The notes beneath the pieces were generated by a model. The model did not search any database, was not told the DNA's origin, and worked only from the letters and a program-made list of their open reading frames with translations. Below, piece after piece: positions 1 to 31,115 of a stretch of DNA of 31,115 nt (the stretch's first letter is position 1; each line of letters begins with the position of its first letter). The stretch covers positions 1 to 31,115 of IMG/VR virus record IMGVR_UViG_3300020478_001125; one strand, 5' to 3'. The position numbers and the translations under genes are program-made. The DNA is from a virus.

Positions 1-77
1 ATTACGGAATTGAAGAGGAGATGGTTGAAGAACTGGCTCGTTATGTTGACCTTATTGAAAGGAGCGCCGATGCCTAA
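1..77 (+). CDS. C-terminal end of an upstream gene (partial)
   Basis: Reading from base 3, the frame is open from the window edge to a TAA at 75-77 and gives 24 residues, an acidic helical tail ending in DLIERSADA. The stop overlaps the start of the next gene (ATG at 70) by 8 bases, the same coupled arrangement seen throughout the window, which supports a real gene end. Too little is present to name a family. Confidence 0.6.
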   Translation, partial: YGIEEEMVEELARYVDLIERSADA

Positions 78-342
78 GTATGTTGCAGGGAAAGACTTTA
101 AGAACAGTAAAGAAAGGCTGTTTAATTTAACAGAAAGTGATTACTTAAGCAAAAAAGCAGTAGTCGAGATAGTTATTGAGCGACTAAATGGAAGGCACAG
201 AAAATCTTTTCTGGAAAAAGCGTTCAGAAAACTAAGTGCCGAAGAAGTTGCAACTATTGGAAATCTTGTTGACGCAACCATTAAAAGAGAAGTGGGCGTT
301 ATTCAAGATAAACTCAACTCTAAATGCAAGGATATTATCTAA
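70..342 (+). CDS. small hypothetical protein, 90 aa
   Basis: I do not recognise this protein. It is mostly helical and charged by eye, with no signal peptide or membrane segment. I chose ATG 70 because AAAGGAG lies at 58-64, five bases upstream, and because the previous gene ends at 77 in a coupled overlap. The frame is open to base 10, but that extension overlaps the upstream gene tail and has no good ribosome site. Its stop TAA (340-342) overlaps the ATG of the RIIB-like gene in TAATG, so the two are probably translated together. Confidence 0.7.
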   Translation: MPKYVAGKDFKNSKERLFNLTESDYLSKKAVVEIVIERLNGRHRKSFLEKAFRKLSAEEVATIGNLVDATIKREVGVIQDKLNSKCKDII

Positions 343-1196
343 TGAATTATATTGTTAGCGGCAACGGAACTATGACGATTGTGGTTGATAACCAAAGCTA
401 CACGGTTGGGTACGACCATCCCAATTACTTGGCTATCAAAGAATGTATCGTTAATAACGATGCAGAAAACATTGTTGAACTGATTGACATTCCCTCTGCT
501 ATCGAAGATTATGCAGAAGGCAAGGTTACTGTTACTAATGGTGTTCTTCGTTATGACGGCGAGGAAATTCACAACACTCTTACTGAGCGCATTATGGGAA
601 TGATGCGTAATGGCTTTCCCTTTGAGCCTATGATTAAGTTTTTGGCTAACGTCTTGGAGAACCATAGTAATCGCGCCGTTCAAGAACTGTATACGTTCCT
701 TGAGCATAAGAACCTTCCTATCACAGAAGATGGTTGCTTCCTTGCTTACAAGGCTGTGACTAGTGACTATAAGGATAAGTGGTCTCAGCAGATTGACAAC
801 AGCGTTGGTCAAACTGTTAGTATGCAGCGCCGCAAGGTTAATGATGATTGTAATGTTGGATGTTCTGACGGTCTTCACTGTGGCGCGCTGGATTATGTTG
901 AAGGCTATCGGTCTGAGCATAATGGAGACCGTGTAGTCATCGTTAAGGTTAACCCCAAGGACGTTGTGTCAGTTCCAACTGATTGCGAATGTCAGAAGGT
1001 GCGAACCTGTGAGTATCAGGTTATTGCTGACTACCAAGGACCGCTTAAGAGTCTTCTTCATAGGGGAGAAGATGGCGAAGCGTGGACCGAAGATGAGTTT
1101 AACGAGTTCATGTCTAACCTTATGGGCTTGTCAGACGTGGAAGAATCCGACGAGCAGGATTACCTTGAGAGTCCTAACGAGGGCATGGACATTTAA
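342..1196 (+). CDS. rIIB: RIIB-like protein
   Basis: The protein resembles the RIIB-like family found in many phages and named after the T4 rapid-lysis gene rIIB, whose product acts at the host membrane in lysis control and exclusion phenotypes; its exact biochemistry is unsettled. Family-like stretches are GCFLAYKAV at residues 131-139, DNSVGQTVSM at 152-161, CSDGLHCGALDY at 174-185 and VKVNPKDVVSVP at 201-212. The last 50 residues form an acidic tail. Start 342 is preceded by AAGGA (328-332) and overlaps the previous stop; the frame is also open from 324. No neighbouring RIIA can be seen, since only 77 bases lie further upstream besides the small gene. Family call is fairly sure, role is by analogy. 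Confidence 0.8.
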   Translation: MNYIVSGNGTMTIVVDNQSYTVGYDHPNYLAIKECIVNNDAENIVELIDIPSAIEDYAEGKVTVTNGVLRYDGEEIHNTLTERIMGMMRNGFPFEPMIKFLANVLENHSNRAVQELYTFLEHKNLPITEDGCFLAYKAVTSDYKDKWSQQIDNSVGQTVSMQRRKVNDDCNVGCSDGLHCGALDYVEGYRSEHNGDRVVIVKVNPKDVVSVPTDCECQKVRTCEYQVIADYQGPLKSLLHRGEDGEAWTEDEFNEFMSNLMGLSDVEESDEQDYLESPNEGMDI

Positions 1197-1570
1197 TGGA
1201 ATGCATTATCTTCTTGGCTTATTATTGGGCCGAGGGGTTTGAGTTCTGGTTTTGGTTGATTGTTTTTATTCTTACTTGCTTATACAGTTTTCTTGATGGA
1301 CTAATAACTGGACCCCACAAGCAGGAGTCCAAAACTGAGATAGTCCTGATTGATAAAAGACCAATAGGCTTAAGTAACACAGTTAAAACCGAAGAAACTA
1401 AAACCCCTTTAACTAACCAAGAAATAATTGATGACGCCTTAAGTGGTCTTGTCGGTCTTGGTTATAAAAAGAGAAAAGTGTCAAAAATTGTCTCAGACTT
1501 AGTTGAGGTTAAACAATATGAAAAACCAGAAGACTTAATAAGAGACGTGTTTGAACACGCAAAAAAGTAA
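1196..1570 (+). CDS. membrane-anchored protein with a RuvA C-terminal-like helical domain
   Basis: Residues about 15-37 are strongly hydrophobic and aromatic and form one likely membrane helix. A polar linker rich in Lys, Thr and Glu follows. The last 50 residues (about 73-124) read IIDDALSGLVGLGYKKRKVS and onward, which resembles the small three-helix C-terminal domain of RuvA (pattern DA-x-x-AL-x-x-LGY), a domain that in RuvA contacts the RuvB motor. No RuvA DNA-binding domains are present. ATG 1196 overlaps the RIIB stop in TAATG, and a strong terminator follows directly, so this is the last gene of its transcript. The domain match is by eye and short. Confidence 0.6.
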   Translation: MECIIFLAYYWAEGFEFWFWLIVFILTCLYSFLDGLITGPHKQESKTEIVLIDKRPIGLSNTVKTEETKTPLTNQEIIDDALSGLVGLGYKKRKVSKIVSDLVEVKQYEKPEDLIRDVFEHAKK

Positions 1571-1572
1571 CG

Positions 1573-1608
1573 GAAAGGGCAGGGGGTTATCTCCTGCCCT
1601 TTCTTTTT
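1573..1608 (+). terminator. intrinsic terminator after the RIIB operon
   Basis: A perfect 11-bp stem pairs 1573-1583 (GAAAGGGCAGG) with 1593-1603 (CCTGCCCTTTC), loop 1584-1592, followed by five T at 1604-1608. It starts 3 bases after the stop codon at 1570 and ends just before the ribosome site of the next gene. Confidence 0.9.
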
Positions 1609-1617
1609 GGAGGAACA

Positions 1618-2187
1618 ATGAATAGACTAAAAAGAACAACGTGTTATTTATGTGGTCCGATGGACAGGGTTATGGATGGCGGAATTATCTGGCGACAGGA
1701 AATTACGCCTAGACTTAAAGAGCTTGAAATCGGAGTGCTTGACCCCTGTGACAAGCCAAGCAACTATGCAACAGAAGATTCAAACACAAGAGAAAGAATT
1801 GACCTATGCAAAGAGTCTGGAGACTTTGATTCCATATCAAATATAATGAAACCTATATGCGCCGTTGACCTTAGAATGGTTGATATAGCACATTTTTTGA
1901 TTGTTAATCTTGACGTAGATATTCATATGTGTGGTTCATACCACGAAATGTTTGTTGCGATAGGACAAAAGAAACCTGTTCTAATTAGATGCGAAGGCGG
2001 AAAAGAAAAATTACCAAACTGGATGTTTGGAGTTACACCTCACCAAATGGTGTTTTCAACTTGGGATGAACTAATGGGATATTTAAATCATGTAGATTCT
2101 GACGAGCAAGTTGAACACTATAATAGATGGAGGTTCTTTGACTTCAATAAGGTTTATGAACAAAGCGTTTCACCCGAACTAATCTGA
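1618..2187 (+). CDS. nucleoside 2-deoxyribosyltransferase-like protein
   Basis: The fold pattern is that of the nucleoside 2-deoxyribosyltransferase-like superfamily, which cleaves or exchanges N-glycosidic bonds of (deoxy)nucleosides or nucleotides. Visible marks are the N-terminal strand YLCGPM (residues 10-15), DLRMVDIAHFLIVNLD (84-99) with the usual substrate-contacting aspartates, and CGSYHEMFVAIGQKKPVLI (105-123), where E110 sits where the family's nucleophilic glutamate is expected. At 189 aa it is slightly longer than the usual 150-165. GGAGGAA at 1609-1615 is a strong ribosome site. With two deaminases and a ribonucleotide reductase in the window, a role in nucleotide salvage during infection is likely. 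Exact substrate cannot be read from sequence. Confidence 0.75.
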   Translation: MNRLKRTTCYLCGPMDRVMDGGIIWRQEITPRLKELEIGVLDPCDKPSNYATEDSNTRERIDLCKESGDFDSISNIMKPICAVDLRMVDIAHFLIVNLDVDIHMCGSYHEMFVAIGQKKPVLIRCEGGKEKLPNWMFGVTPHQMVFSTWDELMGYLNHVDSDEQVEHYNRWRFFDFNKVYEQSVSPELI

Positions 2188-2226
2188 TGTTAGTAGTAGT
2201 CTGAACAACTTGGAGACCTAGCGAAA

Positions 2227-2466
2227 ATGGCAAGAGCAAGAAGACAAGCGAGAGTTCCAACTAAGCAGGAAGCGTATAAGTATAAGACTAGGTACGGCAG
2301 TCATGCTGACATGATTGACGAAGAAAAAACTTCTGAATTAAATGATGAAAAATTAGCCGTCTTAGAGGACGAACATGGATATTATATAACTGAGAGGCGT
2401 CGTATCGACAACGGACTGGCTGACCCAAAAAGATATACTCAATCTAGACTTAAGTTTTACAAATAA
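2227..2466 (+). CDS. small charged hypothetical protein, 79 aa
   Basis: I do not recognise this family. The N terminus is very basic (MARARRQARVPTK), the middle is acidic, and the C terminus is basic again with aromatic residues. There is no membrane segment. A GGAG at 2212-2215 lies 11 bases before the ATG, a longer gap than usual. It sits between the deoxyribosyltransferase-like and DUF1501 genes with short spacers on both sides, so it probably shares their transcript. It could bind nucleic acid, but this rests on charge alone. Confidence 0.65.
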   Translation: MARARRQARVPTKQEAYKYKTRYGSHADMIDEEKTSELNDEKLAVLEDEHGYYITERRRIDNGLADPKRYTQSRLKFYK

Positions 2467-2480
2467 GCAAGGAGATTAAT

Positions 2481-3719
2481 ATGATTAATATACATTTCAA
2501 CAGACGTGAGTTTATGAAGATTGGCGCCATCGGAGCCGGTATGTCTTCGATGGGACTCAATGACGCTAATGCACAATCTTTACCAACCAGCGATAAGTCA
2601 GTAGTCTGGGTTTGGCTAGGTGGAGGCGCTACTCAGGTTGAAACATTTGACCCCAAGCCTATGGCTCCTTCGGAGTTTAGGGGTGTTAATGGTTCAGTGA
2701 TGACTAATGGCGATTTTCTTATTGGCGCCGACTTCATGCAGTTGTCAACGAGAAGCGATAAGATTTCTGTAGTGCGCTCATTCGCGCATAGAAATAGTAG
2801 CCATAGAACAGGCACACACTGGGTTATGACCGGACATAACTCAACTGACAACTCGCCCCAGTCAGTACAACAGGAGCCGTCCTATGGTTCGATTGTTTCA
2901 TCTCTATACGGGGCTAACCACCCCCTATCTGGTATGCCCTCATATGTTAGAGTCAACGGCATTAGCTTTGATGGGCCTTCGTGGTTAGGTGGTCAGTACA
3001 AGCCTTACGAAGCTAGCGGTGAAGGCGTGGCTAACCTGAAGTCTAGAGTTAAGAGCGACCGTTTCTCTGACCGTAGAGATTTAGTTGGAGGTCTTGACAA
3101 TCTTAAGCTAACCAACGAATTGGAAACTTGGGGAGACCTCAGAAAACAGTCATACGGCCTTCTTTTAGGCAAAGCTAGTGAAGCATTTGATGTTAAGAAA
3201 GAACCTGAAGCTATCAGAAACAGATATGGTAAAGGTATTGGAGAGCAAATGCTCTTGGCGCGTCGTCTTGTGGAGAACGGCACAAAGTTTGTAACTATTC
3301 ACTATGGTGGATGGGACATGCATGGTAATATTTCCAAGTCCCTCAAAGGAAGAGTGCCTCCACTTGACCACGCCCTTTCGACATTCATTGATGATGTTAA
3401 CGAAAAAGGAATGAACAAGGATGTTTTACTTGTCGTTACTGGCGAGTTTGGGCGCACTTATCGTATTAATAAGAATGGTGGACGAGACCACTGGCCCCAA
3501 CTAAGCACCCTAATGTTCTCCGGTGGAGATTTTGAGATGGGTAGAACCATTGGGGAGTCCACAGACAGGGCTGAGACGCCCAAGACTGACCCCTACGGAC
3601 CTCTCGACGTGACCGCAACCCTCTTCTCTCATTTTGGCATTGATTCCGCCACACAGAGGGTTGACTTTGCTGGACGACCTCGTTATTTTGTAGATGGAGA
3701 TGCGAGGTCCATTCTATGA
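2481..3719 (+). CDS. Tat-exported DUF1501 family protein
   Basis: A full-length DUF1501 protein (412 aa; the family is distantly related to the alkaline phosphatase/sulfatase superfamily and is very common in Planctomycetota). The N terminus carries a twin-arginine signal: NRREFMK at residues 7-13, a hydrophobic stretch to about residue 25 and an Ala-x-Ala cleavage site near 29-31. Family-type stretches follow: WLGGGATQVETFDP near 45-58, HYGGWDMHGN near 275-284, GEFGRT at 321-326, GGRDHWPQ at 333-340 and a C-terminal PLDVTATLFSHFGID. The predicted product is exported folded to the periplasm or cell surface. Codons look more host-like (CGT, GTT, CTT) than in neighbours. Its stop overlaps the next ATG as ATGA. 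The family's reaction is not established, so function is open; origin by host gene capture is inferred. Confidence 0.9.
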   Translation: MINIHFNRREFMKIGAIGAGMSSMGLNDANAQSLPTSDKSVVWVWLGGGATQVETFDPKPMAPSEFRGVNGSVMTNGDFLIGADFMQLSTRSDKISVVRSFAHRNSSHRTGTHWVMTGHNSTDNSPQSVQQEPSYGSIVSSLYGANHPLSGMPSYVRVNGISFDGPSWLGGQYKPYEASGEGVANLKSRVKSDRFSDRRDLVGGLDNLKLTNELETWGDLRKQSYGLLLGKASEAFDVKKEPEAIRNRYGKGIGEQMLLARRLVENGTKFVTIHYGGWDMHGNISKSLKGRVPPLDHALSTFIDDVNEKGMNKDVLLVVTGEFGRTYRINKNGGRDHWPQLSTLMFSGGDFEMGRTIGESTDRAETPKTDPYGPLDVTATLFSHFGIDSATQRVDFAGRPRYFVDGDARSIL

Positions 3720-4045
3720 TAACCTTCACAAAAGAAGCTGTAGACAAACTAAAAGAGTTTGCTAAAGAAGAAACTGATTCTCCTTGGGTCAGAGTTGGCG
3801 TTAAGGGTGGCGGATGCTCTGGCTTTACCTATAGTATGGGATATACCGAAGAAGAAGACTATAACGAGGATAAGCTAAAGAAGTTTGAGCAGGATGGTAT
3901 AACTTGTGTTATAGATAGAGCTAGTGAGCCTTTTATAGCCGGGGTAACTGTAGACTGGCATGAAGACTTAATGAAACGCGGATTTGTTTTCAATAATCCT
4001 AACGCAACTAGGAGTTGTGGTTGTGGAAAAAGTTTCAGCGTATAA
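3716..4045 (+). CDS. IscA/ErpA-type iron-sulfur cluster carrier
   Basis: An A-type Fe-S carrier (HesB/IscA family), which holds and passes Fe-S clusters to target enzymes in the cytoplasm. All three ligand cysteines are present: C34 in GGGCSGF and C101, C103 in SCGCGKSF. At 109 aa it is of normal length. The ATG overlaps the DUF1501 stop (ATGA), so it is translationally coupled. Possible clients in this window are the radical SAM enzyme at 13788 and host redox enzymes; that link is inference. Several A-type carriers look alike and I cannot choose between IscA, ErpA and SufA. Confidence 0.9.
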   Translation: MITFTKEAVDKLKEFAKEETDSPWVRVGVKGGGCSGFTYSMGYTEEEDYNEDKLKKFEQDGITCVIDRASEPFIAGVTVDWHEDLMKRGFVFNNPNATRSCGCGKSFSV

Positions 4046-4247
4046 GTTTCCTAATCTAGCAACCTTACTGGTTTGCTCTTATCTTGATGAGCAAAAATCC
4101 TCTAAAGACGTGAGGGTTGAAGCAATCAAGAAACACTTTCATGTGCTTTACATGGAGGCTAGAAAAGCAAATCCGTTTGTTGGTAGTTGTACTAAACTTA
4201 TTATAAATGATGTTGATTGGGACTTCGTAGAAGACTATTTAGACTAA
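4023..4247 (+). CDS. small hypothetical protein, 74 aa, GTG start
   Basis: I do not recognise this protein. The frame is open from an ATG at 3984, but that lies deep inside the IscA gene without a ribosome site; GTG at 4023 has GGAG at 4011-4014, eight bases upstream, so I take that as the start, giving a 23-base overlap with IscA. The product is a mixed helical protein ending in DVDWDFVEDYLD. The stop TAA overlaps the next ATG in TAATG. Start choice is moderately sure. Confidence 0.6.
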   Translation: MEKVSAYKFPNLATLLVCSYLDEQKSSKDVRVEAIKKHFHVLYMEARKANPFVGSCTKLIINDVDWDFVEDYLD

Positions 4248-5020
4248 TGGCTTCCAAACAACTTACAACCTATAGCCTACAGAGAAGCGGACATAATGCA
4301 ATAATCAAATGGTTGTTGTATCAAAATGAGAATGTAGATAAGTTTCGTGAGTGGACTGAATTGGAGTCGAAAATACGCGAGGAATGTTTTTTTGTTAGAT
4401 ACGGCTCTTATACTGGCTTCCATATCAATAAACCTGATATGGGTAATATAGGACTTAATATTGATACACTAGATGGTGACTTAATTATACAAAATCGTGC
4501 AGATTTGCGGTTGCCAGAAACTGTGGAACAAAATGAAACTGTTGTAGTTATTCTAAGAGACTGGAGAAACTATGTTGCCAGCCACATTAAACACACTGAC
4601 AGGGACAGGGAGCGCGAGCGTCAGACTCTAGGTGACTCAACTCTCTTTTGGCAAGCAACGTCGCTTAACGAACGGGTTAAACCAAATCTTTTTAAGGAAT
4701 ACGCGACACACTTCATTAACGAGTCATCTTACTACCCCATCCTATTTGACAGATGGTTTGCGAGTAAAAAATACAGAATAAAAATCTGTCAGGATTTAGA
4801 TTTACATTTTACTGATATTGGAAAACAAAGTGTCCCCTCTTTTGGAGGAGGGAGTTCTTTTGATAAGTTAAGGCTTGATGGGCAAGCTGAGCAAATGGAT
4901 GTCCTAAACCGATATAAAATGTATGAAGACGATGTTTCCTATCAAGAGTTAATGCAGGATGATGAAATAGTAGAATTAAATAGTCAGATGGGTGTTTATA
5001 ATGAAGACGATAGCAATTAG
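4247..5020 (+). CDS. sulfotransferase-like P-loop protein
   Basis: The 257-aa protein has the two PAPS-binding marks of the sulfotransferase superfamily: a 5'-phosphosulfate loop at LQRSGHNAIIKWL (residues 11-23) and a 3'-phosphate site at VVVILRDWRNYVASH (99-113), matching the usual RDPRD-type motif with W for P. The family moves a sulfuryl group from PAPS to hydroxyls on sugars, lipids or proteins. Start 4247 is chosen because it overlaps the preceding stop (TAATG); ten upstream codons are in frame but overlap the previous gene. No signal peptide. Sulfation of a glycan made by the cassette at 11340-19266 is a reasonable guess. A related P-loop activity cannot be excluded. Confidence 0.75.
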   Translation: MASKQLTTYSLQRSGHNAIIKWLLYQNENVDKFREWTELESKIREECFFVRYGSYTGFHINKPDMGNIGLNIDTLDGDLIIQNRADLRLPETVEQNETVVVILRDWRNYVASHIKHTDRDRERERQTLGDSTLFWQATSLNERVKPNLFKEYATHFINESSYYPILFDRWFASKKYRIKICQDLDLHFTDIGKQSVPSFGGGSSFDKLRLDGQAEQMDVLNRYKMYEDDVSYQELMQDDEIVELNSQMGVYNEDDSN

Positions 5021-5426
5021 CGGGGGCTTCGACCCAGTTCATGTAGGTCATCTTAGGATGATGAAAGCAGCCAGTGACTTCGGAGAAGTTATAGTTATTC
5101 TAAATAGCGATGACTGGCTAGAGAGAAAGAAGGGTTATGTATTTATGCCCTTTGAGGAAAGAAAAGAAATTATTGAAGGTTTTTATTGTGTCCACAAAGT
5201 TGTATCCGTTGACGATAGTGATGATACCGTATGCGAAGCTATCGCAAGAATAATGCCAGACTTTTTTGGCAATGGTGGAGACAGAAAATCTGACAACGTG
5301 CCAGAGGTTGCTGTTTGTGAAGCTATTGGAACAACCCTGCTGTGGAATGTCGGCGGAAACAAAATTCAGAGTAGTAGTGAACTAGTTGAGAACTACAAGG
5401 AGAGTACGGATGGCAAAGACTCTTAG
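5001..5426 (+). CDS. cytidylyltransferase-like nucleotidyltransferase
   Basis: A 141-aa member of the HIGH-motif nucleotidyltransferase superfamily (glycerol-3-phosphate cytidylyltransferase, RfaE/HldE C-terminal domain, FAD synthase and relatives), which activates a phosphorylated small molecule with CTP or ATP. Visible: SGGFDPVHVGHLRM (residues 7-20) with the HxGH signature at 14-17, NSDDW at 35-39, GNGGDR near 90-95 and a C-terminal KIQSSSELV stretch like the family's ISTS motif. ATG 5001 overlaps the sulfotransferase end by 20 bases; ATG 4992 is also possible. It probably supplies a nucleotide-activated precursor for the glycan genes, but the substrate is unknown. Confidence 0.85.
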   Translation: MKTIAISGGFDPVHVGHLRMMKAASDFGEVIVILNSDDWLERKKGYVFMPFEERKEIIEGFYCVHKVVSVDDSDDTVCEAIARIMPDFFGNGGDRKSDNVPEVAVCEAIGTTLLWNVGGNKIQSSSELVENYKESTDGKDS

Positions 5427-5691
5427 TTTCAAGTCTGCTATTGATGCCCTGAGTAGAAGCAGTCTTAGGTTTACCAAATTAAATGGCCGAGACCAAGGCA
5501 AGGTACACGGTAGAAGTACCGAGGGCTTTCCTGACGGTGGCGATTCGGCTACAATTGAAGACGTGCTTCATAGCATGGGCTGCGATTTGTTTGGGAATAC
5601 AAAATATAAGATAACTATTCAAGCGGAAGAAATACGAAATGCCAAACAAAAGAAGATTAAAAAAGAAGAAAGCCCGCGAGAGGTTAGTTAA
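5410..5691 (+). CDS. hypothetical protein, 93 aa
   Basis: I do not recognise this protein. ATG 5410 has AAGGAG at 5397-5402, seven bases upstream, and overlaps the end of the cytidylyltransferase gene by 17 bases; eight upstream codons are in frame but would lack this site. The N-terminal part is Ser/Arg/Gly rich, the middle acidic (ATIEDVLHSMGCDLFG), and the last 17 residues very lysine rich. The lysine-rich end overlaps a basic small gene in another frame (5639). Confidence 0.65.
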   Translation: MAKTLSFKSAIDALSRSSLRFTKLNGRDQGKVHGRSTEGFPDGGDSATIEDVLHSMGCDLFGNTKYKITIQAEEIRNAKQKKIKKEESPREVS

Positions 5692-5818
5692 GAAGAGGGT
5701 TCAGGCTAGGAGGGCCGATATCCGTGAAGAAGCTCGGCTTAAGAAAGAAGTCGAGGATATTCAATGGGAGAACAGGGAAAGGATTACCCCTATTAGGAAC
5801 CCTAAGAACAATGAGTGA
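5639..5818 (+). CDS. small very basic protein, 59 aa
   Basis: A short frame from ATG 5639 to TGA 5816-5818 encodes a 59-residue protein beginning MPNKRRLKKKKARERL, about 40% Lys plus Arg in its first half, then an acidic-basic helix likely to form a coiled coil, ending NPKNNE. It overlaps the previous gene by 53 bases and the HNH gene by 8, in keeping with local packing, and it bridges an otherwise uncovered 119-base gap. The ribosome site (GCGGAAG) is weak. Likely nucleic-acid binding by composition only. Confidence 0.55.
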   Translation: MPNKRRLKKKKARERLVKKRVQARRADIREEARLKKEVEDIQWENRERITPIRNPKNNE

Positions 5819-6239
5819 AAGCAAGGAAGCTCTACGAGAAAGAAAAAGCCGGGAAAAAAGAATAAGAGGGCGAAAGTACAAAAAATTACTGGTTGAACAT
5901 TTTGGGGGAAAATGTGTCACTTGTGGATACGATAGATGTCCAGCGAGTTTTGATTTTCATCACCCAATTCCAGAAGAAAAAGAATTTACTATAGCTTCAG
6001 AATTGGGAAGCATGACGTACCAAAGGCTATTGAAAGAAGCCGAAAAGTGTATGCTTCTTTGCGCTAATTGTCATAGAGAGCTTCACTACTATGAATCAGA
6101 AGAATTTGCAGAAGTCAATCGAGATAGCGAAACAACTCTTCCCGACTTGCTATGCGAAGAGAGTGAAGTATCAGACGTTCCACTTTGCCTTTCTGTGGAA
6201 GAAGAATCGTCTGATTTCAATTGGGCAGAACAGAGTTGA
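5811..6239 (+). CDS. HNH endonuclease
   Basis: A 142-aa HNH-family nuclease with a zinc-binding frame: C35 and C38 in KCVTCGY, H50-H51 in DFHHPIP, C84 and C87 in LLCANCHREL with H88 and H92. These enzymes cut DNA with a beta-beta-alpha-metal site and in phages are usually free-standing homing nucleases or packaging helpers. ATG 5811 is chosen because it overlaps the stop of the basic small gene. The recognisable domain ends at about residue 93, and residues 94-142 come from DNA that also encodes the start of the deaminase in another frame, so the tail may be a by-product of insertion. Confidence 0.85.
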   Translation: MSESKEALRERKSREKRIRGRKYKKLLVEHFGGKCVTCGYDRCPASFDFHHPIPEEKEFTIASELGSMTYQRLLKEAEKCMLLCANCHRELHYYESEEFAEVNRDSETTLPDLLCEESEVSDVPLCLSVEEESSDFNWAEQS

Positions 6240-6543
6240 CAAACCCTCCGCTAAGGCTTTGTACTTTGCGGAGAGGTTTAATATAGAACACCAAAAGAAG
6301 TATCCCTACATGCACGCTGAGATAAGCGCGATTCAGAAGGTTTGGAGTAAAGTCTATATAGATAACTCAGTCAGCATGGTGGTACTCAGGCTTTCAAAGA
6401 ACGGAACACTACAAAACAGTAAACCCTGCAAGGGATGTGCAACGATACTGGATGCACTTGGGGTCGAAGATGTGTGTTGGTCAGATTCCAGTGGAAATAT
6501 AGTTTCTAGCGATACTATTTTGCTCGAACAGGATATAATTTAG
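6091..6543 (+). CDS. cytidine/deoxycytidylate deaminase-like protein
   Basis: A zinc-dependent deaminase of the cytidine deaminase superfamily. Zinc and catalytic residues are present: H75, A76, E77 in MHAEISAI and C113, C116 in KPCKGCATIL. The N-terminal strand FLWKKNRLISIGQNR is as expected for the fold, so the start at 6091 (or very near it) seems real although it lies 149 bases inside the HNH gene. At 150 aa it is of normal size. It could deaminate dCMP, cytidine or another base; a second, more typical dCMP deaminase is at 29173. Confidence 0.8.
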   Translation: MNQKNLQKSIEIAKQLFPTCYAKRVKYQTFHFAFLWKKNRLISIGQNRVDKPSAKALYFAERFNIEHQKKYPYMHAEISAIQKVWSKVYIDNSVSMVVLRLSKNGTLQNSKPCKGCATILDALGVEDVCWSDSSGNIVSSDTILLEQDII

Positions 6544-6550
6544 GTATATT

Positions 6551-6796
6551 ATGCCGAAGTTTTATGTAGAGTCCGGGCCTTTATCCGACGTGGTTGATGC
6601 GCCCGACAGCTTATCAGCCTGCATTAAAGCCATTAAAAGAAGTTTAAAGAAAATAAAAGGCGGTGAAAAATCTATAAAAACTGCTAACATTTTTACTGTA
6701 AACGAAAAAGGGTTTTTAACAGATAGAGACCAGTTTACTACATCAGACTTCGTTCAACACGACGCAAGAGAGGTATTAAAAGAGCTAAAGGGGTAG
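6551..6796 (+). CDS. hypothetical protein, 81 aa
   Basis: I do not recognise this protein. It begins MPKFYVESGPLSDVVDAPDS, a short strand-loop-helix start, then a lysine-rich middle (AIKRSLKKIKGGEKSIK) and a C-terminal helix. No membrane segment. It starts 7 bases after the deaminase stop with a weak AGG site, and ends 5 bases before the tRNA gene. Confidence 0.65.
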   Translation: MPKFYVESGPLSDVVDAPDSLSACIKAIKRSLKKIKGGEKSIKTANIFTVNEKGFLTDRDQFTTSDFVQHDAREVLKELKG

Positions 6797-6801
6797 TAAT
6801 T

Positions 6802-6875
6802 GCCCTTGTAGCTCAGTTGGACAGAGCATCGGATTTCTAATCCGAGGGTCGCAGGTTCGAGTCCTGCCAAGGGTA
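6802..6875 (+). tRNA. tRNA-Arg (anticodon UCU)
   Basis: A complete 74-base cloverleaf: acceptor GCCCTTG/CAAGGGT with a G-U first pair, D-arm GCTC...GAGC, anticodon stem TCGGA/TCCGA with loop TTTCTAA and anticodon TCT at 6836-6838, T-arm GCAGG/CCTGC with loop TTCGAGT, discriminator A6875. CCA is not encoded. It reads AGA and, by wobble, AGG, the arginine codons that dominate most genes here, which fits the usual role of phage tRNAs in covering codons the host uses less. Confidence 0.95.
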
Positions 6876-6894
6876 CTTATAAGAAAGGTGTTAA

Positions 6895-7347
6895 ATGTCA
6901 GACCCAACCAAAAGATTAATAGTAGATTGTGATGGAGTTATAGCAGACAAGAATCACGGTGGTGATTATTCTAAAGCTGGCCCGCTTCAGCACGGCATCG
7001 ACCAAGTAAACAAGCTATATGACATGGGGTATGAGATTGTTCTTTATACTGCGCGATATGGCGACAGAGAGAACGGAAACATACACAGGCAGTATGAGAG
7101 AGGATACAGAGAGTGGACAGATTGGCTAGAAGACCACGGCGTTAAATATCATCATGCCCACATGGGAAAGCTAGCTGGCGTTATATACATAGACGATAAA
7201 GCTGCTAGGGTTGAGGGAGATACGGAGGATGGCTGGTCTCAAGTCTGGAAAGAAATTGACAACCTGAAGGGGAAAGACAGATATGGAAACCCCGTAATTG
7301 AAGAGTTAGATACGGGTGGTGACGGGATTGCATATCGTATAACCTGA
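6895..7347 (+). CDS. HAD-family phosphatase
   Basis: A 150-aa haloacid-dehalogenase-type hydrolase. Motif I is DCDGVIAD with nucleophile D11 and acid/base D13, motif II is VLYTAR with T52, motif III is the lysine in GKLAG (K92) and motif IV is YIDDKA with D100-D101. The small size and absence of a cap fit the group linked to capsule and nucleotide-sugar pathways, although phage 5'-nucleotidases look similar. An AAAGG-type site precedes the ATG. It follows the tRNA and sits just before the metabolic module at 7358. Confidence 0.85.
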   Translation: MSDPTKRLIVDCDGVIADKNHGGDYSKAGPLQHGIDQVNKLYDMGYEIVLYTARYGDRENGNIHRQYERGYREWTDWLEDHGVKYHHAHMGKLAGVIYIDDKAARVEGDTEDGWSQVWKEIDNLKGKDRYGNPVIEELDTGGDGIAYRIT

Positions 7348-7357
7348 AAGGACAGTT

Positions 7358-7858
7358 ATGAAATTAGACCACATCGCTTATAGAGTTAAAGACCGGCATA
7401 AGGCCGCTGAGTTCTTTAAGTCGATGTTCAATTATGAGGTTGGCACTGAATTCGATGTAGAGTTTGACGATGGTTCCAAGGCAGAGTGCTATGCTCTCCT
7501 GCCTCCAGTTAAGCCAGAGGTTTTAGTCCGCGAAGGTCCAGAAATTTTTATATCTGACGGCACTTCAGGTTCTATAGTAGGCAACTGGGTTGAATCTCGT
7601 GGAGGGGTTGGTGGAATACATCACATAGCTTACAGAACCAGAAAAATAGACACTCTTGTAGAAGAGTGGAAAAATCTAGGTATTGAGTTTTTGACAGACG
7701 ACATAATAGACTGCCCAGAGGACAACTTAAGACAAATTTTCACCAAGCCTTTAGACTATCTTGGCGGCGTGATAATAGAACTTATACAAAGAGGAAGCAA
7801 AGGCTTCTGCGAGAACTCAGTTAAAAATCTTATGGAATCTACAAAGGAAGTAAAATGA
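7358..7858 (+). CDS. VOC-superfamily protein resembling one half of 4-hydroxyphenylpyruvate dioxygenase
   Basis: A vicinal-oxygen-chelate protein of 166 aa. The two beta-alpha-beta-beta-beta modules start at LDHIAYRV (H5) and IHHIAYRT (H88-H89), and VIIELIQRG gives E141, so the usual two-His, one-Glu metal site can form from H5, H89 and E141. The end, LRQIFTKPLDYLGGVIIELI followed by GFCENSVKNL, resembles the C terminus of 4-hydroxyphenylpyruvate dioxygenase (QIFTKP... EIIQR... GFGxGNFxxL), but that enzyme is about twice as long. It could be a dioxygenase, epimerase or glyoxalase-type enzyme. Its stop overlaps the aldehyde dehydrogenase start as ATGA, tying it to the lysine module. Confidence 0.8.
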   Translation: MKLDHIAYRVKDRHKAAEFFKSMFNYEVGTEFDVEFDDGSKAECYALLPPVKPEVLVREGPEIFISDGTSGSIVGNWVESRGGVGGIHHIAYRTRKIDTLVEEWKNLGIEFLTDDIIDCPEDNLRQIFTKPLDYLGGVIIELIQRGSKGFCENSVKNLMESTKEVK

Positions 7859-9357
7859 ACACTGTGCAAATCGTTCAGGGTCTCAACTATATTAGCGGTC
7901 AGTTTACAGCACCCAGCCCGGTAGACGTTGATTATTTTGACAGCATCAATCCGGCAACAGGACAGATATTAGGTTCGTTTCCTCAATCCACATCTAGCGA
8001 TATAGACTGTGCTTACGAAGTCGCTAGAGAATCTTTTGAAGGCTGGAGGCAATATAGCAGAGTAAAGCGAGCAGAGTATTTTCTTGCTCTTGCTAATCTA
8101 GTAGAAAAAAGAAGAGAAGAAATTGCCAGAGCCGTTAGTCTGGAGACGGGAAAGGTCTACAACGAGTCTATTGCTGAAGTTAATGAAGCTCTACATATGG
8201 CTCAATATGCTTTTGGTACAGGGAGGATGCCTTATGGAGAAGCAATCGCGTCTGAGCTACCTGAAAAAGACGCTTTTATGCTCAGGAAGCCCAAGGGTGT
8301 TGTTGCTATTGTTGCTCCTTTTAACTTTCCTTTCGCTATTGGAGGCTTCTGGTGTGCTGCACCGGCTCTTGTCGAAGGCAATACTGTTATTTTAAAACCA
8401 AGCGAGGACGTTCCTTGGGTTGGTCAACTTATTGCAGAACTTTATAACGAAGCAGGATTTCCTCCCGGTGTGTTTAATATGATACACGGCGACGGCAAGG
8501 TTGGCGACCAACTAATCCATAAGGATATAGACCACGTTTGCTTTACCGGCAGCGCCGACGTAGGAATGCATGTTCGTAAGGTTTGCGCCGAGAGTTGGCA
8601 CAAGACCGCTTCCTGCGAAATGGGAAGTAAGTCAGCAGTCATTATTCATGAGGATGCAAACTATGACCTCGCTCTTCCAGCCTGCCTTGCCAGTGCTTTT
8701 AAATTATCTGGTCAGCGATGTGTGTCTGCTGGTCGCCTAATTGTTCATCGGTCTCTCTACGATAAGTTTGCAAAAGACTTTGCTTCCTTGGCGTCTAGAG
8801 CCGTTACCGGAGACCCATTTGATGATAACACATTTTATGGAAGCTTAATCAACGAAACTCAACTAAAAAGAGTCGAGTCGTTTAACCAGTTGGTTAACGA
8901 CGACCCAGAGGCAGAAGTTCTACTTATGGGTTCCAGATGTCAAAACAACGGGTTGTTTCTAACCCCAACTGTATACAAAACGGAGTGGAGAGATGTACCA
9001 TACCTCAAACAAGAAGTTTTCGGCCCTCATGTGGCAATCATTCCTTACGATACAATTGATGATGCTATTAGGATTTACAACGACACTGATTATGGACTTT
9101 CTCTTGGAGTAGTAACGGAGGACTTTAAAATTGCCAGACGAATTCGTAATGAATGTGATTTTGGTCTTGGTTATTGGAACGGTGGTAGCATTGCGGCTGA
9201 GAGTCATCTGGGATTCGGAGGAGTGAAGAAGTCTGGAAACGGACAACCTAGCGCAGCCCGAACCTTTAGAGCCGTAACTCACGAAGTCGCATGGACCGTC
9301 AATCACGGAGATTCACTCAACTTCCCACAAGGCATGAAAACAGGAACTGATGAATGA
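7855..9357 (+). CDS. aldehyde dehydrogenase, probably 2-aminoadipate-6-semialdehyde (piperideine-6-carboxylate) dehydrogenase
   Basis: A full-length (500 aa) NAD(P)-dependent aldehyde dehydrogenase. Key residues are intact: N157 in APFNFPF, K181 in LKPSED, the TGSADVG cofactor loop (231-237), catalytic E255 in CEMGSKSA, nucleophile C289 in SGQRCVSAGRL and E387 in QEVFGP. The glutamate motif EMGSKS differs from the common ELGGKN. Substrate is inferred from context: the L-lysine 6-aminotransferase two genes downstream yields 2-aminoadipate 6-semialdehyde, which an enzyme like this oxidises to 2-aminoadipate. ATG overlaps the VOC stop, and its own end overlaps the next start by 8 bases. Family certain, substrate moderately likely. 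Confidence 0.9.
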   Translation: MNTVQIVQGLNYISGQFTAPSPVDVDYFDSINPATGQILGSFPQSTSSDIDCAYEVARESFEGWRQYSRVKRAEYFLALANLVEKRREEIARAVSLETGKVYNESIAEVNEALHMAQYAFGTGRMPYGEAIASELPEKDAFMLRKPKGVVAIVAPFNFPFAIGGFWCAAPALVEGNTVILKPSEDVPWVGQLIAELYNEAGFPPGVFNMIHGDGKVGDQLIHKDIDHVCFTGSADVGMHVRKVCAESWHKTASCEMGSKSAVIIHEDANYDLALPACLASAFKLSGQRCVSAGRLIVHRSLYDKFAKDFASLASRAVTGDPFDDNTFYGSLINETQLKRVESFNQLVNDDPEAEVLLMGSRCQNNGLFLTPTVYKTEWRDVPYLKQEVFGPHVAIIPYDTIDDAIRIYNDTDYGLSLGVVTEDFKIARRIRNECDFGLGYWNGGSIAAESHLGFGGVKKSGNGQPSAARTFRAVTHEVAWTVNHGDSLNFPQGMKTGTDE

Positions 9358-10156
9358 GATTCTAGTATGCAATCCTAGTTATTTCGACATCAACTACGAA
9401 ATAAACTCTTGGATGAGCGTAGATAATGGCGCGGACCCAGAAAAAGCTAGTAGACAGTGGCTTAATCTTACCAATCAACTACTAGGCTGTGGAGCCACTC
9501 TACACTACATAGAACCAGACCCTAGATTTCCAGACATGGTTTTTACAGCCAACGCTGGACTGGTTCATAGTAAAACTAGAACGGTAATTCTATCAAACTT
9601 TCGACACAAAGAAAGACAGGGAGAAAAACAGGTATTTAAAGATTGGTTTTTGAATCACGACTACAGAGTAGTTGAACTACCAGAGCATATATGTTTTGAG
9701 GGAGAGGGTGACGCTTTATTTTTAGGCGACACTCTTTTTCTCGGTTATGGGTTTAGAACAGACCTATCTGCCCATAGTATTATTGCCAACGCATTAGGGG
9801 TTGACTATGTTTCCTGTGAACTGGTCGACCCCTATTTCTATCACCTTGATACCTGCTTTATGCCAATGTCAGACAGGGTTGTTTATTTCAAGAACGCATT
9901 TTCAGATTACTCTCAAATCTCAATGATTGACAAGTTCATAGAGATAGGAACCGAACGGGGAAGGCTTGATATACTTAACGTCCACAAAGAACAGGCGGAT
10001 GAGTTTATTTGCAATAGCGTCAACGTAAAAAGCTCAATAATAACCCCAACAAGCAGTAGCCATTTGTCTTTTGCTGGCTATAAACAATATGTGTGTAATT
10101 TATCTGAGTTTATGAAATCTGGTGGGGCAGCTAAATGTCTGACTCTCAAGTTATAG
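9350..10156 (+). CDS. amidinotransferase/dimethylargininase-fold hydrolase
   Basis: A 268-aa member of the guanidino-group modifying superfamily (arginine deiminase, DDAH, glycine amidinotransferase). Visible marks: FPDMVFTANAGLV (60-72), CFEGEGDALF (115-124) with the substrate-binding acids, YHLDTCF (164-170) with catalytic H165, and the C-terminal SGGAAKCLTLKL with nucleophile C263. The length fits the DDAH-like branch rather than the 400-aa arginine deiminases. Likely products are citrulline or ornithine from arginine derivatives; which one cannot be told. It is wedged between the aldehyde dehydrogenase and lysine aminotransferase genes with overlaps on both sides, so it is part of the same translational unit. 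Confidence 0.85.
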   Translation: MNEILVCNPSYFDINYEINSWMSVDNGADPEKASRQWLNLTNQLLGCGATLHYIEPDPRFPDMVFTANAGLVHSKTRTVILSNFRHKERQGEKQVFKDWFLNHDYRVVELPEHICFEGEGDALFLGDTLFLGYGFRTDLSAHSIIANALGVDYVSCELVDPYFYHLDTCFMPMSDRVVYFKNAFSDYSQISMIDKFIEIGTERGRLDILNVHKEQADEFICNSVNVKSSIITPTSSSHLSFAGYKQYVCNLSEFMKSGGAAKCLTLKL

Positions 10157-11343
10157 AAATATTAAAAAATCATATATTGGTTGACGGATTCCATGTGGTC
10201 GTTGACCAAACCAACAGTCTGGGTTCTTATGTAGCCGACTTAAATACAGGCAAGAAGTACCTCGACTGCTACTCACAATTTGCGAGCCAACCGTTGGGCT
10301 GGAAGCACTCTGCTCTAATTAAAGCTCAGATAGAAATGGGAATTGTCGGCAAAGTAAAAATAGCTAACAGCGATATGTACTCAGAAGAATATGCAGAATT
10401 TGTTGAAGCTTTTTCTGACATTACGCCCGACTTTGATTATTATTTCTTTATAGATGGAGGTGCTTTGGGGGTAGAGAATGCGCTTAAAGCTGCGTTTGAT
10501 TGGAAAGCCAAGAAGCTAGGATACACTCACACTGTTGACATAAATAACATGGACGTGTTTCATTTAAAGAATGCCTTCCATGGAAGAACAGGCTACACAC
10601 TGTCGCTGACCAACACAACACCAGAAAAGACATCGCTTTTTCCCAAGTTTAGATGGACTACAGTAGAACCTGACTGGGAAGACATTGAAAAAAGAATGCA
10701 TGATGAGGTAGCTGCAATTATTATAGAACCTATTCAGGGCGAGGGCGGGGACAACCATTTTCCTCTAGAGTTTTTCAAGAACCTAAGACGTATAGCAGAT
10801 GAACGAGATTGTCTTCTTATCTTTGATGAAGTTCAAACTGGTCTGGGGCTTACGGGCAAGATGTGGGCCTACGAACATTTTGATGTTGTTCCAGACATGA
10901 TGTGCTTTGGTAAAAAGACTCAGGTGTGTGGTTTTTGTTCGACAAAGAGGATAGACGAGGTAGAATATAATGTTTTCAATACTTCCGGTCGTATTAATTC
11001 TACTTGGGGCGGCAATATTGTGGATATGGTTAGATTCCAATATATCGTAGAAGCAATAAAAGAACATAATCTGGTTGAAAACGCCCGAGATGTAGGTCAG
11101 CATCTTACTTGGGAGTTAATGAAACTTCCACTCATAGATAACGTGAGAGGAAGAGGTTTAATGATAGCATTTGATTTACCAGATGAACAGACTCGCGACA
11201 CCATGATGTCGCTCTTACAGGAAAACATGCTAGCGCTTAAGTGTGGAATTCGCTCAATTCGATTGAGACCACCTCTAACATTTTCCTTAGAGGACGCTGA
11301 CTCAGCAAGGAATTTTATCTATGAGGCCATCACAAAGCTATGA
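10135..11343 (+). CDS. lat: L-lysine 6-aminotransferase (lysine epsilon-aminotransferase)
   Basis: A class III, PLP-dependent aminotransferase of 402 aa. The stretch CFGKKTQVCGF (257-267), with Schiff-base K260, is a signature of lysine epsilon-aminotransferase rather than ornithine aminotransferase, and other LAT-like stretches include ILVDGFHVVVD (14-24), HLKNAFHGRTGYTLSLTNT (143-161), IEPIQGEGGDNHF (197-209), IFDEVQTGLGLTG (229-241) and RINSTWGGN (286-294). It moves the 6-amino group of lysine to 2-oxoglutarate, giving 2-aminoadipate semialdehyde (cyclising to piperideine-6-carboxylate). The aldehyde dehydrogenase at 7855 would complete the route to 2-aminoadipate. It overlaps the preceding gene by 22 bases and the next as ATGA. 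Confidence 0.9.
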   Translation: MSDSQVIEILKNHILVDGFHVVVDQTNSLGSYVADLNTGKKYLDCYSQFASQPLGWKHSALIKAQIEMGIVGKVKIANSDMYSEEYAEFVEAFSDITPDFDYYFFIDGGALGVENALKAAFDWKAKKLGYTHTVDINNMDVFHLKNAFHGRTGYTLSLTNTTPEKTSLFPKFRWTTVEPDWEDIEKRMHDEVAAIIIEPIQGEGGDNHFPLEFFKNLRRIADERDCLLIFDEVQTGLGLTGKMWAYEHFDVVPDMMCFGKKTQVCGFCSTKRIDEVEYNVFNTSGRINSTWGGNIVDMVRFQYIVEAIKEHNLVENARDVGQHLTWELMKLPLIDNVRGRGLMIAFDLPDEQTRDTMMSLLQENMLALKCGIRSIRLRPPLTFSLEDADSARNFIYEAITKL

Positions 11344-12182
11344 ATATACAAAACGTAGGAATAATAGGGCAGGGGTTTGTTGGAAGCGCTCTAAGAGAAA
11401 TGTTTTCCAAACACTATAAGGTCTACACCTACGACAAAGCTCACAAAGATTTATCAACCCATAAAAACGTGGGGGAGATGTCTAGACGCTGCGAAGTTGT
11501 TTTTGTCTGCGTTCCCACTCCAATGAGGGAGGACGGTTCTTGTGATATATCAATTGTTAAGGATGTTGTGATTCAGGCTTGTAGCACTGGAAGACGCAAT
11601 ATCATTGCCGTTAAGTCAACCATTCCGCCTAACACAACAAAGGCTTTGCAGACACTATGCCAAGACTCACAGATAGTCTTTAATCCAGAGTTTTTACTTG
11701 AAAGAAACGCCGAAGATGACTTCAGGAATACAAGCAGGGTAATTCTGGGAGGCCCAAGACCAGCAACAACGAGGTTAAAATGGTTTTATGCCAATGTTTT
11801 TCCTAATGCCCAAATCATAAAAACAGATTCTACCGTAGCTGAAATGGTAAAATATTTAACAAATTCTTTTTTGGCGGTAAAGGTTTCTTTTGCCAATGAG
11901 ATATATAATATATGTGAAAGCTTGGATATAGATTACGACAAAGTTGTTGAGTACTCTCTTTATGATGAGAGACTAGGCCAAACCCATTGGTCTGTACCCG
12001 GACCAGACGGACATTATGGTTTTGGCGGTAGTTGTTTTCCAAAAGACATTAATGCTCTTATGCATCTGGCACAAACATTGTGCATTAAGGCAAACACTAT
12101 AAACGGTGCTTGGAATACCAATCTTATGACAAGACCTGAAAAAGACTGGGAGAAGCTTAAGGGAAGGGCTGTCAGTGAATAA
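11340..12182 (+). CDS. UDP-glucose/GDP-mannose dehydrogenase family protein lacking the C-terminal domain
   Basis: A nucleotide-sugar 6-dehydrogenase with a Rossmann start (NVGIIGQGFVGS, residues 5-16), CVPTPM (57-62), KSTIPPNTT (92-100), NPEFLLERNAEDDF (115-128), the helix AEMVKYLTNSF (167-177) with K171, and the active-site GFGGSCFPKD (227-236) with nucleophile C232. Family members oxidise UDP-glucose or similar to the uronic acid. They are usually 390-450 aa; this one stops at 280, missing the C-terminal nucleotide-sugar-binding domain, and the next gene starts at once with no trace of it. Similar short forms may exist in phages; I am not certain. Substrate unknown. It opens the glycan cassette. 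Confidence 0.85.
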   Translation: MNIQNVGIIGQGFVGSALREMFSKHYKVYTYDKAHKDLSTHKNVGEMSRRCEVVFVCVPTPMREDGSCDISIVKDVVIQACSTGRRNIIAVKSTIPPNTTKALQTLCQDSQIVFNPEFLLERNAEDDFRNTSRVILGGPRPATTRLKWFYANVFPNAQIIKTDSTVAEMVKYLTNSFLAVKVSFANEIYNICESLDIDYDKVVEYSLYDERLGQTHWSVPGPDGHYGFGGSCFPKDINALMHLAQTLCIKANTINGAWNTNLMTRPEKDWEKLKGRAVSE

Positions 12183-12408
12183 AATTTATGTCTGCCGAGC
12201 AACGGTTGCTGCAAACCAGAACTTCAATGAAGACAAGCCGGTTATTGTTGTTCAAGAAGATGGTACAACAAAATACAAAGCTCATCATATAAAAATTGAT
12301 GGGCCGTGTGAGATAGTTTATAAAAAGGAATCACCTATAGAGATAGAGGAACCGGGGATGGTCAGGTGTTGGATTGAGACAGACTCTAAGGTTATAAGAA
12401 TAAATTAA
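12175..12408 (+). CDS. small hypothetical protein, 77 aa, GTG start
   Basis: I do not recognise this protein. The start is GTG at 12175, overlapping the dehydrogenase stop by 8 bases; no ATG is available upstream in the same frame. The sequence is beta-rich by eye (CEIVYKKESPIEIEEPGMVR, then WIETDSKVIRIN), suggesting a small compact beta domain. No signal or membrane segment. It shares the transcript of the dehydrogenase. Confidence 0.65.
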   Translation: MNKIYVCRATVAANQNFNEDKPVIVVQEDGTTKYKAHHIKIDGPCEIVYKKESPIEIEEPGMVRCWIETDSKVIRIN

Positions 12409-12427
12409 ATAATCGGAGGTAACAATC

Positions 12428-12898
12428 ATGCCTACTAGCCAACAAGAAGCGTTCAGTATAGTTGAAATACTAGATGAATATTTAGACGAAGAACAAGCTA
12501 GAGAGCTTACTGCTAGACTAGAGCAAGAGATTGGGCAGAAAACAGACAACGACTCTTTAAAGGTTAGTCTGGAAATGCTCAAGGCTTTATACACAAAAAG
12601 CCCTAATAGAATAGATTACGCGAAAAAGGCTGCTCTCTATTCTCTTATCGTATTCCATGTTTTTGTTATAGTTGTCAATATAGCGGCGTTCTTCATCCTC
12701 CCATTCATGTACCCACTTTACGTGTGGATGCCTTTGAATAGCTTTATATTAGTTACCACATTCACCAGAGAAATATGTCCTCTTACCAGACTAGAAAACA
12801 GGCTCAGAACTTCTCTGGGGATGAACAGAATTGGCGGGTTCATAGGACACTACTTTATAAAACCAATAAGGAAGGCTGTCCGAAATAAACAAGTATGA
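12428..12898 (+). CDS. membrane protein with a DUF2784-like ending
   Basis: The first 60 residues are a charged, soluble helical part. Two membrane helices follow (about 69-92 and 97-117 by hydrophobicity), then ICPLTRLENRL and GFIGHYF near residues 121-146. The pattern CPLT-x-LE-x-x-LR ... GGF-x-x-HY is the hallmark of DUF2784, a small membrane family of unknown function. The usual family has three or four helices and no N-terminal soluble part, so this would be a shortened, rearranged version. A strong CGGAGGT site at 12415-12421 precedes the ATG. Its stop overlaps the glycosyltransferase start as ATGA. Confidence 0.65.
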   Translation: MPTSQQEAFSIVEILDEYLDEEQARELTARLEQEIGQKTDNDSLKVSLEMLKALYTKSPNRIDYAKKAALYSLIVFHVFVIVVNIAAFFILPFMYPLYVWMPLNSFILVTTFTREICPLTRLENRLRTSLGMNRIGGFIGHYFIKPIRKAVRNKQV

Positions 12899-13788
12899 AT
12901 GTCTTTAAGGAATATATTTCTAATTTTCCAGAGTCGCTTTACCCTTGCAATCAAGAGGTTGTAAGGTACTACAACAACGTGACAGTGCTGGGAAGACAGA
13001 AAGCTGCGGATTCATCTGTCATTATATGTGGTATATGCAGGGACGCTGAAAAAAACTTAATGTTCAATGTTCCCAGAATTGAACGTATAGGCGAACTATT
13101 TAAAGACTATAAAGTTGTGGTATATGAAAATGATTCAAGAGATTTGACTAAAGATATTCTTGAAGCGTGGAGAAAAGCCAACCATAGAGTTACGGTCATT
13201 ACCGAGAGCTTGGGAGACAAGAAGTTTGGAAGCGTTGCGTCTTTTGAAAGAGCTAGCGCGCTTGCCGATTGCAGAAACAAGTATATGAAACTTGTGAACG
13301 AAACTCTTGACTCCGACTACGTTATAATGCTGGACATGGACATAGAAGGAGGCTGGAGTTATGAAGGAATTTGCAACAGTCTCGGACACACAGACTGGGA
13401 TATGATTGGGTCGAACGGAATACTGTACGGTCCAGTTGATGAACACAACAATATGATTGAGGAAGGCGATATTTTCGGGCGAGTCTACTATGACACATAT
13501 GCCTTCAGAAGACCGGGACATCCAAAGCCACATTCCAGTCAAGAAATTAACCAGTTATTTTATAATAGAGGAGAGCCATTAATTAAAGTGTTGTCGTGCT
13601 TTGGCGGCTTAGGAATATACAAAAGAAACGCAATTAGAGATATTTGGTATAGCTCAAAAAAGCCAGACTCCGCTGCTTGCGAGCATGTATATTTCCATAT
13701 TGACATGGCTAATAATGGGTTCAACAGAATCTATCTCAACCCCAGTCAAATTACCCTATATTCATCAAACCCCTATACATATATCTAA
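12895..13788 (+). CDS. CAP59-like GT-A glycosyltransferase
   Basis: A 297-aa glycosyltransferase of the GT-A type. The strand VIICGICRDAEKNL (42-55), the VVVYENDSRDLTKDIL run (74-89) and the metal-binding DMD in VIMLDMDIEGG (147-149) resemble the cryptococcal mannosyltransferase/CAP59 family, which moves a sugar from a nucleotide donor to a glycan. A conserved-looking SCFGGLGIYKRNA stretch lies near 234-246. Donor and acceptor are unknown. It is coupled by ATGA to the membrane protein upstream and by TAATG to the radical SAM gene downstream, so all three are likely made together. Confidence 0.8.
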   Translation: MNVFKEYISNFPESLYPCNQEVVRYYNNVTVLGRQKAADSSVIICGICRDAEKNLMFNVPRIERIGELFKDYKVVVYENDSRDLTKDILEAWRKANHRVTVITESLGDKKFGSVASFERASALADCRNKYMKLVNETLDSDYVIMLDMDIEGGWSYEGICNSLGHTDWDMIGSNGILYGPVDEHNNMIEEGDIFGRVYYDTYAFRRPGHPKPHSSQEINQLFYNRGEPLIKVLSCFGGLGIYKRNAIRDIWYSSKKPDSAACEHVYFHIDMANNGFNRIYLNPSQITLYSSNPYTYI

Positions 13789-15533
13789 TGTACGAACTTA
13801 AAGACGGATGGCACGACCGGGAAAATGATGGACTCAGGGATTTTACTTGGTCATCGGATTCATCGTTGGTAGAACTTTTCGGTTCGGGAAATACGTTAAG
13901 AATATTTGCCGGGACCGACAGACCTAAAAGAGTGCTGAAGTTTAAGTACGACGATGGGACCGAATATTCATTCAAAACATTCAATGGCTGGAAATATTAT
14001 TTTGTCCCCTACTCTGGGCAGAAATTTTTGACTATTGAAACAGAAGCATTCAACCCCCCCGACGACACAAGAACTCTAGGGGTAATGGTTTCAGATATTG
14101 TGACTCTACAAGAAGAACATTCCAACGACTGCTGTTGGATTTCTGACGAATCCCTTATTGAATCTTATACTGGAAACACGTTCTTTGTTTCTGACCTAAA
14201 ATCCAAGTATATTGATATAGTCTACACACTCTACGAGCCAGACACTACAAAGATAAAAATAACGGATACAGATTCTGGTAAAGAAGAAGAATTCGATATC
14301 ATAAGTGGTGGAAGTAGGATTATATGCTATGAGACTGAATCTAAAAACAGTCTCAACTTTGAAGTCTCTATAGAAGACAATGTAAATATGGTTATCAAAA
14401 GTGTTGTAAACAGAAATGATTACAGCGATTACCTAGGTCTAACAGAATACGTAGAAGATAAACCGCACTGGAAGTATGAGGAACACAAAGACAAACATGA
14501 ACTTAGTATTCAATGGTTCATGACTTGGAAGTGCAACTACAAGTGTGATTATTGCTGGCAGGAAGTTTCAAAAGAGCTTTACAGGTATAATAAGTGGGAT
14601 AGAATGGCTCCCGAATTATGGGCCAACGCTTTCAATAAACTAAACCCTTATTCTATCTATCTTACTGGTGGAGAGCCAAGTCTTTACAAAAAACTTCCAG
14701 AGTTTATAAGCCTACTAGACAAAAAAACTATTGTTAGCATAACCACTAACTTTGGCAGAACCTTTGACTTGGATAAGTGGAAGTCTATTATTAAACCCGG
14801 AAGGGTCACGGGTTTCTGGGCGAGCTTCCATCCAACCCAACTAAACAATGTTGATGAGTTTTTCTCTAAAGCTGACCAGTACCTTGATTTATACGGAAGC
14901 CACGGCTTTGGTTTAGAGATGGTTCTACATAAAGACAATCTTCCCTACAAGGAAAAGTTCCTAGATTTTTGTAAAACCAGAGACATACAATACGCACTTG
15001 ACCCATTCGTAGCTCAATACGAAGAAGACAACCAGCCAGAAGTGAACCCTAAAGAATTTGTAGAGTTCGATTCAAATAACAGGGCAGAGGACAGGTATAA
15101 TAAACTTCCTATAGTTCAAACCGCCGGGCTTAAACGAGAACGGATATGTAATATCAATGCTCAAAAGCAAATTGAGTACACTGAAAAACTGATGGCTCCC
15201 AAAAATCTAAGTCTCAAGCTAGACGAGAAAACAGACGAGCCGGGGAGGCTGCCGATATTCTGCACCGCTGGAATGTCAAGAATCAACGTAGATATGGAGG
15301 GGGACGCATTCACCTGCATGAGTGCGATTGACAGAGGCAAGCTATTCAAGCCCCATTCCCTGCCCCACTACAAGCCGATAGGAAATGTACTAGATGATAA
15401 TTTTGAGCTACTGAAAAAACCAATCGTGTGCTGGGAATCATTCAGGTGCTCTGCGTGTGATTTTGAACTCGTAGATTACTACTGGGAACCCATCAACAGT
15501 AACTTTAAATACAAACTCCCATTACCTGAGTAG
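13788..15533 (+). CDS. radical SAM protein with SPASM-like cysteines and an N-terminal tandem beta region
   Basis: The core from about residue 238 is a radical SAM barrel: KCNYKCDYCW gives the CxxxCxxC cluster at C249, C253 and C256, and TGGEPS (293-298) contacts SAM. The C-terminal part has an extra cysteine set (C492, C510, C548, C554, C557) spaced like a SPASM/Twitch auxiliary cluster. The first 210 residues hold no known domain to my eye but look like two beta-sandwich repeats, each with a W-x-S-D-x-S-L motif (21-27 and 117-123). Radical SAM/SPASM enzymes modify peptides, sugars or proteins. Flanked by glycosyltransferases and methyltransferases, a sugar or glycoprotein target is more likely than a RiPP; no precursor peptide is visible. 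Confidence 0.85.
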   Translation: MYELKDGWHDRENDGLRDFTWSSDSSLVELFGSGNTLRIFAGTDRPKRVLKFKYDDGTEYSFKTFNGWKYYFVPYSGQKFLTIETEAFNPPDDTRTLGVMVSDIVTLQEEHSNDCCWISDESLIESYTGNTFFVSDLKSKYIDIVYTLYEPDTTKIKITDTDSGKEEEFDIISGGSRIICYETESKNSLNFEVSIEDNVNMVIKSVVNRNDYSDYLGLTEYVEDKPHWKYEEHKDKHELSIQWFMTWKCNYKCDYCWQEVSKELYRYNKWDRMAPELWANAFNKLNPYSIYLTGGEPSLYKKLPEFISLLDKKTIVSITTNFGRTFDLDKWKSIIKPGRVTGFWASFHPTQLNNVDEFFSKADQYLDLYGSHGFGLEMVLHKDNLPYKEKFLDFCKTRDIQYALDPFVAQYEEDNQPEVNPKEFVEFDSNNRAEDRYNKLPIVQTAGLKRERICNINAQKQIEYTEKLMAPKNLSLKLDEKTDEPGRLPIFCTAGMSRINVDMEGDAFTCMSAIDRGKLFKPHSLPHYKPIGNVLDDNFELLKKPIVCWESFRCSACDFELVDYYWEPINSNFKYKLPLPE

Positions 15534-15535
15534 AC

Positions 15536-16336
15536 ATGCGTGACTTAGATTCATTATTTTGGTATCATACTTTTTTCTTAAATGATAACAATCATGTTTT
15601 GAAAAGAGAGTTGTCAAATAGAGTCCTCCAAGGTGAGTGGTGCCACAATATAGATGCTGACATATTCTTGGAGAACATGAAAGATGTAGAATCTGGAAGC
15701 GTTATTGATGTGGGGACAAATGACGGATTTTTTTCACTAATTTTTGACAGTCTAGGCTTTGATGTTACCACCACAGATGCTTGTGACAGAACTACGAGGC
15801 GCGCTATATACGAGTTTCTTGGCAAAGAAGACAAATTTGTACACACAAATCTTTACCAGTTAGACAAGATTGACCACTCGTATGATTATCTGTGGTGCCA
15901 AGACGTAATATGTCACTTAGAACATCCTTTGCTGGCATTCAGAATCTTTAGAGAAATTTGTAAAAAGAAAATATTCTTAGGTGTAGACAGGTTCACCTGT
16001 GAGGAGTTTGAATTTGATTTCTACGCAAACTGGAATGTTGGACCATCAAAAACATGCGTATATGCAAACTATGACTACACCTATGTGTTTGCAGAAGATT
16101 TTATTAAACAAACCTTAATAGACTGTGGGTTTATGAACCCCCACATCAAGTTTTCCTACAGGGCTGTTGGGCAGAACAACATGTCTGACTGCGGAGTCAG
16201 GACTATTGATGTCTATGAGGCTGACGTAAATCCAGACAGGAGAACTGACTCTTGGTGGAAAAGCTTAGACTGGACAATGGTTGAGCCTTGGCCGGAAGAT
16301 GACAACTGTTCTTCGAACCCCATGCCACACGGTTAG
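15536..16336 (+). CDS. SAM-dependent methyltransferase (CmoB-like fold)
   Basis: A class I methyltransferase of 266 aa. Motif I is SVIDVGTNDGFFS (55-67) and the acidic residue closing the next strand is in TTTDACD (78-84). The strand DYLWCQDVICHLEHPLLAFR resembles the CmoB-type (DUF1698) pattern for motif IV and the following helix. The acceptor is unknown; next to glycosyltransferases and the radical SAM enzyme, sugar methylation is likely. It begins 2 bases after the radical SAM stop. Confidence 0.8.
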   Translation: MRDLDSLFWYHTFFLNDNNHVLKRELSNRVLQGEWCHNIDADIFLENMKDVESGSVIDVGTNDGFFSLIFDSLGFDVTTTDACDRTTRRAIYEFLGKEDKFVHTNLYQLDKIDHSYDYLWCQDVICHLEHPLLAFRIFREICKKKIFLGVDRFTCEEFEFDFYANWNVGPSKTCVYANYDYTYVFAEDFIKQTLIDCGFMNPHIKFSYRAVGQNNMSDCGVRTIDVYEADVNPDRRTDSWWKSLDWTMVEPWPEDDNCSSNPMPHG

Positions 16337-16338
16337 GG

Positions 16339-16359
16339 TATAATACTCAGAAGGGTATT
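16339..16359 (+). promoter_or_regulatory. TATAAT box overlapping a short hairpin
   Basis: In the 44-base gap before the exostosin-like gene, TATAAT occurs at 16339-16344, and the hairpin AATACTC (16342-16348), loop AGAA, GGGTATT (16353-16359) overlaps it. No good -35 box is seen at the right distance and no T-run follows, so it could be a weak promoter, an RNA processing site or chance. Confidence 0.3.
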
Positions 16360-16380
16360 CTAGAAACAAAAGGCGGAAAA

Positions 16381-17349
16381 ATGGACGTATCGAGAGAAGA
16401 CATAATTGAAGTCAAGTCTTGGATGAATATGTGTGAGGTCAACTATGAGGTAGACCATCCTGATAACGACAGCATTCCACCAGCCGGTATTGTGTATTGC
16501 AATATTGAATGGATACCAGCGTTTTTTGATAAGTGTAGCCAAACGGACAACGAATACATAGTCGTCAGCGGGTTTAGTGACTTCGGTCTTGCGATACAGA
16601 ACGAACACCCTGTGGCTATAGATATGATTAAGAATTTTCCGATGCTTCACGGGCAGATACAAAAAGCCGGATATTCTTCAATTAACCTTCCCCCTAGATG
16701 TAGGCCAGAAGTTTGCGACATAAGACACAAGTATTCTATAAAGGTTCACAGTTTTACAAGAGACACTATTCCAGAGATACCTAGCAATATTAAGAAGTGG
16801 TATCTTTCCAACACCATGGTTCAAGAAGACAATATCACTGGAATACCTTTTGGCGTCAATCAAGGTGCTTCAGAGATTATTCCCACGATTAAAAAATACT
16901 CGTTTGAGGAAAAAGAGAACCTAGCTTATGTTAACTGGCAGAATTACACAGATGAACGATGGCGTCTAAAAACACAGCTTCTGTCAAGAGAGCTTCCTTG
17001 GGTTACAGCAAGAGAAGACTCCGACTTGGAAGTAGAGGACTTCTTTGATGAGATTGCCAAGCATGTTTATGTCCTGTGTCCGCAAGGCAATGGCATTGAC
17101 ACCTATCGCTTTTTAGAAACTATATACTTGGGTTCAATTCCAATCGTAAAAGACTGTCCTCTTATTAGATATTTCTCTGGTTTGCCGATGCTTGTGATAA
17201 AGGAGTGGCATGATATAACTCCGGGGCTTTTGAAAGAACAATACGAAACATATTTTTCCAATAAAGAACTATTTAATTTTGATAAGGCTAAACTTTCATA
17301 TTGGAAAAACTTAATCAATTCTCATGTTCCAGAGGCGGCTTCGGTATGA
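16381..17349 (+). CDS. exostosin-like glycosyltransferase
   Basis: A 322-aa protein whose last third resembles the exostosin family (GT47-type): YVLCPQGNGIDTYRFLETIY near 229-248, then LGSIPIV and the LPMLVIKEW stretch near 268-276. This part of the fold binds the nucleotide sugar. The N-terminal half has no clear match but is in keeping with a GT-B enzyme. No signal peptide, so it acts in the cytoplasm. Sugar donor unknown. Its stop overlaps the GT4 gene's ATG as ATGA. Confidence 0.75.
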   Translation: MDVSREDIIEVKSWMNMCEVNYEVDHPDNDSIPPAGIVYCNIEWIPAFFDKCSQTDNEYIVVSGFSDFGLAIQNEHPVAIDMIKNFPMLHGQIQKAGYSSINLPPRCRPEVCDIRHKYSIKVHSFTRDTIPEIPSNIKKWYLSNTMVQEDNITGIPFGVNQGASEIIPTIKKYSFEEKENLAYVNWQNYTDERWRLKTQLLSRELPWVTAREDSDLEVEDFFDEIAKHVYVLCPQGNGIDTYRFLETIYLGSIPIVKDCPLIRYFSGLPMLVIKEWHDITPGLLKEQYETYFSNKELFNFDKAKLSYWKNLINSHVPEAASV

Positions 17350-18422
17350 ACTTTAATTTTATTTGTCCTATAAACCAGTTGGGCTATGGAGTTGCCAGCG
17401 GGAACATAGTCAAGGCGCTGGGAGAACTAGGTAATTCCATTGCTCTCTGGCCCCTTGGAAAACCAGACTGGCCCAACCAAGAAGACCACGAACTTTTTAC
17501 GACCTGTATGCATCTCACAGATTTGCCAGATTTCAACGCGCCCTGCATAAGAATCTGGCATCAGAATGACATGTCTCAGTTTGTTGGTCGTGGTCCTAAA
17601 ATTGGATTTCCTATCTTTGAGATGGACAGATTCACTGAAGTGGAAGTACACCACCTGTCCAGTCTAGACAAGATATTTGTGTGTTCAAAATGGGCTAAGA
17701 AGATTGTTGAAGAAAATGTAAACATCAGTCCCGAAAATGTTCATGTAATTCCTCTGGGGGTCAATCCCGACATATTCTCTTCCACAGGTATTGCAGGAAG
17801 AAAAGAAACTGTGTTTTTTAACTGCGGAAAGTGGGAAATAAGAAAAGGCCACGATATCATTTCTGAAGCTTTCGATAGGGCGTTTGAGCCTGATGATAAT
17901 GTTGAGCTTTGGATGATGTGTGCAAATCCATTTTATAGCCCGCAGGAAAACTATGATTGGGAGAGACAATATAAAACGTGCAAGATGGGAAGCAAAGTCA
18001 GGATGATTCCCAAGCAAAGAGACCAGCACTCCGTTTCGGATATTATGAAGACCGCAGATTGTGGAGTGTTCCCGGCCAAGGCAGAGGGTTGGAATCTAGA
18101 ACTCTTGGAAATGATGTCGTGTGGTAAACATGTTATAGCTACAAATTATTCCGGCCATACAGAATTCTGCAACAGCGAAAACTGCATGCTGATAGAATGT
18201 GATGAACTCGAAGATGCGCACGACGGCAAGTGGTTCAATGGCCAAGGGCAGTGGGCCAAAATTGATGAAAAACAGATAGATATGATTGCTGCATATATGC
18301 GAGATATTCACGCTCTAAAACAGAGTGGTCTTTTGGAGAAGAATATTGCTGGAATAGAGACAGCACAGAAGTTCTCTTGGGAAAATTCAGCACAAGCGAT
18401 TCTGGATATAAATTATGGGTAG
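17346..18422 (+). CDS. GT4-family glycosyltransferase
   Basis: A GT-B enzyme of the GT4 type, 358 aa. The first half has the acceptor-domain start (INQLGYGVASGNIVKALGEL) and the linker VIPLGVNPDIFS near 138-149; the second half has FFNCGKWEIRKGHDIISEAF and the donor-site EGWNLELLEMMSCGKHVIAT with the family's EX7E glutamates. It would add a hexose or similar from a nucleotide donor to the growing glycan. ATG 17346 is preferred to the in-frame ATG 17301 because it overlaps the preceding stop as ATGA. Confidence 0.85.
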   Translation: MNFNFICPINQLGYGVASGNIVKALGELGNSIALWPLGKPDWPNQEDHELFTTCMHLTDLPDFNAPCIRIWHQNDMSQFVGRGPKIGFPIFEMDRFTEVEVHHLSSLDKIFVCSKWAKKIVEENVNISPENVHVIPLGVNPDIFSSTGIAGRKETVFFNCGKWEIRKGHDIISEAFDRAFEPDDNVELWMMCANPFYSPQENYDWERQYKTCKMGSKVRMIPKQRDQHSVSDIMKTADCGVFPAKAEGWNLELLEMMSCGKHVIATNYSGHTEFCNSENCMLIECDELEDAHDGKWFNGQGQWAKIDEKQIDMIAAYMRDIHALKQSGLLEKNIAGIETAQKFSWENSAQAILDINYG

Positions 18423-19266
18423 AGTCAATGTTCATCAATATCTTGCTAATGTAAATCAAGAAGGCTTACTTATTGTTTCAAAGGACGGTATTCATAGGCC
18501 AGAGGACCAATTTAGGCAGTGGGATGTTAATAGGATAATAGTTAACCATTACTCTGCCGCTGTGAATAAAGCGATTGATGAGGACTCGTCTTTTCAGAAT
18601 TTTAAAAGCGACCCGAACTATAATAGTATAGTTGGTATGTGTAACGAACTTCAGGCTAAAAGATGGCTTGAAAGAGCAGAGAAAGAATTCCCACAAGTAA
18701 TAGAGAAGATAGAAACGTTCAAAAGGAACGATATTATAGGAAATCCCGCGTTATGGGATTCAAAGAAGTACGGAATGATTTCTGCGGACACGATGCATAG
18801 GATAAATACCCTGTGTGACATCGAAAAATATTTTGGTGGATTAAATGGTAAAAATGTTGTGGAAATTGGTGTAGGATATGGTGGACTTTGTTTTGCTCTG
18901 TCTTCTTTTTATGATATCAAATCATACGAATTAGTTGACTTGGATAATGTTGTTGAGCTATCCAAGAAGTATTTGTCAACGCTTGGTGTGGAATTAGATT
19001 CTTCCGAAACAGAAGATTTTGATTTGACAATTAGCGAGTTCTGTATAGCGGAGCTTGATAATAAAGGAATCTCTGACTACTATCAGCGATATATACAAAA
19101 GTCAAAATCTATCTATTTAATGATGAATCCTGTACCCCACAAATGGCCAGAAAAAAGATTAAGCGATTTTCACGACATATTAGAAGAAAGCTTCGAAATC
19201 GAAATACACGAAGAGTTTCCAAAGGTTGTTGATTTTAATTATCTCATAGTTGGAAACAAGAAATAA
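18415..19266 (+). CDS. putative sugar O-methyltransferase
   Basis: The 283-aa protein resembles the family named putative sugar O-methyltransferase (TIGR04371): a long helical N-terminal part, then the SAM-binding strand NVVEIGVGYGGLCFALS near 144-160 and YELVDLDNVVELSKKYL near 170-186. It overlaps the GT4 gene by 8 bases. As the last gene of the glycan cassette it may cap or modify a sugar residue. Family call by pattern only. Confidence 0.75.
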   Translation: MGRVNVHQYLANVNQEGLLIVSKDGIHRPEDQFRQWDVNRIIVNHYSAAVNKAIDEDSSFQNFKSDPNYNSIVGMCNELQAKRWLERAEKEFPQVIEKIETFKRNDIIGNPALWDSKKYGMISADTMHRINTLCDIEKYFGGLNGKNVVEIGVGYGGLCFALSSFYDIKSYELVDLDNVVELSKKYLSTLGVELDSSETEDFDLTISEFCIAELDNKGISDYYQRYIQKSKSIYLMMNPVPHKWPEKRLSDFHDILEESFEIEIHEEFPKVVDFNYLIVGNKK

Positions 19267-19276
19267 GGGGTCTTAA

Positions 19277-19714
19277 ATGCCGTCTCCAAAAAAGAGTGAA
19301 ATAAAAAAGGACTACATCTCCAGATGCATGTCTAGTGAAGAAGCCAAGAGAGATTTTCCAGATTCGTCGCAGAGAGTCGCTTTTTGTCAAAGTAAATGGG
19401 AAAATAAAGAGAAAGCCTCTGCTGCTATTTTTATTTACAAAGATACAAAAACCGGTGAACTTTACCAATATGCCAGAAAAGGCACCTATAAGAAAAATGG
19501 TAGAGTATTGATTTTTGTTAAAAAGGTGAAAGGTGAAAACATGTCAGACCATATTTTAAATAGAATTTCTCAATCATATGCAGATGACAAAGCCGGGTAT
19601 CCTCCAAATTGCAACGAAGGATATGTAGAGCAGGATGGAAAATGCGTTCCTATTCAGGAAGAGGACGGTGGAAAGATGAAGAAGAAGGCTGGCAAGAAGT
19701 GGAAAAAACATTAA
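19277..19714 (+). CDS. phage head-associated small protein
   Basis: The N terminus (PSPKKSEIKKDYISRCM and, after a short gap, FPDSSQRVAFCQSKW) matches a module common in tailed-phage head regions, often alone or fused to prohead protease or portal-associated proteins; its pattern is ISRCM ... F-x-D-x-x-QR-x-A-x-C-x-x-x-W. The middle holds a short beta segment, and the C terminus carries CNEGYVEQDGKCVP followed by a very lysine-rich end. It marks the change from the glycan cassette to probable virion genes. Exact function is not known. Confidence 0.7.
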   Translation: MPSPKKSEIKKDYISRCMSSEEAKRDFPDSSQRVAFCQSKWENKEKASAAIFIYKDTKTGELYQYARKGTYKKNGRVLIFVKKVKGENMSDHILNRISQSYADDKAGYPPNCNEGYVEQDGKCVPIQEEDGGKMKKKAGKKWKKH

Positions 19715-19738
19715 TATCCATTACCAAGGGAGAATAAC

Positions 19739-19939
19739 ATGTTATTCAATTATATTAAAGAACATTGGCTGTGCTTTCTAATTGGTGGAATTATTGGTTA
19801 CGCCATGCATTGGTGTCCTCTACTCGGCCATGACCACGGCGTTTGTCCTAGACACAATGCTTGTGCCTGTGAAGACTGCGCTTGTGACAACTGCGCTTGT
19901 GGTGTAGACTGCAAGAACGGCTGCGCTTGCTTGGGTTGA
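19739..19939 (+). CDS. small membrane-anchored cysteine-rich (metallothionein-like) protein
   Basis: A 66-aa protein with one likely membrane helix (residues about 10-24, LCFLIGGIIGYAMHW) and a tail holding ten cysteines in the last 31 residues, mostly as CAC units separated by two or three acidic or polar residues (CACEDCACDNCACGVDCKNG). That spacing resembles metallothioneins and suggests binding of Zn, Cu or Cd, or an Fe-S-like centre; no other family comes to mind. A GGGAG site at 19729-19733 precedes the ATG. The CAC units come from short DNA repeats (TGCGCTTGT-like), so the tail may have grown by duplication. Confidence 0.7.
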   Translation: MLFNYIKEHWLCFLIGGIIGYAMHWCPLLGHDHGVCPRHNACACEDCACDNCACGVDCKNGCACLG

Positions 19940-19954
19940 AAGCTCAAAAAAAAC

Positions 19955-19972
19955 TAGCGCCGGTCGGTGCTA
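19955..19972 (+). other. short intergenic hairpin
   Basis: TAGCGCC (19955-19961) can pair with GGTGCTA (19966-19972) across a GGTC loop, seven pairs with one G-U. It is not followed by a T-run, so it is not a standard terminator. ACTAGCG occurs twice around it (19953-19959 and 19980-19986). Confidence 0.35.
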
Positions 19973-20017
19973 CATACTAACTAGCGACATTCTACAAGAA
20001 CTTAAGGAGGAAGGATT

Positions 20018-20224
20018 GTGACACTTCTTACCAACATGGTGAGGCAAGCGGCTGGAACCCATTTTCAAGCAAAAATGGAGGAAGCCAAAGTCAGAATGCA
20101 AGTATACGAGGAGCCGGTGGGTGTTGGAGAGCATCCTTATGTTCTTGCAGAATATATCAAAGCCGTAGAAGACTATGAACATGCCCGAGGCTGTTTGGAA
20201 GTTATAAATTCTATGGGAAATTAA
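20018..20224 (+). CDS. small hypothetical protein, 68 aa, GTG start
   Basis: I do not recognise this protein. GTG 20018 has a near-perfect AAGGAGG at 20004-20010, seven bases upstream, which decides the start. The product is almost entirely helical and charged, with a middle PVGVGEHPYVLAEYIKAVED segment. No membrane segment. Lying in the probable virion region, it may be a small structural or assembly protein. Confidence 0.7.
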   Translation: MTLLTNMVRQAAGTHFQAKMEEAKVRMQVYEEPVGVGEHPYVLAEYIKAVEDYEHARGCLEVINSMGN

Positions 20225-20239
20225 TTAAATGGATAAAAT

Positions 20240-20653
20240 ATGGGCATGTTCTCAAAATTCTTTAAAGGGCAAAAAGAGGAAGAGATTGAACAGTCGCTGA
20301 ATCCAGAGCCAGAAATAGACCCAGAGCCTGAAATAGTATGCTCCATGCATTTTGAAATGACTAAAAATGGAGACATACTTGCTGAGTGCGAATGGGACGA
20401 TAGTTCTTTGTTCGACTTTGCTCAACTTATTGCAACACTAAACACTGGACAACTACTTCCAGAAATCTTGTCTATAATAAAAGACACCTGCAATGATTCC
20501 GGCTCAAAGGAAGAATATAAACGACTACTAGGGTTTATTTATCTTCTTACATCAAAAGAAGCGACCAACAACTTAGACTCTTCTACAAACCCACTAATCA
20601 AACCTACCCAAGTCATCAACCCAAAAGACGAAGGTGGTCTTGCCGGTCTCTAG
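20240..20653 (+). CDS. hypothetical protein, 137 aa
   Basis: I do not recognise this protein. After a basic start (MGMFSKFFKGQK), an acidic linker with a duplicated PEPEID/PEPEIV unit follows (encoded by a 15-base near-repeat around 20303-20336), then a folded region from about residue 33 with a beta start (MHFEMTKNGDILAECEW) and helices. It ends with a Pro/Asn/Gly-rich tail. ATG 20240 is used; an ATG two codons later is equally possible. Position in the virion region suggests a structural or chaperone role, without proof. Confidence 0.65.
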   Translation: MGMFSKFFKGQKEEEIEQSLNPEPEIDPEPEIVCSMHFEMTKNGDILAECEWDDSSLFDFAQLIATLNTGQLLPEILSIIKDTCNDSGSKEEYKRLLGFIYLLTSKEATNNLDSSTNPLIKPTQVINPKDEGGLAGL

Positions 20654-20661
20654 GAGGCGTT

Positions 20662-21306
20662 ATGTCTTTAACAAAAAAGATAGCGTGGGAAAAATGGGAA
20701 GATGAAGAGGAGCAAAGCTCTCCCCCTACAGTTTCCCATATGAATACAGCAAGTCCCTACCCCGAAGAAGAGGAGGAGGACAGCGGTATCGACATTACCG
20801 AGCTTTATTCTGGATTTATCTCCGAAATGCCAACGATAGTTTCTACGCCTGTTGGCATGTATCGCCTACAAGATAGAATGAGTCCAACCAATCAGTTTGA
20901 TTGCTGGATGGGCTATACCAATTTTGACATAACGGAAGAAGTCAAAAATACGATAGAATCCATAAAAGGAGTAGAACTTCTAGTTGTCTTAACAAGATAC
21001 AGGTTCTTTCTGGGTGTAGCCAAGCTTTTTAATTTTAGGGATGTCAGAGTTGAAATTGAAAACAACTTATGCAACCGACACGTAGAGCAAATCAATATAC
21101 AAGATGATGAGATTAGGGAAAAAGTTGAAGACCTGCAAAATCGTCTAAGTTCAGAATATAAACACTGGGCAATATTTGTGTTTCCCAATGGAGGAATCGA
21201 CTATACGTTTTCCGACGACAGCAATGATGATTCTTTTATAGAAAGGATGATTCAATACAACGAGGCTAGAGTGATATCTGGAGGTCTTGTTGTTAAATCG
21301 GAATAA
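20662..21306 (+). CDS. hypothetical protein, 214 aa
   Basis: I do not recognise this protein. The first 45 residues are disordered and very acidic. From about residue 50 there is a folded part containing FDCWMGYTNFDITEEV, then VELLVVLTRYRFFLGVAKLF, a helical acidic middle and HWAIFVFPNGGIDYTFSDD. AGGAGG at 20652-20657 precedes the ATG. The stop overlaps the next start in TAATG, so it is coupled to the DeoC-like gene and may work with it. Confidence 0.65.
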   Translation: MSLTKKIAWEKWEDEEEQSSPPTVSHMNTASPYPEEEEEDSGIDITELYSGFISEMPTIVSTPVGMYRLQDRMSPTNQFDCWMGYTNFDITEEVKNTIESIKGVELLVVLTRYRFFLGVAKLFNFRDVRVEIENNLCNRHVEQINIQDDEIREKVEDLQNRLSSEYKHWAIFVFPNGGIDYTFSDDSNDDSFIERMIQYNEARVISGGLVVKSE

Positions 21307-21950
21307 TGGAACTAGAATTAGCGTGTTATGATAGAGTCTCCGACTACGATTCGGTTTTAAATAGCATCTTTACTGGCACAAGATGCACCGCAAGATGTGT
21401 GTCTATACCATCAGGTCTTGTGTCCAGAACTTCTTTTTTTAAAGAGTATATCGACATTTCTTCAGCCGTGGACTTTCCTTATGGTCTTAGCGAGACCTCG
21501 GTAAGACTCCACGAAATAATAGTCTCCATCAGGCAGGGTGCTTCTTTGATTGACCTCTGCATCAATAGCAGTAGTGTAGCAGAAGAAGACTGGGAAAGTA
21601 TTCGTTTAGATATCAGAGCGTGTCTAACCGCCTGCAAGGAACATAACGTTGAGCTAAGGCCGACCATAGAGTACAGGCTTTTTTCTGAAAAAACCGTATT
21701 CATTCTTTGTGACCTTTTTATGCGAGAGGGGATTGAATACGTGGCCAATGCTACAGGTACAATGTCGGACGACACGATGGACAATGTGATAATATCAAAC
21801 AGAATGCAAACAAAAACCGGCATCAAGGTTATTTCTTGTGGTCGTATATGGACTCCTTCACATTTTGACACTTTTAAAAATGCTGGGGTGAATTGCGTAA
21901 GATTAACATCTCCTCGTTTAGCTGAAGAATTTCTTAAAAATGGTGTATAG
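21306..21950 (+). CDS. DeoC-like (deoxyribose-phosphate aldolase fold) protein without the Schiff-base lysine
   Basis: The 214-aa chain follows the order of strands and motifs of deoxyribose-phosphate aldolase: AVDFPYGLSE (54-63), SLIDLCIN (80-87) with D83 where the catalytic aspartate lies, ACLTACKEHN then RPTIEYRLF (118-126), YVANATGTMSDD (145-156) and GIKVISCGRIWT (172-183). In active DeoC the fourth motif is VKTSTG, whose lysine forms the Schiff base with substrate; here A147 stands in its place. The second lysine (K174) seems kept. So this is probably not an aldolase. It is coupled to a structural-region gene upstream and may be a virion or assembly protein built on a TIM barrel. Alignment is by eye. 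Confidence 0.7.
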   Translation: MELELACYDRVSDYDSVLNSIFTGTRCTARCVSIPSGLVSRTSFFKEYIDISSAVDFPYGLSETSVRLHEIIVSIRQGASLIDLCINSSSVAEEDWESIRLDIRACLTACKEHNVELRPTIEYRLFSEKTVFILCDLFMREGIEYVANATGTMSDDTMDNVIISNRMQTKTGIKVISCGRIWTPSHFDTFKNAGVNCVRLTSPRLAEEFLKNGV

Positions 21951-21954
21951 TAAT

Positions 21955-22034
21955 CTGGACTAGGACTATTATATTTGGATTTTAAGGACAAATAGTCAAA
22001 TCCAGCTATGCTCGCTGGACACCTTACAGGAGGC
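21955..22034 (+). promoter_or_regulatory. structured 5' leader with alternative hairpins and strong ribosome site
   Basis: The 89-base gap before the 22040 gene holds interlocking inverted repeats: GACTATT (21964-21970) with AATAGTC (21991-21997); TGGATTT (21976-21982) with AAATCCA (21998-22004); and TCCAGC (22001-22006) with GCTGGA (22014-22019). CTGGAC also occurs twice (21955, 22015). The pairs exclude each other, as in switching leaders. ACAGGAGG at 22026-22033 is a strong ribosome site. A promoter may lie here too (TATTAT near 21967), but no clear -35 is seen. Confidence 0.45.
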
Positions 22035-22039
22035 TTTTA

Positions 22040-22597
22040 ATGGCCACTACAACCATTTCTGGAAGCACCACCAGAAACAACGGTGCAACTGTTCTCAACG
22101 GTGGAGACGTAGACACTACCAACACGGTCACTAATGCTGTAGCTTTGCGAAGTAACCTAGACGGCTCCCCTGCTGCCTACGGAACCAAGGTTATTGCAAT
22201 CACGGGCGTTCAAACTTCCAAGGGTTCTGGAGCCATTGCTTATCAGCCTGAAGCTGGCGACCCTCAATTCCTAATTCGCGGATATAGCACAAAGGTCAAC
22301 AATGTTTCGAATACCGTTCTACAGAGCGGTGGCTCCGAAAAAGCTGGTCGTCGTGCTATCAATGCGCTAGCCAAAACCCACAGATACCACATTACGTCTA
22401 TTAACTACGTAACTGGTCAAGCAACCAAGGGTGGAAGCGCGGGAGACGTATCCAACTTCGTCCAAACTGGTGACGGTTCAACAGCAGCTTCTGATGACGC
22501 TGCCAACCCGACACGCGCCATTCCCGGCGAGCTTGTTTACATGCACGGTGCTTTGACTCCTAAGCAGGATGATTATAAGGCCAAAACAGGTGGCTAA
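22040..22597 (+). CDS. probable abundant virion protein
   Basis: I do not recognise the family. The 185-aa protein is rich in Thr, Ser, Gly, Ala and Asn, has only one Cys-free soluble chain, no signal and no membrane segment, and looks like a beta-structured particle protein (decoration, tail tube or minor capsid). The gene stands alone: it has its own structured leader and strong ribosome site, a strong terminator directly after it, and a codon choice richer in GGT, GTT, ACC and AAC than its neighbours, all marks of high expression. Virion role is inferred from these features. Confidence 0.65.
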   Translation: MATTTISGSTTRNNGATVLNGGDVDTTNTVTNAVALRSNLDGSPAAYGTKVIAITGVQTSKGSGAIAYQPEAGDPQFLIRGYSTKVNNVSNTVLQSGGSEKAGRRAINALAKTHRYHITSINYVTGQATKGGSAGDVSNFVQTGDGSTAASDDAANPTRAIPGELVYMHGALTPKQDDYKAKTGG

Positions 22598-22618
22598 AAT
22601 TTAGCATCCAATTTCACG

Positions 22619-22660
22619 GAGGGGGTTGGCTGACAAAAGTACAGTCAGCCCCCTCTTTTA
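22619..22660 (+). terminator. intrinsic terminator after the 22040 gene
   Basis: GAGGGGG (22619-22625) pairs with CCCCCTC (22649-22655) and CTGAC (22630-22634) with GTCAG (22644-22648), leaving a four-base bulge TTGG, then TTTTA. Transcription of the abundant protein probably ends here. Confidence 0.85.
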
Positions 22661-22679
22661 TTGAAAGGCGCGCTTTCCC

Positions 22680-23003
22680 ATGGAATCCGATATTTTTTCA
22701 GTTCCTGTGCTTGCTGGAATAGTAGCGATGGTCATGGCTCTGGGAAAGGTTATTGAAGTTCTAATTTTGAAATCAGTACCCCCAAAGTCAATTCTTATGG
22801 ATGACGAGAGAGATTGGATTCAACATACTTATAAAGTGATATCTAGACAAGATTCTGATGGAACTCCCTTGGTCTATGTCCCAAGAAGTTGGGCAGAAAC
22901 ACAAAAAGAGATGCAGCATATTATGACGCAAATCGTTAACGACCAAAGAAGGATTGCAGATATCTTGGACAGAATAGAGAAAAAATTGGAAAACGAACAA
23001 TGA
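22680..23003 (+). CDS. small membrane protein with coiled-coil tail
   Basis: A 107-aa protein with one likely membrane helix near residues 7-32 (VPVLAGIVAMVMALGKVIEV), a middle region of mixed type, and a C-terminal charged helix (about 72-107) with coiled-coil spacing. Topology and place next to a cell-wall-hydrolase-like gene suggest a holin or spanin-like part of the lysis set, but no family is recognised. AAAGG at 22664-22668 is 11 bases before the ATG. Its stop overlaps the next ATG as ATGA. Confidence 0.65.
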   Translation: MESDIFSVPVLAGIVAMVMALGKVIEVLILKSVPPKSILMDDERDWIQHTYKVISRQDSDGTPLVYVPRSWAETQKEMQHIMTQIVNDQRRIADILDRIEKKLENEQ

Positions 23004-23599
23004 AATTAGTTCCTTACGAAGAAGCTAGGAAGCAAATAAAAGAAGCTGACGTTCTCCTGTTCCGTGGAGAGGGCTTAGTTTCTTGGCTGATAAAAAGATA
23101 TGGCGGTGGAGCGCATAGCCATGCGGCTATGGCTCACTGGGATGATGACGATTTGCAGTGTGTGGAATTTAGAGAGTTCAAGGGCGGAAGGGCCGTTTCT
23201 ATGAAAAGTCAGGTCGAAACTCATCCAAATAATATTGATGTATTTCGGGCTGCTGATTTGATTAGAATTGGCGAATCTAAGTATAATCTTGATTATGGTA
23301 AAAACAGCGTATCAGAACGCATTGGAGATACCATGAAAGAGATTACCGGTCTTGATTACGGTTGGAAGAATTTTTGGAAGCTAGCTAAACACTATGCTCC
23401 GTTTTTTAGATTAGCTAAACAGAACATGAAAGACGAAGAACCTAACGAGGTTTTTGTTTGCAGTACCGCTGTTACTTATGCTTACAGAAAGAATTACCTT
23501 GACCCAACCCCATATTTGGCAGATTCCGCAACTACTCCCGCTGACCTAGCTAGGTCGGCTCTGTTTTCCTACCAGTTTACTATACAAAAAGATTGGTAG
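23000..23599 (+). CDS. NlpC/P60-like (YiiX type) cysteine hydrolase
   Basis: The protein resembles the permuted papain-fold group that includes YiiX and poxvirus G6R-like proteins. Marks are ADVLLFRGEGLVSWLI (16-31), the catalytic His in GAHSHAAMAHW (H39 or H41), CVEFREF (54-60), and VFVCSTAVTY with likely nucleophile C154, then TPADLARSALF (179-189) typical of the group's end. In these permuted enzymes the His comes before the Cys. They cut amide or thioester bonds in peptidoglycan peptides or lipoproteins. With no signal peptide it would rely on the neighbouring membrane proteins to reach the wall, or be carried in the virion. Confidence 0.75.
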   Translation: MKLVPYEEARKQIKEADVLLFRGEGLVSWLIKRYGGGAHSHAAMAHWDDDDLQCVEFREFKGGRAVSMKSQVETHPNNIDVFRAADLIRIGESKYNLDYGKNSVSERIGDTMKEITGLDYGWKNFWKLAKHYAPFFRLAKQNMKDEEPNEVFVCSTAVTYAYRKNYLDPTPYLADSATTPADLARSALFSYQFTIQKDW

Positions 23600-23621
23600 A
23601 ATTATTTAGGATTTGTGAAAA

Positions 23622-23657
23622 GGACTTTCTAACGGTTAATGCCTTATGGAAAGGTCC
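23622..23657 (+). promoter_or_regulatory. hairpin that could cover the protease ribosome site
   Basis: GGACTTTC (23622-23629) can pair with GAAAGGTCC (23649-23657) with a single G bulge. The AAAGG at 23650-23654, the likely ribosome site for ATG 23664, lies in the 3' arm, so the fold could hold back translation. Confidence 0.35.
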
Positions 23658-23663
23658 AGTGTA

Positions 23664-25697
23664 ATGAAAAAATTATTATGTGCTATCGCCCTTGTTCTAG
23701 GGTGTATGATAACCACAGCAGAAGCTAAGCCACTAACAATGGACGAAGCTTTAGAGGCTGTATGCCGAGTAAGCACTAGCGGTGCTTACGGAAGCGGCAC
23801 GGTGTTTGCAGAAGATGAAGATAAATACTACGTCTTGACAAACGGTCACGTCGTTGGCCGCTCCTCAAGAGGCCATGTAGAATTTTTCCAAGATGGGTAT
23901 AAGTCCGCAAGAATTCCATTCAAAACTGAGTATGCGGCCTATAGAGAAGGAACAGCGCTAGACTTGGCGGTTCTTTCTGTTAAGAAAAACTTCTTTGGTC
24001 GCTATCCGCCAAGAGTAATCCCTCTCGCACCAAAAGGCACGAGCATACAACCAAATGACTTGGTTATGGGTGGAGGGTGTCCGTCCGCACAATGGGCTTG
24101 TTATTGGAAGGGTAGAGTCAGAAGCAACACTGGCGCAGTGATAAGTTTCAATGCCGCTCCAATTGGAGGGCAGTCTGGTAGCGGAGTTCTAGTTCTTGTC
24201 AAAGACGACAAGGGAGAACTTCATAGCAGAATCGGCATCCTTCTTGCTTGGCGAGTTGGCGATGGGGCTTGGTCAGACGATGGACCCAATGACTATGGTG
24301 CTGGCCTGTCTCTAAAACAAATCTATGAAATACTAGAAGGCAACGGCAGAGACCATCCAATTGAAACCTCTCACAGTATAGTCAACGACGAGAAGCAGGC
24401 AAAAAGACCCCTAAACACTAGACCTGCTAAAGAAAGACTGAGCCGCACTTGTCCAAATTGCGGTCACAAAATCAGTGACCATGTTGTTATTCCTGAAAAG
24501 GGTGGTCTCAAAAAGACTGCCAAGGGCGAATTTATGTTTTGTCCAGAAATTAAATTTGCTGATGGTGGAGTGGCAGACACGGCTCGTTACTACGGGGGGA
24601 TAAGAGTTGGAGAATTGTACGAGGGCAACGGATTGTTTCCTTGGTGTCCTCTAAACCCATGCCCGCCCCCACGCAATCCTCCACAACCGCCCACAAACCC
24701 TCCTGATGGTGGCGGAAATGGTGGAGGAGGCGGATTTAATCCGTGGCCGGGAAGACCAGACCCCGGAACCCCTGAACCACCAGTAGACCCTCCTATTGAT
24801 TTCAGCAAAGAAAGACAGGAGTACCTTGACAAAATTGCGGGACTTCAAGAAAAACTTAGCAATCTTGAAGCACTATCCGAAAGCTTAAAAGCCGAGCTAT
24901 CTGGAACTACTGGAAATCTACAAAAGTCTCAGGATGAGATAAATGGCCTTAAAGATTTATTAGGACAAGTTGAAGGTCAAAAGCAAACCCTTAATTCAAG
25001 AATAGAACAGTTGTTAATTTTTGTTCAAGATAAAGAAAAAGTTATAGCAGAGCTAAAAGATGGAAGTTCTCATTATCTTGATAATATGACTAATGGCAAC
25101 GGCAATACAGTAGAAAATGTTAGCTTTACTCTAGGTGGAGCTAGCTTAGGTATGCTTGCGTTAAAATACGGCGTTCCATTCTTACTTAACAGGAGACGAA
25201 GAAAAAAGAAGAAAAGAGGAGAAGATAATGACGATTTAGATGACCGAGCGGGGTATGATATTAACGGGGGATGTGATACCCCACCACAAATCTCAGAGCC
25301 TGAAAACAAAGAGTACATTCACAGACACGAACATATTCATAAACATAGACACAAGCATGACAATGAATTTATAATGTCTCCAGACGAATGTCCTCAACCA
25401 CAAACCAGCAACGAGATTGACGATTTGCAGAAAGGACAGCACGGGTTAAATCCGGGCTTTGTTGGATACGGAGTTCCAGTGGCAACGCCGTATCATCAAC
25501 AGCCTGTTGCGGCCCATGGATTGCCTCCTCAGTTCATCAACATTCCGTTTAGCTCAAGAAAAACAGTAACTTCTGAGCAAATCATGACGGTAATTGGTGA
25601 GCTAACTAACGAGTATCAAAACGACCAAACCATGACAATGGGTCAGATTGATACCCTTATCCGTCAGAGACTTAAAGAAAAATTTAATATAGAATAA
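23664..25697 (+). CDS. secreted trypsin-like serine protease with zinc-ribbon-like, coiled-coil, membrane and His-rich parts
   Basis: A 677-aa multi-part protein. Residues 1-21 are a signal peptide (MKKLLCAIALVLGCM, cut near AEA). A trypsin-fold protease follows with H62 (TNGHVV), D100 (ALDLAVL) and S171 (GGQSGSG). Then a CPNCG ... FCPE zinc-ribbon-like stretch near 271-305, a Pro/Gly-rich linker, a coiled coil at about 380-470, one membrane helix (FTLGGASLGMLALKYGVPFL), a basic stop-transfer patch RRRRKKKK, a His-rich run and a C-terminal helical part. So the protease would face the periplasm and the tail the cytoplasm. Start 23664 suits the signal peptide; six earlier codons are in frame. 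Target unknown. Confidence 0.75.
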   Translation: MKKLLCAIALVLGCMITTAEAKPLTMDEALEAVCRVSTSGAYGSGTVFAEDEDKYYVLTNGHVVGRSSRGHVEFFQDGYKSARIPFKTEYAAYREGTALDLAVLSVKKNFFGRYPPRVIPLAPKGTSIQPNDLVMGGGCPSAQWACYWKGRVRSNTGAVISFNAAPIGGQSGSGVLVLVKDDKGELHSRIGILLAWRVGDGAWSDDGPNDYGAGLSLKQIYEILEGNGRDHPIETSHSIVNDEKQAKRPLNTRPAKERLSRTCPNCGHKISDHVVIPEKGGLKKTAKGEFMFCPEIKFADGGVADTARYYGGIRVGELYEGNGLFPWCPLNPCPPPRNPPQPPTNPPDGGGNGGGGGFNPWPGRPDPGTPEPPVDPPIDFSKERQEYLDKIAGLQEKLSNLEALSESLKAELSGTTGNLQKSQDEINGLKDLLGQVEGQKQTLNSRIEQLLIFVQDKEKVIAELKDGSSHYLDNMTNGNGNTVENVSFTLGGASLGMLALKYGVPFLLNRRRRKKKKRGEDNDDLDDRAGYDINGGCDTPPQISEPENKEYIHRHEHIHKHRHKHDNEFIMSPDECPQPQTSNEIDDLQKGQHGLNPGFVGYGVPVATPYHQQPVAAHGLPPQFINIPFSSRKTVTSEQIMTVIGELTNEYQNDQTMTMGQIDTLIRQRLKEKFNIE

Positions 25698-25707
25698 GGA
25701 GATAATT

Positions 25708-26505
25708 ATGTCAGAAAATCTCATCATCCCTACACACGACGCAATTTTGCCGTACATGTACAAGGGCGTGAAGTGGGCTATTCCTAATGTTGGCGACAAC
25801 AAGGAAACCCACAACTTAGCAATGGCTAGACTTTTCGAAAAGGTTGGCGAGCATCTACAGGCTTTTTCAGTACGTACTGATTGCTTTGTTCCCGGCCCGC
25901 CAACGCTTGGCGCTGTAAAGCATCATCACAATATGTTCGTTCGTCTGTGCAACCTGATTGATACGAACACAAAGCGTGACAACATGGAGAGACTTGAGGC
26001 GCATCATATCAGCCATGAGAGACGTGCTTTTAAGATTTACCCAATTCGATACTTCGATGTTAAGAATGACTACTGTCGTCGATGGGTTGAATTGTGTCTT
26101 CAGGGCTTGAGCAACATTGCCCAGCTAAGTGAAAACACTTGGGGCAACGATTGGTCAGAAGCTACAGCGACTGAAATGAAGAAGCTGTTCCGTGAAGGGT
26201 ACAGGCTTATGTGCGTGGAACTTTTCAAGGTTCCCGTGGCAACCGCAGAGAAGGTCTTTGCCGAAGACGGTACTGCATTCTTCCTAACCTCTGAAGATTT
26301 TGCCAACTATGACACTAGCCACATTCCTACTATCGAGTGGATTAAGCATCCTGCTCTTGGTAGTGAATTTACTGAAGACGAGCTTCGACCGATTTCAACC
26401 AACAACGTTCCGGTTGCTCCCGGTGTAGCAGAGAATGACCCCAATTCACCAAATCGTGTACTCGAAAGAGACATGCAGGGCAACAGTGGAGAGGTCATTG
26501 AGTAA
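25708..26505 (+). CDS. abundant unknown protein between two proteases
   Basis: I do not recognise this 265-aa family. It is soluble, His/Asn/Arg rich and mostly helical by eye, with stretches such as KHHHNMFVRLCNLIDTNT and HHISHERRAFKIYPIRYF, and ends in a flexible acidic tail. AAGGAG at 25697-25702 precedes the ATG and a strong terminator follows. Arginine codons include many CGT, unlike the AGA-heavy neighbours, which suggests high expression. It could be a virion protein, or the substrate or partner of the flanking proteases; nothing in the sequence decides. Confidence 0.65.
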   Translation: MSENLIIPTHDAILPYMYKGVKWAIPNVGDNKETHNLAMARLFEKVGEHLQAFSVRTDCFVPGPPTLGAVKHHHNMFVRLCNLIDTNTKRDNMERLEAHHISHERRAFKIYPIRYFDVKNDYCRRWVELCLQGLSNIAQLSENTWGNDWSEATATEMKKLFREGYRLMCVELFKVPVATAEKVFAEDGTAFFLTSEDFANYDTSHIPTIEWIKHPALGSEFTEDELRPISTNNVPVAPGVAENDPNSPNRVLERDMQGNSGEVIE

Positions 26506-26518
26506 TTAACTTTTCTTG

Positions 26519-26548
26519 GATGGCCCCCAATTCGGGGGCCATCTTTTT
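26519..26548 (+). terminator. intrinsic terminator after the 25708 gene
   Basis: A perfect 10-bp GC-rich stem pairs 26519-26528 (GATGGCCCCC) with 26534-26543 (GGGGGCCATC), loop AATTC, followed by five T at 26544-26548. Confidence 0.95.
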
Positions 26549-26573
26549 ATATCCACAGGAAGGATTCTATAAC

Positions 26574-27533
26574 ATGAAACTCTTAGCTACTATTATAACG
26601 GCTTTAATCATCTGTGCATCTCCGACCGCTATTGCGGAAGAGAAAACCTCTGTTGACACAGTTTCACAATTTTTACAGGACGTATCTGTAACGGTTAAAA
26701 CCGGAGGTCTCGGTGAAGGCTCTGGGGTGATTATTACCAGAGAGATACAGACTAAGAGAGGAAAAGAAAAAATTAACTTTATCTGGACAGCAGCCCACGT
26801 AGTAGATGGCCTTCGCTCCGAAAGAAGAATTGTAAAAGCTGGACAAACGAGAAGAGTTATTGAATTCAAAGATGCTCAAATTGTTAAGGAGCTTGTTGAG
26901 AATGGAAGACGAGTGGGTGAGCTTAAGATGGATGCAAAGGTCATAAAGTATAGCGATTCGGAAAATGGGGAAGACCTAGCCTTGTTGATGGTTAGAAAGA
27001 GGGATTTTATATCAAAAGGTGTTGAGTTTTATATCAACAAGGACAAACCGGTTTCGATTGGGACAGAGCTATATCATGTGGGAAGTTTACTCGGACAACT
27101 AGGCTCAAATTCCCAAACGCGGGGTATAATGTCACAGGTAGGGAGAGTTCTTGACCTTGGGACTGGAGATGGTGTAGTATTTGACCAAACTTCATGCCCC
27201 GGTTTTCCGGGGTCGTCTGGAGGAGGAATATTCCTCTCAGAAAAAGCTGGTCCCAACTCTGGCAAATATGTTGGAATGCTTGTCAGGGGTGCTGGAGAAA
27301 CCTTTAATTTAATAGTTCCAGTAAGACGGATGAAAAAGTACGCTGAGAAAGAAAATATCCTGTGGGCTATTGACGAAACTGCCAAAACACCAACCTTGGA
27401 AGAAATCATCTCATTGCCAATAGAAGGAGGAAGCGCCAAAACGACTGAAGGCACTAAGAAGACTGAGGATTCTGTTAAGTTTCCAACATTATTAAACATC
27501 AAAAGAGGTAGCACCAATGTTAAACGTCAATAA
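26574..27533 (+). CDS. secreted trypsin-like serine protease
   Basis: A 319-aa exported protease. Residues 1-21 are a signal peptide (MKLLATIITALIICAS, cut near AIAEE). The catalytic triad is visible as H75 in WTAAHVV, D134 in GEDLALL and S214 in PGSSGGGI. The fold is that of HtrA/DegP-type proteases, but no PDZ domain follows; the C-terminal 60 residues look disordered and Lys/Thr rich. AGGAAGG before ATG 26574 decides the start; an in-frame ATG at 26520 lies within the preceding terminator. It is the second secreted protease in 4 kb, and it overlaps the holin-like gene by 17 bases. Role unknown: virion maturation cannot be done from the periplasm, so host-envelope attack is more likely. Confidence 0.85.
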   Translation: MKLLATIITALIICASPTAIAEEKTSVDTVSQFLQDVSVTVKTGGLGEGSGVIITREIQTKRGKEKINFIWTAAHVVDGLRSERRIVKAGQTRRVIEFKDAQIVKELVENGRRVGELKMDAKVIKYSDSENGEDLALLMVRKRDFISKGVEFYINKDKPVSIGTELYHVGSLLGQLGSNSQTRGIMSQVGRVLDLGTGDGVVFDQTSCPGFPGSSGGGIFLSEKAGPNSGKYVGMLVRGAGETFNLIVPVRRMKKYAEKENILWAIDETAKTPTLEEIISLPIEGGSAKTTEGTKKTEDSVKFPTLLNIKRGSTNVKRQ

Positions 27534-27696
27534 AATTTCTGGTCTTTTCTCATCTCGCAGATTTTGGGTCGCTGTTGGCGGCGTCGTATTTGTAGTATTC
27601 GACGCATTCGGGCTTGGCCTTACAGCAGAACAAGTTAATCACATGGTACTTCTCGGCGGGGCATGGATTGTCGGGGATAGCCTTAGAGCATCATAG
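27517..27696 (+). CDS. small holin-like membrane protein, 59 aa
   Basis: A short frame from ATG 27517 to TAG 27694-27696. The protein begins MLNVNKISGLFSSRRFWVAV, then a hydrophobic stretch (FWVAVGGVVFVVFDAFGLGL), a short turn with TAEQVNH and a second hydrophobic stretch (MVLLGGAWIVGDSL). This two-helix layout with a basic SSRRFW start is very common among small phage holin-like proteins found next to endolysins. AAGAGGT at 27503-27509 is a good ribosome site. Overlap with the protease gene suggests joint expression and a link between protease and lysis. Confidence 0.7.
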   Translation: MLNVNKISGLFSSRRFWVAVGGVVFVVFDAFGLGLTAEQVNHMVLLGGAWIVGDSLRAS

Positions 27697-27704
27697 GTTT
27701 AGGA

Positions 27705-28616
27705 ATGAAGATTATTTGTACCACCGTGGTTAGGGCTGCTGAACATGGTTCTAACCACGGTGGTCTTTATATAATAGATTTAGAAGACGAAAACATAATC
27801 CACTACGCTCCCTATGACGAGAACTTCGTCAACGACAACGAAAGGGGAGGTGAGCGTGGTCTTAGGGGGGTTTGCGTTTTGGACGACAGGATTATTGTCG
27901 CCAGCGCAACCAGTCTAATAGAGCTAGATAAAGAGACTTTCGAAGTAGTCAGAAAACTCGAAGACAGAGAAGTCTTTCGCTCTATACATGAGATATGCTT
28001 TTTCGCGGATTCTATTTGGGTTACGTCTACAGCTATAGACTGTATAGTACGAGTCGATTTAGATTTTAACATCATTGGCTTGTATCAAATAACTGGCGAA
28101 AGCATGTCTGACTACAAAATGTTGACAGGAAAACATGTCACAGACCTCTCAAAGATAAAGGAAAATGACAATTTCCATATCAACTCTATCTCCGCTTTTA
28201 ACGAAAGGCTCGTATTCGGCGGGCTGATAACACATCTGTATGATTTTGATACGATGAATGTTATTGAATCCATGCCGATAATCCAGAACTCAAAAAGCTT
28301 TCAGCACAATTTTTATGAATATGACGATATGCAAATAGTCAACCTGACAGGTTGGCAGAAACTAGGAATTATCAAAAATTCAATTTGCAAAACCGTTGAT
28401 ATTCCACGCTCTAAAGCGGTGAAATACTATGCTGACGAAATTGCCGAGAATAACTGGAACCGGGGATTGGCGAGAAAGAATGAGCTTGTCTTTGTCGGCT
28501 CGTCACCAGCCAGAGTTCTTATGTTTGATATGTCAACAGGGAAGTTTGAAAAGATAATTTCGCTAGAAGAAGATATGCGACACTGCATTCATGGACTAGA
28601 AATACTGGAGCCATAA
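27705..28616 (+). CDS. beta-propeller protein (TIGR03032/DUF4915-like)
   Basis: The 303-aa chain has repeating four-strand units of a beta-propeller: GLYIIDLEDENIIHY, RIIVASATSLIELDKET, HEICFFADSIWVTSTAIDCI, FHINSISAFNERLVFGGL and RGLARKNELVFVGSSPARVL. The HEICFF ... IWVTST, FHINSISAF and RGLARKNELVFVG runs resemble the TIGR03032 family, whose function is unknown. No signal peptide. It may bind a ligand or sugar or act as a scaffold. Stop and next start overlap as TAATG. Confidence 0.65.
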   Translation: MKIICTTVVRAAEHGSNHGGLYIIDLEDENIIHYAPYDENFVNDNERGGERGLRGVCVLDDRIIVASATSLIELDKETFEVVRKLEDREVFRSIHEICFFADSIWVTSTAIDCIVRVDLDFNIIGLYQITGESMSDYKMLTGKHVTDLSKIKENDNFHINSISAFNERLVFGGLITHLYDFDTMNVIESMPIIQNSKSFQHNFYEYDDMQIVNLTGWQKLGIIKNSICKTVDIPRSKAVKYYADEIAENNWNRGLARKNELVFVGSSPARVLMFDMSTGKFEKIISLEEDMRHCIHGLEILEP

Positions 28617-29119
28617 TGGTTAAGGAAATTACTGCGCAGGATTTACAGGACTGGCAAGAACCTTTTGAAAGAATCTTGTCTCATATGTATACCAGCAAGA
28701 CTGGTCCCGCAATTCAAATACCAGAAGAGCATAAGCAAAAGCTTATTGAAGACGCTTTCTTTCTCAAAAGCCTATACGAGCGTTCTGGAGTAGTAGTATC
28801 TAATCTCAACAAAATAATCGAGATTGACAAAAACAATCCTTCTCCGTCAAGCCACATGGAGTTTACATGCAAACTTCTGGGTTTTAGAGGAAGTTATGTG
28901 TACAAGAAGTTTGACGATAGTATTATACAAGAAATGAAGAGAAAAAATATTGACAGCGCAGAAGAAGAAGTCTACGACCTCTGCATAACTAGAGTTCCAA
29001 CAAAGATATCAGAGGTTAATATGCATGATGGCGGATGGTACGTTGTAATTTCTAGACTTACAAAAAAGTTTTCTTTTAGTGTTCGTGCTTATAGGTATTT
29101 AACTGCGGTGAGACTTTAA
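28616..29119 (+). CDS. hypothetical protein, 167 aa
   Basis: I do not recognise this protein. It has a helical N-terminal half (QKLIEDAFFLKSLYERSGVV) and a beta-richer C-terminal half (WYVVISRLTKKFSFSVRAY), with no membrane segment. It is coupled to the beta-propeller gene upstream by TAATG, so the two are likely made in step and may work together. Confidence 0.65.
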   Translation: MVKEITAQDLQDWQEPFERILSHMYTSKTGPAIQIPEEHKQKLIEDAFFLKSLYERSGVVVSNLNKIIEIDKNNPSPSSHMEFTCKLLGFRGSYVYKKFDDSIIQEMKRKNIDSAEEEVYDLCITRVPTKISEVNMHDGGWYVVISRLTKKFSFSVRAYRYLTAVRL

Positions 29120-29120
29120 T

Positions 29121-29228
29121 ATGGGAAAAACGATAAGAAAAAAAAGTAAGCGAGATAGGAAGCGTCTCAAGAATGAAAGACGCACTAGGAATAGTAAGAA
29201 GCGCTTATATGAAGAACATCAGAAGTAG
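29121..29228 (+). CDS. possible very basic mini-protein, 35 aa
   Basis: ATG 29121 lies one base after the previous stop (coupled re-initiation is possible), and the frame runs to TAG 29226-29228. The product, beginning MGKTIRKKSKRDRKRLKNER, is almost half Lys and Arg, like the basic small protein at 5639. The ribosome site is weak and the end overlaps the deaminase gene, so I am only moderately sure it is expressed. Confidence 0.45.
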   Translation: MGKTIRKKSKRDRKRLKNERRTRNSKKRLYEEHQK

Positions 29229-29700
29229 ACCGTCTTGGGACAATTATTTCATTGGTCTCGCTCACTACGTTTCTACAAGAAGCCACGACTCCCAAACTCA
29301 AGTTGGCTGTGTAATAATTAATGGTCAGCATGAAGTTGTTGGAGTTGGGTATAACGGGTTTCCCGGCGGGGTAGATGATAGCGCCCTTCCTACCACCAGA
29401 CCGGGAAAATATCCATTTATAGTTCATGCAGAAGCCAACGCAATAAGCAACCTGATTGTTAAACAGGTCGATTGGTATACAGCTTATATTACACATTTGC
29501 CGTGCGCCACATGCGCAAAACTATTGTGGCAAAATGGCGTCCATGAGTGGTATGTTCCAAAAGGCTCCAAAGCTCACGGCCAAGTAGAAGAAGACCGATT
29601 GGTTTATGAGTTCCTGTCTAAAAATGGCCTTGAAGTCAACTTTATTGAGCCAGACCTGTCGCACCTAAATCAACTGGCGAGCAGCCTGAAAAGTTCTTAG
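29173..29700 (+). CDS. dCMP deaminase
   Basis: A typical deoxycytidylate deaminase that makes dUMP for dTMP synthesis. The N-terminal RPSWDNYFIGLAHYVSTRSH is a family hallmark, followed by VGCVIINGQHEVVGVGYNGF, zinc ligand and proton shuttle H85 and E87 in VHAEANAI, and zinc ligands C111 and C114 in LPCATCAKLL. Start 29173 has AGGAAG ten bases upstream; in-frame ATG 29209 would match the usual N terminus better but has a weaker site. It works in the same pathway as the ribonucleotide reductase at 30376. Confidence 0.9.
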   Translation: MKDALGIVRSAYMKNIRSRPSWDNYFIGLAHYVSTRSHDSQTQVGCVIINGQHEVVGVGYNGFPGGVDDSALPTTRPGKYPFIVHAEANAISNLIVKQVDWYTAYITHLPCATCAKLLWQNGVHEWYVPKGSKAHGQVEEDRLVYEFLSKNGLEVNFIEPDLSHLNQLASSLKSS

Positions 29701-29728
29701 AGTTAGTAAGAAATATAGTGTATATCTA

Positions 29729-29910
29729 TTGCTGGGTTTTATAGAGTTCAGACGCGACGGGCGCATAAATTTGCCTCCCTCCAGAAGAGCTAGAACGACA
29801 CTTATCCAGCAAGCCAATGAGCATCAAGCATCACTTGTGACCATGTTTAATTTTACTTTAGATAGGCGTTAGATACTATGTTGTGCTTGATTCATTTTCT
29901 GTGTCGTTCT
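29729..29910 (+). ncRNA. candidate pseudoknotted non-coding RNA
   Basis: The 256-base stretch 29701-29956 has no convincing gene. It holds three long complementary pairs: TTGCTGGGT (29729-29737) with ATCCAGCAA (29804-29812), nine pairs with one G-U; AGAACGACAC (29792-29801) with GTGTCGTTCT (29901-29910), ten pairs; and, inside the latter, AATGA plus ATCAAGCA (29816-29820, 29823-29830) with TGCTTGATTCATT (29884-29896), thirteen pairs with a GC bulge. The first two cross, with only two bases between their inner arms, the geometry of an H-type pseudoknot. An intrinsic terminator follows 11 bases later. I do not recognise a known RNA class; tmRNA and tRNA features are absent. Confidence 0.55.
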
Positions 29911-29921
29911 TAAAAATTACA

Positions 29922-29953
29922 GGTCCACGGCCCACCAGCCGTGGGCCTTTTTT
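29922..29953 (+). terminator. intrinsic terminator after the RNA-like region
   Basis: GGTCCACGGC (29922-29931) pairs with GCCGTGGGCC (29938-29947), ten pairs with one T-G, loop CCACCA, followed by six T. It ends three bases before the ATG of the next frame. Confidence 0.9.
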
Positions 29954-29956
29954 ATT

Positions 29957-30367
29957 ATGGCAACTAGGATAATACATAACGGACCCGGTAGGTTCAGAAA
30001 GAAGACAGCCATGGAAACCCCACCAGAAGGATTTTCCACAAGGGCCAAAGTGGTCAGGGTGGTAGATGGTGATACAGTAGATGTTATCATTAAGAGAAAG
30101 ATGAGAATTCGCCTTGAAGACTGCTGGGCGCCTGAGACACGCACCAAAGATTTAGAAGAAAAGCTTAAAGGTCTAGAAGCAAAAGATTTTGCAGAAGACC
30201 TTCTTATGGGCAAAGAGGTCATAGTATTCATACCGGGAGACCCAGAGGGAGAAATGAAAGACGTGTTCACCTTTGGTCGCGCGGTAGGCAGGGTCTTCCT
30301 TGACGGGGAGGATTTTTCGTCTATAATGGTTCGGGAAGGTCTAGCCACACAGACCAAGAATGGATAA
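29957..30367 (+). CDS. thermonuclease-like (SNase) protein
   Basis: A staphylococcal-nuclease-fold protein. The stretch VVRVVDGDTVDVIIK (32-46), IRLEDCWAPET (51-61), KGLEAKDFAEDLL (71-83) and FGRAVGRVFLDGEDF (106-120) follow the family's strand order, and residues matching the catalytic Arg (R52), Glu (E60) and second Arg (R108) seem present, so calcium-dependent cleavage of DNA or RNA is possible. At 136 aa it is of normal length. ATG 29957 sits right at the terminator's T-run with no ribosome site; in-frame ATG 30011, after AGAAAGAAG, may be the true start and would keep the whole domain. Probably helps host DNA breakdown. Confidence 0.8.
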   Translation: MATRIIHNGPGRFRKKTAMETPPEGFSTRAKVVRVVDGDTVDVIIKRKMRIRLEDCWAPETRTKDLEEKLKGLEAKDFAEDLLMGKEVIVFIPGDPEGEMKDVFTFGRAVGRVFLDGEDFSSIMVREGLATQTKNG

Positions 30368-30375
30368 TTTAAGCA

Positions 30376-31115
30376 ATGTCGGTCACAGAATTACAAAATT
30401 ACACCTTCGTTAGTAAATACGCCAGATGGATTCCTGAAAAGAAAAGGCGAGAAACTTGGAAAGAATCTGTTACCCGTGTCAGAGAAATGATGCACGAGCA
30501 ATACCCCGAAGCAAATGGAGATATTGATTGGGCATACGACCTGATGTACAAGAAGCGAGTCTTAGGCTCTCAAAGAGCGCTACAGTTTGGCGGCAAACCC
30601 ATCTTTAAACACCACGCCAGAGTATACAACTGTATAGCTTCATATATTGATAGGCCAAGATTTTTTCAAGAATGTATGTACCTACTTCTTTGCGGTTGTG
30701 GGGTAGGGTTTTCAGTACAAAAACACCACGTAGCCAAACTGCCAGAGTTGGTATACAGAAAAGATGGAACCAAGAAGTTCACTATTCCTGATACGATAGA
30801 GGGATGGTCTGATGCTATTGGCGTTTTAGTTTGCAGCTACTTTGATAAATGCGACCTGTTTTCAGAGTACTCTGGGAAAAACGTCACTTTTGATTTTTCT
30901 AAAATTAGACCTGCTGGCGCGTATCTTAGTTCGAGTTCAGGAAAGGCTCCCGGCCCAGAGCCTCTTAAAAAAGCCCTAACGAATATTAAAAAAGTCCTAG
31001 ACAAGGCTCTAAAGAACTCGGAATTTTCTACCAGAAAACTGAGACCTATAGATGTCTACGATGTTGTTATGCATGCTGCTGACGCTGTTATTTCTGGCGG
31101 GGTACGCAGAAGTGC
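30376..31115 (+). CDS. nrdJ: adenosylcobalamin-dependent (class II) ribonucleotide reductase, N-terminal part
   Basis: The frame starts at ATG 30376 and stays open to the window edge (246 codons). It resembles the monomeric class II ribonucleoside-triphosphate reductases: FVSKYARWIPEKKRRETWKE at 11-30, then VYNCIASYIDRPRFFQECMY with first active-site cysteine C86, the glycine-rich LLCGCGVGFSVQ (104-115) and, at the very end, SGGVRRS. These enzymes make dNTPs from NTPs with vitamin B12 and without an oxygen-dependent partner, and are frequent in marine phages. The later cysteines and radical-site residues lie outside the window, so completeness cannot be judged. ATG is 9 bases after the nuclease stop. 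Confidence 0.85.
   Translation, partial: MSVTELQNYTFVSKYARWIPEKKRRETWKESVTRVREMMHEQYPEANGDIDWAYDLMYKKRVLGSQRALQFGGKPIFKHHARVYNCIASYIDRPRFFQECMYLLLCGCGVGFSVQKHHVAKLPELVYRKDGTKKFTIPDTIEGWSDAIGVLVCSYFDKCDLFSEYSGKNVTFDFSKIRPAGAYLSSSSGKAPGPEPLKKALTNIKKVLDKALKNSEFSTRKLRPIDVYDVVMHAADAVISGGVRRS

Follow-up and report, generated by a model that had tools for sequence, protein, structure and literature searches.

Phages must quickly raise their dNTP supply. The adenosylcobalamin riboswitch is located upstream of the ribonucleotide reductase (RNR) genes nrdJ or nrdAB and governs both RNR classes in some bacteria, while the 2'-deoxyguanosine riboswitch class is built on the three-way junction of the purine riboswitches. 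The T4 gene 32 messenger, which serves phage replication, has an H-type pseudoknot at the 5' end of its leader; this pseudoknot is much smaller than the RNA described below, acts on translation and has no terminator. To our knowledge, no phage RNA has been described as controlling phage RNR genes. RNR genes figure prominently in viral genomes, and the RNR classes of phages and their relation to cobalamin have been discussed (PMC6370689), with no leader RNA of a phage RNR among the passages of that article that were searched; a short literature search likewise revealed no description of a phage RNA controlling RNR genes. The 2'-deoxyguanosine riboswitch is found upstream of ribonucleotide reductase (PMC8872408) and, as stated in PMC11251524, terminates transcription upon ligand binding. 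The manA and wcaG motifs are candidate regulatory RNAs from marine metagenomes and T4-like phages, which are located upstream of metabolic genes (PMC2864571); in its main text, this report on 104 motifs names no RNR motif. Here, we describe a family of marine phages carrying a pseudoknot RNA that is absent from Rfam at the start of their genes for DNA building blocks, which most likely exerts a riboswitch-like control on the reading of these genes.

Fold of the RNA and its surroundings

The DNA analysed (31,115 nt, referred to as the window) originates from a 31-kb virus record of IMG/VR. On its plus strand, the RNA is preceded by a gene of the dCMP deaminase family (29173-29700; PF00383) and followed by a gene for a staphylococcal-nuclease-like protein (30012-30367) and the N-terminal part of a class II RNR (30376-31113; RNR-II_ins_dom, RNR_Alpha), the gene of which is incomplete, since it runs off the end of the record. 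The open reading frame of the nuclease-like protein already opens at 29957, and its start is inferred to be the ATG at 30012, which follows a purine-rich stretch. The RNA had been placed in a gene-free gap, and indeed no open reading frame of at least 60 aa exists on the plus strand between 29701 and 29956.

Elsewhere, the window harbors a run of metabolic genes that is unusual in a phage, i.e. aldehyde dehydrogenase, a DDAH-like hydrolase and a class III aminotransferase (7855-12182), as well as two proteins (683 and 337 aa) that contain trypsin-like peptidase domains and flank a protein without an assigned family (23646-27533). The lone tRNA gene of the record encodes a tRNA-Arg (anticodon TCT; 6802-6876), and a tRNA is likewise present in L113, one of the homologous contigs described below. 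An RIIB-like protein (PHROG 609) encoded at 324-1196 suggests a T4-like large phage.

The RNA consists of two crossing helices, S1 with 9 bp including one G-U pair (29729-29737 with 29804-29812) and S2 with 10 bp (29792-29801 with 29901-29910), the 3' arm of S1 beginning two bases past the 5' arm of S2 (joint at 29802-29803). S3 sits in the third loop and comprises 5 + 8 bp, formed by 29816-29820 and 29823-29830 with 29884-29896, the 5' arm (29816-29830) being interrupted by a 2-nt bulge (29821-29822). An intrinsic terminator with an 11-bp hairpin (29921-29948) and a T-run extending to 29954 follows. Sequence and pairing checks located S1, S2, S3, the 2-nt joint and the terminator where the original prediction had put them. 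The element is somewhat larger than first reported, since it takes in the terminator, a fourth stem, P2, which was found within loop 1 (AGTTC, 29745-29749, with GAGCT, 29787-29791), and, before S1, a -10-like box (29721-29726).

The fold energy of the single sequence is low (z = -2.76) and was not reached in any of 200 shuffles. When G-U pairs were allowed, however, crossing stems of at least 9 and at least 10 bp with a joint of at most 3 nt appeared in 20 of 400 dinucleotide shuffles (5%) and also in 12 other 255-nt segments of the same 31-kb record. The initial assessment of chance formation as unlikely was therefore overstated for a single sequence, and because crossing stems of this size are not rare by chance, comparative evidence is needed.

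Homologues, covariation and conserved signals

Using the upstream deaminase as query, we obtained nine close relatives that also possess the RNA and together with the window represent six distinct RNA sequences. Searches with a deaminase profile, an RNR profile and sequences yielded 13 distant members (L113, L126, L132, L134, L194, L211, L212, L215, L222, L225, L226, L231 and L236; alignment A5). A covariance model derived from A5, which covers S2, S3 and P2 and includes neither S1 nor the window, matches the window with 57.2 bits (E 4.5e-11) and gave an E of 1.7e-12 on the window's own record. In addition, a scan that was blind to neighboring genes was performed with a DNA pattern consisting only of the promoter box and an S1 arm. 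Complete RNAs with at least 91 bits were found in 33 of the 69 contigs matched and one partial copy in L280; the remaining contigs scored below 19 bits, and the scan thus doubles as a specificity control. Three divergent members were recognized by model and eye (L171, 37 bits; L204, 19.5 bits; L240, 15.7 bits), the membership of the latter two resting on manual pairing (L204: S1 AGATCAGAG/CTCTGATTT and S2 AAAGCGGCAC/GTGCCGCTTT; L240: S1 CACAGAG/CTCTGTG and S3 CCGGTAGCG/CGCTACCGG). By our count, the RNA is present in about 50 IMG/VR contigs, and model searches of whole records identified one clear copy per record, solely at RNR. A blastn search against cultured phages gave no match, so that the occurrence of the RNA in phages only, as found so far, rests on IMG/VR, without a proper search of bacterial genomes.

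Several candidates were not included. L090 and L298 (18.9 bits) are chance or unproven matches, L323-L329, which show the DNA pattern of S2a and S1b outside the family, lack a model match and are thus attributed to chance, and a 14-mer scan of genome contigs was too unspecific for use. Upstream of nrdJ in L127, L129 and L130, the promoter and the loop-1 sequence are kept and S2 and S3 are lost; the 62-nt model matches in L129 and L130 (E 0.04 and 0.31) look like internally deleted leaders.

Already among the close relatives, compensatory changes occur in S1 (G-C to A-U at 29731/29810 in L002) and in S3 (U-A to C-G at 29818/29894). Among more distant sequences, the S1 arms are exchanged as pairs, e.g. 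TTGCTGG/CCAGCAA in the window, TTGTCGA/TCGACAA in L134, TTGTTGGGG/CCTCAACAA in L126 and GGTTGGGA/TCTCAACC in L113. In A5 (n = 13), double changes were observed at 20 of 31 pairs, a value that none of 500 shuffles reached. The larger alignment A6 contains 33 distinct sequences fitted to S2, S3 and P2, S1 never being part of the model. Standard pairs account for 93.5% of its paired cells, changes on both sides affect 23 of 31 pairs (0/500 shuffles), and 119 cells show compensatory changes compared to 36.7 ± 5.6 in shuffles; the covariation score amounts to 0.404 versus 0.04-0.11 in slid controls, in which relatedness is kept. For S1 alone, 92.9% of the cells are paired, with 65 double changes compared to 26 in shuffles. 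S2 is paired in 98.5% of the cells, also with double changes, S3 shows double changes at all seven modelled pairs, and P2, in which 80.6% of the cells are paired, is the weakest of the helices. Compensatory changes in homologues, the absence of which would have refuted the original prediction, are accordingly present in all three of its stems. Since the crossing helices S1 and S2 are each supported by covariation, the defining feature of an H-type pseudoknot is given, and from the homologues we conclude that a structured RNA of this type exists.

The covariation extends to the window-type terminator (29921-29954) in the relatives. The -10-like box reads TATATC in the window, where it is part of a 21-mer that is invariant in near relatives, and TATAAT within GTGTATAAT in nearly all distant homologues. 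Because S1 begins a few bases past GTGTATAAT in the distant members, we infer that transcription probably starts at about the first base or bases of S1. Since none of the records tested contains TAGTGTATAATA more than once, the box does not serve these phages as a general promoter. In most members, a U-run directly follows the 3' arm of S2, and separate terminator hairpins are present where this U-run is missing, i.e. in the window type, L126 and L132. A clear terminator, be it a U-run or a hairpin, is absent in L215 (and its copy L319) and in L240. As nearly all members possess a terminator, its function is conserved and its form is not. Counted from S1 through the last base of S2, the RNAs measure 126-184 nt. 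Conserved unpaired positions include the box, a UA in loop 1, a GC after S1b (97%), a GC before S3, and a U and an A of the motif UAGUUUAA in the S3 loop. No more than about 14 unpaired columns reach a conservation of 85%, mainly at the promoter and the junctions. A pairing of the A/U-rich loop-1 strand UUUAAAG with UAGUUUAA was considered and rejected, as it fails in L126, L134, L290 and the window.

That the RNA belongs to no known class, as had been supposed, was corroborated by Rfam 15 (4227 families), in which neither the window nor divergent members have a match. At the gathering threshold, only the tRNA at 6802 was detected in the window and only a tRNA in L113, L126, L132 and L134, and permissive scans returned chance-level matches only. 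It is possible that the RNA already stands unnamed in a catalogue of viral structured RNAs; we located no such catalogue.

Position upstream of two classes of ribonucleotide reductase

All members found lie upstream of an RNR operon, which is of two kinds, class II nrdJ or class Ia nrdA-nrdB. In the class II group, the deaminase gene is followed by the RNA, (a nuclease-like gene) and nrdJ. In the class Ia group, a context that was never searched for, the RNA is located 16-61 nt upstream of nrdA, followed by nrdB; NrdA was identified by its ATP cone and by NF005544 (1073 bits, above the cut-off), and the genes past nrdB resemble those for dUTPase and a PhoH-like protein. A location upstream of the same function in different contexts, as expected for a cis-regulatory leader, is hence given for class II and class Ia, without proof that the two contexts arose separately. 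One or two small genes separate the RNA from RNR in the window, L113, L171 and L204 types. A small lysine-rich protein is encoded between RNA and nrdJ in L171 (about 3282-3500) and L204 (about 3220-3500); the L171 copy has no match to a Pfam family. The RNA is missing from many relatives (among L097-L131) that have retained promoter box and RNR, from which we conclude that it is an optional regulator that is not needed for expression.

Of seven class Ia contigs tested, six (L295, L268, L276, L254, L290 and L287) retain a stub of the deaminase C-terminus of about 20-25 codons just before the RNA (130 nt). This indicates that promoter and RNA stayed in place while the genes on both sides were exchanged or lost. 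Judging from these sequences, the RNA appears to have been retained through an exchange of the RNR class, in which the new gene was again an RNR; the direction is not established. L295 carries a class Ia RNA that shares 83% identity with the class II RNA of L267 and is nearer to it than to the other class Ia RNAs, although the NrdA proteins of L295 and L287 are 91% identical. These identities suggest recombination at the border between RNA and RNR, with the reservation that the RNA tree still allows for a single class Ia clade (AU p = 0.25). Two independent class Ia gains, although the tree shows four changes, were not accepted for the same reason.

The same observations bear on the possibility that the RNA is a free-standing small RNA gene that adjoins RNR by position only and whose product targets RNAs or proteins of host or phage in trans. 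Such a gene would have its own promoter and terminator, in agreement with the promoter-like box, the terminator and the discrete transcript of about 130-185 nt predicted here, and could persist with its promoter while both neighboring genes changed; small genes between RNA and RNR would also be tolerated. We nevertheless regard it as rather unlikely, because all members, even those found blind to their neighbors, precede RNR in both contexts, no clear copy was found elsewhere in the whole-record searches, and the few conserved unpaired columns do not form a long single-stranded guide-like segment.

Proposed function and comparison with known RNAs

We propose that the RNA is a new phage leader, an attenuator or candidate riboswitch, that controls the RNR operon, and estimate the probability of this reading at about 60%. 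The RNA itself, its fold and covariation, the -10-like box, the terminator and the position before RNR are observed, whereas the start site, attenuation and a ligand are inferred. Of the three roles originally suggested, a regulatory RNA fits best, with RNR operons as the target, and we found no indication of an anti-defence RNA or of a ribozyme. According to the proposed mechanism, transcription would start from the RNA's own promoter at S1, and the leader of about 130-185 nt would form the 5' end of the RNR messenger. It would fold into the S1 × S2 pseudoknot with the P2 hairpin in loop 1 and the long S3 hairpin in loop 3, and would end in an intrinsic terminator, which is formed by S2 and the U-run in most members and by a separate hairpin in the window type. 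By default, formation of the fold would stop transcription before RNR; a signal disturbing the fold would allow read-through, and the RNR then made could supply dNTPs for phage DNA. Class II and class Ia RNR are presumed to share the input signal. Because the RNA serves a cobalamin and a cobalamin-independent RNR, a nucleotide or another shared signal is likelier than cobalamin or iron.

An intrinsic terminator between aptamer and gene, as expected for an attenuating riboswitch, is present with the exceptions of L215 and L240. However, attenuation has its weak point in the lack of a conserved alternative fold that undoes S2: by eye, no mutually exclusive anti-terminator fold is conserved across clades, and a strand exchange between S1a-S2a and S1b-S2b, likewise assessed by eye, is possible in the L194/L222 group only and fails in the window, L126 and L113. 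Moreover, the window-type terminator is separate from the pseudoknot, and its coupling to the latter is thus not evident. Against a leader in general stand the small genes between RNA and RNR, the many relatives without the RNA, and the absence of expression or binding data. More specifically, the RNA might represent a new phage riboswitch class that senses the (deoxy)nucleotide pool in the course of infection and sets the transcription of the phage's own RNR, with the pseudoknot stem serving as terminator stem, and that was kept through an exchange from class II to class Ia; this version is tentative and, in our estimate, falls short of an even chance.

Alternatively, the RNA could stabilize the 5' end of the RNR messenger or provide it with an autoregulatory site for protein binding in the style of T4 gene 32, S1 burying the 5' end and a phage protein possibly binding the pseudoknot. 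The beginning of S1 roughly coincides with the predicted start of the RNA, and the conserved GC after S1b as well as UAGUUUAA could be protein contacts, but the conserved terminators before RNR would defeat a pure stabilizer, and the T4 target is the start site, which is located 15-70 nt or more downstream here, so that we consider this improbable. Chance folding of an AT-rich spacer, despite the crossing stems in 5% of shuffles, is refuted by the compensatory changes in all helices, which no shuffle out of 500 reproduced.

If the RNA is an RNR leader that stays while the downstream enzyme class changes, it makes testable which signal of the infected cell starts the synthesis of phage DNA precursors. 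Should a ligand be found, it would be a rare case of a riboswitch used by a virus, with an unusual build in which pseudoknot stem and terminator stem coincide.

Regarding topology, the group I intron core (P3/P7/P8) has the strand order S1a, inner hairpin, S2a, S1b, hairpin, S2b, which the phage RNA shares. This likeness is one of topology only: the phage RNA has an uninterrupted S2, its own promoter and terminator and no split gene, and a group I intron was rejected, since no Rfam Intron_gpI match exists and the flanking genes are whole. An HDV-like ribozyme is ruled out by the topology, the inner hairpin being in the wrong interval. The phage RNA differs from the manA and wcaG motifs in its fold and genes and has no match to them in Rfam 15. 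With the T4 gene 32 leader, it has in common an H-type pseudoknot at the (predicted) 5' end of a phage messenger, but it is larger and possesses a terminator. It resembles the adenosylcobalamin riboswitch in its position at RNR genes of both classes; it differs in that no member tested matches the Rfam cobalamin family and in that one and the same RNA precedes the cobalamin-independent nrdAB in these phages. Finally, the phage RNA is distinguished from the 2'-deoxyguanosine riboswitch by its H-type pseudoknot, the lack of an Rfam match and of an identified ligand. As leaders of dNTP-synthesis genes with transcription termination as output, which in the phage RNA is still a prediction, the two would nevertheless correspond, and by this analogy the 2'-deoxyguanosine riboswitch is the nearest precedent in function.
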